Assembly: GCA_015067785.1 (NCBI GenBank)
Contig: SVLR01000006.1
Span: 1 to 64,000 of the forward strand
DNA: 64,000 nt
Source of the DNA: Oscillospiraceae bacterium
GTDB taxonomy: Bacteria > Bacillota > Clostridia > Oscillospirales > Oscillospiraceae
Direction: 5' to 3'
The notes beneath the pieces are model-generated. The model made no database searches and had not been told where the DNA came from. It saw nothing but the letters and a program-made list of their open reading frames with translations. The translations under genes and the position numbers were made by a program. Positions 1 to 64,000 of this stretch are shown here, piece after piece (the first letter of the stretch is position 1; each line of letters starts with the position of its first letter).

Positions 1-17
1 CAGACCGGACACCTTCT

Positions 18-488
18 TTGAAAAAGTATAATATGAAAATCAGACACTTATTATGCCTGTTTGCGGCACTCTCCTTGCTAACGACTATGTTTATTTGGGG
101 CAATTCTCTGAAATCCATCCCTGAATCCAGCGCCCAAAGCTCTGCGGTGGCAGACAAGATCCAGGGCGTTGTAGATCCCCAGCAGAAGGTCGAGCCATCC
201 ATTTTTCACAACCTGATCCGCAAGCTTGCCCATGTGATAGAGTTTTTTATTTTGGGGCTATTTGTTGGCGGCTTTGCGATTTGCCTAGGATACGAATTGG
301 ACAAACGGTTGATTTCCTTGCCTATGCTCATCGTGCTGCTGATAGCGGTAGGGGATGAATGGATTCAAGTCTATGCGGGGCGCGGAAGCCTTGTAACCGA
401 TGTATTAATTGACTTTTCCGGCGCCTTGGCGGGTCTGCTAATGACAGCGATTGTCCACCAAGTCATTTTGAAATTTAAGACGAAATGA
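18..488 (+). CDS. VanZ-like family membrane protein
   Basis: Small membrane protein of the VanZ-like family, about 156 aa. It has an N-terminal hydrophobic segment (residues 8-28), then the family hallmarks RKLAHVIEFFILG near residue 68 and DEWIQVYAGRGS near residue 113, followed by VTDVLIDFSGALAG and a last membrane helix. VanZ relatives are tied to teicoplanin tolerance in enterococci, but most chromosomal copies have no known role. It lies 9 nt upstream of the UDP-sugar epimerase and is probably co-transcribed with it. The start is uncertain: TTG at 18 and ATG at 33 are both possible, neither has a clear ribosome site, and the upstream sequence is outside the window. Confidence 0.8.
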   Translation: MKKYNMKIRHLLCLFAALSLLTTMFIWGNSLKSIPESSAQSSAVADKIQGVVDPQQKVEPSIFHNLIRKLAHVIEFFILGLFVGGFAICLGYELDKRLISLPMLIVLLIAVGDEWIQVYAGRGSLVTDVLIDFSGALAGLLMTAIVHQVILKFKTK

Positions 489-497
489 GGATATACT

Positions 498-1661
498 ATG
501 ATCTCTTTCAAGAATAACGGAAAGCTGAAGCTTCTCATCATTGTGGGCACACGGCCGGAGATTATTCGGCTGTCGGCGGTAATCACCAAGTGCCGGAAGT
601 ATTTCGATACCCTCCTTGCCCATACCGGTCAGAATTATGACTATAACCTCAACGGTGTGTTCTTTAAGGACTTGGAATTAGAGGATCCCGAGGTATACTT
701 GGATGCCGTAGGCAAGGATTTAGGCGAAACAATGGGTAATATTATCGCCAAATCCTATCAGCTGATGGTAGAGACACGGCCGGATGCGGTTTTGGTGCTG
801 GGCGATACCAATTCCTGCCTGTCCGTCATTGGCGCAAAGCGGCTGCATATCCCCATTTTCCATATGGAGGCCGGCAACCGCTGCAAGGATGAGTGCCTGC
901 CGGAGGAAACCAACCGCCGAATCGTGGACATTATCTCCGATGTGAATCTATGCTACTCTGAACACGCACGGCGGTATTTGGCAGATAACGGTCTGCCAAA
1001 AGAGAGAACCTATGTAACCGGTTCCCCTATGGCAGAGGTTCTCCGGGGTAACCTCGAAAAAATTGAAAACAGCGATATTCATACCCGTTTAGGTTTAGAG
1101 AAGGGGAGATACATCCTTCTTTCTGCCCACCGGGAGGAAAATATCGATACCGAAAAGAACTTTACATCCCTCTTTACGGCAATTAATAAGATGGCGGAAA
1201 CCTACGATATGCCCATCCTCTATTCCTGCCATCCCAGAAGCCGTAATCGGTTAGAGAGTAGCGGCTTCAAACTCGATAAGCGTGTGATCCGCCACGAGCC
1301 TTTAGGCTTCCACGATTATAACTGCCTGCAAATGAACGCCTTCGCGGTGGTATCTGACAGCGGTACGCTGCCGGAGGAATCGAGCTTCTTTACCTCTGTC
1401 GGCAAATCCTTCCCGGCAGTCTGCATCCGCACCTCTACAGAACGCCCCGAAGCGCTGGATAAGGCTTGCTTCGTGCTGGCCGGCATCGATGAAAAGAGCC
1501 TCTTGCAGGCTGTGGATACCGCAGTAGAAATGGTGAAAAACGGCGATCACGGCATTCCGGTGCCGGACTATGTGGAAGAGAATGTGTCCACCAAGGTGGT
1601 AAAGCTGATCCAGTCCTACACCGGTGTGGTAAATAAGATGGTTTGGAGAAAGACAGAATGA
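498..1661 (+). CDS. Non-hydrolysing UDP-N-acetyl sugar 2-epimerase (WecB/Cap5G-WbjD type)
   Basis: Cytoplasmic enzyme of the UDP-GlcNAc 2-epimerase fold, 387 aa, close to the usual family length. Visible motifs are GTRPEIIRLSAV near residue 17, HTGQNYDYNLNGVFF, VLGDTNSCLS, FHMEAGNRCKDECLPEE and LLSAHREENID, plus a late SDSGTLPEES nucleotide-binding segment. The CKDECLPEETNRR and FHDYNCLQMNAF segments resemble the Cap5G/WbjD branch, which makes UDP-N-acetyl-L-fucosamine in capsule pathways, more than plain WecB. That branch call is inference. It sits between the VanZ-like gene and a nucleotidyltransferase-like gene whose start overlaps its stop by 4 bases (ATGA), which suggests a polysaccharide locus continuing to the left. 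Confidence 0.85.
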   Translation: MISFKNNGKLKLLIIVGTRPEIIRLSAVITKCRKYFDTLLAHTGQNYDYNLNGVFFKDLELEDPEVYLDAVGKDLGETMGNIIAKSYQLMVETRPDAVLVLGDTNSCLSVIGAKRLHIPIFHMEAGNRCKDECLPEETNRRIVDIISDVNLCYSEHARRYLADNGLPKERTYVTGSPMAEVLRGNLEKIENSDIHTRLGLEKGRYILLSAHREENIDTEKNFTSLFTAINKMAETYDMPILYSCHPRSRNRLESSGFKLDKRVIRHEPLGFHDYNCLQMNAFAVVSDSGTLPEESSFFTSVGKSFPAVCIRTSTERPEALDKACFVLAGIDEKSLLQAVDTAVEMVKNGDHGIPVPDYVEENVSTKVVKLIQSYTGVVNKMVWRKTE

Positions 1662-2809
1662 CGACGGAACAAAAGCTGCTGATCGATGCGTTGGCCTGCG
1701 CCTTGAATGGAAAAACTTATACGGTGCCGGAAAATGTAGATTGGCGGCAGTTCGTAGGTCTTTCTATGCGACATACGGTAGCGCCCCTTGTCTACGATGG
1801 ACTGCACAAAAACGGCAGCTGGGAAATGCTTCCACCACCGGCAAAGAAGATCCTCTCCGATGCCTACCATACGGCGATCTTTCAGGATGCCCAGTTTATG
1901 CACCTGAAAGGAGAGCTTGCAAAGAAGCTGGGAGAAGCAAATGTTCCCCATATCTTCCTGAAGGGCGCAAGCCTGAAAAAGGACTACCCGGAGCCTGCCC
2001 TTCGTACAATGTGTGATCTCGATATTTTAGTCCATACAGAGGATTATCCCAAGCTGGATAAAATCGCTGCTGAGATGGGCGCAAAAGCGGAGGACGGCGA
2101 CGGAAACCATCGTAATTTCCGTTTCCCTGGGAATTTGGAGGTAGAATTTCATCCCAACCTTATCCACCACGATACCCCGGTAGGTACGCAGATCAATCCC
2201 GGCTGGCAGTATGCCACCGAGGATTGTACCGAACTGACCCCGGAAGGCTTCTACTTAAATACGCTTTGCCATCTCGCCAATCATTTTGTAGCGGGCGGTG
2301 CAGGTGTGCGATTTCTTGCGGATGTTTGGGTAAATTGCAATCTGCGAAAGCCCCAACCGGATTGGGAAACCGTAGAAAAAGAACTAAAGTGCTTCGGTCT
2401 TTTGGACTTTGCCCATAACATAGAGGCGTTGGCGGAGTGTTGGTTTGGCGATGGGGAAGAAACCGTCCTTTTGCAGGAGCTGGGAGAATATATCCTCTCC
2501 GAGGGACAGTACGGAAATGCAAATACAGCAGTGCGCAATGCGGCGGCGCTGTCTGCGGGGGAAAGCGGTGCTTCTGCGCTTAGCAAACGGATATTCCCTT
2601 CCAAGGAAGACTTGGAAAGCAAATTCCCGTGGTGCAAGGGAAAGACGATCCTTCTGCCCGCGGCGTGGTGTGCTCGCTGTGTTCAGGTTGTTACAAAACG
2701 GGGAAGCTTGGCACTCAAGTGGGCAACAGAGACCGGAAAACTCAGCAAAGAGGAAATTGCCGAACAAAAAGCAATGCTCAGCCGCTTTGGTATTCGTCCT
2801 AAGAAATAA
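1658..2809 (+). CDS. Nucleotidyltransferase family protein (NTP_transf_5-like)
   Basis: About 383 aa. The FLKGASLKK and TMCDLDILV segments near residues 105-130 match the nucleotidyltransferase-like family (PF14907) often found in capsule and polysaccharide loci; DLD would be the metal-binding pair. The true substrate of this family is unknown. I chose the ATG at 1658 because a GGAG ribosome site lies 9 nt upstream and the start overlaps the epimerase stop as ATGA, which implies translational coupling; a TTG at 1643 is less likely. A hairpin follows the stop. Confidence 0.75.
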   Translation: MTTEQKLLIDALACALNGKTYTVPENVDWRQFVGLSMRHTVAPLVYDGLHKNGSWEMLPPPAKKILSDAYHTAIFQDAQFMHLKGELAKKLGEANVPHIFLKGASLKKDYPEPALRTMCDLDILVHTEDYPKLDKIAAEMGAKAEDGDGNHRNFRFPGNLEVEFHPNLIHHDTPVGTQINPGWQYATEDCTELTPEGFYLNTLCHLANHFVAGGAGVRFLADVWVNCNLRKPQPDWETVEKELKCFGLLDFAHNIEALAECWFGDGEETVLLQELGEYILSEGQYGNANTAVRNAAALSAGESGASALSKRIFPSKEDLESKFPWCKGKTILLPAAWCARCVQVVTKRGSLALKWATETGKLSKEEIAEQKAMLSRFGIRPKK

Positions 2810-2811
2810 GA

Positions 2812-2841
2812 AATCCCGGGCAGAAAATTCTGCTCGGGATT
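2812..2841. terminator. Hairpin between convergent genes
   Basis: Near-perfect inverted repeat (AATCCCGGGCAGA, loop AAAT, TCTGCTCGGGATT) between the convergent nucleotidyltransferase-like and pta genes. The T-run is weak on either strand, so this is a probable bidirectional terminator. Confidence 0.55.
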
Positions 2842-2854
2842 CGTTATGTTTGCA

Positions 2855-3853
2855 TTATACCATTGCGGCGGTGATGATGGCCATCTTGTAGACCTCGTCG
2901 GCATTGCAGCCGCGGGACAGGTCGTTGATGGGAGCAGCAAGACCCTGCAGGATGGGACCGTAGGCTTCGAAGCCACCCAGACGCTGGGCGATCTTGTAGC
3001 CGATGTTACCAGCCTCGATGGTGGGGAAGATGAAGGTGTTGGCGTAGCCGGCAACGGGAGAGCCGGGGAACTTCAGTTGACCAACCTCAGGAGCAACGGC
3101 TGCATCGAACTGCATCTCGCCGTCGATCATCAGATCGGGCGCCATTTCTTTTGCAACGATGGTAGCATCGTGGGAAAGCTTAACAGTACCGCCCTTGCCG
3201 GAGCCGTTGGTGGAGAAGGAGAGCATTGCTACCTTGGGATCGATGCCGAAGACCTTTGCAGTGTTGGCAGTCTCGATGGCGACCTCGGCCAGCTTCCGTG
3301 CAGCGGAAACAGTCACATTACCTTCCTTATCCACGCTGTCCTCATAGCTCAGGTTGATAGCGCAGTCACCCATTGCCAGCTTTTCTTCGCCGCGTACCAT
3401 AATGAAGCAGGAAGAAACAAGGTTTGCACCCTTCTTGGTCTTTACCAGCTGCAGAGCGGGACGGACGGTATCGGCGGTGGAATAAGTAGCACCGCCCAGC
3501 AGGGAGTCGGCGTAACCCATCTTTACCAGCATTGTGCCGAAGTAGTTACCCTTGGAGAGGGCAGCGCGGCAGTCCTCAGCAGACATCTTGCCCTTACGGA
3601 GCTCTACCATTTTTTCGACCATAGCGTCCATACCGGGGTAGGTCAGGGGATCCAGAATTTCCACACCCTCGATGTTGAAGCCGCCCTTTGCTGCGTTTTC
3701 TTTGACGGTCTCCACATTGCCCACCAAAATGGGGGTCAGGAAGCCGCCCTTGACCAAACGGTCAGTGGCTTCCAGAATACGGGCATCGTGACCCTCGGTG
3801 AAAACGATCTTCCGGGGGTTGGCCTTCAGAACCTCGATCATCGCGTTAAACAT
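2855..3853 (-). CDS. pta: Phosphate acetyltransferase
   Basis: Interconverts acetyl-CoA plus phosphate with acetyl phosphate plus CoA, the step before acetate kinase in acetate formation. The 332-aa length fits the short catalytic-domain-only Pta of Clostridia. Motifs include the N-terminal KIVFTEGHDARILEA, the SLLGGATYSTADTVRPALQ segment, MLSFSTNGSGKGG and the C-terminal VAGYANTFIFPTIEAGNIGYKIAQR. A GGAGGAA ribosome site precedes the ATG at 3853. Acetate kinase is not adjacent, so it must be elsewhere. The gene stands alone with its own promoter. Confidence 0.95.
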   Translation of the reverse strand: MFNAMIEVLKANPRKIVFTEGHDARILEATDRLVKGGFLTPILVGNVETVKENAAKGGFNIEGVEILDPLTYPGMDAMVEKMVELRKGKMSAEDCRAALSKGNYFGTMLVKMGYADSLLGGATYSTADTVRPALQLVKTKKGANLVSSCFIMVRGEEKLAMGDCAINLSYEDSVDKEGNVTVSAARKLAEVAIETANTAKVFGIDPKVAMLSFSTNGSGKGGTVKLSHDATIVAKEMAPDLMIDGEMQFDAAVAPEVGQLKFPGSPVAGYANTFIFPTIEAGNIGYKIAQRLGGFEAYGPILQGLAAPINDLSRGCNADEVYKMAIITAAMV

Positions 3854-3898
3854 AAATAATTCCTCCTATTTTTAGGGCTTACCCTTTTTTCTGCCGTA

Positions 3899-3927
3899 AT
3901 TATACATCACCCCCAGCGGATAAGCAA
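3899..3927 (-). promoter_or_regulatory. Sigma-A promoter of pta
   Basis: On the minus strand, -35 TTGCTT (3922-3927), a 17-nt spacer and -10 TATAAT (3899-3904), about 45 nt upstream of the pta start. Confidence 0.7.
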
Positions 3928-3958
3928 GAAATATTTGATATTTTTTATAAATTTACCC

Positions 3959-3987
3959 TTGACCGTTGCGGCATTCTTTGCTATATT
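3959..3987 (+). promoter_or_regulatory. Sigma-A promoter of the nfeD-SPFH pair
   Basis: -35 TTGACC (3959-3964), 17-nt spacer, -10 TATATT (3982-3987), diverging from the pta promoter. The NfeD-like gene follows with an AAAGGAG ribosome site. Confidence 0.7.
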
Positions 3988-4022
3988 ATATTGTGTATCC
4001 ATAAAACAAAGGAGTTGTTCAT

Positions 4023-4481
4023 ATGTTGGCGATTGTTTGGATTGCTGTGATCGTTGCACTGATCGTTATTGACGTGTTGGCGGCGAACGAAGCGATTACG
4101 AAAGTGTCCCTCTTCTTTATTGCGGGTGCGATTGCTGCGCTTGTACTCAGCATTGCGAATGTTCCCGAAATTCTGCAGGGTATCGTTTTCTTCCTGATCG
4201 CGGGTATCGCATTCTTCCTGCTGAGACCTATGATCCGTAAGAATGTTCCGCTGAAGTTGCAGTTTACCAATGTTGAAGCCATTCCCGGCAAGTATGCCCC
4301 GGTTACCGTTGCCATCGACAATGTTGCTGGTGTCGGCCAGATCAGAATGGACGGTATGGAGTGGACAGCCCGCAGCACGGACGGTCAGCCCATCGAAGAG
4401 GGCACCGTTGTTTGTATCCACCATATTGAAGGCTGTAAGGCTTTCGTCTTCCCTGTTGCGGAAGAGTTCACCGCAGAGTAA
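4023..4481 (+). CDS. NfeD-like membrane protein
   Basis: 152 aa with three hydrophobic segments in the first 70 residues and a C-terminal soluble beta-barrel-like (OB-type) domain of about 75 residues containing GQIRMDGMEWTARS and EEGTVVCIHHIEG, typical of the NfeD C-terminal domain. NfeD proteins pair with SPFH/stomatin proteins, and one is encoded 12 nt downstream. They are thought to help organise membrane microdomains or membrane protein quality control. This is the short form without the ClpP-class protease domain. Confidence 0.85.
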   Translation: MLAIVWIAVIVALIVIDVLAANEAITKVSLFFIAGAIAALVLSIANVPEILQGIVFFLIAGIAFFLLRPMIRKNVPLKLQFTNVEAIPGKYAPVTVAIDNVAGVGQIRMDGMEWTARSTDGQPIEEGTVVCIHHIEGCKAFVFPVAEEFTAE

Positions 4482-4493
4482 GGGGGTATCGCT

Positions 4494-5612
4494 ATGATTC
4501 TGATCGTTATTGTAGTTTTACTGCTGGTATTTTTGATCCTGTGGGCATGCGTTGAGATCGTGCCGCAGGGCGAAGCCCGTGTCGTCGAGCGTTTGGGCGT
4601 GTTCCGCGCTGTTTGGGGCGTCGGCTTACATATGCACATCCCGATCCTTGAGAAAATGAAGGTCATTGACCCCACTCGCAAGAAGAGACGCATTGATAAG
4701 TACGTTATCGACCTGCGCGAGCAGATCCTCGAGCCCACCAAGCAGCCCTATGACTTCACCACTAAGGATATTTTGAATTACCAGCGTGAAGAGTTTGCTG
4801 ATTATGGCTATCTTGATGCTAAGTATCGGAGAGGTGATTATCGTCCCTCTCAGTATCGTAGTGGTACTACCAACTCCTACGATGGCACAAGAGAGGTTAA
4901 CGCCTCCTACCCCGCTAACGAGGATATCCGCGACGTCATCACCAAGGATAATGTCCGTATGCAGGTGGATGTAGTCGTATTCTATCAGGTTACCGACCCC
5001 AAGCTCTATGTCTACGGTGTGCAGAATCCTCTGCACGCACTGCAGAAGCTGACCATTACTGCGCTGCGTAACATCATCGGCGAGCTGGAGCTGGACGAGA
5101 CCCTCACCAGCCGTGATCTCATCAACTCCAAGATCCGTATGGTTCTGGACGAAGCAACCGACGCATGGGGTATGAAGATCACCCGTGTAGAGATCGAGAG
5201 CATCCTGCCTCCTCTGACCATTCAGAACGCCATGGAACAGCAGGCAACTGCCGAGCGCTTCAAGAGAGCCCGTATCCTGGAAGCCGAAGGTAACCGTCAG
5301 GCTGAGATCCTGATGGCTGAGGCTGCCAAGGAAGCAATGGTTCTGGCCGCAGAAGCTGAGAAGCAGAAGAAGATCCTGGAAGCAGAAGGCTTGCTGAGAG
5401 AGAAGGAACTGGAAGCACAGGGCTTGAGAGCGTTGAACGAGAATGCACCTTCCGATGCAGTTATCCGCTTGAAGGCAATTCAGGCAATGGAAGTTGTCGC
5501 CGATGGCGAAGCTACCAAGATCATTATTCCCAGCGAGATGCAGGGCCTGGTGGGCTTGGCAAATGGCATCACCGAGGGTGTTACCCCCAGCTCTCGTCCC
5601 GTCGTCAGATAA
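4494..5612 (+). CDS. SPFH/Band 7 (stomatin-like) protein with an insertion
   Basis: 372-aa membrane-anchored SPFH protein: one N-terminal membrane helix (residues 1-20), an SPFH domain starting at VPQGEARVVERLG, and an Ala/Glu-rich coiled coil (residues about 240-320) with repeats such as ILEAEGNRQAEILMAEA. It ends with EMQGLVGLANGITEG, as in QmcA/stomatin relatives. The SPFH domain is interrupted at about residues 86-148 by a Tyr/Arg/Ser/Asp-rich segment. In ordinary stomatins the strand ending in VIDLREQ runs almost directly into VITKDNV. It is transcribed with the upstream NfeD-like gene, and the two probably act together at the membrane. Confidence 0.88.
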   Translation: MILIVIVVLLLVFLILWACVEIVPQGEARVVERLGVFRAVWGVGLHMHIPILEKMKVIDPTRKKRRIDKYVIDLREQILEPTKQPYDFTTKDILNYQREEFADYGYLDAKYRRGDYRPSQYRSGTTNSYDGTREVNASYPANEDIRDVITKDNVRMQVDVVVFYQVTDPKLYVYGVQNPLHALQKLTITALRNIIGELELDETLTSRDLINSKIRMVLDEATDAWGMKITRVEIESILPPLTIQNAMEQQATAERFKRARILEAEGNRQAEILMAEAAKEAMVLAAEAEKQKKILEAEGLLREKELEAQGLRALNENAPSDAVIRLKAIQAMEVVADGEATKIIIPSEMQGLVGLANGITEGVTPSSRPVVR

Positions 5613-5622
5613 TTTATTACAT

Positions 5623-5656
5623 AAAAGTCCGTGGAGAAAACTCCACGGACTTTTTG
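5623..5656 (+). terminator. Rho-independent terminator after the SPFH gene
   Basis: Perfect stem AAAAGTCCGTGGAG / CTCCACGGACTTTT with an AAAA loop, followed by a T-run. Confidence 0.9.
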
Positions 5657-5910
5657 TGTCCAAGCCTTCCCCAATCTGTGTCATTGCGCACCGTCTGCAA
5701 ACTGGTGCGGCAATCTCTCGGACTGTATCTCTGTCTATCCTCTGCCAGCCTCAGCAAGCCAAAGCCGCGCCGAAGGATCTGTTTCCCTCGTAGGGGCGAT
5801 TCACGAATTGCCCGCCATACCGCACCTTCGTCCTATCTATGTCATTGCGAGGCACTTGCGCCGTGGCAATCTCCCGGTACAATCTATAATTTGCAATTTT
5901 GCATTTAGAA
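5657..5910. repeat. Intergenic stretch with partial palindromic repeats
   Basis: No gene is seen here. It carries two half-copies of the GTCATTGCG...GGCAATCT repeat family (5680-5716 and 5841-5872), each able to fold into a hairpin, and between them a partial copy of the GTAGGGGCGATTC element (5790-5818). Fuller relatives occur at 15664, 48046 and 13260. The stretch looks like a landing site for small non-coding repeats. Confidence 0.65.
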
Positions 5911-5920
5911 TTACCGCATC

Positions 5921-5949
5921 TTGCCTTTTCCTACAAAAAATGCTACACT
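5921..5949 (+). promoter_or_regulatory. Candidate promoter of the RACo-DUF2284 gene
   Basis: -35 TTGCCT (5921-5926), 17-nt spacer, -10 TACACT (5944-5949). The -10 is weak, but the position suits the TTG start at 5979. Confidence 0.45.
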
Positions 5950-5978
5950 TATTAAAAGACCGAGGGGAGGGAGTCAGC

Positions 5979-7952
5979 TTGCATAAGATCACCGTTCTGC
6001 CCACAAACCGAATACTGGAAGCTGCCGCTGATACAAGTCTATTGACGATCCTCCAAAAAGCCGGGCTTGCACCCGATGCTCCCTGCGGTGGCGAAGGGAA
6101 ATGCGGAAAATGCCGTGTGATAGTGAATGGCAGGGAAGTCCTATCCTGCCGAACCGTCATTGACCGGGATATGATGGTTGAAATTCCTACTCTGACCCGG
6201 GAGCAAATTTTGACCCAAGGCATTGCGCGTGCGCAAGAGGGATGTTACCGTGGCAAGAAAAGTCTTGCTTTCGATATTGGCACTACTACCGTTGCCGGTT
6301 ATTTGCTCGAAGAAAACACCGGCAAACTTCTTGCCACAGCCAGCGCACCAAATCCCCAGCGCGCCTTTGGTGCGGATGTGGTCAGCCGTATCCGTCTTGC
6401 CTGCAGCGGACATATGGTACAGCTTACCGACGCGATCCGTGACTGTGTCACAGAATTGACTGCAGGCCTTTGTCAAAAGGCGGCTTGCGCGCCTGCTGAA
6501 ATTGGTGTTGTCTGCGTAGTAGGCAACCCCACGATGCAGCAGCTTTTATTGGGGATCCCGGTGGATAACTTAGCGAGACCGCCCTTCGCACCGCTGCTGA
6601 CTAAGGCAGATACATTGCCTGCAAAGGCATGTTTGCCCAGCCTTCACAATGCCGAGCTTTTGGTGATTCCGGACATTGCTGGCTTTGTGGGCGCGGACAC
6701 TGTCGCCTGCGTAATGGCAACGGATATGGATCGCAGCGATGAACTGACCCTGCTGGTGGATATTGGTACCAACGGCGAAATGGTGCTGGGCAATCGGGAT
6801 GGCTTAGTGGCCTGCGCCACTGCCGCCGGTCCTGCCTTGGAGGGAGCGAATATCTCCTGCGGTATGACAGCCCGCCCCGGCGCGATCGATCGGGTGTTTT
6901 CGGACGGAACGGTCCGGGTCATTGGAGCGGGTAGGGCAGAGGGTATCTGCGGCTCCGGACTTATCGATGCCGTTGCCGTGGCGCTGGAGCAGGGGAAGCT
7001 CAACAGCCGTGGGAAAATTCTGATTGGCAATGAGATCCTTCTTGCGGAGGAGGTTGCCCTGACCCAGGAGGACATTCGGCAATTCCAGCTTGCAAAGGGC
7101 GCAATATCTGCCGGAATCGGCCTTTTATGCGCCCATATCGGGGTAAAAACGGAGGATATCCAAAGGGTTTATCTTGCTGGCGCATTTGGCAGCTTTCTGG
7201 AGCCTGCCTCTGCCTGCCTGGTGGGACTTCTGCCGCCGGAGCTGGAGGAGAAGATCACCGCAGTCGGCAATGCCGCCGGTAGCGGCGCGGCACTTCTCGC
7301 CCGACAGGAGGATGCGTTTGCTCGGTCAGAGGAAATTGCCCGGCAAACAGAGTATGTATACCTGTCTACCCATAAGGATTTCCCGAAAGCCTTTGCCCGT
7401 GGAATGACTTTTTTAACAAAAGACGACCCAAAATACTGGGCAAATATCGCCCGGAAATGTCACTTTTTCGCCGCTTTTCCGGTGGATATCGATACACTCG
7501 TTCCCCGGGAGGATGTGCGGGCAATGTGCGCTGCCGACAAGTGCGGCGCCTATGGAAAAAACTGGACCTGCCCGCCCTATTGCGGAACCCTTGGGGAATG
7601 CACACAAAAGATCCGCACTTATCGCCGGGGAATCTTGGTGCAGACCGTTGGTAAACTGGAAAAAACCATTGACACCAAGGGCTACCGCCGCACGGAGGAA
7701 AAACACCTCACCAGACTGCATACGTTGTATGAGGAAATACGAAAAGAGTACCCGAATGCCTTGTGCTTAGGCAGCGGCGGCTGTCGGGTCTGCGGAAAAT
7801 GCGCATATCCGGAGCCTTGCCGTTTCCCGGAAAAGGCCATATCCTCTATGGAAGCTTACGGCCTTTTTGTAACGCAGGTGTGCCGCGACAACGGCGCACA
7901 GTATTACCACGGAGAGAAGACGGTTACTTACACAGCGTGTATTTTGTATTAA
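5979..7952 (+). CDS. Corrinoid-activating ferredoxin/ASKHA protein (RACo-type) fused to DUF2284
   Basis: About 657 aa. An N-terminal 2Fe-2S ferredoxin-like domain (residues 1-80, cysteines in CGGEGKCGKC) is followed by an ASKHA ATPase-like module of the RACo/DUF4445 family (from about residue 95: SLAFDIGTTTVAGYLL, later LLVDIGTNGEMVLGN and GSGLIDAVAV, then VYLAGAFGSFLEPASA). RACo proteins use ATP to drive reduction of cob(II)alamin to active cob(I)alamin in corrinoid methyltransferases. The last 180 residues form a Cys-rich DUF2284 domain (DKCGAYGKNWTCPPYCG; CRVCGKCAYPEPCRFPEKA), probably binding Fe-S or another metal. I chose the TTG at 5979 for its GGGGAGGGAG ribosome site and because homology begins there. 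Its likely clients are encoded at 12.6-15.4 kb. Confidence 0.85.
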   Translation: MHKITVLPTNRILEAAADTSLLTILQKAGLAPDAPCGGEGKCGKCRVIVNGREVLSCRTVIDRDMMVEIPTLTREQILTQGIARAQEGCYRGKKSLAFDIGTTTVAGYLLEENTGKLLATASAPNPQRAFGADVVSRIRLACSGHMVQLTDAIRDCVTELTAGLCQKAACAPAEIGVVCVVGNPTMQQLLLGIPVDNLARPPFAPLLTKADTLPAKACLPSLHNAELLVIPDIAGFVGADTVACVMATDMDRSDELTLLVDIGTNGEMVLGNRDGLVACATAAGPALEGANISCGMTARPGAIDRVFSDGTVRVIGAGRAEGICGSGLIDAVAVALEQGKLNSRGKILIGNEILLAEEVALTQEDIRQFQLAKGAISAGIGLLCAHIGVKTEDIQRVYLAGAFGSFLEPASACLVGLLPPELEEKITAVGNAAGSGAALLARQEDAFARSEEIARQTEYVYLSTHKDFPKAFARGMTFLTKDDPKYWANIARKCHFFAAFPVDIDTLVPREDVRAMCAADKCGAYGKNWTCPPYCGTLGECTQKIRTYRRGILVQTVGKLEKTIDTKGYRRTEEKHLTRLHTLYEEIRKEYPNALCLGSGGCRVCGKCAYPEPCRFPEKAISSMEAYGLFVTQVCRDNGAQYYHGEKTVTYTACILY

Positions 7953-7975
7953 TCGGTAAAATTTTATCAAAACCC

Positions 7976-8004
7976 TTGACATTCTATTCTGCGAATACTA
8001 TAAT
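7976..8004 (+). promoter_or_regulatory. Sigma-A promoter of tetR and the downstream operon
   Basis: -35 TTGACA (7976-7981), exactly 17 nt, -10 TATAAT (7999-8004); both boxes match consensus. Confidence 0.85.
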
Positions 8005-8010
8005 AATTAT

Positions 8011-8024
8011 GTGAACGCGTTCAC
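8011..8024. promoter_or_regulatory. Palindromic operator GTGAACGCGTTCAC
   Basis: Perfect 14-bp palindrome starting 6 nt after the -10 box, at the expected transcription start. The core TGAACGCGTTCA recurs at 15460-15471 in the same position of the methyltransferase promoter. It is the likely TetR binding site. Confidence 0.75.
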
Positions 8025-8037
8025 AAAAGGAGTTTTT

Positions 8038-8559
8038 ATGCCCAAAATCATCGAAAATCTGGAAGCCAAGCTGATCGCAGAGGCAAAAAAACAATTGCAG
8101 GAATCCGGATACGGGATGCTCACCATCCGCTCCGTTGCCAAAGGCTGCGGTGTGGGAGTAGGCACGGTGTATAACTATTTCCCTTCCAAGGATGCACTCC
8201 TTGCAACATTTATGCTGGAAAGCTGGAATGTGTGTATGGAGAAGCTCCAAAGCGTCAGTGAGGAATCCGCAGAGCCAAAGCCGGTACTGGGTTGTATGTA
8301 TGAGCAGCTTCTGCAATTTGCTGAAGAGTACCGCTACATCTTCAGCGACGAGGGAGCGGCTTCTGCCTTTGCAGGCTCTTTCGGTCGTTACCACGCGCTA
8401 CTGCGAAGCCAGCTTGCGGCCCCCATGCGGAAATTCTGCTCCGACGATTTCGCTGCGGAATTTGTAGCAGAGGCTATGCTCGTATGGACAATGGCAGGGA
8501 AGCCTTTCGATGAGATTTACGGCATATTAGCAAAAATACTCATGAGTGCCGTTTCATAA
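8038..8559 (+). CDS. TetR-family transcriptional regulator
   Basis: 173-aa TetR regulator. The N-terminal helix-turn-helix is clear (residues about 27-55: MLTIRSVAKGCGVGVGTVYNYF, then SKDALL). The C-terminal ligand domain (residues 60-173) is family-variable and gives no ligand clue. The ATG at 8038 has a GGAG ribosome site 5 nt upstream; a GTG at 8011 lies inside the operator and is rejected. It probably represses its own strong promoter and, through an identical palindrome, the methyltransferase operon starting at 15442. A hairpin terminator separates it from the next gene. Confidence 0.88.
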   Translation: MPKIIENLEAKLIAEAKKQLQESGYGMLTIRSVAKGCGVGVGTVYNYFPSKDALLATFMLESWNVCMEKLQSVSEESAEPKPVLGCMYEQLLQFAEEYRYIFSDEGAASAFAGSFGRYHALLRSQLAAPMRKFCSDDFAAEFVAEAMLVWTMAGKPFDEIYGILAKILMSAVS

Positions 8560-8568
8560 GTTATTTTT

Positions 8569-8600
8569 GGGACTGCACAGGTGCAGTCCCATTTTTATTT
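8569..8600 (+). terminator. Hairpin terminator between tetR and flavin reductase
   Basis: Stem GGGACTGCAC / GTGCAGTCCC followed by ATTTTTATTT. The next ribosome site begins directly after it and I see no new promoter, so it may be a partial (read-through) terminator inside an operon. Confidence 0.75.
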
Positions 8601-8615
8601 AAGGAGAGATGTACT

Positions 8616-9530
8616 ATGTCCAGCTTTGAAAACCTGCGCGTGGTAGATAATTTCTACCAGACCTCCCTGTTCTTCCCCATGCCCACGGTGGTCATCAGCA
8701 CCCTTTGTGAGGATGGCTCCACTACGCTGGGACCCTATTCCCTGGTGCAGCCTTACTACGTGGCGGGTAAGGACTACTATGCGATGCTGCTGAGCTGTCG
8801 CAACAGCTCCAATACCGCTCAGAACATTCTGCGCAGCGGTAAGTGTGCCATTAACTTCGTGGATGACAACCCCAAGACCTTCAAGGAGTGCGTTAAGCTC
8901 TCCTGGCCCGGTGATAAGCCTGAGGATAAGATGCCCAACTGCAAGTTCCGGCTGGAAAAGGGTCAGGCAGAGGGCGAGCGTCCTATGGTGCTCAGCGATG
9001 CCATTCAGGTTATAGAGTGCACTTGGGTCCGTGAGCTGGATGGCGCAGAAAACGACCAGCCCGGCTGTACCACCGGCTACGAACCTCCTTACCACGACTT
9101 TAACGGTATCACCTCCAAGTTCGGCGCACACTTCATTCTGAAGGTCGATAAGATCCTGATGAAGAAGAAGTATAGCGACGCCATCATCAACGGTGTAAAG
9201 GCCAAGGATTTCCCCAACCTGCCTGTTGACTACGGCTACCGGGACAGTAAGAACTTCTGGTTCCACAAGAAGACCCGTATGCGCGCTGAGCTGCTACCCA
9301 TCCGCAAGCAGTCTCTGGACTCTGTCCGTTATGCTGCTGACCGCGCAGATGACAAGGTGAAATTTACCGATGATGCCCTGGAAACCATCCTCAACGTACC
9401 CCGTGTTTTCCTGCCTCTGGTGCTGAAGGGCTGCGTAGAATGGGCAAGAGAGAACAATTGCGAGCTGATCACCGCGAAAGAGATGAAGATCATCAACGAC
9501 AAGCGGGCAAAAGAGAAAGCAAAGAAATAA
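8616..9530 (+). CDS. Flavin reductase-like domain protein
   Basis: 304 aa, with an N-terminal split-barrel FMN-binding domain of the flavin reductase family (residues about 15-180: MPTVVISTLCEDGSTTLGPYS, then SCRNSSNTAQNILRSGKCAINFV). About 100 residues follow the core and do not match a domain I recognise; the last part is Lys-rich. Relatives bind FMN and move electrons between NAD(P)H and an acceptor, but the acceptor cannot be named here. The ribosome site AAGGAGAG is strong. It is the first of three reductase-like genes spaced 13 nt and 1 nt apart, so they probably act together. Confidence 0.8.
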   Translation: MSSFENLRVVDNFYQTSLFFPMPTVVISTLCEDGSTTLGPYSLVQPYYVAGKDYYAMLLSCRNSSNTAQNILRSGKCAINFVDDNPKTFKECVKLSWPGDKPEDKMPNCKFRLEKGQAEGERPMVLSDAIQVIECTWVRELDGAENDQPGCTTGYEPPYHDFNGITSKFGAHFILKVDKILMKKKYSDAIINGVKAKDFPNLPVDYGYRDSKNFWFHKKTRMRAELLPIRKQSLDSVRYAADRADDKVKFTDDALETILNVPRVFLPLVLKGCVEWARENNCELITAKEMKIINDKRAKEKAKK

Positions 9531-9543
9531 GGAGGATATGAAA

Positions 9544-10407
9544 ATGAAAGTAGTTCTGGCTGGCGCCTTTGGTAATTTGGGTGCCGAAATTCTGAAATGT
9601 CTGTGTGCTGCCGGTCACGAGGTGATCGCGGCTGACCTGAAGGAGCGTCCTGTAGATGGCTGCGAGGGTAAGTATACCTTCAAGGCAATCAATGCCACCA
9701 AGCCTGAGACCTTAAATGGCCTTTGTGACGGTGCAGATGTGGTTATCACCACTATGGGTCTTACCGGCGCTTCTACCACCGTTACTTCCTATGACATTGA
9801 CTACAGAGGCAATATGAATCTGTATGCAGAGTGCAAGAAGGCAGGTGTCAAGAAGTTTAACTACATCTCTGTTATCTCCTGCGACGAGCCCGGTGCAGAA
9901 AAGGTGCCTATGCTCCACGCAAAGTACATGGTAGAGCAAGAGATCAAGAAAGAGCCCATGGACTGGGTCATTTACCGTCCCACCGGTTATTTCTACGACA
10001 TTGCTAAGGTATTTAAACCCTATATCGACAAGGGCGAGATGCAGCTGCTCAAGGGCTTTGGCGGTGTCAAGGCCAATGTTGTAGACTGCCCTGACTTCGC
10101 TCAGTTTATTGTGGATCATATGATGGACACCAATGTTACCTACAATGTAGGTGGCAAGGAGACCTATACATATGAAGAGATGGCGCAGATGTGCTTCGAT
10201 GCAGCCGGTAAGCCTATGAAGATCAAGTGGGCGCCCATTTGGCTGTTCGGCATTCTCGCAAACCTGCCCAAGATCAAAAAGGCCGGCAAGCACGACATCA
10301 TTCTGTTCTCTAAGTGGACGCTGAGCCACGATCTGGTGGGTGACACCTGCATTGGTGATAAGAGTTTTGCTGACTACTTGAAGGTTTACTTCGGAAAGGA
10401 GCAGTAA
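9544..10407 (+). CDS. NAD(P)-binding Rossmann protein (atypical SDR/NmrA-like)
   Basis: About 287 aa. The N-terminal VVLAGAFGNLGAEIL is the glycine-rich dinucleotide-binding loop of atypical short-chain dehydrogenases. DVVITTMGLTG, the FNYISVIS strand and WVIYRPTGYFYD follow, as in NmrA/complex I NDUFA9-like proteins. There is no classic YxxxK pair in the usual place, so a sugar-nucleotide epimerase role is unlikely. I chose the second ATG (9544) because GGAGG lies 8 nt upstream of it and only 2 nt from the first ATG. The downstream DUF1295 gene starts 1 nt after the stop. Confidence 0.8.
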   Translation: MKVVLAGAFGNLGAEILKCLCAAGHEVIAADLKERPVDGCEGKYTFKAINATKPETLNGLCDGADVVITTMGLTGASTTVTSYDIDYRGNMNLYAECKKAGVKKFNYISVISCDEPGAEKVPMLHAKYMVEQEIKKEPMDWVIYRPTGYFYDIAKVFKPYIDKGEMQLLKGFGGVKANVVDCPDFAQFIVDHMMDTNVTYNVGGKETYTYEEMAQMCFDAAGKPMKIKWAPIWLFGILANLPKIKKAGKHDIILFSKWTLSHDLVGDTCIGDKSFADYLKVYFGKEQ

Positions 10408-10408
10408 T

Positions 10409-11209
10409 ATGTGGAATTGGATGCACCTTGGTATCTTCTTCGCGCTGAGCTTGCTGGTATGCTTGTGCGGCTTTAAGAAGTATGTTTACTTTATGTCCAT
10501 CGGCTATGGCTTCTCCGTGGCGATCATCGGCGCTGCAATGGCAGTAATAAGCATTATCGGCATCTATCCCGCCGTAGGCATTGCCCATTACATCCAGTTT
10601 GCGCTGTTCGTGATCTACGGCTTCCGCCTGTCCGGTTTCCTGCTGATCCGTGAGATCAAGAATGCTGCTTACCGTAAGACCTTGGCTGAGGCAACCGGTG
10701 ATGAGAGCAAAATGCCTATTTTTGTGAAGTTCTTTATGTGGATCTTTATGGGCGTTCTGTATGTGGCACAGACCTCCGGTGTGGCTTTCCGTCTGTTTAA
10801 CGGCGCAGAAGCAACTGTTTGCCAGTGGGTTGGTATTGCTATTTCTGCATTTGGTATTCTTCTGGAGGCGGTTGCCGATCAGCAGAAGTCTAAGCAGAAG
10901 GCAGAGCGTCCCGATATGGTCGCTACCAAGCAGCTCTATAAGATCGTTCGCTGCCCTAACTATTTTGGCGAGATTCTGTTCTGGACGGGCGTGACCGTTT
11001 CTGCACTGGATATTTTGCAGGGCGTGGGTCAGTGGATCACGGTCATCATTGCTTATATTCTCATCGTATTCATTATGTTTAACGGTGCCCAGCGACTGGA
11101 GAAGCGGCAGATGGCTCGCTACGGCAACAATCCGGAGTACAAGGCATATGCCGACAAGACGCCTATCATTATTCCGTTGCTGCCCATCTACCACTTAAAT
11201 AAGCAGTAA
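10409..11209 (+). CDS. DUF1295 membrane protein (steroid 5-alpha-reductase-like fold)
   Basis: 266-aa polytopic membrane protein with about six to seven hydrophobic segments. The C-terminal part has the diagnostic RCPNYFGEILFWTGV (about residues 183-198) and a final MARYGNNPEYKAYADKTP, matching DUF1295 and the C-terminal NADPH-binding part of steroid 5-alpha-reductases and related methyltransferases. Family members reduce enone double bonds or methylate lipids; the bacterial ones are largely uncharacterised. The tight link with a flavin reductase and a Rossmann protein supports a reductive role. The substrate is unknown. Confidence 0.78.
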   Translation: MWNWMHLGIFFALSLLVCLCGFKKYVYFMSIGYGFSVAIIGAAMAVISIIGIYPAVGIAHYIQFALFVIYGFRLSGFLLIREIKNAAYRKTLAEATGDESKMPIFVKFFMWIFMGVLYVAQTSGVAFRLFNGAEATVCQWVGIAISAFGILLEAVADQQKSKQKAERPDMVATKQLYKIVRCPNYFGEILFWTGVTVSALDILQGVGQWITVIIAYILIVFIMFNGAQRLEKRQMARYGNNPEYKAYADKTPIIIPLLPIYHLNKQ

Positions 11210-11214
11210 TTATG

Positions 11215-11245
11215 AAAAAGGACCATCGCGAGATGGTCCTTTTTT
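11215..11245 (+). terminator. Strong terminator after the reductase trio
   Basis: Stem AAAAAGGACCATC / GATGGTCCTTTTTT with a GCGA loop. The next gene's ribosome site starts immediately after the T-run, with no promoter seen between. Confidence 0.88.
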
Positions 11246-11263
11246 GGAAAGAGAGGTATATGT

Positions 11264-11914
11264 ATGTTTCCTATTTTATCTGCCGGTTATAACTTTACGG
11301 TTTCTATGGGACTTATGGATTTCGTGCCGGTTCTTTTCTTCGGCATTACCGCGGTGATCCTTTTGCGGGATCTTTACAATAAGATGTTTAAGGGCGCTTA
11401 TGCCCTTTTGGCGGCAGGTGCAGTCAATGTATTTTTGGCTGGTTTTTGTAAGGCCCTGTGGAAGCTTTTGTATGCTGCAAATATCTGTGATTTTGTAGCG
11501 CTGGAAAAGATGTTTATGCCTATGAATTCTCTGGGCCTGCTGTTCGTTGGACTGAGTCTTGTAGGTATGCTCATTTGGAAGCGGAAGGGAGCGATGCTCT
11601 CTGTCGCGCCTGTTGCCTATACCAGCAGCTTGCCCTTCATTATGATGATGGTGGTGGGTCTCGGCGGTATGTGCGCCGCCCTGAGTGTTGTTGCTGCCAA
11701 AATGAAAAAAGCGCCGGTAATGGTGTTGTTCATTCTTTCCTTTGTCTGTGCCATGGCTATGGGCTATATGTCCAGCCAGGATTCTACCCAAGCTTGGGTC
11801 AACTGGGTGGAGCAGAGCATCAACACGGTCAGCCAGCTTTGTCTAATGATTGGTACAATCCTGCTTCATAAGGCAGGCTTAAAGAGCTTTACTTGGGAGG
11901 CAACCAAGGTATGA
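11264..11914 (+). CDS. Multi-spanning membrane protein of unknown family (paralog 1)
   Basis: 216 aa, with about six or seven hydrophobic segments and no catalytic motif I recognise. It is clearly related to the 157-aa protein at 15784. Shared landmarks are LMDFVPVLFFGITAVI versus LVDAIPVLSFGISMVI, AGFCKALWKLL versus AGCCKVAWKLV, KMFMPMNSLG versus KPFVPMQGAG, and NWVEQSINTVSQLCLMIG versus NWTAQIINAVGQTCLLLG. The two copies flank the corrinoid methyltransferase island, suggesting a shared transport, sensing or membrane-anchor role (inference). Its stop overlaps the next start as ATGA. Confidence 0.75.
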   Translation: MFPILSAGYNFTVSMGLMDFVPVLFFGITAVILLRDLYNKMFKGAYALLAAGAVNVFLAGFCKALWKLLYAANICDFVALEKMFMPMNSLGLLFVGLSLVGMLIWKRKGAMLSVAPVAYTSSLPFIMMMVVGLGGMCAALSVVAAKMKKAPVMVLFILSFVCAMAMGYMSSQDSTQAWVNWVEQSINTVSQLCLMIGTILLHKAGLKSFTWEATKV

Positions 11915-12561
11915 CAGAGAAAATGCTGAAGAGAATCAGCGCACAATTTCCACTTAAGGAGCTTTCCTGCGGGGAGTTCGCCCAGCAGAAGGTCAGCGGT
12001 ATGCGCTTTCAGATCCGCCGCTTTACTGCCGAGGGTCTGGGCAGCGTATCGGAAATGAGAGCTGTAGGCTTTTTCGGTCTTATGAAAATGGATACACTCA
12101 TTATTACCCCGACCGAAAAGGATATGCCCCTTTATTCCTATGACCGGGTGCTGGCAATGGGGAATGATACCCTGATTTTTGAGTTGTACGACACCTTGCT
12201 GGGTGAGACAGAGCTTTCGGGTTTAGAGAAGGTGAAGGAGACCTATCAAGAGCTTCCTGACCACGATCTTGGCAAGCATTGGTACGATGATATTAAGCTT
12301 CCCGTCAGCCTTTCCAAGAAGGGCAAAAAGGTCCACACAGCGGCTTTCGATAAATGCACGCTGGAATACTTGGATGCCTACTTAAAGGCGGCAAAGGCGG
12401 CTGCAGTGTGCGATGCTGCCCAAAAGCGGGAGAAGGCCAGCGTCTATGTAGAGGGCTTGCTTAAAAACGGCGGTCCTTCCACCGATGTGTTCAAAAAAAG
12501 CATTGGCGAAGAAAAGACCGGAGAGCTGTTCCGCAAGGTGCTGTTTGCTACGAAAGCATAA
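11911..12561 (+). CDS. Unknown protein translationally coupled to the membrane protein
   Basis: 216 aa, soluble, no signal peptide, not recognised. It has an N-terminal alpha/beta stretch with MRAVGFFGLMKMDTLIITP, then PLYSYDRVLAMGNDTLIFEL near residues 75-95, and a helical Lys-rich C-terminal half. The central DTLIITP...PLYSYD...GNDTLIFELYDT pattern loosely recalls ferredoxin-dependent bilin/chlorophyll-catabolite reductases, which bind open tetrapyrroles, but the similarity is too weak to name it. The ATG at 11911 overlaps the previous stop by 4 bases and has GGGAGG upstream. It is the last gene of the rightward operon. Confidence 0.65.
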   Translation: MTEKMLKRISAQFPLKELSCGEFAQQKVSGMRFQIRRFTAEGLGSVSEMRAVGFFGLMKMDTLIITPTEKDMPLYSYDRVLAMGNDTLIFELYDTLLGETELSGLEKVKETYQELPDHDLGKHWYDDIKLPVSLSKKGKKVHTAAFDKCTLEYLDAYLKAAKAAAVCDAAQKREKASVYVEGLLKNGGPSTDVFKKSIGEEKTGELFRKVLFATKA

Positions 12562-12569
12562 AAAAGATT

Positions 12570-12600
12570 GCCGGAGTGGATTTCCACTCCGGCTCATTTT
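12570..12600. terminator. Terminator between convergent operons
   Basis: Stem GCCGGAGTGGA / TCCACTCCGGC preceded by an A-run and followed by TCATTTT. It can serve both the rightward reductase operon and the leftward methyltransferase operon. Confidence 0.8.
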
Positions 12601-12607
12601 ATGTAGT

Positions 12608-13234
12608 TTAGTTCTCAGCCCAAGCCTTGCAAGTAGCAACGGTCTTTTGGGGGCTGTGCGCCCATTCGTCGGCACCGATGTTTGCGCAAGCTTCTGCGGA
12701 GACAGGTGCGCCGCCAATGATGACCTTGCAGTCGAGACCTGCGTCACGGATGGCCTGTACGGTTGCTTTCATAGAATCCAGCGCCAAGGTCAGAACACCG
12801 GAGAGCGCTACGATCTTGATGCCTTCTGCCTTTGCGGTTTCTACAACCTTTTCAGCGGGGCAGTCAATGCCGAGATCCAGCACATCAAAACCGTTGGCTT
12901 CCAGCATAGAACGGACGATATTCTTACCAATGTCGTGGAGGTCGTCCTTGACGGTGCACAGGATCATCCGGGTCTTTGCACCGGTGGATGCGGCACCGGC
13001 TAAGTAAGGCTTCAAAATTTCCACAGCGTCGGTCATCAGTTCGCCTGCGTAGATCAGGTCGCCTACAAAGTACTCGCCCTCTTCAAAGAGCTTACCAACG
13101 GTGTCCATACCCTTTTGGCAGGCTTCCATTGCTTTGCCGGCAGCTTCCTCGGAGTCAACGGCTTCCAGCAGTTCCTTGACGGTATCCTCGTCCAGCTCAC
13201 CCATAGCGGTGGCTAAATTTTCGAAATCGATCAT
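12608..13234 (-). CDS. Corrinoid (B12-binding) protein of a methyltransferase system
   Basis: 208 aa. The N-terminal helical cap (residues 1-85) matches the methionine-synthase B12-binding cap found in MtbC/MttC/MtaC proteins. The C-terminal Rossmann-like B12 domain has the base-off ligand motif DLHDIGKNIV (DxHxxG, about residues 105-112), then SGVLTLALDSM and IIGGAPVS. The cobalt-bound methyl group would shuttle between two methyltransferases. The start at 13234 has CTCCT (AGGAG on this strand) 8 nt away. It is the last gene of a leftward operon behind the UroD-like and MtrH-like genes and is separated from the latter by a double-hairpin repeat. Confidence 0.93.
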   Translation of the reverse strand: MIDFENLATAMGELDEDTVKELLEAVDSEEAAGKAMEACQKGMDTVGKLFEEGEYFVGDLIYAGELMTDAVEILKPYLAGAASTGAKTRMILCTVKDDLHDIGKNIVRSMLEANGFDVLDLGIDCPAEKVVETAKAEGIKIVALSGVLTLALDSMKATVQAIRDAGLDCKVIIGGAPVSAEACANIGADEWAHSPQKTVATCKAWAEN

Positions 13235-13259
13235 AATCATTTCTCCTTTTGTTTGTTGC

Positions 13260-13309
13260 GTAGGGGTCATTCACGAATGACCCGCGGGCGATTCGTGAAT
13301 CGCCCCTAC
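13260..13309. repeat. Double-hairpin (cloverleaf-like) palindromic repeat
   Basis: An outer inverted repeat GTAGGGG / CCCCTAC encloses two perfect hairpins, GGGTCATTC-AC-GAATGACCC and GGGCGATTC-GT-GAATCGCCC. It lies between the MtrH-like and corrinoid-protein genes within one transcript. Partial relatives are at 5790, 19326 and 19600. It could act as an mRNA processing or stability element. Confidence 0.8.
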
Positions 13310-13312
13310 AAG

Positions 13313-14119
13313 TTATTTTTTGCCGAACAGTCCCTTGCGGTATGCCCGGTTATACTTTCTGCCGCCCTTGTCGGTCATACGCAGGGCTTCACAGGCATAG
13401 ATGGTGCCCATCATCGCATCGCTGCAGGGGTCCATAATGGCGCTGTCCAAGCCCGCGGCAATGGCGTATGCCATACAGTTCATATTTACATATTTCCGGG
13501 CGGGCATATCAAAGCTGATGTTGGAAATTGCGCCGGTGACCTTGACCTCGGGGGCATAGGCATGGATGTTTTCGATGCAGTAGGCAAAGTCGGACATGGC
13601 AGAGGGCATAGTCGCCAGCGCCATGACGCAGGGATCAATGTGGAGCTTATTTAGTTCCACACCGTATTTCACTGCCTTGTCAATGATCCGCTTGGCAATT
13701 TCCACTTTTTTCACGGGATCGGCAGGAATGCCCTCCTGATCGCAGGTAAGACCGACCACTTCCCAGTCTGTTCCGGCAATGAGGGGGAAGATGGTCTCAC
13801 ATTTTGTACCTTCCTCGTTAACGGAGTTGACCATACCCGGTCTTTTCAGGTGATCTTCTTCTATGATCCGGGCAAGAAGATTGGCGTCGGGGCTGTCGAT
13901 GCAGAGGGGCGTGTCGGTACAGCCCTGCATAAGACCGATGAGCCAAACCATGGTCTCGTATTCGATCTCCGTTGCTGTGGAGGGGGCGCAGTCCAAAAAG
14001 GCAGCGCCGGCATTTGCCTGGGCGATGGTACGCTCGACGATCAGACCTTCGTTTTTTTCTGCAATCGCCTGCTTGATGCTTGGAATTGCGCCATTAATTT
14101 TTTCACCGATAATAATCAT
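13313..14119 (-). CDS. Methyltetrahydrofolate:corrinoid methyltransferase (pterin-binding, MtrH/MeTr-like)
   Basis: 268 aa, a TIM-barrel pterin-binding domain like those of AcsE/MeTr and MtrH. It begins MIIIGEKINGAIPSIKQAI, the classic GE(K/R)IN start, and shows NAGAAFLDCAPS, LCIDSPD, NSVNEEGTK and a late GAISNISFDMP. Such enzymes transfer methyl between a corrinoid protein and tetrahydrofolate. Here it would take methyl from the corrinoid protein encoded next to it and make methyl-THF, or run the reverse reaction. The start at 14119 has GAGGT 6 nt upstream. The C-terminal tail (NRAYRKGLFGKK) is short and basic. Confidence 0.9.
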   Translation of the reverse strand: MIIIGEKINGAIPSIKQAIAEKNEGLIVERTIAQANAGAAFLDCAPSTATEIEYETMVWLIGLMQGCTDTPLCIDSPDANLLARIIEEDHLKRPGMVNSVNEEGTKCETIFPLIAGTDWEVVGLTCDQEGIPADPVKKVEIAKRIIDKAVKYGVELNKLHIDPCVMALATMPSAMSDFAYCIENIHAYAPEVKVTGAISNISFDMPARKYVNMNCMAYAIAAGLDSAIMDPCSDAMMGTIYACEALRMTDKGGRKYNRAYRKGLFGKK

Positions 14120-14130
14120 TTTGCTACCTC

Positions 14131-14259
14131 TTAGCCGTCGGTCAAAATGGTCAGCAGCAGACGCATCATTTTCTCCCGCATAGGACCAAAGTACCAAGGC
14201 ACAAGCTTCTTCATCAGCTTCTGATAGCCGTTGGGATAAGACTTAAATTCGTTTTTCAT
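14131..14259 (-). CDS. 42-aa small protein within the corrinoid operon
   Basis: Small ORF encoding 42 residues, beginning MKNEFKSYPNGYQKLMKKLV and containing PWYFGPMREKMM. It has its own ribosome site (GAGGTG, 6 nt before the ATG), starts 10 nt after the UroD-like stop and ends 11 nt before the MtrH-like start, so it fills the operon gap exactly. It is basic and amphipathic, with a hydrophobic end (MMRLLLTILTDG). I do not recognise it. It may be a small subunit or a membrane-associating partner of the methyltransferase. Confidence 0.65.
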   Translation of the reverse strand: MKNEFKSYPNGYQKLMKKLVPWYFGPMREKMMRLLLTILTDG

Positions 14260-14269
14260 CGCTTGCACC

Positions 14270-15442
14270 TCACAGTCTGTAGCTGCTTACGAAATCGCAA
14301 ACAGCTTTGTAGTTTTCCCGGTTTGCATCGTTGCGGTAGGAAAGCATCTTGCCCTCGGAGAGGATAAAGCCACCGTCCTTGCCCAGTTCGTCACACAGAC
14401 GTTTCGTATAGGCAACGCACTCCTCAGGTGTGCCGTTTTGGAGCAGCTCGGTGGTGAGACCGCCCATAATGCACACATTAGGCAGAGCCTCTCTAAATTC
14501 GAAGGGATCGTCCTGCTCGATATGGAAGGTCAGCACGCCCTTGGGGTAGTCTTTGAAGTACTCCGCAAAGCGGAGGATGGAGCCTTCGGTGAAGATACGG
14601 ATATTCATACCCTTTTCGGCATAAGCATCCAAAAGCTCCTTCAGGTGGGGCCAGTAGAAGCGTTCGAACTGCTTTTTGTTCATCACATTGTGGGCAAGCA
14701 TCAGAATGGAGGAGTCGAAACAGTACTTATAGTTGGGACCCTTGCCGTTTTTGATCTTCTCAATGGCGGGGGTGATCCGCTCCGCATCCCAGCGGTTAAT
14801 AAAGGCCTCAATCTCGTCGGGATTCCGGCGCATTGCTACAGAAAGCTGCTGGATGCCCAAAAGATTGGAGAACAGCTCCTCGATGCCCAAAACGATGGCA
14901 CCGCTCATGGGGTTATTGGGGGAGAGGGAGGGCAGACCGTACTGCTTTCCGGTGATGCCGGACATATGCAGAATGTACTTAGTGTAGCGCATATACTCTG
15001 CAAAAGTCTTTTTCCAGACATCAAAGCCCTTTTCATCCCAGCTTGCGCCGTACTTCTTGGGGAGAATGACCTCCCAAGCGTACTTTATGGGATCGTCTAA
15101 GTACTGCTGAAGGGTCTCCACGGTGCAGTGGGCATGGTCGTGGATGCCAACCACATTTTCGTCATAGTAATAGTAGCCGCCATCGCCGAAGGCTTCGGTA
15201 ACGGTGAACTGGTTGCGGATGCCCACATCCATCAGTCCGTCTACCGGGTAGCGCTCCAAGAATTTGACTACCGTTTCTTCCAGTACATCAAAGTTGGTCA
15301 TTGCCTGATCTAGCGTGTAGCCCGCATCGAATACCTTCCAAGTGACCACATTGGCAAAATGGGGGATCCGATCGGTCTTTTTGAAGTTTGCCACATCCCG
15401 GTAAAGCTGTACGCGGGCGGCCTTTAGTTCTTTAGAGTTCAT
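14270..15442 (-). CDS. UroD-family methyltransferase (probable methyltransferase I)
   Basis: 390 aa, uroporphyrinogen-decarboxylase superfamily. True UroD makes coproporphyrinogen, but the company of a corrinoid protein and a MtrH-like enzyme points to the methyltransferase branch (MtaA/CmuA and O-demethylase components). Landmarks are RIPHFANVVTWKVFDAGY near residue 23, YPVDGLMDVG, LHMSGITGKQYG and GGFILSEGKMLSYRNDANREN at the end. The HxC...C zinc ligands of MtaA/CmuA are not visible. Instead there is E-X16-E-X20-H in ELLDAYAEKG...FTEGS...TFHIEQDD. The ATG at 15442 is preceded by AGGAG. It is the first gene of the leftward operon, under the palindromic operator. The substrate is unknown. 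Confidence 0.85.
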   Translation of the reverse strand: MNSKELKAARVQLYRDVANFKKTDRIPHFANVVTWKVFDAGYTLDQAMTNFDVLEETVVKFLERYPVDGLMDVGIRNQFTVTEAFGDGGYYYYDENVVGIHDHAHCTVETLQQYLDDPIKYAWEVILPKKYGASWDEKGFDVWKKTFAEYMRYTKYILHMSGITGKQYGLPSLSPNNPMSGAIVLGIEELFSNLLGIQQLSVAMRRNPDEIEAFINRWDAERITPAIEKIKNGKGPNYKYCFDSSILMLAHNVMNKKQFERFYWPHLKELLDAYAEKGMNIRIFTEGSILRFAEYFKDYPKGVLTFHIEQDDPFEFREALPNVCIMGGLTTELLQNGTPEECVAYTKRLCDELGKDGGFILSEGKMLSYRNDANRENYKAVCDFVSSYRL

Positions 15443-15459
15443 ATGCATCTCTCCTTTTA

Positions 15460-15471
15460 TGAACGCGTTCA
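15460..15471. promoter_or_regulatory. Operator TGAACGCGTTCA of the methyltransferase operon
   Basis: Perfect 12-bp palindrome identical to the core of the operator at 8011-8024 and likewise placed 5-7 nt after the -10 box. It is the probable binding site of the TetR encoded at 8038. Confidence 0.78.
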
Positions 15472-15476
15472 GTATA

Positions 15477-15505
15477 AGAATACCATCCTTTTTCACGGCT
15501 GTCAA
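15477..15505 (-). promoter_or_regulatory. Sigma-A promoter of the methyltransferase operon
   Basis: Minus strand: -35 TTGACA (15500-15505), 17-nt spacer, -10 TATTCT (15477-15482), with the operator directly downstream. Confidence 0.78.
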
Positions 15506-15663
15506 TTCTTTTGAAAATATCCATAAAAAATTGTGAGATTGCACAGTAAAAGGCAAGAAAACACACTTTTAGAGCGGGAAAACTTATGCTGTTTGTGCAT
15601 AGCATTTTAGAAAAGAAAGTGCTATAATACCCGGGAAAATAGGGGTGTGTATCTTTTTTGTTT

Positions 15664-15761
15664 GTCATTGCGAACCAGTGACCGATGTCACTGGTGTGGC
15701 AATCTGCAAATAATTCGCCCTTTAGATTCCCACGCCAGTTTGCGAACTGGCTCGGAATGAC
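15664..15761. repeat. Dispersed palindromic repeat, full copy A
   Basis: 98-bp element starting GTCATTGCGAACCAG and ending CTCGGAATGAC, with imperfect terminal inversion. The left half forms a hairpin around AACCAGTGAC/GTCACTGGT and the right half one around GCCAGTTTGCGAACTGGC. A second full copy lies at 48046-48146. Both end about 20 nt before a gene start. No transposase is present. Confidence 0.85.
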
Positions 15762-15783
15762 AATATAGAAGGAGGATCTCTTT

Positions 15784-16257
15784 ATGGAAGGTTTTACTTT
15801 GGCGCTGGCGCTGGTGGATGCCATCCCGGTGCTGAGCTTTGGAATCAGTATGGTAATCATCGCAAGCCGGTTTCATTCTCCGCTTTTTATGGTCGGCGCG
15901 GCGCTGAGCGTATTGGCAGGCTGCTGCAAGGTGGCTTGGAAATTGGTGCTTGGCATTTGGAAAAAAGACCTGCGGTGGCTCAACAAACCCTTTGTTCCCA
16001 TGCAGGGCGCAGGTTTCCTTTTGATGCTCATTTCCTTTATTATCGGCTTTGGGAAGATCGATTGGGCAGGTGTGCTGGCAGGCATTACAAGCATTCCCAG
16101 CTTGCTGTTCTTTGTGGCGTGGATCGGTCTTATGGGCTTTATGGGCTGGTATCGGAAAAATAAGTTTAAGAACGACGATGCTCATTCTAACTGGACAGCG
16201 CAGATCATCAATGCGGTAGGGCAGACCTGTTTGCTATTGGGTATTTTGTTTGCTTAA
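15784..16257 (+). CDS. Multi-spanning membrane protein of unknown family (paralog 2)
   Basis: 157 aa, about five hydrophobic segments. Paralog of the protein at 11264 (shared VPVL/IPVL-FGI, A-CCK-WKL and NW-QIN-V-Q-CLL-G landmarks) but about 60 residues shorter, mostly in the loop before the last two helices. The start has a GAAGGAGG ribosome site. It is divergent from the UroD-like operon and downstream of repeat copy A; I see no strong promoter of its own, only a TATAAT at about 15622. Its position next to the corrinoid island, with paralog 1 on the other side, suggests a role tied to the same substrate. Confidence 0.7.
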   Translation: MEGFTLALALVDAIPVLSFGISMVIIASRFHSPLFMVGAALSVLAGCCKVAWKLVLGIWKKDLRWLNKPFVPMQGAGFLLMLISFIIGFGKIDWAGVLAGITSIPSLLFFVAWIGLMGFMGWYRKNKFKNDDAHSNWTAQIINAVGQTCLLLGILFA

Positions 16258-16357
16258 AACCTTCCTTTTTTGGGAAGGTGGCACGGCGATAGCTGTGACG
16301 GATGGGGTGAACCTCACCCACCGCTACGCGGTCCCCCCCTCCCCAAAGGGGAGGGTA
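16258..16357. repeat. GC-rich palindromic repeat, GGAAGGTGGCA...GGGGAGGG type
   Basis: About 100 bp with the sequence signposts GGGAAGGTGGCA, GTGACGGATG and CTCCCCAAAGGGGAG. The same signposts occur in the repeat nest at 19326-19623. No coding potential is seen. Confidence 0.6.
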
Positions 16358-16360
16358 GAA

Positions 16361-16394
16361 AACCAGCGGACGATTTTTTCGTCCGCTGGTTTTG
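16361..16394. terminator. Bidirectional terminator
   Basis: Perfect 13-bp stem AACCAGCGGACGA / TCGTCCGCTGGTT with a T-rich loop and T-tracts on both sides, between convergent genes. Confidence 0.88.
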
Positions 16395-16399
16395 TATCG

Positions 16400-17797
16400 T
16401 TAGAACAGATTTTGGAACAGGTTTGTGAAAAATTCACCGATGGCTTCAAAGGCTTCGATCAGCATCAAAAAGGGTGCAGCCAGCAGTACGATCCAGGCCC
16501 AGTTAAAGCTGCTATCTGTCTTTTCCGGGTTATCCGTTTCACAAAGCTGGAACATAAGCTCGTCTTCATGAAGGGCATCAAGAGACAGCTTATAGCCAGT
16601 GTCAGTTTTTTCAAAGCTTTGAGGCATACTGTCAAGGAGATAGTAGGGCGTGTTGATCACCACATCCAGCTTGCCGAAGCTTTCCCAAGTGTGACCTGTG
16701 AACAGAAAATGCCGGTAGTCATATACGCCCGGCTCATAGCCTTCTCGTACGAAGGGATAAACGGGAACGGTGACAGTGTTCACGACCCGTTGCTGCGGTT
16801 CTACAGTGATCTCGTATTCATACCAGGACATCAAATTCGCCGTGAAGGTGGGCGGCTTATCCGGATGGAAGACAGCCGGGTAGGTTCGGGAAAAAGAATT
16901 ATCGTTAATATCTTCTACAACGGCATTATACCAGTCCTGCTTCGATATGCCTTCTTCCTCGCGCCAGTTACGGAGGGTCAGATCCTGAAAGGTAAGCTTT
17001 TCGGAGTAGAGAAGGGTGGCAGTTCCGGAAATCTGCTCGCTATCCTTTGCGGTCCGCTCTTGATAGAATTTCCACTGAGGCATTTCAGTCAGCGGTTCAC
17101 CGATCACATATAGACCGATGCGCTGTTCGTTTTTGGCATACGCCACAAGGCGCAGGCTGGCGCGCTCTTCCATTAAGTGGAAGGAAGTCATATCCTTAAG
17201 ATAGAAGCGGCGGTCTCCCAATTCGCGGGGAAGGTCGATGGCTACAGAGGCTTCCTTGTATTTTTCATTGTCCACATCGCTGACGGCAAACCAATAGGCA
17301 GTTACGGGCATATCGGGGGAGTAGAAGGGGTCTTCTATGTAGGTGTCCCACAAAAGATCTTTGTTTGTACGAAAGCGCTGGCTGCCAAGGCTGTGTCGGA
17401 GTGTTTTTGTCACTTCGACGCCATCTGTAAGGACGGTATATGTTTCGGCGACTGAAATGTCTTTTCTGCCGTATTCAGGCTGACCGAAGCAGGGGAGCAG
17501 AAGTTTTGCGGTAATGGTCGTATCTGTGGGATTATAGATGGTATATTGGGCGGTGAGCTTGCCGGTATAGGCAAGGAAGGCGGCGTCGCTTTCATACTCC
17601 TCTTTTGGAAACTCGGCGATGTCGAAGGTCAACACCGTGTTTTCGACTTCCAGTGGGGAGTCATAGTCGTTTATTGCTACGCCGGCGCTCTCTGCGCCAT
17701 ATTGGTCGTACATAGGTGTGGGAGCTGTGGCGGAAACGGGCTTGGCACCGCCGAAAAGGAGCAGCAGCACCAAAAAAGCAGAAAGAAATCTTTTCAT
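16400..17797 (-). CDS. Secreted or membrane-anchored protein, tandem paralog 2
   Basis: 465 aa, not recognised. It has an N-terminal signal peptide (MKRFLSAFLVLLLLFGGAKPVSA; no lipobox) and a C-terminal membrane helix (WAWIVLLAAPFLMLIEAF, about residues 433-450), so the roughly 400-residue body is probably outside the cell and anchored. It aligns along its length with the gene at 17813 (for example FAVSDVDNEKYKEASVAIDLP versus FSISGVDTATYKSAVVAFD, and EEEGISKQDWYNAVVEDIN versus ETGVSEEDWYNAIVADLN). The pair arose by tandem duplication. 15 nt separate them, with the same promoter upstream. Confidence 0.75.
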   Translation of the reverse strand: MKRFLSAFLVLLLLFGGAKPVSATAPTPMYDQYGAESAGVAINDYDSPLEVENTVLTFDIAEFPKEEYESDAAFLAYTGKLTAQYTIYNPTDTTITAKLLLPCFGQPEYGRKDISVAETYTVLTDGVEVTKTLRHSLGSQRFRTNKDLLWDTYIEDPFYSPDMPVTAYWFAVSDVDNEKYKEASVAIDLPRELGDRRFYLKDMTSFHLMEERASLRLVAYAKNEQRIGLYVIGEPLTEMPQWKFYQERTAKDSEQISGTATLLYSEKLTFQDLTLRNWREEEGISKQDWYNAVVEDINDNSFSRTYPAVFHPDKPPTFTANLMSWYEYEITVEPQQRVVNTVTVPVYPFVREGYEPGVYDYRHFLFTGHTWESFGKLDVVINTPYYLLDSMPQSFEKTDTGYKLSLDALHEDELMFQLCETDNPEKTDSSFNWAWIVLLAAPFLMLIEAFEAIGEFFTNLFQNLF

Positions 17798-17812
17798 AAT
17801 CGTACCTCCTTA

Positions 17813-19204
17813 TTAGAATTGGAAGAGATTTGCGATGCCATCAAAAAGAGATTGGAACAGATAGCCGATCATAGAGAAGAAAAACGCAATTCCATAGAGA
17901 AAACCGTAAAAGATATTTACCTTTGGCGGCTCGGGATCTTCTGCTTCGCTGAGAGTAAAGGTCAGCTCGCCTTCGGGAAGTCCGTCGAGGGTGAGGGTGT
18001 AGCCGGTATCGGTCTTCTCATAGCCGTCGAGACTGCTTTCGGTGATGTAATAAGGCGTATTTACCACAATCTCCAGCTCCCCAAAGCTTTTCCAGGTCTT
18101 TGCCGGGGAGAGGAGATAGGTATAGCCATAGATGTCCGGGTCGTAATCCAGGTCGATGGAGGGATAGATGGGAGCAGTGACGGAATTGACGATCCGCTGA
18201 CCCGGCTGCAGTGTGATCTCATACTCATACCAACGCATGAGATTCTCTGCAAGGCGGTTTTGATTCGCGATCTGATAAATGATAGGGTGCTTGCTGCGCA
18301 CATTGGTGTTAAGGTCTGCAACGATAGCATTGTACCAGTCTTCTTCAGATACACCTGTTTCTGCGTTCCAGCCATTCAAGGCAAACGCTTGGAAGGTAGT
18401 TTCTTCAATGCCGGAGAATCGGGCAGTGCCGGAAATTCGCTCGCTGTCTTTTGCACCGCCATCCTGATAAAACTTAAACTCCGGGTAAACCTTTAACGGT
18501 TCGCCGAAAACATAAAGTGCAATGCTGCTTCCGTTATTTCTCACGCTGGTGGCAATACGCATATCCCCGTTATTCTGCTGATGGCTACCCCGGCAATCAT
18601 CGAGGTAGTACCGCCGTGCGCCAAGTCCCTCGGGTACATCAAAAGCAACAACGGCAGACTTATAGGTTGCTGTATCCACGCCGCTGATCGAAAACTTATA
18701 TACTGTTACGGGAAGCGCAGGGGAATAGAAAGGATCCTCCGCAAAGGTGTCTGAGAGAAGGGACAGGTCTTGCTCTAAATCAAATTGACCATAGTAGGAG
18801 AGGGTGTGGCGGATTTTCTTCTCTACGGGCTGACCGTCGATGAGGATGTCGTATTTCCCGGTATCTGTGCCGGAATCCATACCGTACCAAGGTATAGCAC
18901 CAAAGGGGAACAGGAGCTTTGCACTCACGGTAAGCTCCGAGGGGTTATGGAAAGTATACGCCGCTGTGACTTTGCCGGAATAAGCGAGGAATTCTGCTTC
19001 TTCCCAATAGTGTGGTTGGGGGAATTCCTGCAAATCAAAGGTCAGCAATTCCTTCTCTACCACGATGGGGCTTTCGCCACTTGTAACGATGGCACCGGTG
19101 CGATCCACGCCCTCCCAGTAGGACTGGGCAGAGTTGGCGGAAACAGACGGGGTACTGCCAAGAAGAATCAGCAGCACCAAAAGGATAGAAAGCAATCTTT
19201 TCAT
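17813..19204 (-). CDS. Secreted or membrane-anchored protein, tandem paralog 1
   Basis: 463 aa, first gene of the pair. Signal peptide MKRLLSILLVLLILLGSTPSVSA, a long beta-rich extracellular body with many aromatic residues, and a C-terminal hydrophobic segment (FYGFLYGIAFFFSMIGYLF). The YTFHNPSELTVSAKLLFPFG segment and its partner YTIYNPTDTTITAKLLLPC in the paralog look like an immunoglobulin-like fold. No enzyme motif is seen. A GGAGG ribosome site lies upstream. Function unknown; the two proteins may form a heteromer. Confidence 0.75.
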   Translation of the reverse strand: MKRLLSILLVLLILLGSTPSVSANSAQSYWEGVDRTGAIVTSGESPIVVEKELLTFDLQEFPQPHYWEEAEFLAYSGKVTAAYTFHNPSELTVSAKLLFPFGAIPWYGMDSGTDTGKYDILIDGQPVEKKIRHTLSYYGQFDLEQDLSLLSDTFAEDPFYSPALPVTVYKFSISGVDTATYKSAVVAFDVPEGLGARRYYLDDCRGSHQQNNGDMRIATSVRNNGSSIALYVFGEPLKVYPEFKFYQDGGAKDSERISGTARFSGIEETTFQAFALNGWNAETGVSEEDWYNAIVADLNTNVRSKHPIIYQIANQNRLAENLMRWYEYEITLQPGQRIVNSVTAPIYPSIDLDYDPDIYGYTYLLSPAKTWKSFGELEIVVNTPYYITESSLDGYEKTDTGYTLTLDGLPEGELTFTLSEAEDPEPPKVNIFYGFLYGIAFFFSMIGYLFQSLFDGIANLFQF

Positions 19205-19236
19205 AACAGTACCTCCTGAATTTGTTTTTCAAGATT

Positions 19237-19265
19237 ATGTTAGCAAATATATGGAAAAAAGTCAA
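19237..19265 (-). promoter_or_regulatory. Promoter of the tandem paralog pair
   Basis: Minus strand: -35 TTGACT (19260-19265), 17-nt spacer, -10 TAACAT (19237-19242), about 30 nt upstream of the start at 19204. Confidence 0.6.
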
Positions 19266-19325
19266 TAGGGGGGTAAAATCTATAGAAAAAGTTGTAAAAT
19301 TTTCGTAATTTGCGGGGCGAAAAGG

Positions 19326-19623
19326 GTAGGGGCGGGCATTGCCCGTCCGCAATATTCCGATAACGATGGTGCAGTAGCGGTCTATAATTATTCTTTATTC
19401 TCTATTATCTAACTGCCGCCCTAATCCCTTCCCCCGGGGGGAAGGTGGCATTTGCGAGGTACGAGCAAATGACGGATGAGGAACGGCGAGGATGGAAATA
19501 CTGTAGAATGTTTAATCGTTATGCAAACCTACCGTTTGCCGCCCGCATTCCTCACCCGACCTCGCTTTGCTCGGCCACCCTCCCCCCGGGGGAGGGGGTC
19601 AGACGAGCGATGCTCGCCCCTAC
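19326..19623. repeat. Composite nest of palindromic repeats
   Basis: A stretch of about 300 bp without a real gene, bounded by GTAGGGGCGGGC (19326) and GCTCGCCCCTAC (ending 19623). The interior carries two facing GC-rich palindromes, CTTCCCCCGGGGGGAAGG (19428 region) and CCTCCCCCCGGGGGAGG (19580 region), with GTGGCA...TGACGGATGAGG and the opposed CATTCCTCACCCGACC...GCTCGGCCACC. It looks like one repeat family inserted inside another. A short open frame across it is judged spurious. Confidence 0.6.
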
Positions 19624-19661
19624 GCATATTTGCGGAAAAAACAAGGAAATTTGCAGAAAAG

Positions 19662-19690
19662 TTGAAATATGTAAAAATATGTGATAGACT
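19662..19690 (+). promoter_or_regulatory. Promoter of upp
   Basis: -35 TTGAAA (19662-19667), 17-nt spacer, -10 TAGACT (19685-19690). Confidence 0.6.
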
Positions 19691-19718
19691 AAAGAAAAAA
19701 TAAATGGGGAGTATCCAT

Positions 19719-20360
19719 ATGAAAAACTATGAAAATGTTACCATTTTTAATCATCCGCTGATCAGCCATAAGGTCGCCATCCTCCGGGATGAGAAGACCA
19801 GTATGAAGGAGTTCCGGGAGCTGGTGGAGGAGATCACCACACTTATGACCTTTGAATGTCTCCGGGAGGGCGTTCCCACGGTGGCAAAGGAGGTAAAGAC
19901 ACCCTTGGAGACCTGCACGCAGTATGTAGTGAAGGACAACGCAATCGCCATCGTGCCCATTTTGCGGGCGGGCCTGGGTATGGTCAACGGTGTCCATGTG
20001 CTGTTCCCCTCTGCAAGAGTGGGTCACATCGGTCTTTACCGCAATGAGGAGACCCTGGAGCCCTGCGAGTATTACTGTAAACTCCCCGAGGGCATTGAGG
20101 ATAAATTGGTACTGGTAGTCGATCCGATGCTGGCAACCGGCGGCAGCGCCTGCGATGCCATCGCGATGCTCAAAAAGCGGGGCTGCAAGACCATTAAGTT
20201 TATGGCTGTCATTGGTGCGCCGGAGGGCGTCTCCCGTGTGGCAGAGGCCCACCCGGATGTACACATCTATGTGTCTACTCTCGATCGCTGCCTGAACGAA
20301 AACGGTTACATCCTGCCCGGTTTGGGCGATGCCGGCGACCGCCTGTTTGGTACAAAGTAA
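19719..20360 (+). CDS. upp: Uracil phosphoribosyltransferase
   Basis: 213 aa. Converts uracil and PRPP to UMP in pyrimidine salvage. The PRPP-binding loop [19 protein letters not shown] is at about residues 123-141, and the family landmarks [18 protein letters not shown] at the start, [14 protein letters not shown] and the C-terminal [16 protein letters not shown] are all present. The ATG at 19719 is preferred over 19704 because GGGAG lies 7 nt upstream of it. It is monocistronic here, not next to a uracil permease or other pyr genes. Confidence 0.96.
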
Positions 20361-20395
20361 ACAAAGAAGAGGACTGCAGAGCGGTCCTCTTTTTC

Positions 20396-20424
20396 TTGCT
20401 ATCCATAAAGCAATGGTATATAAT
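20396..20424 (+). promoter_or_regulatory. Promoter of the GH3 gene
   Basis: -35 TTGCTA (20396-20401), 17-nt spacer, -10 TATAAT (20419-20424). Its position argues against start codons upstream of 20430. Confidence 0.7.
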
Positions 20425-20455
20425 GGGAAAAAATAACAGTTGGGGGTTTCCGAAT

Positions 20456-22819
20456 ATGGAGCTACTGAAGCACGCCAGATTTTTATATCAGCCGGTACGG
20501 CCTCTGGGGAAAAACGGGGCACTGGTTACGGGCTGTAAGGCCCATTGGCAGCTTGCCTGTACTGCGGCAGCGGAGGGCACGGTGCTGCTGAAAAATGACG
20601 GAGCTTTGCCACTTCAGCAGGGAACACGGGTCTCTCTTTTTGGACTTGGCGCAGGGGATTTCCTGTTCGGCGGCGGTGGCAGCAGCGCTGTGGTCACCGA
20701 TCGGCATATCTCTCTTGGAGATGGTCTGCAAAATGCCCATAATGAGGGAAAACTGGATTATTTCCCGGAAACTGCGGAATTTTATGTCCGGGAAGTTGAA
20801 AGAATCATAGAGGAAGCCCACAGAAAATATCCCGTTCATGGGGATTATACTGCGTGGCGGAGAAGCACCCAAATGATAATGCCGGTGATGCCGGAAGAAC
20901 TGTACCAAAAGGCGGTAGCCTTTGGCGGTACAGCAATTTTCTGTGTCAGCCGCTACACGGCTGAGGGCGATGCGAACGGTGACCGTAAGGGCGGTAAGGG
21001 TGACTTTTATCTTTGGGATGAAGAGCAAGCGCTGTTGGATCGGCTGTATGCGGACTTTGAGAAGGTAATTGTTGTGCTCAATACCGGCGGCCCGGTATCC
21101 ACAGAGGAATATAATAAAGCCGGCGCGGTTTTGTATCCACTTTTTGGGGGCGCCATGGCAGGTACAGCCTTAGTACAGATATTGCTTGGCGAGAAGTACC
21201 CCTCCGGCCACTTGCAGCATACCCTTGCCCGGCGCCTGGAGGACTATCCATCCACTGCCGGTTTTCACGAAAGTGAAAATTATGTAAACTATACGGAAGA
21301 TATCTTTGTTGGCTATCGCTATTTTGAAACATTCGCACCTGAGAAGGTAGCGTATCCCTTTGGCTTTGGCCTTAGCTATACCACTTTCAGGGTGGAAACA
21401 AAATCTGCCATACTGGAAAAAAACACAGCAAAGATCTCTGTACTTGTGAAAAATACAGGAAACCGTCCCGGAAGGGAAGTGGTGCAGGCGTATTTGACTG
21501 CCCCGCAGGGTAAACTGGGGAAAGCAAAAAAGGTTTTGTGTGCCTTCCAAAAAACCCGGGAGTTAAAGCCGGGAGAGGAAGGGGAGGTAAAGCTCTCCTT
21601 TGATATCCGCCAGTTTGGTTCCTTTGATGATTTGGGGAAAATCCAAAAGAGCGCATTTGTGCTGGAAAAAGGCACATATTCGGTACATATTGGCACAAAT
21701 GTCCGGGATACGGAGCAGGCGCTTATTTTTGAGTTTGAACGGGATGTTGTCTGTCGGCAGTGCCACGCGTATATGGCACCCCGTGCGCTCCCGGAACGGC
21801 TGACTGCCAATGGCACAATGGAAAAACTTCCTTTTGCGGAGAAAAAGCCCCATCGTCCTATGGGCAAAGGGCTCAACGCTGCGCCTTGTGAACAGTTCTC
21901 CCTTGCAAATGCACTTGCAAATGGAGAAATTGAGGAATTTTTGGCATCTCTTACGGAAGATGATCTTGGCGAGTTTCTCTACGGACATCCTATGATGAAT
22001 GCCTCTCATACCAACGGTATTGGTGTGTCTCCCCGCAATGGTCGGCGGGATAAGATGCTCGTGCCGCTAGTGCCAACGGCTGACGGGCCGTTGGGTCTGC
22101 GGATTCGGGAAGGCCGTGGCGTAGCGCCTACCTATTTCCCCTGTGAAAATACCGTTTCTCAAAGCTGGGATCTGTCCCTTGCACGCAGGATCGGAAAAAC
22201 CATTGCACGGGAAGTCAAGGAGAACAACATCGGTATTTGGCTGGCACCGGGACTGAATATCCACAGAAACCCTATGGGCGGACGGAATTTTGAGTACTAC
22301 TCCGAAGATCCCTTGATTTCGGGTCTGTTTGCTTCCGCCTGTGTCAGCGGTGTTCAGTCTGAGCAAATTGCGGCCACGGTGAAGCATTTTTGCTGCAATA
22401 ATCGGGAGAATAACCGTCGGATCGCAGATTCCCGTGTTTCCCAACGGGCGCTTCGGGAGATCTATCTCCGGGGCTTTGAGATCGTCGTGAAAAAGGCAAA
22501 GCCTTGGGCTTTGATGACCTCCTATAATTTGGTCAACGGAGAGCAGTCCAGCGCGAACTGGGAGGCCATTAACGGCATCCTCCGTGGAGAGTGGAGGTAC
22601 GACGGTGTGGTGATGACCGACTGGCGGGTGCGGTCCAATTTGGAGGACGAGGTTTACGCCGGCAGTGATGTAAAAATGCCGGAGAGTGTAACACAATTTT
22701 ATGAATACGCACCGGAGCAGTGCGATCCCGGCCAGTTGCTTCGGGACGGAGCGCTGGATAAAAACGCAGCCGTGTCCGCTGTTCGCCGGATCGTGCAGCT
22801 AATGGGCAAGCTGGAATGA
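20456..22819 (+). CDS. Glycoside hydrolase family 3 with permuted domain order
   Basis: 787-aa cytoplasmic-type enzyme (no signal peptide). The usual GH3 order is swapped: the C-terminal-type alpha/beta sandwich comes first (residues about 30-290, with AAEGTVLLKNDGALPL and VVLNTGGPVS), then a fibronectin-III-like domain (about 300-420), and the N-terminal-type TIM barrel is last (about 530-787, with PTADGPLGLRI, KHFCCNNRENNR and DGVVMTDW). The Asp of VVMTDW is the expected nucleophile, and Lys-His of KHF binds substrate. Permuted GH3 enzymes are known among gut and rumen Clostridia and usually act as beta-glucosidases or xylosidases; the exact specificity cannot be read. Confidence 0.88.
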   Translation: MELLKHARFLYQPVRPLGKNGALVTGCKAHWQLACTAAAEGTVLLKNDGALPLQQGTRVSLFGLGAGDFLFGGGGSSAVVTDRHISLGDGLQNAHNEGKLDYFPETAEFYVREVERIIEEAHRKYPVHGDYTAWRRSTQMIMPVMPEELYQKAVAFGGTAIFCVSRYTAEGDANGDRKGGKGDFYLWDEEQALLDRLYADFEKVIVVLNTGGPVSTEEYNKAGAVLYPLFGGAMAGTALVQILLGEKYPSGHLQHTLARRLEDYPSTAGFHESENYVNYTEDIFVGYRYFETFAPEKVAYPFGFGLSYTTFRVETKSAILEKNTAKISVLVKNTGNRPGREVVQAYLTAPQGKLGKAKKVLCAFQKTRELKPGEEGEVKLSFDIRQFGSFDDLGKIQKSAFVLEKGTYSVHIGTNVRDTEQALIFEFERDVVCRQCHAYMAPRALPERLTANGTMEKLPFAEKKPHRPMGKGLNAAPCEQFSLANALANGEIEEFLASLTEDDLGEFLYGHPMMNASHTNGIGVSPRNGRRDKMLVPLVPTADGPLGLRIREGRGVAPTYFPCENTVSQSWDLSLARRIGKTIAREVKENNIGIWLAPGLNIHRNPMGGRNFEYYSEDPLISGLFASACVSGVQSEQIAATVKHFCCNNRENNRRIADSRVSQRALREIYLRGFEIVVKKAKPWALMTSYNLVNGEQSSANWEAINGILRGEWRYDGVVMTDWRVRSNLEDEVYAGSDVKMPESVTQFYEYAPEQCDPGQLLRDGALDKNAAVSAVRRIVQLMGKLE

Positions 22820-22829
22820 AAAATGGGGG

Positions 22830-22858
22830 TTGACAAAACTGTCAATCGGTGGTATGGT
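22830..22858 (+). promoter_or_regulatory. Promoter with overlapping dyad upstream of the ABC exporter leader
   Basis: -35 TTGACA (22830-22835), 17-nt spacer, -10 TATGGT (22853-22858). The -35 is the left arm of the inverted repeat TTGACA-AAAC-TGTCAA (22830-22845), a possible repressor site. Confidence 0.7.
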
Positions 22859-22891
22859 AAAGAAAATTTTTACAGAAAGGAGTGAAGCATA

Positions 22892-22954
22892 ATGACAATG
22901 ATGGTTAAGAACAACATAGGGAATAAAGGCTTCGCTCCGGAGTGTTCGCAGTAG
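22892..22954 (+). CDS. 20-codon candidate leader peptide upstream of the ABC exporter
   Basis: Short ORF: ATG at 22892 with an excellent AAAGGAG ribosome site 9 nt upstream, encoding MTMMVKNNIGNKGFAPECSQ and stopping with TAG at 22952. It lies between a consensus promoter and an intrinsic terminator that precedes two ABC half-transporter genes. This layout recalls leader-peptide attenuation, as described for bmrB-bmrCD of Bacillus subtilis, where ribosome stalling lets transcription read through. That it works this way here is inference; the peptide itself is not one I recognise. Confidence 0.6.
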   Translation: MTMMVKNNIGNKGFAPECSQ

Positions 22955-22980
22955 GCGTATTTTGCTATTGTGACTGTATC

Positions 22981-23010
22981 AGGCGCGGGCTTTTGCCCGC
23001 GCCTTTTTAT
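22981..23010 (+). terminator. Intrinsic terminator / candidate attenuator before the ABC exporter
   Basis: Perfect 10-bp stem AGGCGCGGGC / GCCCGCGCCT with a TTTT loop and a T-run, 26 nt after the leader stop and about 20 nt before the first ABC gene. Without read-through the exporter would be silent. Confidence 0.85.
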
Positions 23011-23030
23011 ATTTTGACAGGAGATGTGAA

Positions 23031-24845
23031 ATGAAAGAAAAAACCGAACAAAAGGCCAAGCTTTCACTGCTGCTTCGTTTTCTGCGGGGTTCGAAGCGGT
23101 ATTTTGCCCTGGGTATTCTGGCGGCAACGGTGACAGCCTTGGCGGATATGATAAACCCCCAAATCATCCGGGCAGCAGTGGACTGCGCCATTGGCGGTCA
23201 GGAGGGAGAGTTCCCGCAGTTTGTAATGGACTGGGTAAATTCCATCGGCGGCTTTGCCTATTTGGGACAGAACCTATGGATTATGGCGCTGGCGGTGGTG
23301 GTCGTTGCTGCCTTTCAGGTGCTTTCCCAATATGCCTTCCGTGTCTTTAATACCAAGGGTGCAGAAACCTTGGTAAAGACCATGCGGGACGGACTATATT
23401 CCCACATTGCAAGACTGCCCTTTTCCTGGCATATGGGCAACCGCACCGGTGATATTATCCAGCGCTGCACCTCGGATATCGATACGATGAAAAACTTCCT
23501 TTCCGAGCAGCTGACCTCTATCTTCCGGATCGTCATCGTGATCGTGCTGTCAGCGATCTTTATGCTGTCTATGGACCCAATGCTTACCCTGATCGCGTGG
23601 ATCCCGATGCCGATCATTGTGGGCTATTCCTTTGTTTTCCACAAGAAGATCCGGGACGGCTTTACGGACTGTGATGAAAATGAAGGTAAGCTGTCTGCTA
23701 TGGCGCAGGAGAATCTCACCGGTGTCCGTGTGGTCCGGGCTTTTGGACTGGAGCGCGCTGAGGTGGATAAATTCAAAAAGCAGAATGATTTCTATACCGG
23801 TCTCTGGGAGAAAATGGGAAAGATCCTAAGCAGCTTCTGGGCGACCGCAGATATTCTCTCAGGACTGCAGGTGCTGCTGATCGTGGTATTTGGCGCGGTA
23901 TTCTGCGTAAAGGGACAGCTGCTGCCCGGTGAGTATATTGCCTTTATTTCCTACAATTCTATGCTCATTTGGCCCATCCGCCAGCTTGGCAGAATGATTG
24001 CGGAAATGAGCAAGGCGGGCGTGTCGATTGATCGCGTCTTCTATATTATGAATTCTGCGGCAGAAAAGGACGAGGAAGATGCCACGGATGCCCCGATGGA
24101 TGGAGATATCTGCTTCGAGCATGTAAATTTCTCTTATGAAAATTCTCCCCAAATGCTCCATGACATTCATTTTACAATGAAGGCAGGCACGACCCTCGGC
24201 ATTTTGGGCGGTACAGGCAGCGGTAAGAGTACGATGATGCTGCTTTTGGATAAGCTTTACTTATTAAAGCCGGAGGATGGGCGTATTACCATCGGCGGTA
24301 CGGATATTAACAAAATTCGCACCGCCCATCTGCGGAAGAATATCGGTATGGTGCTGCAGGAGCCGTTCCTGTTTTCCCGGACCATCCGGGAGAATATCGG
24401 CATTGCTTCTCCGGATATGGAGCTGGAGCAGATCCGGGCAGCGGCAAAAGCGGCGGCATTGGATGAAACGGTTATGTCCTTTACTCAAGGCTATGAGACT
24501 ATGGTGGGTGAGCGGGGCGTGACTCTTTCCGGAGGTCAGAAGCAGCGGGCAGCCATTGCCCGGACACTTACTCAAGATGTACCCATTATGATCTTTGACG
24601 ATTCCCTCTCTGCGGTGGATGCGGAAACCGATGCGAAAATTCGCAGCGCCATCTCCCAAAGATTCGGCAAGGCCAGCGTGATTTTGGTGTCCCACCGGAT
24701 CACCACCCTTAGCGCGGCGGATAAGATCATTGTTTTGGATCGGGGGCGGATCGTGGAGGAAGGTGCCCACGAGGAGCTTAAAAGTGCCGGCGGCATTTAC
24801 CAAAAGATCTACGAAGCCCAGACCGGAGCAGGGGAGGAGGACTAA
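23031..24845 (+). CDS. Heterodimeric ABC exporter, subunit A (degenerate Walker B)
   Basis: 604 aa: six membrane helices (residues about 20-330), then an ATPase domain with Walker A GGTGSGKS (about 390), signature LSGGQKQR (about 500) and Walker B IMIFDD (about 523). The residue after the Walker B Asp is Asp instead of the catalytic Glu, so its own site cannot hydrolyse normally, while its intact LSGGQ serves the partner's active site. This is the classic pattern of BmrC/TM287-type subunits of multidrug exporters. It is 2 nt upstream of the partner gene, with an AGGAG ribosome site. The substrate is unknown; drugs or toxic peptides are typical. Confidence 0.92.
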   Translation: MKEKTEQKAKLSLLLRFLRGSKRYFALGILAATVTALADMINPQIIRAAVDCAIGGQEGEFPQFVMDWVNSIGGFAYLGQNLWIMALAVVVVAAFQVLSQYAFRVFNTKGAETLVKTMRDGLYSHIARLPFSWHMGNRTGDIIQRCTSDIDTMKNFLSEQLTSIFRIVIVIVLSAIFMLSMDPMLTLIAWIPMPIIVGYSFVFHKKIRDGFTDCDENEGKLSAMAQENLTGVRVVRAFGLERAEVDKFKKQNDFYTGLWEKMGKILSSFWATADILSGLQVLLIVVFGAVFCVKGQLLPGEYIAFISYNSMLIWPIRQLGRMIAEMSKAGVSIDRVFYIMNSAAEKDEEDATDAPMDGDICFEHVNFSYENSPQMLHDIHFTMKAGTTLGILGGTGSGKSTMMLLLDKLYLLKPEDGRITIGGTDINKIRTAHLRKNIGMVLQEPFLFSRTIRENIGIASPDMELEQIRAAAKAAALDETVMSFTQGYETMVGERGVTLSGGQKQRAAIARTLTQDVPIMIFDDSLSAVDAETDAKIRSAISQRFGKASVILVSHRITTLSAADKIIVLDRGRIVEEGAHEELKSAGGIYQKIYEAQTGAGEED

Positions 24846-24847
24846 CT

Positions 24848-26650
24848 ATGAAAGAAAAATCCACCCATCTTAAATTTTTCGGCATTGGGAAAGTCCTGCC
24901 GTTCCTCAAAAAGGTCCGGGGAATGATCCTTTGTATGGTGGCGCTCGGTCTTATCAGCAGCGGTGTGGATGTGATCATGCCCCTTTATCAGCGGTATGCG
25001 CTAAACCACTTTATCGGGGAAGGTACATTTGATACACTGCCTTTCTTCATCGGACTGTATGTGCTGACGCTCCTTGTGGCAGCGGTGGTGAACTACATCT
25101 CCTGCGCGCAGGCAACCATTGTGGAAATGCGTGTTGCCCGGGAGCTGCGGCAGAGAGGCTTTGACCATTTGCAGACCCTGTCCTTTTCCTATTTTAATCA
25201 AAACAGTGTAGGCTATATCCACGCACGGCTTATGAGCGATACCAGCCGGATCGGCTCCTTGGTCTCCTGGTCGTTGATCGACTTTGTGTGGCGCGTCAGC
25301 TATCTTGTAGGCGCGATTGGGACAATGCTTTTCCTGAATTACCGACTGGCGCTGATGGTGCTCTCCGTGCTGCCGCTGCTGGCGGTGCTTTATATCATCT
25401 TCCAAAAGAAGCTTATTACTGTCAACCGGGAGATCCGGGAGATCAACAGTAAGATCACCGGCAATTTTAACGAGGGCATCACCGGCGCAAAGACCATTAA
25501 GTCCTTGGCTGTCGAGGAGGAGATGGATGACCGTTTCCAAAAGGAAACCACTGCTATGCGGGCGAAAACCGTGCAGTCCGCCCGGATCCGGGGACTTTTT
25601 GGCGGTACGATGGCATTTGCTTCTTCCGTGGCGCTGGCCATCGTTTTGTGGCAGGGCGGTCATATCGCAAAGGAAGAAATTGGAACATTTTCTGTCTTTA
25701 TGTCCTATGCCCAGGGTATGATGGAGCCTCTGCGCTGGCTGGTGGATGCCATTTCTGACCTCATTACCACGCAGGTCAATATCGAGCGGTTTACAAATCT
25801 CTTGGCGGTGCGCTCCGATGTGGAGGACACCCCCGAGGTCATCGCGAAATACGGCGACAGCTTCGAACCGAAAAAGGAAAACTGGGAACCCATCAAGGGG
25901 GATATCGAATTTCAGGATGTAACCTTTATGTACCCTGACGGGGAAGAAAATGTGCTGGAGCACTTCTCCCTGAAAATTCCCTTTGGCACACATTTGGCAA
26001 TCGTTGGCGAGACCGGCGCCGGCAAGTCTACCTTAGTAAATTTGGTTTGCCGCTTCTATGAGCCTACCGAGGGAAAACTGCTGATCGACGGAAAGGATGC
26101 CCGGGAGCGTTCTCAGCTTTGGCTTCACGATTCTATCGGTTATGTGCTGCAAACGCCCCATCTGTTCTCCGGCACGGTGCGGGAAAACCTGCTGATGGGT
26201 AATCCCAATGCCACCGAGGAGCAGCTTTGGGATGCGCTGAAGGTGATCTCTGCGGAGGATGTGGTAAACCGACTGGAAAACGGACTGGACACCGATGTAG
26301 GGGAGGGCGGCGATCTGCTCTCCACCGGTGAAAAGCAGCTTATCTCCTTTGCCCGGGCGGTTTTGGCAGATCCCAAGATCCTGATCTTGGACGAAGCCAC
26401 CGCCTCTGTCGATACCCTGACAGAAGCGAAAATTCAATCGGCAATGGATAAGATCACCACCGGAAGAACATCCCTTATGATCGCCCATCGGCTGTCTACC
26501 GTCCGCAATGCGGATGTGATCCTGGTGGTCAAGGACGGCAAGATCATCGAGCAGGGCAACCATAAAGAACTGCTAAAAAAGAAAGGCTACTACCACGCCC
26601 TCTATACCCGCCAGTACGAGGACGAGGCAACGGCGAAGATACTGTCTTAA
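24848..26650 (+). CDS. Heterodimeric ABC exporter, subunit B (consensus ATPase site)
   Basis: 600 aa, membrane domain (residues about 20-320) plus ATPase with Walker A GETGAGKS, consensus Walker B ILILDEATASVD and switch AHRLS. Its signature is degenerate (LLSTGEKQL instead of LSGGQ), which complements the degenerate Walker B of subunit A. Together they form one active and one inactive nucleotide site. It is translated right after subunit A and ends at a strong terminator. Homologs include BmrD and TM288. Confidence 0.92.
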   Translation: MKEKSTHLKFFGIGKVLPFLKKVRGMILCMVALGLISSGVDVIMPLYQRYALNHFIGEGTFDTLPFFIGLYVLTLLVAAVVNYISCAQATIVEMRVARELRQRGFDHLQTLSFSYFNQNSVGYIHARLMSDTSRIGSLVSWSLIDFVWRVSYLVGAIGTMLFLNYRLALMVLSVLPLLAVLYIIFQKKLITVNREIREINSKITGNFNEGITGAKTIKSLAVEEEMDDRFQKETTAMRAKTVQSARIRGLFGGTMAFASSVALAIVLWQGGHIAKEEIGTFSVFMSYAQGMMEPLRWLVDAISDLITTQVNIERFTNLLAVRSDVEDTPEVIAKYGDSFEPKKENWEPIKGDIEFQDVTFMYPDGEENVLEHFSLKIPFGTHLAIVGETGAGKSTLVNLVCRFYEPTEGKLLIDGKDARERSQLWLHDSIGYVLQTPHLFSGTVRENLLMGNPNATEEQLWDALKVISAEDVVNRLENGLDTDVGEGGDLLSTGEKQLISFARAVLADPKILILDEATASVDTLTEAKIQSAMDKITTGRTSLMIAHRLSTVRNADVILVVKDGKIIEQGNHKELLKKKGYYHALYTRQYEDEATAKILS

Positions 26651-26655
26651 ATAAA

Positions 26656-26690
26656 AAAGAGCGTGTTGCAAAGCAACACGCTCTTTATTT
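26656..26690. terminator. Terminator between convergent ABC and XRE genes
   Basis: Perfect 14-bp stem AAAGAGCGTGTTGC / GCAACACGCTCTTT with an AAA loop and A/T-runs on both sides; its right arm overlaps the stop codon of the XRE gene. Confidence 0.88.
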
Positions 26691-26906
26691 GCGTCTATAT
26701 TCGTTGGGGATGCCTAAGAGGTAGTCGGCAGAAACCTTGAAAAAGTGGCAAAAAGCAATCATATCTTCTACGCTGGGTTCGGATTTTCCGCACTCAATGT
26801 AGGAAATTTTTCGCTGGGTCATATTAAGTGCCTGCCCCAGCTCTGCTTGGCTCAGATCCATATCCTCCCGGAGATTCCGGATCTTTTCGCCGAAAGATAG
26901 CTTCAT
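26685..26906 (-). CDS. Small XRE-family repressor
   Basis: 73 aa, essentially a lone Cro/C1-type helix-turn-helix (MKLSFGEKIRNLREDMDLSQ, then ALNMTQRKISYIECGKSEPS), ending with the FFKVSADYLLGIP tail common in SinR-like repressors. The ATG at 26906 has GAGGT 7 nt upstream; the GTG at 26915 overlaps the ribosome site and is rejected. It is divergent from the BspA-like gene, and two near-identical 17-bp operators lie between them, one inside the other gene's promoter. It very likely represses that gene and possibly itself. Confidence 0.82.
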   Translation of the reverse strand: MKLSFGEKIRNLREDMDLSQAELGQALNMTQRKISYIECGKSEPSVEDMIAFCHFFKVSADYLLGIPNEYRRK

Positions 26907-26933
26907 ATTGCTCACCTCGGTATTATTCTACCT

Positions 26934-26950
26934 TAGATAGAAACTATCTA
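26934..26950. promoter_or_regulatory. 17-bp operator 1 (TAGATAG-AAA-CTATCTA)
   Basis: Perfect dyad fitting TAGAYAGAAAYTRTCTA, centred 25 bp from operator 2 and immediately upstream of the -35 box of the rightward promoter. Confidence 0.7.
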
Positions 26951-26979
26951 TTGACAATTAGACAGAAATTGTCTATACT
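26951..26979 (+). promoter_or_regulatory. Promoter of the BspA-like gene
   Basis: -35 TTGACA (26951-26956), 17-nt spacer, -10 TATACT (26974-26979). Operator 2 fills the spacer. Confidence 0.8.
26959..26975. promoter_or_regulatory. 17-bp operator 2 (TAGACAGAAATTGTCTA)
   Basis: Dyad with the same consensus as operator 1, located between the -35 and -10 boxes. Bound repressor would block RNA polymerase directly. Confidence 0.7.
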
Positions 26980-27036
26980 TTTTAATATCATAGTGTTTTT
27001 TCTCGGGTACAGATTGAAAAAGGGAGGATCATAGAT

Positions 27037-29703
27037 ATGAAAAAAATGAGTGCGATTCTTTTGGTTGTGGCGGTACTGGTGCTGGGTGCTGCGCTTATTT
27101 CTGTAAAGGCTGAGTCAACAATGACAGTATGGAACGAAGACCTGACTTGGGAATTGGACGATAAAGGCACACTTACAATTTCCGGCAGTGGTGCAATTCC
27201 GGATTTTAATATGCTGCATATGCTCGATGGAGTTATATATAATTCGCCGTGGTATAATCGCCGTGCCGAGATACAACAGATTATTATCGAAGAGGGCGTG
27301 ACGAAAATCGGCAATAATGCGTTTCGTGACTGCAGTGGTCTAACGAGCGTTACCATCGGAGACGGTGTTACCAGCATTGGCGAATATGCACTCTATAGCT
27401 GCAAAGGTCTGACGAGTGTTACATTCGGAGGCGGTGTTACCAGCATTGACGATTCTGCGTTCTCTTACTGCAGCGGTCTAACGAGTATTACGCTCCCGGA
27501 CAGTGTTACCAGTATTAGCGAATATGCGTTCTCTGGCTGCAGCGGTCTAACGAGCGTTACCATCGGAGGTAGCGTTATCAGCATTGGCAAAGATGCGTTC
27601 TCTTACTGCAGCGGGCTAACGAGCATTACGCTCCCGGACAGCGTTACCAGCATTGGCGAATATGCGTTCTCTGGCTGCAAAGGTCTGACGAGTGTTATGA
27701 TCGGAGACGGTGTTACCAGCATTAGCAGAGAGGTGTTTACTGGCTGTACTAGCCTCACGAGCGTCACCATCGGAAAAGGTGTTACCAGCATTGGTAGTTC
27801 TGCGTTCGCTGGCTGCAGCGGGATAACGAGCATTACGCTCCCAGACAGCGTTACCAGCATTGGAGGTTATGCGTTCTCTGGCTGTAGCGGTTTGACGAGC
27901 GTTACGATCGGAGACGGTGTTACCAGCATTGAAGGTTATGCGTTCGCTGGCTGCAGCGGTCTAACGAGCGTTACGCTCCCGGACAGCGTTACCATCATTG
28001 AAGGTTATGCGTTCCGTGGCTGCAGCGGTCTGACGAGCATTACAATCGGAGACGGTGTTACCAGCATTGGAGGTTATGCGTTCTCTGGCTGTAGCGGTCT
28101 GACGAGCGTTACTATTGGAGCTGGTGTTACAAGCATTGGCGAATATGCGTTTTATGATTGCAGAAGTCTTACGGATGTGTATATTTCGGATGTTAATGCG
28201 TGGTGCCGAATTGCATTTGATAATGACTACTCTTCACCGATGTACTATGGTGACAATTTGCATATTTTGGATGCAGATGGCAACGAAGTGACAGAGACAG
28301 ATATAATCCTAAATAATACAGTAACGGCAATTCCTGCATATGCATTTGAGGGTTATACCAAGCTGGTCAGCATTACCATTCCGGACAGTGTAACTCAGAT
28401 TGGGAAAAATGCTTTTTACGGCTGTATTCGTCTTCAAAATGTGGATATGGGATCAGGTATAGAAACCATAGGGGGTGGCGTATTTAGTAGCTGCACAAGA
28501 CTGACTGAGATCGATCTTCCTGAAAGTGTGGAGCGTATCGGTGCGGGCGCTTTTTCCGGATGTGCGGGACTTATCGACATAGTTATCCCTGACGGCGTAA
28601 CAAGTATTGAAAGTGGAACATTTGACAACTGTGTTGGCCTTACAAGTGTTCTTATGCCGGGAAGTCTAAAAAGTATAGGAGGACAGGCATTCCAATATTG
28701 CGAAAACCTCTCTTCCATAGTACTCCCTGATGGGACTGAAAGTATCGGAAATGATGCATTTAGGGGTTGTAAAAAATTGACCACAGTCGTCATCCCTAAT
28801 AGTGTGAAAAACATTGGGGATCAAGCGTTTACATACTGTGAGAGCTTGAAGAGCGTTACGATTCCGGATGGGATAGTGGAACTTAATCGAGGTATGTTTA
28901 TTGGCTGCCATAATCTTACTGAGATCACATTGCCGAAGGAATTGGAAATCATCAGGGATTCCGTGTTTAATCTATGTAACGCACTTAAAAAGGTCTATCA
29001 TAAGGGAAGCCAATCTGACTGGGATTGGATTGCTATTGAGAAGAACAACGAGTATTTAACAAAGGCTACCATTCTCCACAATTATACCGGCTGTGAACAT
29101 ATTTGGAGCAGCGGTGTGGTAACAAAGGAAGCGACCTGCGCAAAAACCGGTAAGATCGATTACTCTTGTACGCTTTGTAGCTTTGTTCGGACAGAAACCG
29201 TTGCGAAGCTGCCCCATAGCTGGGATAACGGCAATGTAACAAAAGAGGCAACCTGCGCAGGTGACGGTGTAAAAACCTATACCTGTACAAAATGCGGCTC
29301 CGTACACAAGGAAGCCATTTTGGGACTGACTGCGCATAACTTTGAAAACGGCATTTGCACAGTCTGTGGTGAGAGTATAACCAATTTGCCCACAGTACCG
29401 ACCGAGCCGGAAACGCCGGAAGAGAAGCCAAAGGGCGGTTGCTATATTGCGACCTGCGTCTATGGTTCTTACGACTGCGCTGAGGTTTGGACCTTAAGAA
29501 GATTCCGGGATGATACCCTTGCTTCTACTTGGGCAGGACGGGCATTTATTCGTACTTATTATGCAGTCAGCCCTACACTGGTAGAATGGTTCGGGGAAAC
29601 CGATTGGTTCAGAACAATGTGGAGAGGTGCGCTGGATATTTTGGTAGATGTGCTCAATGGCTTGGGCGTGGAAAATGGCGCTTACGAGGATAAGGCTTGG
29701 TAA
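27037..29703 (+). CDS. BspA-type leucine-rich repeat surface protein with CFI-box C-terminus
   Basis: 888 aa. Signal-like N-terminus (MKKMSAILLVVAVLVLGAAL), then about 23 copies of a 23-residue BspA/TpLRR repeat (consensus AFSGCSGLTSVTIGDGVTSI), split into a block of 13 nearly identical units (about residues 85-385) and a diverged block of about 10 (about 425-655) around a non-repeat insert. Two Cys-pair modules follow (CTLCSFVRTE and CTKCGSVHKE; Zn-ribbon-like, about residues 690-790), and the C-terminus starts GGCYIATCVYGSYDC, the CFI-box C-terminal domain of Clostridia. Such proteins sit on or outside the cell and bind host or microbial partners. Near-identical 69-nt DNA repeats in the first block favour copy-number change. 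Confidence 0.88.
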   Translation: MKKMSAILLVVAVLVLGAALISVKAESTMTVWNEDLTWELDDKGTLTISGSGAIPDFNMLHMLDGVIYNSPWYNRRAEIQQIIIEEGVTKIGNNAFRDCSGLTSVTIGDGVTSIGEYALYSCKGLTSVTFGGGVTSIDDSAFSYCSGLTSITLPDSVTSISEYAFSGCSGLTSVTIGGSVISIGKDAFSYCSGLTSITLPDSVTSIGEYAFSGCKGLTSVMIGDGVTSISREVFTGCTSLTSVTIGKGVTSIGSSAFAGCSGITSITLPDSVTSIGGYAFSGCSGLTSVTIGDGVTSIEGYAFAGCSGLTSVTLPDSVTIIEGYAFRGCSGLTSITIGDGVTSIGGYAFSGCSGLTSVTIGAGVTSIGEYAFYDCRSLTDVYISDVNAWCRIAFDNDYSSPMYYGDNLHILDADGNEVTETDIILNNTVTAIPAYAFEGYTKLVSITIPDSVTQIGKNAFYGCIRLQNVDMGSGIETIGGGVFSSCTRLTEIDLPESVERIGAGAFSGCAGLIDIVIPDGVTSIESGTFDNCVGLTSVLMPGSLKSIGGQAFQYCENLSSIVLPDGTESIGNDAFRGCKKLTTVVIPNSVKNIGDQAFTYCESLKSVTIPDGIVELNRGMFIGCHNLTEITLPKELEIIRDSVFNLCNALKKVYHKGSQSDWDWIAIEKNNEYLTKATILHNYTGCEHIWSSGVVTKEATCAKTGKIDYSCTLCSFVRTETVAKLPHSWDNGNVTKEATCAGDGVKTYTCTKCGSVHKEAILGLTAHNFENGICTVCGESITNLPTVPTEPETPEEKPKGGCYIATCVYGSYDCAEVWTLRRFRDDTLASTWAGRAFIRTYYAVSPTLVEWFGETDWFRTMWRGALDILVDVLNGLGVENGAYEDKAW
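27297..28160. repeat. 69-bp tandem DNA repeats encoding the LRR block
   Basis: About 12-13 direct repeats of 69 bp, with long identical runs such as GGTGTTACCAGCATTGG and TGCAGCGGTCTGACGAGC. They lie inside the BspA-like gene. Slippage or recombination here would change protein length in steps of 23 residues. Confidence 0.85.
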
Positions 29704-29730
29704 TAAACAATTGCATTTTTGAAAATGTAA

Positions 29731-29766
29731 CCCGCGGCACGAAATTTCGTGCCGCGGGCATTTTTA
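29731..29766. terminator. Long perfect palindromic terminator
   Basis: 28-bp perfect palindrome (CCCGCGGCACGAAA / TTTCGTGCCGCGGG) followed by CATTTTTAT, after the BspA-like gene. Confidence 0.85.
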
Positions 29767-30030
29767 TAGCTTAAAGCTGTGGGGGAGGAGAGAAGAAAGT
29801 TTTTCTTCTACGATACCGCCACTCCCGTCGGGGAAGTAGACCATAAAGTCCGGGCCGCAAAATTCGCCCATAACCTGCCGGCAAACCGGCGGTAGGCTTG
29901 TACCCAAGTTTCTTCGGAGCGTGTGCAGCTCTGATAACAGAAATTTTGACCGTTGTCAAGGGGCGGGAGTGGGAAATCATACTTGCAGAAATACTCTGGA
30001 GTGTTATAATAGAGGGTGGTATATGACAAA
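29764..30030 (-). pseudogene. Frameshifted small gene of unknown family
   Basis: The minus strand reads a sensible protein in two frames. The first part contains YYNTPEYFCKYDFPLPPLDN and CYQSCTRSEETWVQAYRRFA, the second QVMGEFCGPDFMVYFPDGSG and VEEKLSSLLPHSFKL then stop (29764-29766). The two join at about 29883 if one base is restored (RRFAG-QVMGEF). The whole product would be about 90 aa. No good start with a ribosome site is left, and the promoter of the next gene overlaps its 5' end, which fits a decayed gene. I do not recognise the family. A sequencing error is the alternative. Confidence 0.5.
29983..30010 (+). promoter_or_regulatory. Promoter of the malY-ridA-PHP-MFS operon
   Basis: -35 TTGCAG (29983-29988), 16-nt spacer, -10 TATAAT (30005-30010). 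Confidence 0.6.
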
Positions 30031-30054
30031 ATGCCTTCAGAAAGGACATTGGTT

Positions 30055-31269
30055 ATGAAATACGATTTTACTTCTATTATAGATCGCCGGGGCAAGGATG
30101 CTATTGCGGTGGATGATGTAGGCAAGATGCCCGGTTTTGCGCCGGATGCGCCCAAGGAGGGCTTTGATCTGATCCCAATGTGGGTGGCGGATATGAATTT
30201 TCCGGCAGTGCCCACCGTTCCCAAGGCGATCATCGATCGGGCGGAGCACGCTGCCTATGGCTATTTTTCTCCTGCTGACGAGTATTATGATGCCATTATT
30301 CGCTGGCACGAGACACGAAATGGTGTAACCGGACTGGAGAGGGAACACATTGGTTACGAAAACGGTGTTTTAGGCGGTTTGGTCAGCGCGCTGAACGCTC
30401 TTTGCTCCAGAGGTGACAATGTGCTTGTCCACAGTCCCACCTACATCGGCTTTACAAGAAGCCTTACGGATAACGGCTACCACATTGTCCATTCGCCCCT
30501 CCAAAAAGACAAAAAGGGCGTTTGGCGGATGGATTTCGAGGATATGGAGAAGAAAATCGTGGAGTATAAGATCCACGCCGCTATTTTCTGCTCTCCCCAC
30601 AATCCCTGCGGCCGTGTATGGGAGCGGTGGGAGCTGGAAAAGGCAATGGAGCTCTATAAAAAGCACGATGTTTTTGTGGTCTCCGATGAGATCTGGTCGG
30701 ACATTCTGCTTACCGGCTATCGGCACATTCCGCTTCAGAGCATCAGCGAGGATGCCAGAAACCGCACCGTTGCGCTTTATGCGCCGTCGAAGACCTTCAA
30801 CTTAGCAGGTTTGATTGGCAGCTATCACATTATTTACAACAAATATTTGCGCGAGCGGGTTTTGAAAGAGTCTTCCCTCAATCACTATAACAGTATGAAT
30901 GTGCTGTCGATGCACGCTCTAATCGGCGCCTACAGCCCGGAGGGCTGTGAGTGGACAGACGAGATGTGTCAGGTGATCACGAAGAATGTGGATTATGCGG
31001 TCAACTATATCCGTGCCCATTTCGATGGTGTGGAGGTGACCCGCCCGGAGGGTACTTATATGCTCTTTGTGGACTGTACTGAATGGTGTCAAAGCCACTC
31101 CAAAACCATCGAGGATGTGGAAAAGGCAGCCTGGGATGTAGGCGTTGCGGTGCAGGACGGGCGGATGTTCCACGGTAATTGCCATATCCGTATGAACCTG
31201 GCGCTGCCCCTTTCCCGGGTGGAGGAAGCCTTTGAGCGACTTGATAAGTATGTTTTTAACGCGGAGTGA
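30055..31269 (+). CDS. MalY/PatB-type PLP aminotransferase / C-S lyase
   Basis: 404-aa fold-type I PLP enzyme of the MalY/PatB group, which cleaves cystathionine and related S-conjugates (beta-lyase) and sometimes transaminates. Landmarks are the N-terminal PMWVADMNFPAVPTV typical of the group, IFCSPHNPCGRVW (substrate/PLP site), VVSDEIWSDI, and YAPSKTFNLAGL near residue 250, whose Lys binds PLP. I chose the ATG at 30055 (AAAGGA upstream) over 30016. It leads a four-gene operon; the RidA next door would remove the reactive 2-aminoacrylate made by such lyases, which supports the lyase role. Confidence 0.9.
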   Translation: MKYDFTSIIDRRGKDAIAVDDVGKMPGFAPDAPKEGFDLIPMWVADMNFPAVPTVPKAIIDRAEHAAYGYFSPADEYYDAIIRWHETRNGVTGLEREHIGYENGVLGGLVSALNALCSRGDNVLVHSPTYIGFTRSLTDNGYHIVHSPLQKDKKGVWRMDFEDMEKKIVEYKIHAAIFCSPHNPCGRVWERWELEKAMELYKKHDVFVVSDEIWSDILLTGYRHIPLQSISEDARNRTVALYAPSKTFNLAGLIGSYHIIYNKYLRERVLKESSLNHYNSMNVLSMHALIGAYSPEGCEWTDEMCQVITKNVDYAVNYIRAHFDGVEVTRPEGTYMLFVDCTEWCQSHSKTIEDVEKAAWDVGVAVQDGRMFHGNCHIRMNLALPLSRVEEAFERLDKYVFNAE

Positions 31270-31284
31270 ATAGGAGAAAATGCT

Positions 31285-31653
31285 ATGAAAGTATTGGAAA
31301 CAAAAAATGCCCCCGGCGCCATCGGCCCCTACTCTCAGGGTTTTGAGGTAAATGGCTTTGTCTACACCTCCGGACAGATCCCGGTGGATCCTGCAACTGG
31401 AGAAGTGCCCATGGGTATTTCCGCCCAGGCAGAGCAAAGCTGCAAAAATGTGGGTGCCATTTTGGAAGCCGCCAGCATCGGCTTTGAGAAGGTTTTTAAG
31501 ACCACCTGTTTTTTGGCAGATATGGGGGATTTTGCAGCTTTTAATGAAGTCTACGCCAAGTATTTCATCTCCAAGCCTGCCCGCAGCTGTGTGGCGGTAA
31601 AGGCACTTCCAAAGGGCGTGCTTTGCGAGATCGAAGCCATTGCCGTAAAATAA
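31285..31653 (+). CDS. ridA: RidA-family enamine/imine deaminase
   Basis: 122 aa, the usual length. Hydrolyses 2-aminoacrylate and related enamines/imines released by PLP enzymes. Family marks are NAPGAIGPYSQGFEV near the start, TSGQIPVDPATGEVP, CKNVGAILEAA and PARSCVAVKALPKG, where the Arg is the key carboxylate binder. It lies 15 nt after the MalY-type gene, a functional pairing. Confidence 0.93.
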   Translation: MKVLETKNAPGAIGPYSQGFEVNGFVYTSGQIPVDPATGEVPMGISAQAEQSCKNVGAILEAASIGFEKVFKTTCFLADMGDFAAFNEVYAKYFISKPARSCVAVKALPKGVLCEIEAIAVK

Positions 31654-31670
31654 ACTTCAGGAGCGCGTCT

Positions 31671-32696
31671 ATGAAAAAGTATTTATTACCGGAAAGCGGA
31701 CAGTTTTATAAAGCTAATCTCCATTGCCACAGCACGGTTTCCGACGGTCACCTGACACCGGAGGAGATCAAAAAGCACTATATGGCGCACGGATACTCCG
31801 TGGTGGCTTATACCGATCACGATATTATGATCCCCCACGATGAGCTGGCGGATGAGAATTTTCTGCCGCTCCACGGCTATGAAATGGAGATCAACCAGAT
31901 TTGGGATGGGGATTTCAGTCTCACGAAGACCTGCCATATGTGCTTCATCGCGCTGGAGCCGGATAACCTAAAGCAGGCTTGCTGGCACAGAGAGGATTAT
32001 CTTTTTGGCAATGCGCCCAAATATCGGGAGCAGGCGCAATTTTATGAGGAAGAGCCGGATTATGTCCGCACATATACCCCTGAATGCATTAGCGATATGA
32101 TGAAAAAAGGGCGGGAAAAGGGCTTTTTTGTCACCTATAACCACCCGGTTTGGTCTATGGAGACCCGGGATCAATACATCAATTATCACAATATGCACGC
32201 CATGGAGATCTGCAATTACGGCTGCGTCGTTGCCGGTCATGGGGATTATGTGCCCGGGATCTACGACGAGATGCTTCGCGCAGGCAAACGGATCTACTGC
32301 ATCGCCACCGACGATAATCATAATCACGGCGGTGTTTCCGGTCCGAATTGCGACTCCTTTGGTGGCTTTACGATGATCAAGGCGGAGAAACTGGATTACC
32401 GTGCGATTACTGCTGCGCTGGAAAAGGGACATTTCTATGCCTCTCAGGGTCCCAAGATCAAGAGCCTTTGGTACGAGGACGGAAGGCTGCATATTGCCTG
32501 CGAACCGGTAAAGAGCATCATTTTTTCCACCGGTAATCGCAGAATGTATACTATCCACGCGCCGGAAGGGGAGTATCTGACCTCTGCGGATGCGCCCGTG
32601 GTAGAAAGCGGTGTTTATATGCGGGTAACGGTGATCGATGAAAATGGGAAGCCTGCCAATACAAATGCTTATTTTGTTGACGAATTGAAGGAATAA
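31671..32696 (+). CDS. PHP-domain metal-dependent phosphoesterase
   Basis: 341 aa. The N-terminal PHP motif ANLHCHSTVSDGHLTPEE and VVAYTDHDIMIP give the metal ligands (HxH, D, DH); later CHMCFIALEP and the THH-like segment IYCIATDDNHNHGG supply further His/Asp ligands. PHP proteins are hydrolases of phosphoesters or of histidinol phosphate; which one is unknown here. I chose the ATG at 31671 (CAGGAG site), 17 nt after ridA, over the in-frame start at 31623 inside ridA. Confidence 0.82.
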   Translation: MKKYLLPESGQFYKANLHCHSTVSDGHLTPEEIKKHYMAHGYSVVAYTDHDIMIPHDELADENFLPLHGYEMEINQIWDGDFSLTKTCHMCFIALEPDNLKQACWHREDYLFGNAPKYREQAQFYEEEPDYVRTYTPECISDMMKKGREKGFFVTYNHPVWSMETRDQYINYHNMHAMEICNYGCVVAGHGDYVPGIYDEMLRAGKRIYCIATDDNHNHGGVSGPNCDSFGGFTMIKAEKLDYRAITAALEKGHFYASQGPKIKSLWYEDGRLHIACEPVKSIIFSTGNRRMYTIHAPEGEYLTSADAPVVESGVYMRVTVIDENGKPANTNAYFVDELKE

Positions 32697-32700
32697 TCGT

Positions 32701-33870
32701 ATGGGAAGCTTGTTGTTAGCGCTGATCTATGTATGCTTTATTAGCTTGGGACTGCCGGATTCTCTTTTGGGGTCTGCCTGGCCGGTGCTTCATCAGGAGA
32801 TCAGCGTGCCGGTATTTTTTGCAGGAATTATATCCGCGACCATCTGCGCGGGAACCATTCTGTCAAGCCTTTTCAGTGATAGGCTGCTTCGCAGATTTGG
32901 CGCAGGAAAGGTAACGGCGGTCAGTATAGCAATGACGGCATTCGGCTTATTTGGCTTTTCCGGCAGCAATCAATTTTGGATGCTGATGCTGTGGGCGATC
33001 CCCTACGGACTGGGTGCCGGTGGTGTAGATGCGATTCTTAATAACTATGTTGCACTGCATTATAAGGCACAGCATATGAGCTGGCTGCACTGTATGTGGG
33101 GCGTGGGCGCATCTATAAGTCCTTATATTATGAGCTTTTCCCTTGTGCAATTAGAAAGCTGGAATTACGGGTATTTGATCGTAGCGATCATCCAGGCGGT
33201 GCTGTCGGCTATGATCTTCCTGAGCATTCCCCTTTGGAAAAAAGGTACGAAAAACGGTGAAAGCGCCCAAGAAGAAGGTTTGCCTGCGGCCCTTTCCTTT
33301 CGGGAGATTTTCGCCATTAAAGGCGCACTGCCTTGCTTTTTGACCTTTTTCTGCTATTGTTCTCTGGAGCTGACCACCTCGTTGTGGGCCAGCAGTTACC
33401 TCGTAGCAAAGTGGAGTTTTTCCCCGGAAGCTGCCGCAGGCTTTGCCAGTATGTTCTATATCGGTGTCACCTTCGGCAGGTTTGTCAACGGCTTTTTTGC
33501 AATGAAGCTCGGGGATCACTTTTTGATTCGGGCGGGTTCTGCTCTCATCGCCGTGGGCATTGGACTTTTATTTGTACCGGTTAGTTCTGTGTTTGCCCTT
33601 GTTGGCTTTGTTGTCATTGGGCTTGGCTGCGCGCCGATTTATCCCTGTATTATCCATATGACACCCGATGTGTTCGGAAAAGACAAGTCCCAGGCAATGA
33701 TCGGTATCCAAATGGCCTTTGCCTATACCGGTTTTTTGATCATGCCACCGCTGTTTGGTGTGATTGCCGATTACATCACCATTTCGCTGCTGCCGGTCTT
33801 TCAGCTTGTCCTTTGGGTGGGCTTGCTTCTTATGCACGAGCGTGTTGTACGAAAAGCAGACCGCCAATAA
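32701..33870 (+). CDS. MFS transporter (12 membrane helices)
   Basis: 389 aa, 12 predicted hydrophobic helices, with the DSLLGSAWPVLH start and the conserved loop-2 stretch LFSDRLLRRFGAGKVT typical of the major facilitator superfamily. The fucose-permease-like/FHS branch often has the GLGCAPIYPCIIHMTP segment seen near residue 310. It is the last gene of the malY-ridA-PHP operon (4 nt after PHP) and probably imports or exports the operon's substrate, which is unidentified. Confidence 0.85.
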   Translation: MGSLLLALIYVCFISLGLPDSLLGSAWPVLHQEISVPVFFAGIISATICAGTILSSLFSDRLLRRFGAGKVTAVSIAMTAFGLFGFSGSNQFWMLMLWAIPYGLGAGGVDAILNNYVALHYKAQHMSWLHCMWGVGASISPYIMSFSLVQLESWNYGYLIVAIIQAVLSAMIFLSIPLWKKGTKNGESAQEEGLPAALSFREIFAIKGALPCFLTFFCYCSLELTTSLWASSYLVAKWSFSPEAAAGFASMFYIGVTFGRFVNGFFAMKLGDHFLIRAGSALIAVGIGLLFVPVSSVFALVGFVVIGLGCAPIYPCIIHMTPDVFGKDKSQAMIGIQMAFAYTGFLIMPPLFGVIADYITISLLPVFQLVLWVGLLLMHERVVRKADRQ

Positions 33871-33880
33871 ACCATTGCAC

Positions 33881-33909
33881 CACGCCGCCTGAAAAACCGG
33901 GCGGCGTTT
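33881..33909 (+). terminator. Terminator after the MFS gene
   Basis: Stem ACGCCGCC / GGCGGCGT around an A-rich loop, followed by TTTTCTG. Confidence 0.75.
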
Positions 33910-33913
33910 TCTG

Positions 33914-33942
33914 TTGTGCAATCGGTAGAAATATGTTATAAT
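33914..33942 (+). promoter_or_regulatory. Promoter of the deacetylase gene
   Basis: -35 TTGTGC (33914-33919), 17-nt spacer, -10 TATAAT (33937-33942). A full AAAGGAGG ribosome site follows. Confidence 0.7.
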
Positions 33943-33987
33943 TAATAAAAATGGATAGTCTCTATTTTGTGAAAGGAGGTCCTTTGT

Positions 33988-35034
33988 ATGAAAAAAGGAA
34001 TGATTTTGACGGTTTGTGTCCTTGGTGCGGTACTGCTCGCGACCATTTGCTGCTTGTTTTTAATCCCCGGTAGGGATACACCGGAGCTGCCTACCGAACC
34101 GCCAACAGTTCCTCCCACGGAACCACCAACGGAACCACCAACGGAACCACCAACGGAATCACCAACGGAACCGCCAACGGAACCGCCAACAGAGCCGCCA
34201 ACGGAACCGCCAACAGAGCCGCCAACGGAACCGCCAACAGAGCCGCCTACGGTACCTCGTGAGTCTGTGATTCTGGAGCTTTCCGGGTATCAATACATTG
34301 TGACCGATCCGGACAATACCCGTGGGTTGTCCACAAAGTCCTCCGGTCACGGCTTTGGCCTTGCGCTGAATGGTCAGCGTCCTCAAATGTCCATTGACAA
34401 TCAAAAGCGATTTGACAGGCTTTCCGGTGTGCAAGCGTTGGCGCTGGACACCAAAACTACCGAGAAAATTATGTACCTGACCTTTGATAATGGATACGAG
34501 AACGAGAATTTGACGGCGCTGATCCTGGATACCCTGAAGGAGAAAAATGTCAAAGCCGCCTTCTTTGTTACCCTGAGCTATGTGAGGAAAAATCCCCAGC
34601 TTGTGCGGCGGATGATCGACGAGGGACATATCGTAGGCAACCACAGCTCCACCCATCCCAAATTCCCGAGGCTTACCCGGGAACAGATGGCGCGGGAGAT
34701 CGGAAGGCTGGATGCCCATCTGCGTGATAACTTCGGTTATGCAAGTCCTTATTTCCGCTTTCCGGAGGGAGAGAGCTCTGTCTGTGCTTTGGAGCTGGTG
34801 ACCTCTCTTGGTTATAAGTCCGTATTTTGGTCTTTTGCCTATGATGACTGGGATACTGAGAATCAAAAGGGCGCAGACCACGCGGTGGCCACAGTGACCA
34901 AACGATTCCATCCCGGCGCGGTGCTGCTGCTCCACGCCATCTCCCGAGACAACGCGGAGGGACTTGGCAGGATCATCGACGAAGCCCATGCCCAAGGCTA
35001 CAGCTTCCGCACCTTGGATGAATATATCTTCTGA
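33988..35034 (+). CDS. Polysaccharide deacetylase (PdaA-like) with PT-repeat linker
   Basis: 348 aa, membrane-anchored by one N-terminal helix (residues 5-26), followed by a linker of PPTEPPTEPPT-type repeats (about residues 32-88) that spans the wall, then a polysaccharide deacetylase domain. The domain shows MYLTFDNGYENENLT (catalytic/metal Asp), GNHSSTHPKF (zinc His pair) and FRFPEGE, features of PdaA, which forms muramic delta-lactam in spore cortex. The last LLLHAISRDNAEGLG adds the C-terminal His. A sporulation role is likely but not certain. The linker is encoded by near-identical 12-18 bp DNA repeats. Confidence 0.88.
   Translation: MKKGMILTVCVLGAVLLATICCLFLIPGRDTPELPTEPPTVPPTEPPTEPPTEPPTESPTEPPTEPPTEPPTEPPTEPPTEPPTEPPTVPRESVILELSGYQYIVTDPDNTRGLSTKSSGHGFGLALNGQRPQMSIDNQKRFDRLSGVQALALDTKTTEKIMYLTFDNGYENENLTALILDTLKEKNVKAAFFVTLSYVRKNPQLVRRMIDEGHIVGNHSSTHPKFPRLTREQMAREIGRLDAHLRDNFGYASPYFRFPEGESSVCALELVTSLGYKSVFWSFAYDDWDTENQKGADHAVATVTKRFHPGAVLLLHAISRDNAEGLGRIIDEAHAQGYSFRTLDEYIF
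34100..34255. repeat. Tandem PT-repeat coding DNA
   Basis: Short direct repeats of the type GAACCACCAACG and GAACCGCCAACAGAGCCG encode the Pro-Thr-Glu linker of the deacetylase gene. They are likely unstable in copy number. Confidence 0.85.
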
Positions 35035-35043
35035 ACAACGAGA

Positions 35044-35070
35044 AACGGCTGTAATTCAGCCGTTGCTTTT
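35044..35070 (+). terminator. Terminator after the deacetylase gene
   Basis: Stem ACGGCTG / CAGCCGT with a short loop and a GCTTTT tail; modest strength. Confidence 0.6.
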
Positions 35071-35083
35071 GACTATGGAAAAG

Positions 35084-35112
35084 TTGCAATACAGAAATGC
35101 ATATGTTATACT
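35084..35112 (+). promoter_or_regulatory. Promoter of the HD-domain gene
   Basis: -35 TTGCAA (35084-35089), 17-nt spacer, -10 TATACT (35107-35112). Confidence 0.65.
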
Positions 35113-35149
35113 AATTCCAAATGCCAAAAAACTATAAGGAGAGAGAATT

Positions 35150-35725
35150 ATGCTGACATTGGAACGGGCAAAAGAATTACTGGCAACCACCACTACCGAG
35201 GAGCATCTGTTTCTCCATGCGAAAAATGTTTCCGTTGCTATGGGCGGTCTTGCCGAGCACTTTGGTGAGGATAAGGCGCACTGGATGGCCATCGGATATC
35301 TTCACGACTATGACTACGAGCAGCACCCGGAAGAACATTTGCAGCATACGGAAGGACCGCTGCTTGCTGCTGGACTGACACAGGAGGAGGTGTGCGCCAT
35401 CCTTGCCCACGGCTTCGGTCACTGCAACAATGTAGAGCCCTTTACGGCGCTGGAAAAATCTCTTTATACCGTAGACGAGCTGACCGGTATCATTCAGGCA
35501 GCTGCCCGGATGCGGCCTATGGGCATTACGGATATGGAAGTTTCCAGCTTTATGAAAAAGTTTAAGGACAAGAAATTTGCCGCCAAGTGTGACCGTGCCA
35601 TCATTACAAAGGGATGCGAAATGCTGGGGTTGGAAGTTCGCACTGTGGCAGAAATCTGTATTGAAGCTATGAAGCAGTATGCCGACGAGCTGCAGATCGG
35701 CCCCAAGGCAGAATATACTGAATGA
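35150..35725 (+). CDS. HD-domain phosphohydrolase-like protein
   Basis: 191 aa. The HD metal site is visible: LFLHAKNVSVAMG (His), WMAIGYLHDYDYEQHP (HD) and later VCAILAHGFGH. The later YTVDELTGIIQAAARMRP segment is common in small HD hydrolases of Clostridia. Substrate unknown. It is followed 16 nt later by an MFS gene and may share its transcript. Confidence 0.82.
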   Translation: MLTLERAKELLATTTTEEHLFLHAKNVSVAMGGLAEHFGEDKAHWMAIGYLHDYDYEQHPEEHLQHTEGPLLAAGLTQEEVCAILAHGFGHCNNVEPFTALEKSLYTVDELTGIIQAAARMRPMGITDMEVSSFMKKFKDKKFAAKCDRAIITKGCEMLGLEVRTVAEICIEAMKQYADELQIGPKAEYTE

Positions 35726-35741
35726 AGAAGGAAGGGTTTCT

Positions 35742-37022
35742 ATGAAAACAAAACTGAGCCGTCGTTTTTGGCTGTGCCTGACCATTTTTAGTTTGATGGG
35801 TCAAATTGCGTGGGTCGTTGAAAATATGTATTTCAATGTCTTTATTTATAAGATGTTTAACGCTTCTGCGGCAGATATCTCGAATATGGTGACGGCATCC
35901 GCCATCACCGCTACGCTCACGACTGTTCTGATGGGACCGCTGTCCGATAAGCTCGGCAAGCGGAAGCTCTTTATCTGCGGTGGCTACCTGATGTGGGGTA
36001 TTTCTATTTTTAGTTTCATTTTCCTGCGGGAGGACATTATCAGCAAGACCCTGGGTATGACCGTTTCTGCCGCGACGGTAGGCGTGAGTCTGACTATTAT
36101 TTTAGACTGCGTGATGACTTTCTTTGGCTCTACTGCCAATGATGCTGCCTTTAACGCTTGGCTTACCGATTCTACCGATGACAGTAACCGTGGCGCGGCA
36201 GAAGGAATCAATGCAATGATGCCGCTGGTTAGCATCTTAGTTGTCTTTGGCGGCTTTATGTTCTTTGATCTGGAGCAGTCCTCCAGCTGGAGCATTATCT
36301 TTGCGGTGATCGGTACGCTGGTGACCGTTGTGGGCATTTTGGGCTTCTTCCTCATTAAAGAGCCGAATATCCAGCCGGTGAAGGACTCCTACTTAGGGGG
36401 TATCCTCTACGGCTTCCGCCCCAAGACCATCGGAGAAAATAAGAAGCTGTACTTGGCAATGATCGGCTATATTCTCTTTAATATTGCCATCCAAATTTAT
36501 ATGCCCTACCTCATCATTTACTATGAGGTATCGCTGCAGATGACGGACTATGTACTCATTATGGCGCCTGCTATTATCATTGCCTCCGTAGTCACTGCTT
36601 TTTGGGGGAGAGTATATGATAAGAAGGGCTTCCGTTTTTCAGGTCTTCTGGCGATCTCTGCATTGCTTTTTGGTTTTATCGTGCTTTATCTGACAAGAAC
36701 TACCGTTCCGGTCTTTATCGGCTCCCTGTTTATGATGAGTGGCTACCTTGCAGGTATGGCGGTGTTTGGGGCAGTGATCCGCGACTATACCCCGGTTGGC
36801 AAGTCCGGCAGACTGCAGGGTGTGCGGATCTTCTCGCAGGTCTTTGTGCCCGGCATCGTTGGCCCTGCCATCGGTAAGAAAGTACTGGAAAATGCCGAGG
36901 TCATCACAAACAACGACGGCACCTCCTCTTTTGTTCCTAACGCCAATATCTTCCTTGCTGCCGCCATTGTTTTGCTGCTGGTCTATCCTTTCTTCCTCAT
37001 TAAAATGGAAAAGAAGAAATAG
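35742..37022 (+). CDS. MFS transporter
   Basis: 426 aa, 12 hydrophobic helices; MGPLSDKLGKRKLFICGGY is the MFS loop-2 signature. The gene has an AAGAAGGAAGGG ribosome site before the ATG at 35742; an earlier in-frame start at 35679 lies inside the HD gene and is not favoured. The profile (a long 2nd half with IMAPAIIIASVVTAFWGRVYDKKG) resembles the glycoside-pentoside-hexuronide or SLC45-like type, but the substrate is unclear. Confidence 0.85.
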   Translation: MKTKLSRRFWLCLTIFSLMGQIAWVVENMYFNVFIYKMFNASAADISNMVTASAITATLTTVLMGPLSDKLGKRKLFICGGYLMWGISIFSFIFLREDIISKTLGMTVSAATVGVSLTIILDCVMTFFGSTANDAAFNAWLTDSTDDSNRGAAEGINAMMPLVSILVVFGGFMFFDLEQSSSWSIIFAVIGTLVTVVGILGFFLIKEPNIQPVKDSYLGGILYGFRPKTIGENKKLYLAMIGYILFNIAIQIYMPYLIIYYEVSLQMTDYVLIMAPAIIIASVVTAFWGRVYDKKGFRFSGLLAISALLFGFIVLYLTRTTVPVFIGSLFMMSGYLAGMAVFGAVIRDYTPVGKSGRLQGVRIFSQVFVPGIVGPAIGKKVLENAEVITNNDGTSSFVPNANIFLAAAIVLLLVYPFFLIKMEKKK

Positions 37023-37107
37023 TATTTTAGGGAATGCATTTGTGCATTTCCAATCGGCGGAACGGATAAATCTGTTCCCTACCATAGAATAACAGGAGGG
37101 ATCTGTT

Positions 37108-37437
37108 ATGGCAAAATATGAAACGACGATTCGTGACGATTTTCGGCAAGTACTTTCGAAAATTGAAAACGGTATTCTGAACGGCAGTGTCACTGCGTCT
37201 TTGGAGGACAGCAGCGATTTTTGCAGCGGTGATGCCCGATGCAGTGTCCGTGTCTTTGAGCGCTACAGCTATATGGGCTCCAACCGTGTCAGTCTGAATG
37301 TGACCGTCTTTCAAAACGGCAGTGACCCTATAAAGATCTCTGCTATCACCTCCGGCGGCAGTCAGGCGATGTTCTTTAAGCTGAATACCTGGGGAGAAGA
37401 ATCCTTCCTTGATAAGCTGAGAGAAATTTTGGCGTAA
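37108..37437 (+). CDS. Small conserved protein (DUF6054-like)
   Basis: 109 aa, soluble. It reads like the DUF6054 family of Clostridia: VRVFERYSYMGSNRVSLNVT and SAITSGGSQAMFFKLNTWGE, both highly conserved-looking. No function is known for the family. It has a strong AGGAGG ribosome site and stands alone between the MFS gene and a small membrane protein gene. Confidence 0.7.
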   Translation: MAKYETTIRDDFRQVLSKIENGILNGSVTASLEDSSDFCSGDARCSVRVFERYSYMGSNRVSLNVTVFQNGSDPIKISAITSGGSQAMFFKLNTWGEESFLDKLREILA

Positions 37438-37475
37438 GGGAGCAAAAAAGGACTGTTATTTTATAGTAGCTTTTT

Positions 37476-37504
37476 CTTGACTTTTTTCGCCTTTTTATGC
37501 ATAA
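37476..37504 (+). promoter_or_regulatory. Candidate promoter of the 79-aa membrane protein gene
   Basis: -35 TTGACT and -10 CATAAT about 17 nt apart, in T-rich DNA before 37545. The boundaries are approximate. Confidence 0.5.
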
Positions 37505-37544
37505 TAGGTACAGCGAAAGCAATTTTGAATGGAGGTAGCTTGTA

Positions 37545-37784
37545 ATGGATATGGTCAAGAAGTATTTTCCGAAATCCTTTGGACTGGAAGATGTGAAGGC
37601 ATTGGTAATTTCCATCCTGATCTACATCGTGGTGGATGTTCTGTGCGGCGTTGTTTGTGCAGTGCTGGGCATCATCCCTCTGCTAGGTGGCATTGTTGCT
37701 TGGGTGTTGGGCACGGTCGTCGGTATCTACACCACCGTAGGTATCGTTCTTTCCGTTTTGTCCTTCCTGAAGGTGATCAAGTAA
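37545..37784 (+). CDS. Small two-helix membrane protein
   Basis: 79 aa with two long hydrophobic helices (about residues 20-44 and 47-74, Gly/Val-rich). It resembles small membrane proteins common in Firmicutes with no known role. The ATG has a GGAGG site 9-10 nt upstream. Confidence 0.72.
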   Translation: MDMVKKYFPKSFGLEDVKALVISILIYIVVDVLCGVVCAVLGIIPLLGGIVAWVLGTVVGIYTTVGIVLSVLSFLKVIK

Positions 37785-37795
37785 GAAAATCAAGA

Positions 37796-37829
37796 AGACC
37801 GCTGACCGGTGCGTCGGCGGTCTTTTTTC
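37796..37829 (+). terminator. Terminator after the small membrane protein gene
   Basis: AGACCGC / GCGGTCT stem with a long internal loop, followed by a T-run. Confidence 0.75.
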
Positions 37830-37845
37830 GTCGAAAACAAAGGGA

Positions 37846-37874
37846 TTGCTTTGGGCGGGTATCTGTGGTATAAT
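37846..37874 (+). promoter_or_regulatory. Promoter of the SH3-GH25 gene
   Basis: -35 TTGCTT (37846-37851), 17-nt spacer, -10 TATAAT (37869-37874). Confidence 0.7.
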
Positions 37875-37912
37875 CATCCGGTAATGCAAAAATACAGGAG
37901 AAGAAACACACG

Positions 37913-39382
37913 ATGAAATTGACTTTCAAAAAGCCATATCTCTATGCTTCTGCAATCGGCGCGGCAGTTCTTTTGGTGGCGCTGCTGCTCATCTTCCTGC
38001 CGGGCAAGGGAGAAGACCCTGCGCCCACCCAGCCACCCCAAATGCTGGATCCGACAGATGGTCCTACGGAGCAACCTACCGCAGCGCCTACCGACGGATC
38101 TGCGGAACCGAAACCCACCGAGCCGGAGCCGACTGAGCCACCTAAACGGGCCTTTGTGGTTACTGCGAAGCTCAATGTCCGCAAGCAAGCCAGCACCTCC
38201 AGCATGAGCATAGATGCCTATAACTACGGTACGGAGATCTCTATTTTGGAGGAGACCAGTGTGGACGGTGTCTCTTGGGGCAGAACGGATAAGGGATGGG
38301 TTTGTCTCTCCTATGTACATATCGGTGACAGCATTCCGCCCACCGAGCCGCCTCCACCTACGGAGCCGCCTGTCACAGAGCCTCCCAAGCAGGCCTTTGT
38401 CACAGTAGCAAAGCTGAATATCCGCAAGAGCGCCAGCTCCTCCAGTCAAAGCATAGGCGCTTATACGTACGGCACGAAAGTCTTCCTTTTGGAAGAGAAA
38501 ACGGTTAGCGGTGTTTCTTGGGGCAGAACCGAAAAAGGTTGGATCTGCCTTTCCTATGTCCATATCGGAGACAGTCTGCCCCCTACGGAGCCCCCAACTG
38601 AGCCACCTACGGAAGCGCCCACTGAGCCACCCACGGAAGTGCCCACTGAGCCACCGGCGCCTACAGAGCCGTCTGCACTGAAGCCCAATCCCTTCAAGTG
38701 GGACGATTTTGTAAAAAACGGCCAGTTTATTTCTTGCAAGACGGAAAAAACCGCCATTGGCGTGGACATTTCCAGCTGGCAGGAGGATGTGGATTTCCAG
38801 AAGCTGAAGGCGGCAGGTGTGGATTATGTGATGATCCGGGCGGGTTTCCGTAGCACAGCTTGGTCAGGAACGCTCAATAAAGATAAGTATGTAGAAAAGA
38901 ACTACCACGGCGCAAAGGCAGCCGGACTGAAGGTGGGCTTCTATTTCTACTCGCAGGCACGGACGGCAAAGGAAGCCCGTGAAGAGGCCAATTACCTGCT
39001 GGAGATCGTAAAGGGCTGGGATGTAGACCTGCCTCTGGTCTGCGACTGGGAGTATACCAGCGGCTCGTCCCGAGTGGAGAATGTGTCCCGCCGCAATGCT
39101 ACCGACAGCGTCAAGGCATTTTGTGAGACCATAAAAAATGCCGGCTACACGCCGATGTTCTATACTGCCGACTATCTTGTGAAGTACAAGATCTATGTTG
39201 AGGAGCTGGCAGCCTACGGTATTTGGTACGCCGATTACCGGAATTATTTAAGCACGCCATTCCGTGTGGATCTGTGGCAATACACCGCCAAGGGTCGGGT
39301 TCCCGGCATTCAGGGCTACGCAGACCTCAATGTGCTGTTCTTGGAAAACAGCATTTTTGCCGAAATATTCGTAGATAAATAA
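37913..39382 (+). CDS. Cell-wall lysozyme: two SH3 domains plus GH25
   Basis: 489 aa, N-terminal anchor helix (residues about 8-28), Pro-Thr-Glu-rich linkers, two bacterial SH3 domains (KLNVRKQASTSSMSIDAYNY near residue 87 and KLNIRKSASSSSQSIGAYTY near residue 167), then a GH25 muramidase (from GVDISSWQEDVDF at about residue 283 to the end). DISSWQ supplies one catalytic Asp, and CDWEY the DxE pair. It probably cuts peptidoglycan at the cell surface for turnover or division. The PT-rich linkers match the deacetylase upstream (33988), so both likely cross the same wall. Confidence 0.92.
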   Translation: MKLTFKKPYLYASAIGAAVLLVALLLIFLPGKGEDPAPTQPPQMLDPTDGPTEQPTAAPTDGSAEPKPTEPEPTEPPKRAFVVTAKLNVRKQASTSSMSIDAYNYGTEISILEETSVDGVSWGRTDKGWVCLSYVHIGDSIPPTEPPPPTEPPVTEPPKQAFVTVAKLNIRKSASSSSQSIGAYTYGTKVFLLEEKTVSGVSWGRTEKGWICLSYVHIGDSLPPTEPPTEPPTEAPTEPPTEVPTEPPAPTEPSALKPNPFKWDDFVKNGQFISCKTEKTAIGVDISSWQEDVDFQKLKAAGVDYVMIRAGFRSTAWSGTLNKDKYVEKNYHGAKAAGLKVGFYFYSQARTAKEAREEANYLLEIVKGWDVDLPLVCDWEYTSGSSRVENVSRRNATDSVKAFCETIKNAGYTPMFYTADYLVKYKIYVEELAAYGIWYADYRNYLSTPFRVDLWQYTAKGRVPGIQGYADLNVLFLENSIFAEIFVDK

Positions 39383-39386
39383 AAGC

Positions 39387-39458
39387 ATCCACCAACCGAA
39401 GCGGTATCACTGGGTATTTGGTCATCCCTGTGACGGATACGCCGATCGGTTGGTGGAT
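39387..39458. terminator. Long branched hairpin after the lysozyme gene
   Basis: ATCCACCAACCGA pairs with TCGGTTGGTGGAT (13 bp); inside, GCGGTATC...GATACGC and CAC-GGG...CCC-GTG continue the stem with small bulges, giving a roughly 72-nt rod. The + strand is followed by ATTTTTA, fitting a terminator, but the length is unusual. Confidence 0.65.
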
Positions 39459-39462
39459 ATTT

Positions 39463-40183
39463 TTAGCCTAAAAGCTCTGTGTCAGTTATTTCCTGATGGA
39501 TGGCGGTCTTAACTGCCCGGAAGCCCAGCCTCTCTGCCTCTCAGAGGAATAATTCCGGTGGCGCGGAGAATTTTTCGAAAAGACCCCAATGGACGGGAAC
39601 GGCTACTTTGGGCTGCAGCTTTGCGGCAAAGCGGGCAGCGTTAGTGGCGTTCATATTGTTGCCCAATCCGTTCATTACTGTGTACAGAATGTCCACCGGC
39701 TCACCAATGGAAGCGATAACTGCCTCGTCGTATAGTGTGTCACCGGTGATGTACAAGGTCTTGCCCTCTGCGTGGATGACAAAGCCTACAGCGGTGGTGT
39801 CCGAGTGGACGGCAGGCACGGTGCGGATATGCACATCTTTGTAGGTCCATTCCACACCCCGGTAGGCGGCAATGTAGTTATGTCCCTTTCCAATTTCAAA
39901 ACGGATCCTTGCCCAAGCATTGGCGGCAGCAAGGACCTGCACCTGCTTGTCGGTGTCCAAAATGCGACGGAGAGAGGGAAGGTCCATATGGTCACCGTGA
40001 TCGTGGGTTATTAGCACCATATCGGGATGCATATTTATGTACTTTTCCGTCGGCGGGACGATCCGGGCAAGAGCTTCACCGTGTTGCTCGTGGAGGGTAT
40101 CTAAAAGATAGGGTCGATCATTATGGAGATCTGCGCGGTTTCGATCAGCAGACCAACCTGTCCAAGCTATGTCAGTTTCATTT
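39463..40183 (-). pseudogene. Decayed MBL-fold metal-dependent hydrolase
   Basis: Minus-strand remnant of a zinc hydrolase of about 240 aa (UlaG/lactonase-like MBL fold). It starts ATG-AAA-CTG-ACA with an AGGAG ribosome site, but codon 5 is TAG (40169-40171; family members have Trp, as in KLTWLGQ). The reading frame shifts by one near 40101-40112, after which DMVLITHDHGDHMD, TGDTLY and VAVPVHWGLFEKFS appear. A TGA at 39541-39543 cuts off the last 25 codons (EAERLGFRAVKTAI...), which remain readable to TAA at 39463. Three lesions make it a clear pseudogene. Confidence 0.82.
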
Positions 40184-40202
40184 ACCTGCTCCTTTTGTTG
40201 TA

Positions 40203-40220
40203 CCGGGCCGAAAGGCCCGG
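40203..40220. terminator. Small GC hairpin
   Basis: CCGGGCC-GAAA-GGCCCGG, downstream of the aspartokinase gene and before the pseudogene's ribosome site. There is no T-run, so termination is weak. Confidence 0.45.
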
Positions 40221-40254
40221 ATATTTATTGCCGTATAAGAATTTGTCCTTTTGG

Positions 40255-40977
40255 CTAACCTACAATGGTGCCCGGTGCGCCGGTCAGGGAGGATAGGACC
40301 TCGATTTTCAGGTCATATGCCCGAGCAAGCTCTACGCTGCGGTCGTGAAGGACCTGGGCACCGTTTTGGATAAGACGGAGCATTTTTTCGTAGCTGATCT
40401 CGGAAAACCGCTGGGCATCGGGATAGATGCGGGGGTCTCGGTCATAAATGCCGTCTACATCCGTGAAGATCTGACAAAGGTCTGCTTTCAAAAAGGCAGC
40501 CAGCGCCACGGCAGTGGTGTCTGACCCGCCGCGACCGAGGGTTGTAATATCCCCCCTTTGGCTGATACCCTGAAAGCCTGCCACCACGACCACATTGTCG
40601 TTTTCCAATTCCTTCATAATGCGGTCGTTGCTGAGACCCAGGATGCGGGCATTGCCATAAACATCATCGGTCAGGATCCCTGCCTGCCAGCCACACAGAC
40701 TGACGGCACTCACACCCATAGCGCCCAGTGCCATAGCCATAAGGGATGCGGAGAACTGCTCTCCGGCAGCAAGATAAGCGTCCATTTCTCGGGCAGCGCC
40801 ACGGGGATTTATGAGGCGGGCCCTCTCAATCAGCTCGTCGGTCGTATCTCCCTGAGCAGACACCACCACGATGACCTGCACACCCTGCCGGGCAAGCTGA
40901 CTGACCCGCTGGGCGGCAGCACGAAGTCGCTCCCCATCGGCGAGAGAAGAACCGCCGTATTTTTGTACGATGCGCAT
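40255..40977 (-). CDS. lysC: Aspartate kinase, catalytic domain only (no ACT)
   Basis: 240 aa. First step of the Asp pathway to Lys, Met and Thr (also diaminopimelate). The kinase domain is complete: VQKYGGSSLADGERL at the start, TTDELI, AGEQFSASLMA, TTLGRGGSDTTAVALA and DVDGIYDRDPR. It stops at GAPGTIVG, where normal aspartokinases continue with two ACT domains of about 150 residues. No ACT remnant follows. An ACT-domain gene lies 87 nt upstream on the same strand and may supply regulation in trans. The ATG at 40977 has GAGGTG upstream. Confidence 0.88.
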   Translation of the reverse strand: MRIVQKYGGSSLADGERLRAAAQRVSQLARQGVQVIVVVSAQGDTTDELIERARLINPRGAAREMDAYLAAGEQFSASLMAMALGAMGVSAVSLCGWQAGILTDDVYGNARILGLSNDRIMKELENDNVVVVAGFQGISQRGDITTLGRGGSDTTAVALAAFLKADLCQIFTDVDGIYDRDPRIYPDAQRFSEISYEKMLRLIQNGAQVLHDRSVELARAYDLKIEVLSSLTGAPGTIVG

Positions 40978-41024
40978 CGAAATCACCTCTGTGCCATTTT
41001 ATGAGAAAAGGATGGGAATGTGCA

Positions 41025-41056
41025 AAAACGGGCGTATTTTGCATATACGCCCGTTT
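41025..41056. terminator. Hairpin between the ACT-domain and aspartokinase genes
   Basis: ACGGGCGTAT / ATACGCCCGT with a short loop and A/T-runs on both sides. It may partly uncouple the two genes. Confidence 0.7.
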
Positions 41057-41064
41057 ATATGTAC

Positions 41065-41505
41065 TTAGCCCGCCAGAATTTCTGCTTTGATGACACCGGG
41101 GGTATCCCGCAGGGTTTGCAACAAATCTTCCAGATTTGTATCGATATGGATCGTTTCAGCGGAAATGGTCACAACGGCGCAACCGTCGGTAGGTACAATG
41201 GAGTTGATGGTGATAATGTTGCTGTTGTGTTCTGTGAAAATACTCAAAAGACTCTGCAACGTACCGGGTCTGTCGTGGAGCAACAGCTGGAAGGTAATGA
41301 TCCGCCCGGAAGTCATATTCTGGAAGGGAAGAAGGGAATCCCGGTATTTATAAAAGGCACTGCGGCTGATGCCGGTCATTTTGGCGGCATCATTGACAGT
41401 GGCGGCCTGACCGGTGGTCAATAAGTGCTTTGCTTCTGCTACCTTCAGAAAGATCTCCGGCAGGGCGGATGCTTCAACAATGTAATATTTGGGGGTGCTT
41501 GCCAT
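41065..41505 (-). CDS. ACT-domain regulatory protein (UPF0735/PheB-like)
   Basis: 146 aa. An N-terminal helical part with a HTH-like stretch (AAKMTGISRSAFYKYRDSLLPF, about residues 38-60), then an ACT domain (ITFQLLLHDRPGTLQSLLSI and INSIVPTDGCAVVTI). ACT domains bind amino acids. This family, formerly called PheB, often neighbours homoserine dehydrogenase or aspartokinase genes, and the neighbour here is an aspartokinase that lacks its own ACT domains. The start has GGAGG 7 nt upstream. Confidence 0.87.
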   Translation of the reverse strand: MASTPKYYIVEASALPEIFLKVAEAKHLLTTGQAATVNDAAKMTGISRSAFYKYRDSLLPFQNMTSGRIITFQLLLHDRPGTLQSLLSIFTEHNSNIITINSIVPTDGCAVVTISAETIHIDTNLEDLLQTLRDTPGVIKAEILAG

Positions 41506-41529
41506 AATTGGGCCTCCTGTCTCCGTATA

Positions 41530-41549
41530 AACGACAGTTTTCTCTGTCT
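41530..41549. promoter_or_regulatory. Small dyad between divergent genes
   Basis: GACAG-TTTTCT-CTGTC in the 112-nt gap between the ACT-domain gene and ytvI. Possible operator; no further support. Confidence 0.35.
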
Positions 41550-41616
41550 GGATTACAGCTATTGTAGCATATATTTTATAAAATGCAAGAGCCATTATGG
41601 AAAGAAAGGGATGAAT

Positions 41617-42663
41617 ATGCCAAAAGATTATGGGAAAATGCTCCTTTGGGTGCTGTTAGGCTTCGGTATCCTTTTGGTAGGTGTGCGATATGTGCTGCCG
41701 GTGGCGCTGCCGTTCCTTTTGGGACTGCTGTTGGCGTTGACGGCAGAGCCGGTAACTGCCCTTTGTGTGCAAAAAGGCAGTCTGCCGCGGGGGATAGCTG
41801 CTGGGCTTGGTGTAGGCAGTGTGCTGTTGTCGCTGTGCGCCATTTTGTCTGTTTTGGGTGCAGCAGTGGTGCGGGAGCTGGGCGCACTTATGAATGCGCT
41901 CCCGGATCTGCAGCAGACTGCCCGTGATGGCATCAGTATGGCCGAACACCAGCTGTTACAGGCAGCAGCTGCTGCCCCTGAGGGGGTGCGTCCGCTGCTT
42001 TGCGGGTTGGTGCAGCGGTTTTTCAGTGACGGAACGGCTGTGATGGACACGGTGGCAGACCGCGTGCCGAAGGCCTTGGGGACGGTACTGCTGGCGGTGC
42101 CGGACAGTGCGCTGATGCTCGGCACCGGGATCTTGTCCGGTTTTATGATCTCGGCAAGACTGCCGCAGCTGCGGCAGCTGGCGTCCCGGCATATTCCCGA
42201 GAAGTGGAAAAAGACCTATTTTCCGGCAATGGCAAAAATGCGCGGTGCCCTTTGGGGCTGGCTGAAGGCGCAGCTTCTTTTGTGCATGGTGACCTACGGC
42301 ATCGTAACGGCAGGCTTTCTCCTTATGAAAATCCCCTATGCTCCCGCCTGGGCGGTGTTGGTGGCAATTGTGGATGCGGTACCTCTTTTGGGGACGGGGA
42401 CTGTGCTGGTGCCCTGCGCACTTGTGCGTATGCTGCAGGGGGAGGGCGGTAAGGCAATTTTCTATCTTATCCTTTACGGTCTGTCTGCCGGAGCAAGAGC
42501 AGTATTGGAGCCGAAGCTGTTGGGGAAAAGCTTGGGAATGGATCCGCTGCTGACCTTGTTTGCCATCTACACCGGTTATCGCTTCTGGGGCTTTTGGGGG
42601 CTTGTCCTTGCGCCTATGACTGCGGCGGCAATTTTACAGATTTTCCGTGGGGAAAAAATGTAG
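41617..42663 (+). CDS. ytvI: AI-2E-family permease, sporulation protein YtvI-like
   Basis: 348 aa, AI-2E/PerM superfamily with about 7-8 membrane helices. The FLLGLLLALTAEPVTALC start, GALWGWLKAQLLLCMVTYGI and AWAVLVAIVDAVPLLGTGTVLVPCA are typical of YtvI, an integral membrane protein linked to sporulation in Bacillus and Clostridia; its transport role is not defined. I chose the second ATG (41617) for its AAAGG ribosome site 7 nt upstream. It is the only gene between a divergent ACT-domain gene and recJ. Confidence 0.85.
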   Translation: MPKDYGKMLLWVLLGFGILLVGVRYVLPVALPFLLGLLLALTAEPVTALCVQKGSLPRGIAAGLGVGSVLLSLCAILSVLGAAVVRELGALMNALPDLQQTARDGISMAEHQLLQAAAAAPEGVRPLLCGLVQRFFSDGTAVMDTVADRVPKALGTVLLAVPDSALMLGTGILSGFMISARLPQLRQLASRHIPEKWKKTYFPAMAKMRGALWGWLKAQLLLCMVTYGIVTAGFLLMKIPYAPAWAVLVAIVDAVPLLGTGTVLVPCALVRMLQGEGGKAIFYLILYGLSAGARAVLEPKLLGKSLGMDPLLTLFAIYTGYRFWGFWGLVLAPMTAAAILQIFRGEKM

Positions 42664-42670
42664 AATCCTA

Positions 42671-42718
42671 TTGTGCATTGCTGACATTTTTGTTATAATA
42701 CAAAGAAAATGATATAAT
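42671..42718 (+). promoter_or_regulatory. Two overlapping promoters of the recJ-rel operon
   Basis: P1: TTGTGC (42671-42676), 17 nt, TATAAT (42694-42699). P2: TTGTTA (42690-42695), 17 nt, TATAAT (42713-42718). The two -10 boxes are 19 nt apart. Confidence 0.65.
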
Positions 42719-42720
42719 GG

Positions 42721-44778
42721 ATGTGTTATGCTTTGAAATACGGAATCTGGAATGTGGCGAAGATAGAGGCAGAAAATGTAAACACACTGGTGCGCGCCGG
42801 CTACGGTCCCTTGACAGCAATGGTGCTGTCTTCCCGGGGTGTTGCCGACGAAAAGCATGCGCGGCAGTATTTGGGCTGCGGTGATTTTTTGCCAGACCCC
42901 TTTCTGCTTACGGATATGGTGCCTGCGGTAGAGCGTCTTCGTGTTGCACTGCAAAAAAAACAACGGATCGCAGTCTTTGGCGACTATGATGTGGATGGCA
43001 TTACTGCCACCTGCCTGCTAACAGATTTTTTCCGGGAGCAAGGAGCGGATTGCGTACCCTATATCCCTGCCCGGTTGGAGGAGGGCTATGGCCTCAATGC
43101 CATTGCGATCCATCAGTTGGCGGAGCATGGCGTGGAGCTGATTGTGACAGTAGACTGCGGTATCACCGCTGTGGAGGAGGCGGCTCTCTGCAGAGAGAAG
43201 GGGATCGACCTGATCATCACCGACCACCACGAATGTAAAGAGATCCTGCCTGAGGCGGTGGCGGTCATCGACCCCCACCGCCCGGACGGCGGCTATCCCC
43301 ATAAAAACCTATCCGGTGTGGGCGTGGCCTTTAAGCTGGCGGCTGCCCTCTGCGGCAATCAACAGCAGGTGCTGCAGCGCTACGGTGACTTAGTCTGTCT
43401 GGGCACTGTGGCAGATGTGATGCTCCTGCAGGGCGAAAACCGTCGCTTTGTAACGGAGGGCCTTACACAAATGCAAACGTCCCCCCGCGTTGGTGTGGCT
43501 GCTCTGATGAAGGTCTGTAATTGCAACGGCAAGGACCTGAACGCTTCTTCTGTAGGTTATATATTGGCACCCCGCATCAATGCGGCTGGCCGGATGGGCC
43601 AGATCCATTTGGCGGTGGAGCTGTTCCTTACAAAGGATCCGTTGGAAGCCCGGTCTCTGGCGGAAAGTCTTTGCGAGCTGAACCGCCAGCGCCAAACGGT
43701 AGAGACGACCATTTATGAGCAGGCCATCGAAATGCTTCCGGAGGAAAAGCTGCCGGAGGCCATTGTGCTGGCTGACGATACCTGGCATCAGGGTGTGGTT
43801 GGCATCGTTGCCAGCCGGATCGCGGAGGAGTGCTGCTGTCCTGCGGTGCTCATCTGCCTGGACGGAGAGCACGGAAAAGCCAGCTCCCGAAGCTACGGCG
43901 GCTTTAATCTGTTTGCTGCCCTGAAGGAAAATGCCCGGCTTTTGGAAAGCTATGGCGGTCACGAGCTGGCAGCCGGCTTTACCATCCGCCGGGATCAGAT
44001 CGGTCCGTTCCGCGCCGCACTGTGTCAGGCGGCAGAAAAGTATTATGCGGAAATGGGGGAGGCTACGGCCCTGAGCTGCGACTGTGTGATCCCTCCGGAA
44101 ATTTTGACCATTCCCAATATTGATGATTTGCGGGCGCTGGAGCCCTGCGGTTCCGGCTGTCCCAGACCGCTGTTTGTGATGGAAGACTTAGAGGTGGAAC
44201 GTATTAGTCAGGTGGGCAGCGGGAAGCATATGCGTCTTCGTCTGCGCGGCGGCAGACACAGCTTCCAGGGGATTTATTTTTCTATGACCCCGGAGACGGC
44301 TTGTGTTTGTCCCGGGGATCGGGTGGATGTTGCTTTTACTGCCCAGATCAACGAATACCGGGGTGAGCGCTCTGTGCAGATGAATGTGGTGGATATCCGA
44401 CCCAGCTGCAAGGCGGAGTGCTGCCCGGATACTGCCCATTATCGGGCATTGTGTAACGGTACGCTTTGTGCTGAAGCTGCCCGACAGCTGCAGCCGGAGA
44501 GAGAGACCCAAGGTGTCATCTGGCGCTATCTTGCCGCCCAGGGGGGTGTAATCAAGGAAACCCCTATGAGCCTTTGCCGGAAAATCGTCCGTTGGTCCGG
44601 GAAGCCCCTGAGCCTTGCAAAGCTGCTGGTGACCTTGGATATTTTTGCAGATGTAGGCTTACTGACCCGAAAAAAGCAGCATAAGTACATCCTTCTCCGC
44701 GCCCGAACCGATGCGGAAAAGACAGATCTCAATTTAAGTCCCACGATGCAGCGTCTGCTGCGCGCGAAAGAGAGTTGA
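42721..44778 (+). CDS. recJ: Single-stranded-DNA exonuclease RecJ
   Basis: 685 aa, cytoplasmic 5'-3' ssDNA exonuclease used in repair and replication restart. The DHH phosphoesterase motifs are clear: VFGDYDVDGITATCLL (about residue 81), VTVDCG, IITDHHECKE, and in the DHHA1 part SRSYGGFNLF and GGHELAAGF. An OB-like tail follows. The start is uncertain: ATG at 42721 and TTG at 42733 both lie close to the promoter and lack a ribosome site. The stop overlaps the rel start (TTGA). The apt gene often found between recJ and rel in Firmicutes is absent. Confidence 0.94.
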   Translation: MCYALKYGIWNVAKIEAENVNTLVRAGYGPLTAMVLSSRGVADEKHARQYLGCGDFLPDPFLLTDMVPAVERLRVALQKKQRIAVFGDYDVDGITATCLLTDFFREQGADCVPYIPARLEEGYGLNAIAIHQLAEHGVELIVTVDCGITAVEEAALCREKGIDLIITDHHECKEILPEAVAVIDPHRPDGGYPHKNLSGVGVAFKLAAALCGNQQQVLQRYGDLVCLGTVADVMLLQGENRRFVTEGLTQMQTSPRVGVAALMKVCNCNGKDLNASSVGYILAPRINAAGRMGQIHLAVELFLTKDPLEARSLAESLCELNRQRQTVETTIYEQAIEMLPEEKLPEAIVLADDTWHQGVVGIVASRIAEECCCPAVLICLDGEHGKASSRSYGGFNLFAALKENARLLESYGGHELAAGFTIRRDQIGPFRAALCQAAEKYYAEMGEATALSCDCVIPPEILTIPNIDDLRALEPCGSGCPRPLFVMEDLEVERISQVGSGKHMRLRLRGGRHSFQGIYFSMTPETACVCPGDRVDVAFTAQINEYRGERSVQMNVVDIRPSCKAECCPDTAHYRALCNGTLCAEAARQLQPERETQGVIWRYLAAQGGVIKETPMSLCRKIVRWSGKPLSLAKLLVTLDIFADVGLLTRKKQHKYILLRARTDAEKTDLNLSPTMQRLLRAKES

Positions 44779-46964
44779 AACATACCGTGGAAACCTTTGA
44801 AAATCATTATGCGTCTCTTTGCTCTGCCATTTCCCGGCATATGCCGGCGGCGGATATGGACCGCATTGACCGGGCGGTGGAATATGCCCGCGAAAAGCAT
44901 AAAGACCAAAAGCGTAAGGATGGCTCTCCTTATGTGATCCACCCTCTGGCCGTTGCGGAGATCGTGGCGGAGCTGGGGCTGGATGAGGAAGCAATTTTGG
45001 GCGCCCTGCTTCACGATTGCATTGAGGATACAGATGCATCCTTTGACGAGATCGCGAAGCTCTTTGGCCGTACCTGCGCAGAGCTGGTGGAGGGTGTTAC
45101 CAAGCTGACCCGCGCCAATTTTACCAGCAGCGAGCAGGAACAGATGGAGAATCTGCGCAAGATGTTTATGGCAATGTCCAAGGACATCCGGGTGGTGCTG
45201 ATCAAAATCTCTGACCGGCTCCACAATATGCGTACGATGCAGTATCAGACCCCGGCAAAGCAGCTTATTAAATGCCGGGAAACCATGGACATTTACGCAC
45301 CTCTTGCGTACCGTCTTGGTATGCAGAAGATCAAATGGGAGCTGGAGGACATTGCCCTTCGGTATATTGATCCCACTGCTTATCAGGAAATTATGGACCA
45401 TTTGCGCGCCCATAAGGAAAAAGATGAAGCTTTTATGCGGGCTATTCAGGAGAAGATCCGGCTCCGTCTTGCGGAGGTGGGGATCCATAACTCTACCTAT
45501 GGTCGTATTAAGCATGTATACTCCATCTACCGGAAGATGAACGCCCAGGATAAGACCATAGACGAGCTGTATGATATCTATGCCTTCCGTGTGGTGGTGG
45601 ACTCCATTCCGGACTGCTATAATGTACTGGGTCATATCCACGACCTTTTCAACCTGGTGCCCGGTCGTTTTAAGGACTATATTTCTACACCCAAGCCTAA
45701 TATGTACCAAAGTCTGCACACCACCGTTATCGGTGTGCAGGGCATTCCCTTTGAGGTACAGATCCGTACCTGGGAAATGCACGAGACAGCGGAGTACGGT
45801 GTTGCTGCCCACTGGAAATATAAGCAGGGCGGGGGAGACGAAAAGGACTTCGAGTGGATCCGGAGACTCTTGGAGAGTCAGCAGGATACGGATGCGGAGG
45901 ACTATGTCAATTCCTTCAAGATCGATATGTTTGACGACGAGGTCTTTGTCTTTACCCCAAAGGGCAAGATCGTATCTCTGCCTGCCGGCTCTACGCCTAT
46001 TGACTTTGCCTACTTTATCCACTCCGGCGTGGGTAATTCTATGGTAGGTGCAAAGGTCAATAACCGTATCTGCAACATCGATACACCGCTGAAAAACGGC
46101 GATATCGTGGAGATCATCACCTCCAAAACCGCCAAGGGTCCCAGCCGTGACTGGCTGAATATCTGCCAGTCCAATCAGGCGCGGACCAAGATCAAGCAGT
46201 GGTTTAAGAAAGAAAAGCGGGAGGAAAATATCGCCCACGGACGCAGCAGCTTTGAAGGAGAAATGCGCCGTCTGCTGCTGCCCCTTTCCGCCCTCAATGA
46301 TCCAGACCTGGCGCCCCAGCTGCTGAAAAAGCTGGCATTTGATTCTTGGGACGATATGTATGCCGCTATCGGCTACGGCGGACTGACTGCCACCAAGGCA
46401 GTTGGTCGTATTCGCGATGATATCAATAAGGCCTCTAAGCCCCAGCCGGAGCGTACAGGCCCGCTGCGGATCACACCTGAGAGCGAAAACGCCAAGCACA
46501 GCCGTCACAGCGCAAACGGCGTTATTGTGGAGGATATCGATTCCTGTATGATCAAGTTCTCCAAATGCTGTACCCCGGTACCGGGAGATGCCATTATCGG
46601 CTTTATTACCCGTGGCTTTGGTGTGTCTGTCCACCGGGCAGACTGCCCCAATACGGCCAATCGGGACAACCCGGAAATCGCTGCCCGCTGGGTCCGTGTC
46701 CGTTGGGCAAATCAGGAGGAGCAGCCTTTTGATACCACCCTGGAGCTGGACTGTATCACAAGAGACGGTCTTCTTTTGGATGTGGCGACTACAATGACTA
46801 CCGCCCGTGTCCGTGTCAAGGAGCTAAACGGCAAGGACTTGCCCGGTGGGCACAGTGTGTTTACTGTCCGTTTTGAGGTCAAGAATGTGACAGAGCTGGA
46901 AGCCATCCGCAATAAGCTGCTGAATATCCCGGATGTGGTTGGCGCCCGTCGGGGTCAGAATTGA
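44775..46964 (+). CDS. rel: Bifunctional (p)ppGpp synthetase/hydrolase (RelA/SpoT type)
   Basis: 729 aa, the normal length of the long RSH enzyme. N-terminal hydrolase HD domain (PYVIHPLAVAEIVAELG and ALLHDCIEDT), synthetase domain (FRVVVDSIPDCYNVLGHIHD and DYISTPKPNMYQSLHTTV), TGS domain (FTPKGKIVSLPAGSTPIDFA), zinc-finger/RIS region (KFSKCCTPVPGDAI and GVSVHRADCPN) and a C-terminal ACT domain. It makes and degrades the alarmone (p)ppGpp in the stringent response. The start is TTG at 44775, overlapping the recJ stop; dtd follows within 11 nt. Confidence 0.96.
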   Translation: MKHTVETFENHYASLCSAISRHMPAADMDRIDRAVEYAREKHKDQKRKDGSPYVIHPLAVAEIVAELGLDEEAILGALLHDCIEDTDASFDEIAKLFGRTCAELVEGVTKLTRANFTSSEQEQMENLRKMFMAMSKDIRVVLIKISDRLHNMRTMQYQTPAKQLIKCRETMDIYAPLAYRLGMQKIKWELEDIALRYIDPTAYQEIMDHLRAHKEKDEAFMRAIQEKIRLRLAEVGIHNSTYGRIKHVYSIYRKMNAQDKTIDELYDIYAFRVVVDSIPDCYNVLGHIHDLFNLVPGRFKDYISTPKPNMYQSLHTTVIGVQGIPFEVQIRTWEMHETAEYGVAAHWKYKQGGGDEKDFEWIRRLLESQQDTDAEDYVNSFKIDMFDDEVFVFTPKGKIVSLPAGSTPIDFAYFIHSGVGNSMVGAKVNNRICNIDTPLKNGDIVEIITSKTAKGPSRDWLNICQSNQARTKIKQWFKKEKREENIAHGRSSFEGEMRRLLLPLSALNDPDLAPQLLKKLAFDSWDDMYAAIGYGGLTATKAVGRIRDDINKASKPQPERTGPLRITPESENAKHSRHSANGVIVEDIDSCMIKFSKCCTPVPGDAIIGFITRGFGVSVHRADCPNTANRDNPEIAARWVRVRWANQEEQPFDTTLELDCITRDGLLLDVATTMTTARVRVKELNGKDLPGGHSVFTVRFEVKNVTELEAIRNKLLNIPDVVGARRGQN

Positions 46965-46974
46965 GAGGTATACA

Positions 46975-47442
46975 ATGCGTGCTATACTGACAAGAGTAAG
47001 CTCCGCCTCCGTCACTATTGACGGAAGCGTGGTAGGCGAAATCGGCAAGGGCTTTCTCATTCTTTTGGGTGTTGGCCCTGAGGATAACGAGGTAAAATGC
47101 CGGTATTTGGCAGAAAAAGCCTTGTCTCTTCGGATTTTTGAGGATGAAAACGGGAAGATGAATTTGGGCCTTTCCGATGTGGGCGGTCAGGTGCTGGTGG
47201 TCAGCCAGTTTACCCTCTACGGCAATTGCCGCAAGGGTCGCCGCCCCAGCTTTACGGAGGCTGCAGGACCGGAATTGGGAAATCGTCTGTATGAAAAATT
47301 CCTCTCCGACTGTGCCGACTTGGGTTATGAACCCCAGCACGGCGTCTTTGGTGCGGATATGAAAGTCGCCTCCGTCAACGATGGCCCGGTGACCTTGATT
47401 TTGGATACAGATGTACTGTTAGATACACCACGCAGGAAGTGA
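46975..47442 (+). CDS. dtd: D-aminoacyl-tRNA deacylase
   Basis: 155 aa. Removes D-amino acids wrongly attached to tRNA. The invariant SQFTLYGNCRKGRRPSF (first active-site loop) and NDGPVT (second loop) are present, with MRAILTRVSSASVTIDG at the start. Its position after rel is the usual one in Firmicutes. The ATG at 46975 follows the rel stop by 10 nt, with a GAGGT site. Confidence 0.95.
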   Translation: MRAILTRVSSASVTIDGSVVGEIGKGFLILLGVGPEDNEVKCRYLAEKALSLRIFEDENGKMNLGLSDVGGQVLVVSQFTLYGNCRKGRRPSFTEAAGPELGNRLYEKFLSDCADLGYEPQHGVFGADMKVASVNDGPVTLILDTDVLLDTPRRK

Positions 47443-47446
47443 TCGT

Positions 47447-48043
47447 ATGGAAATGCTTGTAATACCGGTAGGGTCTTACCAGACCAACTGCTATATGCTT
47501 TGGCAGGCGGGGAGAGAGGACTGTGTTCTCATCGACCCCGGCTCTGCCCATAAGGAAATACTGGAAATGACAGAAAAGCAGGGGAAGAATGTCTCTGCGA
47601 TCCTACTGACCCACGGGCATTTTGACCATGTGGGCGCTGTGCGGAAAATCGCAGAGAAAACCGGCTGTCCCGTCTATCTTCATCCGGCAGAAAAGAAGCT
47701 GCCTGTTTTTATGACTGCCGGACCGCTGTACAGCACCGACGGCTATGCAGAAAGTATCTGCGTTGCCGGACTTACTTTCCGGGTCATTCCTACCCCGGGA
47801 CACACCCCCGGCTCCGTGTGCCTTATTTGCGAGGGTATGCTCTTTTCCGGTGACACACTTTTTGCGGGGAGCTGCGGCAGAACGGATTTCCCCGGCAGCG
47901 ACCCAAAGGAAATGGCGGCATCCCTGAAAAGGCTCAGGGAGCTTCCCGGTGACTACCAGGTCTTTCCCGGTCACGGAGAGGATACCACCCTTTCCTTTGA
48001 GAGAGAAAATAACCCCTATATGCGGGGATTGCCACAGCATTAA
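47447..48043 (+). CDS. MBL-fold hydrolase (glyoxalase II/YcbL-like)
   Basis: 198 aa. Metallo-beta-lactamase fold with the metal motif LTHGHFDHVGAV (HxHxDH), then PGHTPGSVCL, FSGDTLFAGSCGRTDFPG and FPGHGEDTT. Matches the single-domain YcbL-type thioester hydrolases; the real substrate is unknown. Start 4 nt after dtd, one transcript with rel and dtd. The repeat element at 48046 begins 3 nt after its stop. Confidence 0.9.
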   Translation: MEMLVIPVGSYQTNCYMLWQAGREDCVLIDPGSAHKEILEMTEKQGKNVSAILLTHGHFDHVGAVRKIAEKTGCPVYLHPAEKKLPVFMTAGPLYSTDGYAESICVAGLTFRVIPTPGHTPGSVCLICEGMLFSGDTLFAGSCGRTDFPGSDPKEMAASLKRLRELPGDYQVFPGHGEDTTLSFERENNPYMRGLPQH

Positions 48044-48045
48044 TT

Positions 48046-48146
48046 GTCATTGCGAACCAGTGACAGAGGTCACTGGTGTGGCAATCTTAAAATGTAAGCC
48101 TGTTCTATAGATTCCCACGCCAGTTTGCGAACTGGCTCGGAATGAC
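48046..48146. repeat. Dispersed palindromic repeat, full copy B
   Basis: 101-bp copy of the same element as 15664-15761: starts GTCATTGCGAACCAGTGAC and ends GGCTCGGAATGAC, with nested hairpins. The middle spacer differs, while the ends are nearly identical. It lies between the MBL gene and hemZ, ending 20 nt before the hemZ start. Confidence 0.87.
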
Positions 48147-48166
48147 ATTGCAGATGTGAGGAAATT

Positions 48167-49597
48167 ATGAAATTAGAGCTGATTGGCCATACAGAGGAAT
48201 ATGCAGTTTCTCAGCTGCAAATGGCGCTGTTTCCCAGTGTGACGGAGGGAAACGCTGTCTCCCGTCTGCATAGGGGGGAGAAATGGCTGACGGCTGTGAC
48301 AGAGATCTGCATCGGGGAGAAAAAGACCCGGGCAGTGAAGAAGCTGCGGACAGAAATGGAAGATGTCCGTATGCGCCGCCGGGTACTCCAGCAAAGCTTT
48401 TATGCTGCGGCACTGCCTCATTTGCCGGATGCACCTGCCTGGGGCGCACTTTCCGGTGTTCGCCCCACGAAGATCACTACAAAGCACCTGCTGGAGGGCG
48501 GCACACCCAAAAGCGCAGACCGCCTTCTGCGAGACACCTACTATGTAAGCTATGTTCGGCGGAAGCTGGCGCTTGATTGCTCCCTTTCCACGGTAGCAGC
48601 TGTGGAAAAGATGGGAGATAAGGATGTGTCCCTTTATGTGGGCATCCCGTTTTGCCCCACAAGATGCACCTATTGCAGTTTTGTCAGCCGTACAGTAGGA
48701 AAAAGTAAGTCTCTTTTAGATACCTATCTGGAGGCACTGCTGACGGAGCTTACCCACACGGGAAGGCTGCTTGCGGATTCGGGTCATACCGTTCGCACCG
48801 TCTATATCGGCGGTGGTACGCCCACTACGCTGTCGGCTGCTCAAATGGAGCGATTGCTGCGGGGAATTTCCGACAATTTGGACCTGCGCCGGTGCATAGA
48901 ATTTACGGTAGAGGGCGGACGACCGGACACCTTGGACGAGGAAAAGCTTCGCACGATCTACCGCTGCGGCGCAGACCGCATCAGCATCAATCCCCAGACT
49001 ATGGAGGATCACGTCCTTCGCGCCTGCGGCAGACCTCATACGGCCGCTGATGTGGAAAAGGCGTACCGTATGGCGGTGGATGCGGGTTTTACGGCCATCA
49101 ATATGGATCTGATTGCAGGACTTCCGGAGGATAGCTACGATGGCTTCTGCCGTTCCCTTGACCGGGTGGCGGCATTAAGTCCTGCCAATATTACAGTCCA
49201 TACCTTAGCGCTGAAAAAGGGCGCAGATCTCTTTGAAAAGCGGGTGGCGCTTCCCAATTACGAGACGGTCTCCCAAATGGTTACCTATGCAGGTCAGACC
49301 CTTTCCGGTCTTTCCTATAAGCCCTACTATCTCTACCGGCAGAAATATATGTCCGGCAGCTTTGAAAATGTAGGCTGGAGTAAAAATGGACAGGACTGCC
49401 TGTATAATATCTATATGATGGAAGAATTGCACCCCATCCTCTCCTTGGGTGGCGGTGGTATGAATAAGGTGAATTTGCCGGGCGGCGCCCTGCAGCGCTT
49501 TCATAACCCCAAATTCCCGGAGCAGTATATCGAACAGTTAGACGATGTACTTCGACAAAAGGAAGAACTGTTTGCCTTGATGAAAGGAAGTGTTTGA
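48167..49597 (+). CDS. hemZ: HemZ-type radical SAM protein (coproporphyrinogen dehydrogenase-like)
   Basis: 476 aa. Radical SAM domain in the middle with YVGIPFCPTRCTYCSFVS (CxxxCxxC, about residues 162-180) and YIGGGTPTTLSAAQM, then GADRISINPQTM and INMDLIAGLPEDS as in HemN relatives. An extra N-terminal domain of about 150 residues distinguishes HemZ from HemN. It oxidises coproporphyrinogen III in anaerobic haem synthesis in Bacillus, but in heme-poor Clostridia its role is unsure. The next gene starts with GTG directly after the TGA. Confidence 0.9.
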   Translation: MKLELIGHTEEYAVSQLQMALFPSVTEGNAVSRLHRGEKWLTAVTEICIGEKKTRAVKKLRTEMEDVRMRRRVLQQSFYAAALPHLPDAPAWGALSGVRPTKITTKHLLEGGTPKSADRLLRDTYYVSYVRRKLALDCSLSTVAAVEKMGDKDVSLYVGIPFCPTRCTYCSFVSRTVGKSKSLLDTYLEALLTELTHTGRLLADSGHTVRTVYIGGGTPTTLSAAQMERLLRGISDNLDLRRCIEFTVEGGRPDTLDEEKLRTIYRCGADRISINPQTMEDHVLRACGRPHTAADVEKAYRMAVDAGFTAINMDLIAGLPEDSYDGFCRSLDRVAALSPANITVHTLALKKGADLFEKRVALPNYETVSQMVTYAGQTLSGLSYKPYYLYRQKYMSGSFENVGWSKNGQDCLYNIYMMEELHPILSLGGGGMNKVNLPGGALQRFHNPKFPEQYIEQLDDVLRQKEELFALMKGSV

Positions 49598-50914
49598 GTG
49601 GATACGCTGATCTCCAATGTAACGGTCGTGACAATGAACGAAAAGATGGAGGTGCTCTTTGGCAGCTTCATCGGCATTGCTCACGGTAGAATCACCTACA
49701 TAGGCGCATCTGCCCCGGAGGAGACTCCGGAGAAGATTATTGACGGCACCGGTATGGTAGCCACCCCCGGACTTGTAAACGCCCATACCCATTTGGCGAC
49801 CACCGCCCTGCGAAGCTATCTGGACGATGCAGACAATCGGGAGATGCTGACCCAGCTGCTCCAAAAGGAAGCCAAGATGGACAGCAGGGCAGCAAAGGCA
49901 TCCGCGCTGCTGGGCATTGCGGAGTGTTTGCGCTTTGGCGTCACCTCTGTATCTGACCTTTATTATTTCCCGAATGCAACTGCGGAGGCGGCCGCGGAAG
50001 CGGGTATTAAGGCGAATGTTGCGCTTTCTGCTAACCGCTTTATCGATGAAAACGAAGAATTTGACTTTGAAACTGACGAGCAATGTCAGGAAATCTGCCG
50101 GGTAGTAGAAAACTGGCACGGCTACGACGACGGTAGAATCATGGTGGACTGCGGCATCCACAGCGAATATACAAGCAATTATAAGCTGTGGGAGGCGCTG
50201 GGCGCCTATGCGCTGGATACGGGACTGCGGATGCAGCTTCACCTTGCTGAAACCGAGGAGGAAGGGGAATCCTGCTTAGAGCGCACCGGCCTTTCACAGG
50301 CAGAGCTTTTGTCTGCGCACCGGCTATTTACCGTTCCTGCAACAGCAGCCGGCTGCGTGGCGATGAGTGAAGCAGACCGAAAGCTTTTGGGCAAAAAGGG
50401 TGTTTCCGCTGTGGCAACCCCCGTTGCGCACGGCAAAATGGGTCAGAAAACCACACCCATTGCCGACTGTGTCAAGGCGGGAATGAATGTGGCGCTGGGT
50501 ACAGGCGGCGCGGTGGAGTGCGGTAATTTAGATATGTTCGAAGTGATGCGGCAGACCGCAATGGCTGCCCGGGTTGCCGGGGGAGATGCTTCCGTAATGC
50601 CGGCTCCTGCGGTGCTGATGATGGCAACGGTCTGCGGCGCAAGAGCGCAAGGCCGGGCTGAAAACACCGGTATGCTGAAGGAGGGAATGGATGCGGACAT
50701 CGTGCTCGTAGATTACTCCGCGCCCCACCTGATGCCTTGCCACAATGTGCTTTCTTCCCTTGTCTTTTCCGCCAAGGGCGGCGATGTGGCGCTGACGATG
50801 GTAAGAGGGAAAGTCCTTTATCAGAACGGTCAATTCCCAACTATTGACCTTCCCGGCGTTGTGCAGACCCTCACCGAGTACGCCATTCCCACACTATTCC
50901 GGGAATCGGAATAA
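49598..50914 (+). CDS. Amidohydrolase (S-adenosylhomocysteine/5'-methylthioadenosine deaminase-like)
   Basis: 438 aa amidohydrolase of the MtaD/TRZ-ATZ group. Metal ligands are seen in VNAHTHLATTALRSY and LHLAETEEEG, and a MDADIVLVDYSAPHLMP-type C-terminal stretch is typical. Members deaminate SAH, MTA or guanine-like rings. Start is GTG at 49598, contacting the hemZ stop. It lies with hemZ and spoVB in a common Clostridia neighbourhood. Confidence 0.85.
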   Translation: MDTLISNVTVVTMNEKMEVLFGSFIGIAHGRITYIGASAPEETPEKIIDGTGMVATPGLVNAHTHLATTALRSYLDDADNREMLTQLLQKEAKMDSRAAKASALLGIAECLRFGVTSVSDLYYFPNATAEAAAEAGIKANVALSANRFIDENEEFDFETDEQCQEICRVVENWHGYDDGRIMVDCGIHSEYTSNYKLWEALGAYALDTGLRMQLHLAETEEEGESCLERTGLSQAELLSAHRLFTVPATAAGCVAMSEADRKLLGKKGVSAVATPVAHGKMGQKTTPIADCVKAGMNVALGTGGAVECGNLDMFEVMRQTAMAARVAGGDASVMPAPAVLMMATVCGARAQGRAENTGMLKEGMDADIVLVDYSAPHLMPCHNVLSSLVFSAKGGDVALTMVRGKVLYQNGQFPTIDLPGVVQTLTEYAIPTLFRESE

Positions 50915-50926
50915 AGGGGGACAAAA

Positions 50927-52612
50927 ATGGAAAAGAATAACAATAAGCAAAGCTTCCTCCACGGCGCGGCGCTACTTGCCATTGCGGTGGCGGTGGTAAA
51001 GGTCATCGGCGCGCTGTATAAGATCCCCTTAAAGGGCATTATCGGCGATCAGGGCTACGGCTACTTTACTACAGCCTACGATATTTACTCCGTGCTACTG
51101 ATGATCTCCACGGCAGGTCTGCCCATTGCCACCAGCCGGCTTATCAGCGAGGCAAATTCCTTGGGACACTACAATCAGGTCCGCAAGATCTATCAAGTTT
51201 CCCGGACAGTGTTTTTGTGCCTCGGTATTTTCAGTACCTTAGTTATGGTGCTGGGCTGCCATTGGCTGGCAAATGTGATGGAGCAGCCGGATGCCTGGGC
51301 GGCAATTCTCTGCCTTGCGCCCTGCGCGCTGTTTATGGGCATTATGTCTCCCAGCCGGGGCTTTTTCCAGGGACAGGGCAATATGCGTCCTACCTCCCGC
51401 TCCCAGATGCTGGAGGCAGTTGTCAAGCTGATCGTGGGCTTGGCACTGGCGTTTTGTATTATGCAGATCACCGCGAAGGTCCACCTTGCGGCAGCCGGCG
51501 CCATCTTGGGCGTGACGGTCAGCTGCGCGGTATCGGCGGCCTATCTTGTCACTAAGCTCCAAAAGGCATATAAAGTGCTGCCTGAGAGCGGCGAAACACC
51601 CAAAAGCTTCGGCAGGACTGCGAAGGAACTCCTGAAAGTTGCTGTTCCCATCACCATCGGATCTGCAGGCTTGCAGCTGCTGACGGTGGTGGAGACGGGA
51701 CTGTATATGGACCGGATCGTGGATTTGCTGGATACCAATCGCTATACGGGTCCGCTGATCGATCTGCTGCGCCAGCAGGTGACGGAGGCAACGCCTAATT
51801 TGACCGCTCAACAGATCAGCTCCCAGGTGGCAGTCAACTTAAAGGGCATCTATAATTTCGCCCAGACCATTTTCAATATGCCCTGCGCCTTCATTATCCC
51901 CATCGGTACCAGCGTGATCCCGGCCATTACGGAGTATCTGACCCTTCGTCAGGATGGGCAGGTAAGAGCCACCGAAGAATCCGCTGCCCGGATCACGGGA
52001 CTGATCTCTATGCCCTGCGCGGCAGGTCTTGTGATCCTTGCGGAGCCGGTGATGGCGCTGCTCGGCGGCTACACGGGACTGAAGCTGACCCTTGCCGGTC
52101 AGCTGATGGGACTTCTGGGGCTTTGTATTTTTGCCTATACCGTGATCCAGTACACCAATGCGGTGCTCCAGTCCCACGGCTATGCCCATGTGCCGGTGGT
52201 CAATATGCTGCTGTGCGGCATTGTGAAGCTGATCGCCGTATGGTTCCTTGCGGGAAACCCCAATATCGGCATTTTGGGCGTTCCCATCGGTACGGTCCTT
52301 TGCTATACCTCCATCGCTCTTATGAACCTGGTATCCATCCGTCGGTGTGTGCCGCAAAAGCCGAAGCTGCTGCAAAACCTGCTGCGACCCTTCCTGCCCA
52401 CGGCTGCAATGGGCGTGGCGGTCTATGGCGCGCTGTGGCTGCTGCGGGATGCTTTGCACATCACAAGTCGTGTTATCCTCTGCGGCGGACCGGTCTGCGT
52501 AGGTGTGGCTGTGTATCTGGTAATGGTAATTCTAACCCGTACAATTACAAAAGAAGACTGCGCGCTCCTGCCAAAAGGGGATAAAATTGCCAAAATCCTT
52601 CGGTTAAATTAA
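50927..52612 (+). CDS. spoVB: Stage V sporulation protein B-like MATE/MVF flippase
   Basis: 561 aa with about 14 hydrophobic helices of the polysaccharide flippase (MVF) family. The GALYKIPLKGIIGDQGYGYFT start and MGIMSPSRGFFQGQGNM loop are SpoVB/YabM-like. SpoVB flips lipid-linked peptidoglycan precursors for spore cortex; several paralogs can act in vegetative cells, so the exact role is inference. 12 nt after the amidohydrolase. Confidence 0.9.
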   Translation: MEKNNNKQSFLHGAALLAIAVAVVKVIGALYKIPLKGIIGDQGYGYFTTAYDIYSVLLMISTAGLPIATSRLISEANSLGHYNQVRKIYQVSRTVFLCLGIFSTLVMVLGCHWLANVMEQPDAWAAILCLAPCALFMGIMSPSRGFFQGQGNMRPTSRSQMLEAVVKLIVGLALAFCIMQITAKVHLAAAGAILGVTVSCAVSAAYLVTKLQKAYKVLPESGETPKSFGRTAKELLKVAVPITIGSAGLQLLTVVETGLYMDRIVDLLDTNRYTGPLIDLLRQQVTEATPNLTAQQISSQVAVNLKGIYNFAQTIFNMPCAFIIPIGTSVIPAITEYLTLRQDGQVRATEESAARITGLISMPCAAGLVILAEPVMALLGGYTGLKLTLAGQLMGLLGLCIFAYTVIQYTNAVLQSHGYAHVPVVNMLLCGIVKLIAVWFLAGNPNIGILGVPIGTVLCYTSIALMNLVSIRRCVPQKPKLLQNLLRPFLPTAAMGVAVYGALWLLRDALHITSRVILCGGPVCVGVAVYLVMVILTRTITKEDCALLPKGDKIAKILRLN

Positions 52613-52620
52613 AAAAACCC

Positions 52621-52649
52621 TTGCATTTTAGACAAAAATGTGGTAATTT
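52621..52649 (+). promoter_or_regulatory. Promoter of the HU-S4 pair
   Basis: -35 TTGCAT (52621-52626), 17-nt spacer, -10 TAATTT (52644-52649). Confidence 0.55.
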
Positions 52650-52691
52650 GGTGATAGCAACTCACCAAAAATAAAAGAGAGGTATTTTACT

Positions 52692-52967
52692 ATGAATAAG
52701 ACTGAACTCATTGCCGCTGTCGCTGAGAAGACCGGCCTGACCAAGAAGGACGCTGACCGCGTTGTAGCTGCTACCTTTGAGACCATTGCCAATGCTATGG
52801 CAGAGGGCGATAAGGTCCAGGTTTCCGGCTTTGGCATTTTCGATGTCAAGAAGCGTGAAGCCCGCACCGGCCACAATCCCCGCACCAAGGAAGCCATCGA
52901 GATCCCTGCTTCCAAGCAGCCTGCTTTCAAGGCAAGCAAGACCCTGAAGGATCTGATTGCTAAGTAA
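52692..52967 (+). CDS. HU-family DNA-binding protein
   Basis: 91 aa, the standard HU length. MNKTELIAAVAEKTGLTKKD, VSGFGIFDVKKREARTGHNP and the arm/tip sequence RNP-like PRTKEAIEIPASKQPAFK are diagnostic. It bends and compacts DNA as a dimer. The stop overlaps the ATG of the next gene by one base (TAATG). Confidence 0.96.
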   Translation: MNKTELIAAVAEKTGLTKKDADRVVAATFETIANAMAEGDKVQVSGFGIFDVKKREARTGHNPRTKEAIEIPASKQPAFKASKTLKDLIAK

Positions 52968-53206
52968 TGCGCCTTGACAAGTACCTGAAAGTCTCCCGCC
53001 TCATCAAGCGCCGCACCGTTGCCAACGAAGCCTGCGATAACGGTCGCATCAGCGTCAACGGCAGAGTGGTGAAGGCCAGCTATGAAGTGAAGGTGGGCGA
53101 CAAGCTGGAGATCTCTATGGGCCCCCGGACGGTATCCGTAGAGGTCGTTCAGGTGGCCGACAATGTCCGTAAGGACGATGCCGGTATGATGTACAAAGAG
53201 ATATAA
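52967..53206 (+). CDS. S4-domain RNA-binding protein (RqcP/YabO-like)
   Basis: 79 aa S4 domain: MRLDKYLKVSRLIKRRTVAN, then DNGRISVNGRVVKASYEVKVGD. It resembles RqcP, which acts with RqcH in ribosome quality control in Firmicutes. HU directly upstream is a common order in Clostridia. Confidence 0.88.
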   Translation: MRLDKYLKVSRLIKRRTVANEACDNGRISVNGRVVKASYEVKVGDKLEISMGPRTVSVEVVQVADNVRKDDAGMMYKEI

Positions 53207-53241
53207 GAAAAAGGATGTGCTGAATGGCACATCCTTTTTTA
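53207..53241. terminator. Terminator between convergent genes
   Basis: Stem AAAAAGGATGTGC / GCACATCCTTTTTT, shared by the S4-protein and metF genes. Confidence 0.88.
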
Positions 53242-53245
53242 TATG

Positions 53246-54124
53246 TTAGATACCTGCTAATTTCAGTAGTTCGGGGACCTTGGCTTCCCAGCCCAGCGCC
53301 ATAATATGCACACCCTGACAGTAGGGTCTGCACTCACGGATGATCTGGGCAGCGATCTCCACACCGGTGATTCCGGCCTTTGCCCGCTCCTTATCGGCCG
53401 CCAGCGCATCGATCATATGCTGGGGCACATGGACACCGGCTACATTGCTGTTCATAAACTTTGCCATACCGGCAGACTTGGGAATGATCACACCCAGCTG
53501 CACCGGCTTTCCAAACTGCTTTGCCTTTTCCATAAAGGAAATAAACTTTTCGGAATCAAAGACGGCCTGGGTTTGGAAATACTCCGCGCCTGCCATCACC
53601 TTGCGCTCCATTTTGGCAAGCTGTGCATCCACGCTGTCGGAGCAGGGGGAGACCACAGCACCCTTTGCAAACTTGGGAGGCTCACCCACCAGCGGCTGAC
53701 CGCCAAGGTCGATGCCCTTTTCCAGCTGGCAGACTGTGTGGAGCAGCGAGACAGAATCCAGATCGAACACGGGCTTTGCACCGGGATGGTCACCCATAGT
53801 GGTATGGTCACCGGTCAGGCAAAGAATGTTATCGATGCCCAGCATCGCAGCGCCCAGCAGCTCGGACTGGAGTGCGATCCGGTTCCGGTCACGGCAGGTC
53901 AGCTGCAAGATGGGGGTCAGGCCTGCGTTTTTTAGCGCCACGCAGGTGGGTAGGCTACCCATACGCATAACGGAGGACTGGTTGTCGGTTACATTTACAG
54001 CGGTAATGCCGCCCAGGTGTGCCTTGGCTTCGTCAATCAAATGGTCAATGTGGATGCCCTTGGGAGGACCTACCTCTGCGGTCACCACAAACTGACCGTT
54101 ATCAAAAAGTTCAGTAATTCTCAT
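53246..54124 (-). CDS. metF: Methylenetetrahydrofolate reductase, catalytic subunit
   Basis: 292 aa MetF, FAD TIM-barrel reductase interconverting methylene-THF and methyl-THF. Visible landmarks are FVVTAEVGPPKG near the start, VNVTDNQSSVMRMGSL, QLTCRDRNRIALQSELLG and LCLTGDHTTMGDHPGAKPVFDLDS. The three-gene order rnfC2-metV-metF is the acetogen-type reductase complex. In this complex MetF lacks its own NAD(P)H site and receives electrons via MetV. AGGAGGA ribosome site. Confidence 0.94.
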   Translation of the reverse strand: MRITELFDNGQFVVTAEVGPPKGIHIDHLIDEAKAHLGGITAVNVTDNQSSVMRMGSLPTCVALKNAGLTPILQLTCRDRNRIALQSELLGAAMLGIDNILCLTGDHTTMGDHPGAKPVFDLDSVSLLHTVCQLEKGIDLGGQPLVGEPPKFAKGAVVSPCSDSVDAQLAKMERKVMAGAEYFQTQAVFDSEKFISFMEKAKQFGKPVQLGVIIPKSAGMAKFMNSNVAGVHVPQHMIDALAADKERAKAGITGVEIAAQIIRECRPYCQGVHIMALGWEAKVPELLKLAGI

Positions 54125-54137
54125 TTTTGCTTCCTCC

Positions 54138-54746
54138 TCATTTATCGTTGGTGGCGTAATTGCGCACCTGCACTGGACACTTCAGTGCGTCCAAACGACC
54201 GATCTTCTCCAGCCGCTTCTGGATCCGCTCCCAGCCGCATTCCATATTGGGATCGACCTCACACATACCGTTCTTTGCGCCGCCGCACTGACCGTTTACA
54301 AGGCCCTTGGAGCAGGCGGTAAGCGGACAGATACCGCCGGTAAGATTCAAAAAGCACTCGCCGCACTGCTTGCAATTATGCTGCAGGGGGGTGACACCCT
54401 GAAAGCCGGGGAGGGCATAGGTGTCGCAGCCGGCGCAGACCCGCTTATGGGGGAACAGATCGGCAACGGTCTGCACACCTACACCGCAGGACAGCACCAA
54501 AACGGTATCCGCATCTGCGATGGCAGCTTGCTTTTGCAGGCGTAGCTTCAAATTCTCCACATTGCAAATGTAATCGGTTATCAGGGTACCGGTGACGATA
54601 CCGCTGTCTTTCAGTTCGGCAATCAGTGCATCTGCTTCCTGCTCGGGGAAATGGATTTCCTTACAGCCGTGGCAGACGAGGATGAAGACCTTGCCGTTTA
54701 GCTGGGACTGGATAACATCTTTATTTTTTAGTTCTGTAATCAGCAT
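54138..54746 (-). CDS. metV: MetV, zinc/Fe-S partner of MetF
   Basis: 202 aa. C-terminal Cys cluster NCKQCGECFLNLTGGICPLT, then CSKGLVNGQCGGAKNGMCEV, the methylene-THF reductase C-terminal (MetV) domain; an N-terminal alpha/beta domain has VLVLSCGVGVQTVADL. It binds Fe-S clusters and passes electrons to MetF. The start overlaps the RnfC2-like stop as TAATG, and metF follows 13 nt later. Its N- and C-terminal parts are homologous to the first 215 residues of the upstream protein. Confidence 0.92.
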   Translation of the reverse strand: MLITELKNKDVIQSQLNGKVFILVCHGCKEIHFPEQEADALIAELKDSGIVTGTLITDYICNVENLKLRLQKQAAIADADTVLVLSCGVGVQTVADLFPHKRVCAGCDTYALPGFQGVTPLQHNCKQCGECFLNLTGGICPLTACSKGLVNGQCGGAKNGMCEVDPNMECGWERIQKRLEKIGRLDALKCPVQVRNYATNDK

Positions 54747-56707
54747 TATTTCATCCCCCTTACACCGTTCTTGCCCATCTTGATCATCGTGACCAGGGGC
54801 AGCTTGGAAGAGCAGATATATTCGCAGCAGCGGCACTCCATACAGTCCATAATCTTCATATCCTTACAACCCTGCCAGTCCTGCTGACCTACCAGCTTAA
54901 AGTAGTGCAGCGGCTTCAGCTCCATAGGACAGACATCTACACAGCGGCCGCACTTGATACATTCATTAGGCTCGGTTTCGTCGTTATCGATCGCGATGAT
55001 GCCATTGGAGCCCTTCATAATGGGGGTGTCCAGCGTCGTCTGGGGGAAGCCCATCATCGGACCGCCCGCTTTAATCAGCACATCTTCACCGCTGATACCG
55101 CCGCAGGCTTCTACCAGCTCGGAAGCGGGTGTGCCGATCTGGACGATGAAATTGCCGGGATTGGGGATGTACTTACCGGTGACGGTGGTGACACGCTCAA
55201 TTAGCGGCATACCGGTCTTAATCGCGTCAGCAATGGCCTTGACGGTGGAAACATTGCTGACGCAGGCGCCCACATCGGCAGGCAGACCACCGCTGGGTAC
55301 GCTGCGACCGAGGGCGCGCTTAATGAGCATCTTCTCACCGCCCTGAGGGTACTGGGTCGTAACCTCCAGAACCTCAATACCTTCGATATCTGCGGTCTTT
55401 TCCCGCAGCAATGAGATGGCATCGGGCTTGTTTTCCTCAATGACGATAATGCCTTTGGGGGCGCTGACGATCTTCATTTCTGCCAGCAGACCGAAAATAA
55501 TATCATCGGCATACTCCAAAAGCACACGGTGGTCAGCGGTGAGCATAGGCTCACACTCACAGGCGTTGACAAGCACTGCATCAATGGGCTTGCCGGGATT
55601 CAGCTTTACATAGGTGGGGAAGCCTGCACCGCCCATACCCACGATGCCGGCATTCTTGACGATTTCGATAATTTCTGCAGGGGTCAGCTCCTGAAGTGCC
55701 TTGTTGGGCCTTACGGATTCGTGGACGGTGTCCTTAAAGTCATTTTCCACCACCACACTCAGGCAGGTGCCACGACTTGCGTGGGGGCGTTCCTCAATGG
55801 CAATGACGGTGCCGCTGATGCTGCTGTGGATCGGTGCGGAAATAAAACCGGCAGCCTCACCGAGCTTTTGACCGACCTGTACATAGTCACCCACAGAAAC
55901 AATGGGGGTTGCAGGCGCGCCTAAGTGCATAGAAAGGGGGAACACCGCAATTTTAGGTGCAGGGAAGCGCACCAAAGGCTTATGCTCGGTAGGCTCTTTG
56001 CCCTCTACGGGGTGAACACCGCCGTACCAGCCGTCCAGACGCAGCTTGCGGATCTCGGTCACATACTGATTGATAACCTTGAAATTGACCTTAGAGTAGT
56101 CACGGACCTGCACGCTCTGGGCAGTCAGCTCCGGCAGACGACCCTGAGCGGAAAGACGCTGCTGGATCTTCTCCCAAGCACAGTCCTTATCGGGGCTGAC
56201 CTCGCACTTTCCGTTCTTAGCGCCGCCGCATTGACCGTTGAGTAAGCTCTTGGAGCAATCCACCACCGGGCAAATGCCGCTGGTCATAGTCAGATAGCAT
56301 TGGGCGCAAGCATCGCAGGCCTTCTTGGTCAGCGCCATACCGTGATGCCCGGTATAAGAAATGGAATTGGTCGCAGTATAGACCGGGATGTCGGAAATTG
56401 CCGCTACCGTCTGTACACCCAGACCGCAGGCGATCACGAGGATGTGCTCCGCGTTTTCGGGAATGATACCCGGAAGACCGTTTTTCGCCTTCCATTCATT
56501 GCAGAGAAAATCTGCCTTAGCAGTACCCACAACGGTTTTTCCCAAGCCTTCTGCCAGCTTAAGTAATTCTTCCGTCTCCGGTTCGATCATTGTCTCAAAG
56601 GCTTTGTAGCACTTGTTGCAGCTGACAATAAACAGATTGTCCTTGTTCTCCAATAGGGAAGACAGCTCGTCTGCAGATTTCAGCGCATACTTCGTATAGT
56701 TCTCCAC
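54746..56707 (-). CDS. rnfC2: RnfC-like electron-transfer protein with N-terminal MetV-like domain
   Basis: 653 aa in two parts. Residues about 1-215 are MetV-like: VLVIACGLGVQTVAAI, CDACAQCYLTMTSGICPVVD, NGQCGGAKNGKCEV. From about 230 on it is RnfC: KPLVRFPAPKIAVFPLSMH (barrel), GMGGAGFPTYVKLNPGKP (NADH/FMN domain), then two 4Fe-4S motifs CIKCGRCVDVCPMELKP and CMECRCCEYICSSKLP. It probably takes electrons from NADH or ferredoxin and hands them via the MetV-like part to MetV-MetF. GTG at 56707 with AGGAAGG upstream is preferred over a TTG at 56734. No other Rnf genes are adjacent. Confidence 0.87.
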   Translation of the reverse strand: MENYTKYALKSADELSSLLENKDNLFIVSCNKCYKAFETMIEPETEELLKLAEGLGKTVVGTAKADFLCNEWKAKNGLPGIIPENAEHILVIACGLGVQTVAAISDIPVYTATNSISYTGHHGMALTKKACDACAQCYLTMTSGICPVVDCSKSLLNGQCGGAKNGKCEVSPDKDCAWEKIQQRLSAQGRLPELTAQSVQVRDYSKVNFKVINQYVTEIRKLRLDGWYGGVHPVEGKEPTEHKPLVRFPAPKIAVFPLSMHLGAPATPIVSVGDYVQVGQKLGEAAGFISAPIHSSISGTVIAIEERPHASRGTCLSVVVENDFKDTVHESVRPNKALQELTPAEIIEIVKNAGIVGMGGAGFPTYVKLNPGKPIDAVLVNACECEPMLTADHRVLLEYADDIIFGLLAEMKIVSAPKGIIVIEENKPDAISLLREKTADIEGIEVLEVTTQYPQGGEKMLIKRALGRSVPSGGLPADVGACVSNVSTVKAIADAIKTGMPLIERVTTVTGKYIPNPGNFIVQIGTPASELVEACGGISGEDVLIKAGGPMMGFPQTTLDTPIMKGSNGIIAIDNDETEPNECIKCGRCVDVCPMELKPLHYFKLVGQQDWQGCKDMKIMDCMECRCCEYICSSKLPLVTMIKMGKNGVRGMK

Positions 56708-56739
56708 CTTTTCACCTTCCTCACAAAAGTACAATTATG

Positions 56740-56904
56740 TTATAAACAAATAACTATCCCGCTCAGTATAACATATAAAAACGAAAATGTCACTAAAAAA
56801 ATAATTTTTTATCGATTTTTAAAAAAATAATGGTTGTAATAAGAAAGCGATAAACAGAAGACCCTCCGGTTTAGTAAGCCGGAGGGTCAGAAAAGGGTTT
56901 TTGT
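56740..56904. terminator. A/T-rich gap with a hairpin at 56859-56887
   Basis: Very A/T-rich stretch holding the rnfC2 promoter (no certain boxes) and a hairpin GACCCTCCGG / CCGGAGGGTC (56859-56887) that serves as the terminator of the lipoprotein gene. Confidence 0.6.
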
Positions 56905-58050
56905 TTACAGTTTAATCCATAATGCGGGAACGACACCTGCTTCGTATGTTACTTTCCGTTCTCCTATTTTTCCTTCATAAACATAGAGACTCTTTTCTCC
57001 GTGTGTCCCAAAGGCAGTGCGCAGCCACCAGCTTTCCTTTTGCCCTAAGGCGCGGCAGAAATCACTAACATCCGGTCTGCGCGCAGCATCATAGGTAGTA
57101 TGAGATGACGCGAAGCCGTAGGCAGAGTTACAAACCTCATCTCCGGAAAGAAGTAATAGGTTATCGCCGTCCACTGCCTGAATCAGCTGTTGTTGCAGAC
57201 TTGTAAATACAGTATTGTAGAGTTGTTGGTTGAGCCATAGCCGTATTTCACTGCTCAAATAGTCGTTGGATAAAGTGCTGTTATCTGCATTTAAATAGTA
57301 ATAGTCGCCTCTTTGATACGATTTGGACTGAAAGACCTTGCTGGTGATAATGCTATCACACACAAGCAGTGCTTTTCCGTTGCTTTCCGTCAAAATCCGC
57401 CAGCGCAGCGGGGCTACCTTGAAGTAATATATTTGGCCGTTCTCGATGGCATCTCCGCTGTGAAAAGTATAGTTTCCGTTTAATGAAGCGGTGACCTTGG
57501 CATAGTAATTGCCATCGGAGCCCAGATAATAGCCACGGGCATCTTGCGTGGAGGTAACGGTTACATTCTCATTTTTCAGAGCCTGAGGATATTCACCAAA
57601 AAAGATATAGTTCTCATATCGGGTATAAGCCCTATTGGGGTCAATGGTTACACCAGCGTCCAATTCACCGCAACGAAGGCAATAACCTGTGTTGCTTGTG
57701 TGTCCTCTGGGATTTGCATATACGGTTTCTCGTTTGGTCTCTTCTCCACAGGCAGTGCAGTAATAGACCTCGTCATAGGAGCATTGCTCAGTGCAGGAAT
57801 CCTTCTCATTTTCAATTTCTCTCCGGAGGCTGGTGTGCGTACACTCACCTGTGCCGGTTGGTTGATTAAGGTCGGTTTCGTCAATGTGGAATGTGCCGCA
57901 GTAGTCACATTTGTGGTTGTCATCGGCGTCCCGATGCTGACAAGGAAGGCTGGGAGGCTGTGTGGGAGCAGGTGTGTTGTTCTCGCATCCGGTAAAGCAC
58001 AAAATGAGCGCCAACATCACTGATAGAGCAGCAAATTTTCTTGTTTTCAT
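56905..58050 (-). CDS. Secreted lipoprotein with DUF6273-like domain
   Basis: 381 aa. Signal peptide with lipobox CFTGCEN (lipidated Cys at residue 23), a Thr/Pro/Gln linker, Cys-pair modules (CDYCGTFHID, CTACGEETK, CLRCGELD) that look like zinc-ribbon repeats, and a C-terminal domain with PLRWRILTESNGKALLVCD, SEIRLWLNQQLYN, WWLRTAFG and VPALWIKL, typical of DUF6273. The Cys-pair modules resemble those of the BspA-like protein at 27037. Probably surface exposed; function unknown. Confidence 0.8.
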   Translation of the reverse strand: MKTRKFAALSVMLALILCFTGCENNTPAPTQPPSLPCQHRDADDNHKCDYCGTFHIDETDLNQPTGTGECTHTSLRREIENEKDSCTEQCSYDEVYYCTACGEETKRETVYANPRGHTSNTGYCLRCGELDAGVTIDPNRAYTRYENYIFFGEYPQALKNENVTVTSTQDARGYYLGSDGNYYAKVTASLNGNYTFHSGDAIENGQIYYFKVAPLRWRILTESNGKALLVCDSIITSKVFQSKSYQRGDYYYLNADNSTLSNDYLSSEIRLWLNQQLYNTVFTSLQQQLIQAVDGDNLLLLSGDEVCNSAYGFASSHTTYDAARRPDVSDFCRALGQKESWWLRTAFGTHGEKSLYVYEGKIGERKVTYEAGVVPALWIKL

Positions 58051-58094
58051 AAAAAGTTTTCCTTTCTTGCTAAGATTATCGGATTGGTGTTTGC

Positions 58095-59030
58095 TTAGCC
58101 ATAATTCTGCAACGCCAGCTGGAAGGTGCCGTAGATGCCGGCGTCGTTGCCCAAGGTGGCAATGGCCAGTCGGGTGGTCCGGCAGGGGGCGAAGGCGTAT
58201 TTTTCCATAGGCTCCAGCGCGCCGTCGATGAGCATTTGTCCCGCCTTGCTGACACCGCCGCCTAAAACGATGACCTCCGGGTCTGTCACACAGCAGAGGA
58301 TCGCCAGAAAACGACCCATCATATCAAAGTAGCGGTCAAGCACTTGAAGGGCGACCGGGTCTTTATCCCGTCCGGCGTCGAAAACTGCTTTGGCGGTCAG
58401 TTCACCGCTATCCAGCGCGGAAGCCGGGTGGGGAAGCACAAGGGCTTCTTTGGCAAGCCGCACAATGCCGGTGGCAGATAGGTACTGCTCTGCGCAGCCG
58501 CATTTTCCGCAGTTACAGGGAATGGTCTCCTCGGGAACGAGGGTGATATGTCCGATCTCCCCACCGGCACCGTGGACACCTGCAATGATCTTGCCGTCGC
58601 AGACGATGCCGCCGCCTACACCGGTGCCTAAGGTCACAAAGACCATGTTCTCCGCGCCGGCACCCTGCCAGCATTCACCCAGGGCAGCCATCGTTGCATC
58701 GTTGCCGCAGGCTACCGGCAGTCCGGTCAGCTCGCCCAATTCCTTCGGCACATCCTTTCTGCCCCAGCCTAAGTTGATACAGCTAAAGACGATACCCTTA
58801 CTGTCTACCGCACCGGGGACACCGATGCCGATACCGAGGACATTTTCCTTCGGGATGCTGTGGGATTCCAGATAGGAAAGGACAGAAGCGGCAATATCCG
58901 GCAGGATCTGCTCACCGCTGCCCTCCTTTACCGTGGGAATTTCCCACTTGTCAAGACAAGTGCCGTCTTCTTCAAAAAAGGCCAGCTTTACCGTTGTACC
59001 GCCCAAATCAATGCCAAAACCGTAACGCAT
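58095..59030 (-). CDS. glcK: ROK-family glucokinase
   Basis: 311 aa. Phosphorylates glucose with ATP. ROK marks: YGFGIDLGGTTVKLAFF (phosphate 1), GIGVPGAVDSKG, CGNDATMAALGE, FVTLGTGVGGGIV, the zinc cluster CNCGKCGCAEQYLSATGI, and VIVLGGGVSKAG. The ATG at 59030 has GGAGGCG before it. The divergent neighbour is pgi, the next step of glycolysis. Confidence 0.92.
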   Translation of the reverse strand: MRYGFGIDLGGTTVKLAFFEEDGTCLDKWEIPTVKEGSGEQILPDIAASVLSYLESHSIPKENVLGIGIGVPGAVDSKGIVFSCINLGWGRKDVPKELGELTGLPVACGNDATMAALGECWQGAGAENMVFVTLGTGVGGGIVCDGKIIAGVHGAGGEIGHITLVPEETIPCNCGKCGCAEQYLSATGIVRLAKEALVLPHPASALDSGELTAKAVFDAGRDKDPVALQVLDRYFDMMGRFLAILCCVTDPEVIVLGGGVSKAGQMLIDGALEPMEKYAFAPCRTTRLAIATLGNDAGIYGTFQLALQNYG

Positions 59031-59117
59031 ATGAAACGCCTCCATTATTCTTTATATTCTCGTTTATCATACAACAAAAAAATTAAAAAAGCTACCTAAA
59101 AATAAGAAACTTGTCTC

Positions 59118-59146
59118 TTGTTTTTATAGCTCCCTTGTGATAGAAT
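59118..59146 (+). promoter_or_regulatory. Promoter of pgi
   Basis: -35 TTGTTT (59118-59123), 17-nt spacer, -10 TAGAAT (59141-59146). Confidence 0.6.
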
Positions 59147-59188
59147 ATTTGGAAAATACAAATAAAAATAACAAGGAGGTATATACCT

Positions 59189-60487
59189 ATGATCAAAGTA
59201 GATATATCGAACATCTGGGGCAGCCTTTCTCTGCCGGATCTGCTGGCCATCGAAAAGGAAGTGTTCGATGCCCATATGACCCTTACTGAGGGCACCGGCG
59301 AAGGCAACGACTTTATCGGCTGGCTGGAGCTGCCCAGCACCGAGGAGACCGATGAGATGCTCCGCATCCGCGCCGCTGCAAAGCGCATCCGGGAAAATTC
59401 CGATGTGTTTGTGGTGATCGGCATCGGCGGCAGCTATTTGGGACCTCGTGCAGCCATCGAGCTTCTGCAGGGCACCAACCACAACATCGGCAAGGGCAAG
59501 GGTGACCCCCAGATCTTCTTTGCCGGCAACGGTCTTTCTACCAGAGCTTGGAATGAGCTGAAGCGCCTGCTGGATGGCAAGGATTTCTCTATCGCCATTA
59601 TCTCTAAGTCCGGCACCACCACCGAGCCCGCAGTCGCTACCCGTGCGCTGCGTTCTATGCTGGTCGAAAAGTACGGCATCGACGAAGCCAATGCCCGTAC
59701 CATCGCCATTACTGACCCCTGCAAGGGCGCTCTGCGGCAGATGGCTATGGAGGAAGGCTGGGAGACCTTTGTGATTCCGCCCAATGTAGGCGGCCGCTAC
59801 TCCGTTCTGACGGCTGTTGGTCTGCTGCCTATGGCAGTTGCCGGCATCGATCCCATGGAGGTTATGGCTGGCGCTGTGCAGGCGAAGAAGGATTACGATC
59901 TGCGCTCCTTTGAAAATCCCGTTTGGCTGTATGCAGCCGCAAGAAACCTATTATACCGCCACGGCAAGTGCATTGAGATTATGGACTCCTTTGAGCCCGG
60001 CTTCAAGATGATGGGCGGCTGGTGGCAGCAGCTCTTCGGTGAGAGCGAGGGTAAGGACGGCAAGGGCATTTTCCCCGTTACCGCAGAATTTACCGCAGAC
60101 CTCCACTCTCTGGGTCAGATGATCCAGCAGGGCGAGCGGAACATTTTCGAGACGATGATCCGCTTCGATGCGCCCGAGGAGACCTTCACTGTCGGCGGGG
60201 ACGAGAAGAACCTGGACGGCCTGAATTACCTGGAGGGTCGCACGCTGGACTTCGTGGATCAGCAGGCGTATCTTGGCACGCTGAAGGCCCATGTGGATGG
60301 CAATGTACCTGTTATCACCGTGGATATGGGCAAGCTGGACGCACAGAAGCTGGGCGAAATGTTCTATTTCTTTGAGCTTGCTTGCGGTGTTTCCGCCTAT
60401 ACCTTGGGCGTCAACCCTTTCAACCAGCCCGGTGTGGAGTTCTACAAGCGCAATATGTTTGCGCTTTTGGGCAAGCCCGGTTATTAA
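59189..60487 (+). CDS. pgi: Glucose-6-phosphate isomerase
   Basis: 432 aa, the short Firmicutes-type Pgi. Interconverts glucose-6-P and fructose-6-P. Landmarks: VVIGIGGSYLGPRAAIELL (phosphate loop), IAIISKSGTTTEPAVATR, VGGRYSVLTAVGLLPMA and GVNPFNQPGVEFYKRNM at the end. Codons look highly expressed. AAGGAGG ribosome site. Confidence 0.96.
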   Translation: MIKVDISNIWGSLSLPDLLAIEKEVFDAHMTLTEGTGEGNDFIGWLELPSTEETDEMLRIRAAAKRIRENSDVFVVIGIGGSYLGPRAAIELLQGTNHNIGKGKGDPQIFFAGNGLSTRAWNELKRLLDGKDFSIAIISKSGTTTEPAVATRALRSMLVEKYGIDEANARTIAITDPCKGALRQMAMEEGWETFVIPPNVGGRYSVLTAVGLLPMAVAGIDPMEVMAGAVQAKKDYDLRSFENPVWLYAAARNLLYRHGKCIEIMDSFEPGFKMMGGWWQQLFGESEGKDGKGIFPVTAEFTADLHSLGQMIQQGERNIFETMIRFDAPEETFTVGGDEKNLDGLNYLEGRTLDFVDQQAYLGTLKAHVDGNVPVITVDMGKLDAQKLGEMFYFFELACGVSAYTLGVNPFNQPGVEFYKRNMFALLGKPGY

Positions 60488-60534
60488 GCCTCGGCTTGCA
60501 CAGAAAAATTTTTGCAAAATCTTTGTATTGCCCC

Positions 60535-60563
60535 TTGCAATACAGTAAAAAAACTGATAAAAT
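60535..60563 (+). promoter_or_regulatory. Promoter of the P-loop protein gene
   Basis: -35 TTGCAA (60535-60540), 17-nt spacer, -10 TAAAAT (60558-60563). Confidence 0.65.
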
Positions 60564-60607
60564 CTATATACCAGCTAATAAAGCTGCAAGCAAAGGAGGA
60601 GTTTCCG

Positions 60608-61015
60608 ATGATTCATCTGATTATGGGCCTGAAGGGTTCCGGTAAGACTAAGAAAATGATCGATTCCATTCAAGAGGCTGTTGCCAGCGCACACGGTGAC
60701 GTAGTTTGCGTTGAGTATGGCCAGAAGCTGACCTACGACCTGCCTTATAAGGTTCGTTTGGTAGACTCTAAGGAATACGGTATCTGCAATCCCTGCATGC
60801 TGAAGGGTCTGCTCAGCGGTCTTCACGCAGGCAACTACGATATTACCAATGTGTACATCGACAATCTCTATAAGACCATCGGCAATGACCGTGCAGCAGG
60901 TGAAGAGTTCATTCTGTGGTGCGCCAAGTTCGCCGAGGCCAACAATATGGAGATCACCATCACTGTTTCCGACGATCCCGCTCTGGCATCCGAGGAAATC
61001 AAGAAGTACCTGTAA
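60608..61015 (+). CDS. Small P-loop protein of unknown function
   Basis: 135 aa. Starts MIHLIMGLKGSGKTKKMIDS with a Walker A motif (GLKGSGKT, residues 7-14) and continues with a short alpha/beta body that includes VYIDNLYKTIGND, which could hold a Walker B Asp, and ITITVSDDP. Too small for a full NTPase of a named family. The ATG at 60608 has AAAGGAGG upstream, and its codon use is like that of strongly expressed genes. Monocistronic. Confidence 0.72.
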   Translation: MIHLIMGLKGSGKTKKMIDSIQEAVASAHGDVVCVEYGQKLTYDLPYKVRLVDSKEYGICNPCMLKGLLSGLHAGNYDITNVYIDNLYKTIGNDRAAGEEFILWCAKFAEANNMEITITVSDDPALASEEIKKYL

Positions 61016-61024
61016 TAACGGAAA

Positions 61025-61061
61025 TAAAAAATCGGCCAGCTTTTGCTGACCGATTTTTTTA
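61025..61061. terminator. Terminator between convergent genes
   Basis: AAAATCGGCCAGC / GCTGACCGATTTT with a TTTT loop and one mismatch, A- and T-runs flanking; shared by the P-loop protein gene and dapB. Confidence 0.85.
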
Positions 61062-61787
61062 TTTTGTTTCAGATAGGAGATTTTCCATATTGTAAAGACC
61101 GGGTTTTTTGCCTACCATAAACCGGGCGGCATCTACTGCACCGTCTGCCAGCATTCCCCGGGTCTCTGCCTGATGGCGGAGCGTCAGGGTCTGGTTGGGG
61201 GTGCAGATATGCACTTCGTGGACACCGACCACGCCGCCCATCCGCAGGGAATGGATACCGATCTCGTCCTTTGTCCGCTTGCCCTCACCGGCGCGGCCGC
61301 AATGGGCAGTTGCCTCCGGGCGGACTTCTTTGATGGCATTATAAAGCATCAAAGCCGTACCGCTGGGGGCATCTACCTTGCGGTTATGATGGGTCTCCAC
61401 GATCTCAATATCCGCATCGGGGAAGAAGGCAGCGGCCTGCTTGGCTACCTTGCAAAGGACCGCAATGCCAAGGCTCATATTGCCGGAGTAAAATACGGGG
61501 ATCTCCTTGGCAGCGGCATAGATCAGCGCTTTTTCCTCCGGGGTATGACCGGTGGTACCAATGACAGCAGCAAGGTCATTTTCCTTGGCATAGGCAAGTA
61601 CGTCCGCAACTGCGCTGTGATGGGAGAAATCAATGACTACATCGCCGCACCGCTTTCCCAATTCCTTAAAGGTCTTGGGTACGTTATTTTCTCCATCAAT
61701 GCTCACAAGACCGACGGCTTCCGCACCTAAGATCTCCCGGATGAGCTTTCCCATTGCGCCATTGGCGCCACAAACGATTGCTCTCAT
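61059..61787 (-). CDS. dapB: 4-hydroxy-tetrahydrodipicolinate reductase
   Basis: 242 aa. NAD(P)H-dependent second step of the diaminopimelate/lysine branch. Landmarks: VCGANGAMGKLIREIL (dinucleotide loop), IGTTGHTPEEK, VETHHNRKVDAPSGTA (the active-site HHxxKxDAPSGTA) and IGIHSLRMGGVVG. Start overlaps the dapA stop by 4 bases, so the two are co-translated. Confidence 0.95.
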   Translation of the reverse strand: MRAIVCGANGAMGKLIREILGAEAVGLVSIDGENNVPKTFKELGKRCGDVVIDFSHHSAVADVLAYAKENDLAAVIGTTGHTPEEKALIYAAAKEIPVFYSGNMSLGIAVLCKVAKQAAAFFPDADIEIVETHHNRKVDAPSGTALMLYNAIKEVRPEATAHCGRAGEGKRTKDEIGIHSLRMGGVVGVHEVHICTPNQTLTLRHQAETRGMLADGAVDAARFMVGKKPGLYNMENLLSETK

Positions 61788-62671
61788 TTTAATACCCCCA
61801 GCGCCCGCATACGGGCAAACATAATCTCTTTATTCTTTTCCGTCATAGGCACAAGGGGCAGACGGACATAATTCTCGCAGAAGCCCATTTCCGCAAGGGC
61901 GGCCTTGACGGGGATAGGATTGACCTCGCAGAAAAGGCTGTGGATGAGCGGCAGCAACTCCAGCTGCCGGGCAGCCGCACCGGCAAAATCACCGGCAAAC
62001 ATCATATCCGCCAGCGCCACCGTTTCCTTGGGCATCACATTGGACACCACGCTGATGCAACCCTTCGCCCCCATGGCCATCATCGGCTGAATGAGACCGT
62101 CTTCACCGGAGTAAATGTCCAGCCTGTCACCGCAGGTGGCGAACAGATCCATTACCTGCGCCATATTGCCGCTGGCTTCCTTAATGCCGCAGATCATAGG
62201 ATGGTCAGCAAGTACATTTACCGTCTCCGGCAAAAGGTTACAGCCGGTGCGAGAGGGGACATTATACAAAATGACCGGCTTCTCGGAAGCGTCTGCAACA
62301 GCGGTGTAATGGGCGATAAGACCGCCTTGGGTGGATTTGTTGTAATAAGGAGTTACCACCAAAACGCCATCCGCGCCGTGATCGCAAGCGAAGCGGGTAA
62401 AGTCCAGAACATACCGGGTGTCATTGGTGCCGGTGCCGGCAATGACAGGCACGCGACCGTCAACGTAGCGAAGAACGAAACGAATCACTTCTTTCCGCTC
62501 TTCAGGGGACATAGTGGCGCTTTCGCCGGTGGTGCCGGTGGGAATCAGGGCGTTAATGCCGTTTTCAATTTGAAAGTCAATCAAACGGGCAAGAGAATCA
62601 AAATCAATACCCTGCGCGGTCATAGGGGTGGCCAATGCAGTGGCAATGCCCTTAAATAAAGTATTTTTCAT
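61784..62671 (-). CDS. dapA: 4-hydroxy-tetrahydrodipicolinate synthase
   Basis: 295 aa. Condenses pyruvate with aspartate semialdehyde. TIM-barrel marks: ALIPTGTTGESATMSPEE, VTPYYNKSTQGG, ILYNVPSRTGCNLLP (active Tyr) and ICGIKEASG (Schiff-base Lys). The ATG at 62671 has AAAGGAGGAG upstream. Leads the dapA-dapB operon; the aspartokinase of the pathway is at 40255. Confidence 0.95.
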   Translation of the reverse strand: MKNTLFKGIATALATPMTAQGIDFDSLARLIDFQIENGINALIPTGTTGESATMSPEERKEVIRFVLRYVDGRVPVIAGTGTNDTRYVLDFTRFACDHGADGVLVVTPYYNKSTQGGLIAHYTAVADASEKPVILYNVPSRTGCNLLPETVNVLADHPMICGIKEASGNMAQVMDLFATCGDRLDIYSGEDGLIQPMMAMGAKGCISVVSNVMPKETVALADMMFAGDFAGAAARQLELLPLIHSLFCEVNPIPVKAALAEMGFCENYVRLPLVPMTEKNKEIMFARMRALGVLK

Positions 62672-62752
62672 AGGTTTCTCCTCCTTTTTTTGTGGATTCA
62701 CCTTTTTTCTTATTTTACCACACTTAAACGGAAAAGGGAATATATAATTTTT

Positions 62753-62781
62753 GGGACACCGCACTTTTTTGGCGGTGTCCC
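62753..62781 (-). terminator. Terminator after the DUF2461 gene
   Basis: GGGACACCGC / GCGGTGTCCC stem, at the end of the leftward DUF2461 operon and just upstream of the dapA promoter. Confidence 0.8.
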
Positions 62782-62786
62782 ATAGT

Positions 62787-63434
62787 TTATACGCAAAACT
62801 GATTGAAAAATTCATAAAGGGGCGTAAGGGCTTCCAGCAGCGCGCCCACTCTATTTGCCAACTCAGGACCGAAGGTGTCGGGACAGAATTCCTCACTGCA
62901 AACGCAGGCAATGTTACCCTTCCAGGAGAAATAGGGAAGGAGGGCAGGGTCGTCCGTAGGCTTTGGACGCTTATACAGCTCCGCGGTGATGGACATACCG
63001 GTCTTTTTCTCCGTGTCTCGGATCAGCTTCAAAAACGGCTTGGGGTTTGCGGCAATATGTCGGCGGATCTCCTCCATCGTAGACGGTCTGGGGCGCCACA
63101 AAATAAAGCCGTAGGAGATCCCCTCCGGGGTAATCTCAAAAAAGAGACAGGGGTTTTCTGCCCACCATTCCACATCCCGACGGATGCAGATCCAAAGGCT
63201 TTCCTTGTAGGGAAGCGGGTGATGCATCCGGGCATCCCGGTAAATGCGGCTGACCTTTAGTAAATGACCGGGTTTTTCGATAAAGGGGGTAAAAAGCTGT
63301 TTACCCAATTCCTTGGTAGGTTCATAAAGATAGGTCACATAGTCCTTTTTATGTTCCAAAAACCACTCGCGGTTATTATTGAGACGGATTCCCCAAAGAA
63401 AATCCACAGTCTCCGGTGAATATCCCTTAAACAT
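62787..63434 (-). CDS. DUF2461 (TIGR02453) family protein
   Basis: 215 aa. Matches the DUF2461 family: FLWGIRLNNNREWFLEHKKDY near the start, YRDARMHHPLPYKESLWI, CLFFEITPEGISYGFILW. Function unknown; the fold is alpha/beta with conserved Arg/Trp. The start overlaps the end of the upstream 62-aa gene by 8 bases. Confidence 0.88.
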   Translation of the reverse strand: MFKGYSPETVDFLWGIRLNNNREWFLEHKKDYVTYLYEPTKELGKQLFTPFIEKPGHLLKVSRIYRDARMHHPLPYKESLWICIRRDVEWWAENPCLFFEITPEGISYGFILWRPRPSTMEEIRRHIAANPKPFLKLIRDTEKKTGMSITAELYKRPKPTDDPALLPYFSWKGNIACVCSEEFCPDTFGPELANRVGALLEALTPLYEFFNQFCV

Positions 63435-63615
63435 TTTCTGCCTCTTTCTTTTCTGTTTCTCGTATTTGCCCGGCAATGGTGCAGCGGTCAGTGTAGGGAC
63501 AGTCCGGATAGCTGCAATCGGTGCCGTTTAGCTTGCCGTCCTCAAATTCCGCGCAGACCGTGCGGCTTTGATCGTATGCGCGGCAGTAGCCGGAGATAAA
63601 AAACTCTTTTTCCAT
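63427..63615 (-). CDS. Small Cys-containing conserved protein
   Basis: 62 aa: ISGYCRAYDQSRTVCAEFED, then CSYPDCPYTDRCTIAGQ, with five cysteines that could bind a metal. I believe short proteins like this recur in Clostridia, but know no role. It lies 1 nt after the amylase stop and overlaps the DUF2461 gene, so the three are probably one transcript. Confidence 0.68.
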   Translation of the reverse strand: MEKEFFISGYCRAYDQSRTVCAEFEDGKLNGTDCSYPDCPYTDRCTIAGQIRETEKKEAENV

Positions 63616-63616
63616 A

Positions 63617-64000
63617 TTATTTCTCTCTTGTTATGCAAAAGCCCATGGGCGCAAGACGGAGCAGTCCCGGCTTCTTATGGGTAATGTTATAGCTATAGAG
63701 CACCTCACCGGGTGCAATGTCCCAGCTATCCGCGCTTCGGTTGACATAGATATGCAGTCTGCTGCCTTTACAGGCGCGAATGAAGTGAATAAGACCGCCG
63801 GCGGCGTAGGAAAACTCTGTTTTACCGGTACGCAGGGCCTTTTCGGTGCGGCGAAGCTGGCCTAACTGACGGAAATGCGCCAAAAGGGCTTCGTTTTCCT
63901 TGCCCCAAGGATAGGTGCGGCGGCAGAAGGGATCCTTGCTGCCTTCCATTCCGGCCTCGTCACCGTAGTAAATACTGGGTGCGCCTGGGAGGGTGAACTG
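63617..64000 (-). CDS. GH13 alpha-amylase-family enzyme (partial, C-terminal part)
   Basis: The gene runs off the right edge of the window; 127 codons are visible. The first residues (LPGAPSIYYGDEAGMEGSKD, then PFCRRTYPWG) are the conserved GH13 region after the last catalytic Asp, followed by a small C-terminal beta domain (LHIYVNRSADSWDIA). It resembles intracellular neopullulanase/maltogenic amylases. Catalytic residues are outside the window, so specificity is not assigned. Confidence 0.88.
   Translation of the reverse strand, partial: QFTLPGAPSIYYGDEAGMEGSKDPFCRRTYPWGKENEALLAHFRQLGQLRRTEKALRTGKTEFSYAAGGLIHFIRACKGSRLHIYVNRSADSWDIAPGEVLYSYNITHKKPGLLRLAPMGFCITREK

Follow-up and report, generated by a model that had tools for sequence, protein, structure and literature searches.

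The island lies in a 64,000-nucleotide stretch of DNA (the window) from an Oscillospiraceae gut bacterium that has close relatives in plant-eating animals. Between positions 5979 and 15442, on both strands, it carries a four-part methyl-transfer set and a group of reductase genes, with the following features.

5979–7952, plus strand: RACo-type activator of 657 residues with a TTG start (PF00111, PF17651, PF14574, PF10050)
7976–8004, plus strand: sigma-70-like promoter before TetR, TTGACA-17-TATAAT, 12 of 12 consensus bases
8012–8023, strandless: operator 1, the perfect palindrome TGAACGCGTTCA, between the −10 box and the TetR start codon
8038–8559, plus strand: TetR-family regulator (PF00440, E = 1.4e-12)
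8616–9530, plus strand: FlvRed, a flavin-reductase-like protein of 304 residues (PF01613, 28.0 bits, cut-off 27)
9538–10407, plus strand: SDR-type protein (NAD_binding_10, NmrA and 3Beta_HSD matches)
10409–11209, plus strand: DUF1295 membrane protein with the motif RCPNYFGE (PF06966, E = 2e-27; PF02544, E = 3e-6)
11264–11914, plus strand: u216, a membrane protein with five hydrophobic segments, paralogue of u157 (BLASTP, E = 3e-14)
11911–12561, plus strand: u222, remotely homologous to ferredoxin-dependent bilin reductases (PF05996, E = 0.005, below cut-off)
12570–12593, between the two convergent operons: hairpin with a 10-pair stem and a T-rich tail in both directions, a likely terminator
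12608–13234, minus strand: corrinoid protein of 208 residues (PF02310 and PF02607, B12-binding and B12-binding_2; DLHDIG as the DxHxxG motif)
13313–14119, minus strand: MT II of the methyl-THF:corrinoid methyltransferase type, 268 residues (PRK07535, 289.8 bits, cut-off 259)
14270–15442, minus strand: MT I candidate, a UroD-family protein of 390 residues (PF01208, 48.6 bits, cut-off 23.9)
15460–15471, strandless: operator 2, the perfect palindrome TGAACGCGTTCA, between the −10 box and the UroD start codon
15477–15505, minus strand: promoter-like TTGACA-17-TATTCT before UroD, 10 of 12 consensus bases
15784–16257, plus strand: u157, a small membrane protein encoded divergently from UroD, paralogue of u216

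The first-pass annotation had described a complete corrinoid methyl-transfer module here, with MT I, corrinoid protein, MT II and activator in one island. Pfam and NCBIfam profiles and PDB matches bear out all four parts at these positions, and the set is complete, with a profile match for each. The UroD, MT II and corrinoid genes form a single minus-strand row, whereas the activator is encoded 4.7 kb away on the opposite strand; 'one island' is therefore right and 'one operon' would be wrong. Relatives keep the plus-strand genes in between (those for TetR, FlvRed, SDR, DUF1295, u216 and u222). In 14 of the 15 other loci with a UroD protein of at least 75% identity, MtrH and corrinoid genes follow UroD, and the sole exception (L020) has no more than a fragment of UroD, at the end of a contig; the grouping of these genes is thus not a matter of chance.

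MT II matches PDB entry 4o0q (E = 9e-78), with 127 of 266 aligned positions identical (48%). The PDB lists this entry as 'Dihydropteroate synthase DHPS'; we take it to be MT II of the Desulfitobacterium hafniense O-demethylase. Among solved structures, the UroD-family protein has a single sequence match, CdmB of Acetobacterium dehalogenans (A. malicum subsp. dehalogenans), a distant relative. The MtaA/CmuA model TIGR01463 is not listed for this protein at E values up to 1, and PRK06252 gives 20.6 bits, far under its cut-off of 244. The zinc motif of MT I proteins, E-X14-E-X20-H, serves here as a guide and not as a confirmed defining feature. Its first spacing agrees with E294 and E309, but residue 294 varies between D and E, and T stands at position 330 in place of H, so that the motif in this form is absent. 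We regard it as extremely improbable that the protein is the uroporphyrinogen decarboxylase of the haem pathway, a grouping that the first-pass annotation had named as speaking against its reading. The hemE model TIGR01464 is not listed for the protein at E values up to 1, whereas an MtaA-like protein on contig C55 of the same genome does match that model, below cut-off. Moreover, the gene sits in a row with those for the corrinoid protein and MT II, and residues E286 and E309 are shared with relatives encoded near corrinoid and MtrH genes (L177 and L179).

The activator comprises a Fer2 (2Fe-2S) domain, in which direct reading confirmed the cysteines of the motif, followed by Raco_middle and RACo_C_ter (ASKHA) domains and a C-terminal DUF2284. 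It matches PDB entry 3zyy (E = 8e-65) and scores 322 bits with the AcsV model NF040756, short of the 800-bit threshold. The DUF2284 fusion was absent from the first-pass annotation; in L008, L010–L013 and L019, RACo and DUF2284 are two separate adjoining frames.

Within the reductase operon, FlvRed has homologues in 27 of 136 genomes of the genus (at least 60% identity) and in 20 of 391 genomes of the class. A PCP_red domain at its C terminus was considered and dropped, as Pfam gave no support at E values up to 10. The DUF1295 protein exceeds the cut-offs of two steroid 5-alpha-reductase-type families (PF06966, 96.4 bits against 20.4; PF02544, 27.6 bits against 22.6), which does not imply its substrate; it has six hydrophobic segments and a weak PDB match to 7c83 (E = 0.07). 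The u216 protein of the window has no Pfam family at E values up to 10. Its paralogue u157 lies upstream of UroD in all 13 loci with UroD of at least 75% identity and the DNA present (L004–L015 and L019), standing upstream of TetR–FlvRed–UroD in the rabbit loci, and is absent from L016–L018.

The bilin-reductase idea for u222 arose from visual inspection, which suggested a resemblance. The window protein scores 16.9 bits with PF05996 and does not reach the gathering score of 31 bits; its counterpart in L109 gives E = 3e-4, and two homologues pass the cut-off (L202, 31.3 bits; L206, 31.9 bits), both tied to the window u222 by profile A4 (E = 3e-37 and 3e-30, respectively). PF05996 is listed for 7 of the 12 u222-family proteins scanned, covering 68–85% of the profile and reaching its end, and is unlisted for the other five (L099, L101, L200, L201 and L207). 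PRK13247 matches L202 and L206 (5e-9 and 1e-9), below that model's cut-off, and is not listed for the window u222. We retained u222 as a remote bilin-reductase homologue because of these Pfam matches in 7 of 12 proteins and the NCBIfam matches in two members. PDB profile searches with u222 listed no bilin-reductase chain, and its AlphaFold model (pLDDT 44) was too poor for a structure search. A PF05996 search of the 391 class genomes returned two genomes at E ≤ 0.01, both through u222 genes and neither over the cut-off; this search missed G285 and G175, whose u222 proteins (L202 and L206) hmmscan does match. In contrast to the ferredoxin-dependent bilin reductases, the window u222 has the SDR and DUF1295 proteins as its neighbours.

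The operator sequence TGAACGCGTTCA occurs at two exact sites in the incomplete 1.99-Mb assembly, both in the island, and the reversed control at none; within the window, two sites with at most one mismatch were observed against 0.13 expected. In a survey of 79 loci, which were chosen for these genes, 40 of 40 strict sites lie 14–27 bp before TetR or UroD, as do 31 of 31 in the 74 loci left after the removal of duplicated contigs. In 19 loci FlvRed was found with no TetR next to it, and none of these has a strict site. Three TetR loci (L103, L109 and L113) also lack one, with variant sites in L103 and L113. The TetR start codon, ATG 8038, was assigned from the operator and a ribosome-binding site. 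Scans of the window for promoters (13 sites against 10.0 expected, not significant) and terminators (16 against 13.6 on shuffled sequence) came near expectation overall, and the sites used here are those with comparative support. No Rfam family reached its gathering score, a tRNA search found none, and no plasmid record contained most of the island.

TetR would act as the repressor of both operons. Through the shared operator, the sequence indicates co-regulation of MT I, MT II and the corrinoid protein with the reductase operon, and the latter appears to belong to one regulon with the demethylase genes, a link that is new here. The first-pass annotation had made its reading depend on co-expression of all four parts; of these, MT I, MT II and the corrinoid protein follow the operator in one row. 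An operator before RACo was sought in the window and not found; the sole hint of co-expression of all four is therefore how the genes are ordered in rabbit-gut relatives, in whose metagenome-assembled genomes (MAGs) RACo lies inside a single gene row. One apparent switch over the demethylase and reductase sets suggests a single two-part pathway.

The two gene sets keep company in relatives. They form convergent rows in the window, L005 and L007–L009, a single TetR-first row in the rabbit MAGs (L010–L013 and L019, and L014 as far as the contig extends) and a single UroD-first row in L015; both sets thus apparently make up one operon in relatives, in two different orders. Among the UroD genomes of the genus (at least 75% identity), 12 of 13 also carry FlvRed (at least 60%), versus 15 of 123 genomes without UroD (Fisher p = 4e-9; treating the six rabbit genomes as one gives 1e-5; kinship is ignored in both). 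L005, L008 and L009 lack the SDR gene. Of the 15 UroD loci, some of which are truncated at contig ends, 3 were found to have u222. In G542, where UroD is 60% identical, FlvRed has unrelated surroundings. A TetR–FlvRed–[SDR]–DUF1295–u216–[u222] set also occurs elsewhere, with the same genes in partly the same order as in the island and, in L099 and L101, the same operator. Unlike the island, such sets are free of methyltransferase genes within the DNA read (L090, L093, L097, L099–L101, L103, L104, L106 and L109), and in further loci, among the matches listed, FlvRed occurs without any methyltransferase genes. The reductases therefore need not act on a methylated compound.

Four-component O-demethylases include those of acetogens (the Odm and Vdm systems of Acetobacterium dehalogenans and that of Desulfitobacterium hafniense) and MtoABCD of Methermicoccus. 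Like these, the island has MT I, a corrinoid protein, an MtrH/AcsE-like MT II and a RACo-type activator; unlike them, it has a TetR operator common to a linked reductase operon and an activator fused to DUF2284. Judged against the systems known to us, the accessory reductase operon is as unusual as the first-pass annotation had held. The genome also encodes two AcsB-type (acetyl-CoA synthase) proteins (PF03598), a sink for methyl-THF, and a second RACo protein of 641 residues near an AcsB-type gene on contig C26.

On balance, the island probably encodes one TetR-controlled pathway for a methylated, lipophilic and probably plant-derived compound, in which an inducible demethylase is coupled to reduction. 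From the protein families, shared operator, conserved linkage and acetyl-CoA synthase-type genes present in the sequence, we infer the following course. The compound would bind TetR and free the two identical operators. Demethylation of the compound by the UroD-type MT I would methylate the Co(I) corrinoid protein; from there the methyl group would pass to tetrahydrofolate through the MtrH-like MT II, and acetyl-CoA synthase would carry it into acetyl-CoA, while the RACo–DUF2284 protein would re-reduce accidentally oxidised Co(II). FlvRed, SDR, DUF1295 and, in some strains, u222 would act on the same compound, either ahead of demethylation or following it, by reducing its double bonds or carbonyls, with u216 and u157 seated in the membrane.

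The two operons could instead share a regulator and have separate jobs, TetR sensing plant phenolics or lipophilic xenobiotics and switching on a general reductive detoxification alongside a demethylase for a different compound. We hold this to be unlikely, though a serious contender: TetR–FlvRed units with DUF1295 and other genes, mostly under the same operator, are methyltransferase-free in many relatives, and FlvRed surroundings vary across the class, among the matches listed, but the single rows that unite the two sets, in either of two orders, and the presence of FlvRed in 12 of the 13 UroD genomes of the genus argue against it. That the methyl donor is something other than an aryl methyl ether, for example a halomethane, a thioether, a quaternary amine or a methyl ester handled by the same four-part chemistry, seems rather improbable. 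UroD-family MT I proteins are diverse, and the nearest solved structure, CdmB, comes from a bacterium known also to use chloromethane; against this, the closest MT II structure, 4o0q, is one that we assign to an O-demethylase. Betaine and amine systems use MttB-type proteins, none of which was found among the proteins profile-scanned here. We give little credence to a system running in reverse, in which methyl-THF would methylate a reduced product so that it can be exported or detoxified. Methyl transfer through corrinoids can be reversible, and the sequence is silent on direction, but the acetyl-CoA synthase-type genes offer a sink for methyl-THF and the inducible arrangement suits catabolism better.

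A further reading is a long shot: the compound might derive from the breakdown of tetrapyrroles in the herbivore diet, a chlorophyll catabolite being one example. On this view, the isocyclic ring would lose the methyl group of its methyl beta-keto ester to the Co(I) corrinoid, in an enzymatic version of Krapcho demethylation with decarboxylation as the next step, and reduction of the conjugated system would fall to the bilin-reductase-like u222, SDR, the DUF1295 protein and FlvRed. If true, this would constitute a gut route for chlorophyll and a corrinoid demethylase for methyl esters, of which we know no earlier example.

Acetogens commonly carry gene sets for UroD-type demethylases, but few of these sets have a known substrate. 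In the island, one candidate pathway is set apart as a unit by its regulator, the operator and the linked reductases, and identifying what induces a single TetR protein could thus lead to the substrate. The single TetR-controlled pathway would link acetogenesis in the herbivore gut to the turnover of a specific plant compound, and it provides a functional lead for three groups: the FlvRed family, this DUF1295 branch and the bilin-reductase-like family in anaerobes.

A 418-residue protein, by eye a likely transporter, is encoded beside UroD in L179 and L180, and none beside the island UroD. The second corrinoid system of the same genome, on contig C55, has a UroD-family protein, corrinoid proteins, DUF2284 and RACo as in the island; it differs in its MtaA-like second UroD-family protein, in having no MtrH seen and in a 505-residue protein that looks, by eye, like an AraC-type regulator fused to a corrinoid domain.

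The first-pass annotation had read a complete corrinoid methyl-transfer module in this island, and Pfam and NCBIfam scans place all four of its proteins there. In these protein families, methyltransferase I (MT I; the candidate here is the UroD-family protein) moves a methyl group to Co(I), the MtrH-like methyltransferase II (MT II) passes it to THF, and the activator RACo restores Co(I).

Genes of the island (window positions, strand, identity; single proteins from Pfam/NCBIfam)
5979–7952, +, RACo
8038–12561, +, TetR-FlvRed-SDR-DUF1295-u216-u222 row (reductase operon; FlvRed, flavin-reductase-like)
12608–13234, −, corrinoid protein
13313–14119, −, pterin-type methyltransferase (MT II)
14270–15442, −, URO-D family protein (MT I candidate)
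15442–12608, −, UroD-MtrH-corrinoid row (demethylase operon)

The two rows converge on a strong hairpin at 12570–12593. RACo, with an additional C-terminal DUF2284 domain (Pfam), lies upstream of TetR, and beyond UroD the membrane protein u157, paralogous to u216 (E = 3e-14), points away from UroD. Aligned with PDB 4o0q, MT II shows the same residue at 127 of 266 positions. The one solved structure matched by the UroD protein sequence is CdmB of Acetobacterium malicum subsp. dehalogenans (9rui, E = 1e-9; 7e-10 using a profile built from 11 relatives). Grouping of this protein with haem-pathway UroD was named in the first-pass annotation as a refuting outcome; the hemE model gave no match at E up to 1. 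Residues E286 and E309 of MT I, each kept in 31 of 32 compared sequences, are candidate catalytic or metal residues; the MtaA-like protein of an additional corrinoid system elsewhere in this genome (contig C55) departs from MT I at these positions, and no MtrH was seen in that system.

Comparison of the upstream regions of the two operons revealed a common perfect palindrome, TGAACGCGTTCA, immediately past the −10 box and ahead of the ribosome-binding site. The window holds two such sites at ≤1 mismatch against 0.13 expected (at least two in 1 of 100 shuffles), and they are the only exact sites in the whole assembly (reversed control, 0); RACo-DUF2284 has none. Across 79 loci (1.21 Mb), TGAAC[AG][CT]GTTCA occurs 40 times, always 14–27 bp before a TetR or UroD start (40/40), although these loci were chosen for carrying these genes and the assembly-wide count above is the fairer test of specificity. 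Without the duplicated contigs (L095, L096, L098, L102 and L185, repeating L008, L005, L009, L007 and L004, respectively), 31 of 31 sites in 74 loci precede TetR or UroD. Variants stand at UroD in L015 (TGAACCTGTTCA; its internal TetR is preceded by no operator) and in L017 and L018 (TGAATTCGTTCA), and at the TetR loci L103 and L113; none was found at UroD of L016 or near the TetR start of L109. Nor does the strict site occur in 19 FlvRed loci with no TetR found alongside (L089, L091, L094, L105, L108, L110, L111 and L115–L126). We infer that TetR binds the palindrome. The shared operator strengthens the earlier suggestion of an unusual accessory reductase operon beside the putative demethylase set.

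Gene linkage in relatives was also conserved. Among 18 UroD loci, 15 have ≥75% identity; in 14 of these UroD is followed by the MtrH and corrinoid genes, the lone exception being a contig-end fragment (L020), and in 13 reductase-set genes adjoin the trio. The two loci lacking them are L020 and L006, whose contig stops about 120 bases past the corrinoid gene. Rabbit MAGs (L010–L013 and L019, the last with a split UroD) carry a single-direction row, TetR-FlvRed-UroD-MtrH-corrinoid-RACo-DUF2284-SDR-DUF1295-u216, with the operator at TetR only; L014 follows this type as far as its contig reaches. L015 reads UroD-MtrH-corrinoid-TetR-FlvRed-SDR to the contig end. No reductase genes lie near the more distant UroD of L016–L018 (about 60% identity), whose genomes hold FlvRed in unrelated surroundings, a contig-end FlvRed fragment, and none (one each). 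Among 136 genomes of the genus, UroD (≥75%) occurs in 13, including one contig-end fragment and one UroD split in two, FlvRed (≥60%) in 27, and both in 12 (Fisher p = 4e-9, or 1e-5 counting six rabbit genomes as one; guides only, the genomes being related). In a class sample of 391 genomes (own included), relatives of FlvRed occur in 20 (E ≤ 1e-5), of UroD in 19 (E ≤ 1e-10) and of u222 in 12 (E ≤ 0.001).

The reductases form a module separable from the demethylase genes to which it was joined, since they are also found alone: ten loci (L090, L093, L097, L099, L100, L101, L103, L104, L106 and L109) combine TetR-FlvRed with some of DUF1295, u216, SDR and u222, with no methyltransferase genes found in the stretch read, and L200 and L201 carry SDR-DUF1295-u216-u222. 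Their substrate is probably the lipophilic compound that the demethylase would process. PF05996 (ferredoxin-dependent bilin reductase) matches u222 at E = 0.005 in the window, 3e-4 in L109, and 2e-7 and 1.4e-7, over the cut-off, in L202 and L206; it is listed for 7 of 12 family members scanned and not for L099, L101, L200, L201 and L207. PRK13247 (15,16-dihydrobiliverdin:ferredoxin oxidoreductase) matches L202 (5e-9) and L206 (1e-9) under the model's cut-off, and window u222 has no NCBIfam match. We take u222, on these profile scores, to be a remote homologue of bilin reductases, short of a proven member. In family f44 genomes (L203:4544–8134; L202, L204 and L206) the u222 homologue adjoins two FAD-type oxidoreductases (one scanned) that replace SDR and DUF1295, and in L207 it is flanked by an SDR on one side and a flavodoxin-ferredoxin protein on the other.

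The window has RACo and DUF2284 as one fused protein; in L008, L010–L013 and L019 the domain is a separate adjoining frame, and in the C55 system (L038:9453–12344) it lies near RACo. This arrangement hints that the cysteine-rich domain works with the activator and suggests a role in electron supply or assembly.

The assembly is 1.99 Mb and 81.8% complete. Two AcsB-type genes (PF03598), with a RACo protein, AcsV-like by position, near one of them, make a Wood–Ljungdahl sink for methyl-THF likely in this genome. Where a related contig bears an organism title, it names an Oscillospiraceae, Ruminococcaceae, Clostridiales or Clostridia MAG; the sources, where given, are sheep, roe deer, goat, water buffalo and ‘Lapin’ (read as rabbit).

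Two further genomic settings were seen in relatives. In L088:6731–9708 (genome G057, 92% complete), a RACo frame truncated where the contig stops, a frame of 62 aa hit by the RACo-DUF2284 query, an operator-preceded TetR and FlvRed adjoin u463 and UPRT; SDR through UroD are absent, no UroD match is listed for the genome, and the block looks to have been lost. In the same genus, L183:6313–13016 and L184 (G117 and G127) carry another four-part set lacking the operator, comprising MtrH, a corrinoid protein, a protein of 482 aa that by eye resembles a membrane protein, UroD (at 28% identity) and RACo.

In some relatives (L004:12859–13530, L005:10984–11649, L007:12922–13590 and L021:1909–2571) the gene after that of the corrinoid protein encodes uX223, a membrane protein with seven hydrophobic segments, which is absent between the corrinoid gene and the hairpin in the window. 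At 16400–19204 lie two adjoining proteins of 463–465 aa, similar by eye, with signal-like N termini and no family in a Pfam scan; the L004 counterpart of the second is split over two frames. Imperfect inverted-repeat elements of the GTCATTGCGAG...GGCAATCTC type sit in the UroD/u157 and RACo leaders (15663–15790 and about 5680–5880), and 47 bp of the former (15663–15709) recur at five places in a Vescimonas fastidiosa replicon, with 98% identity at the best of these.
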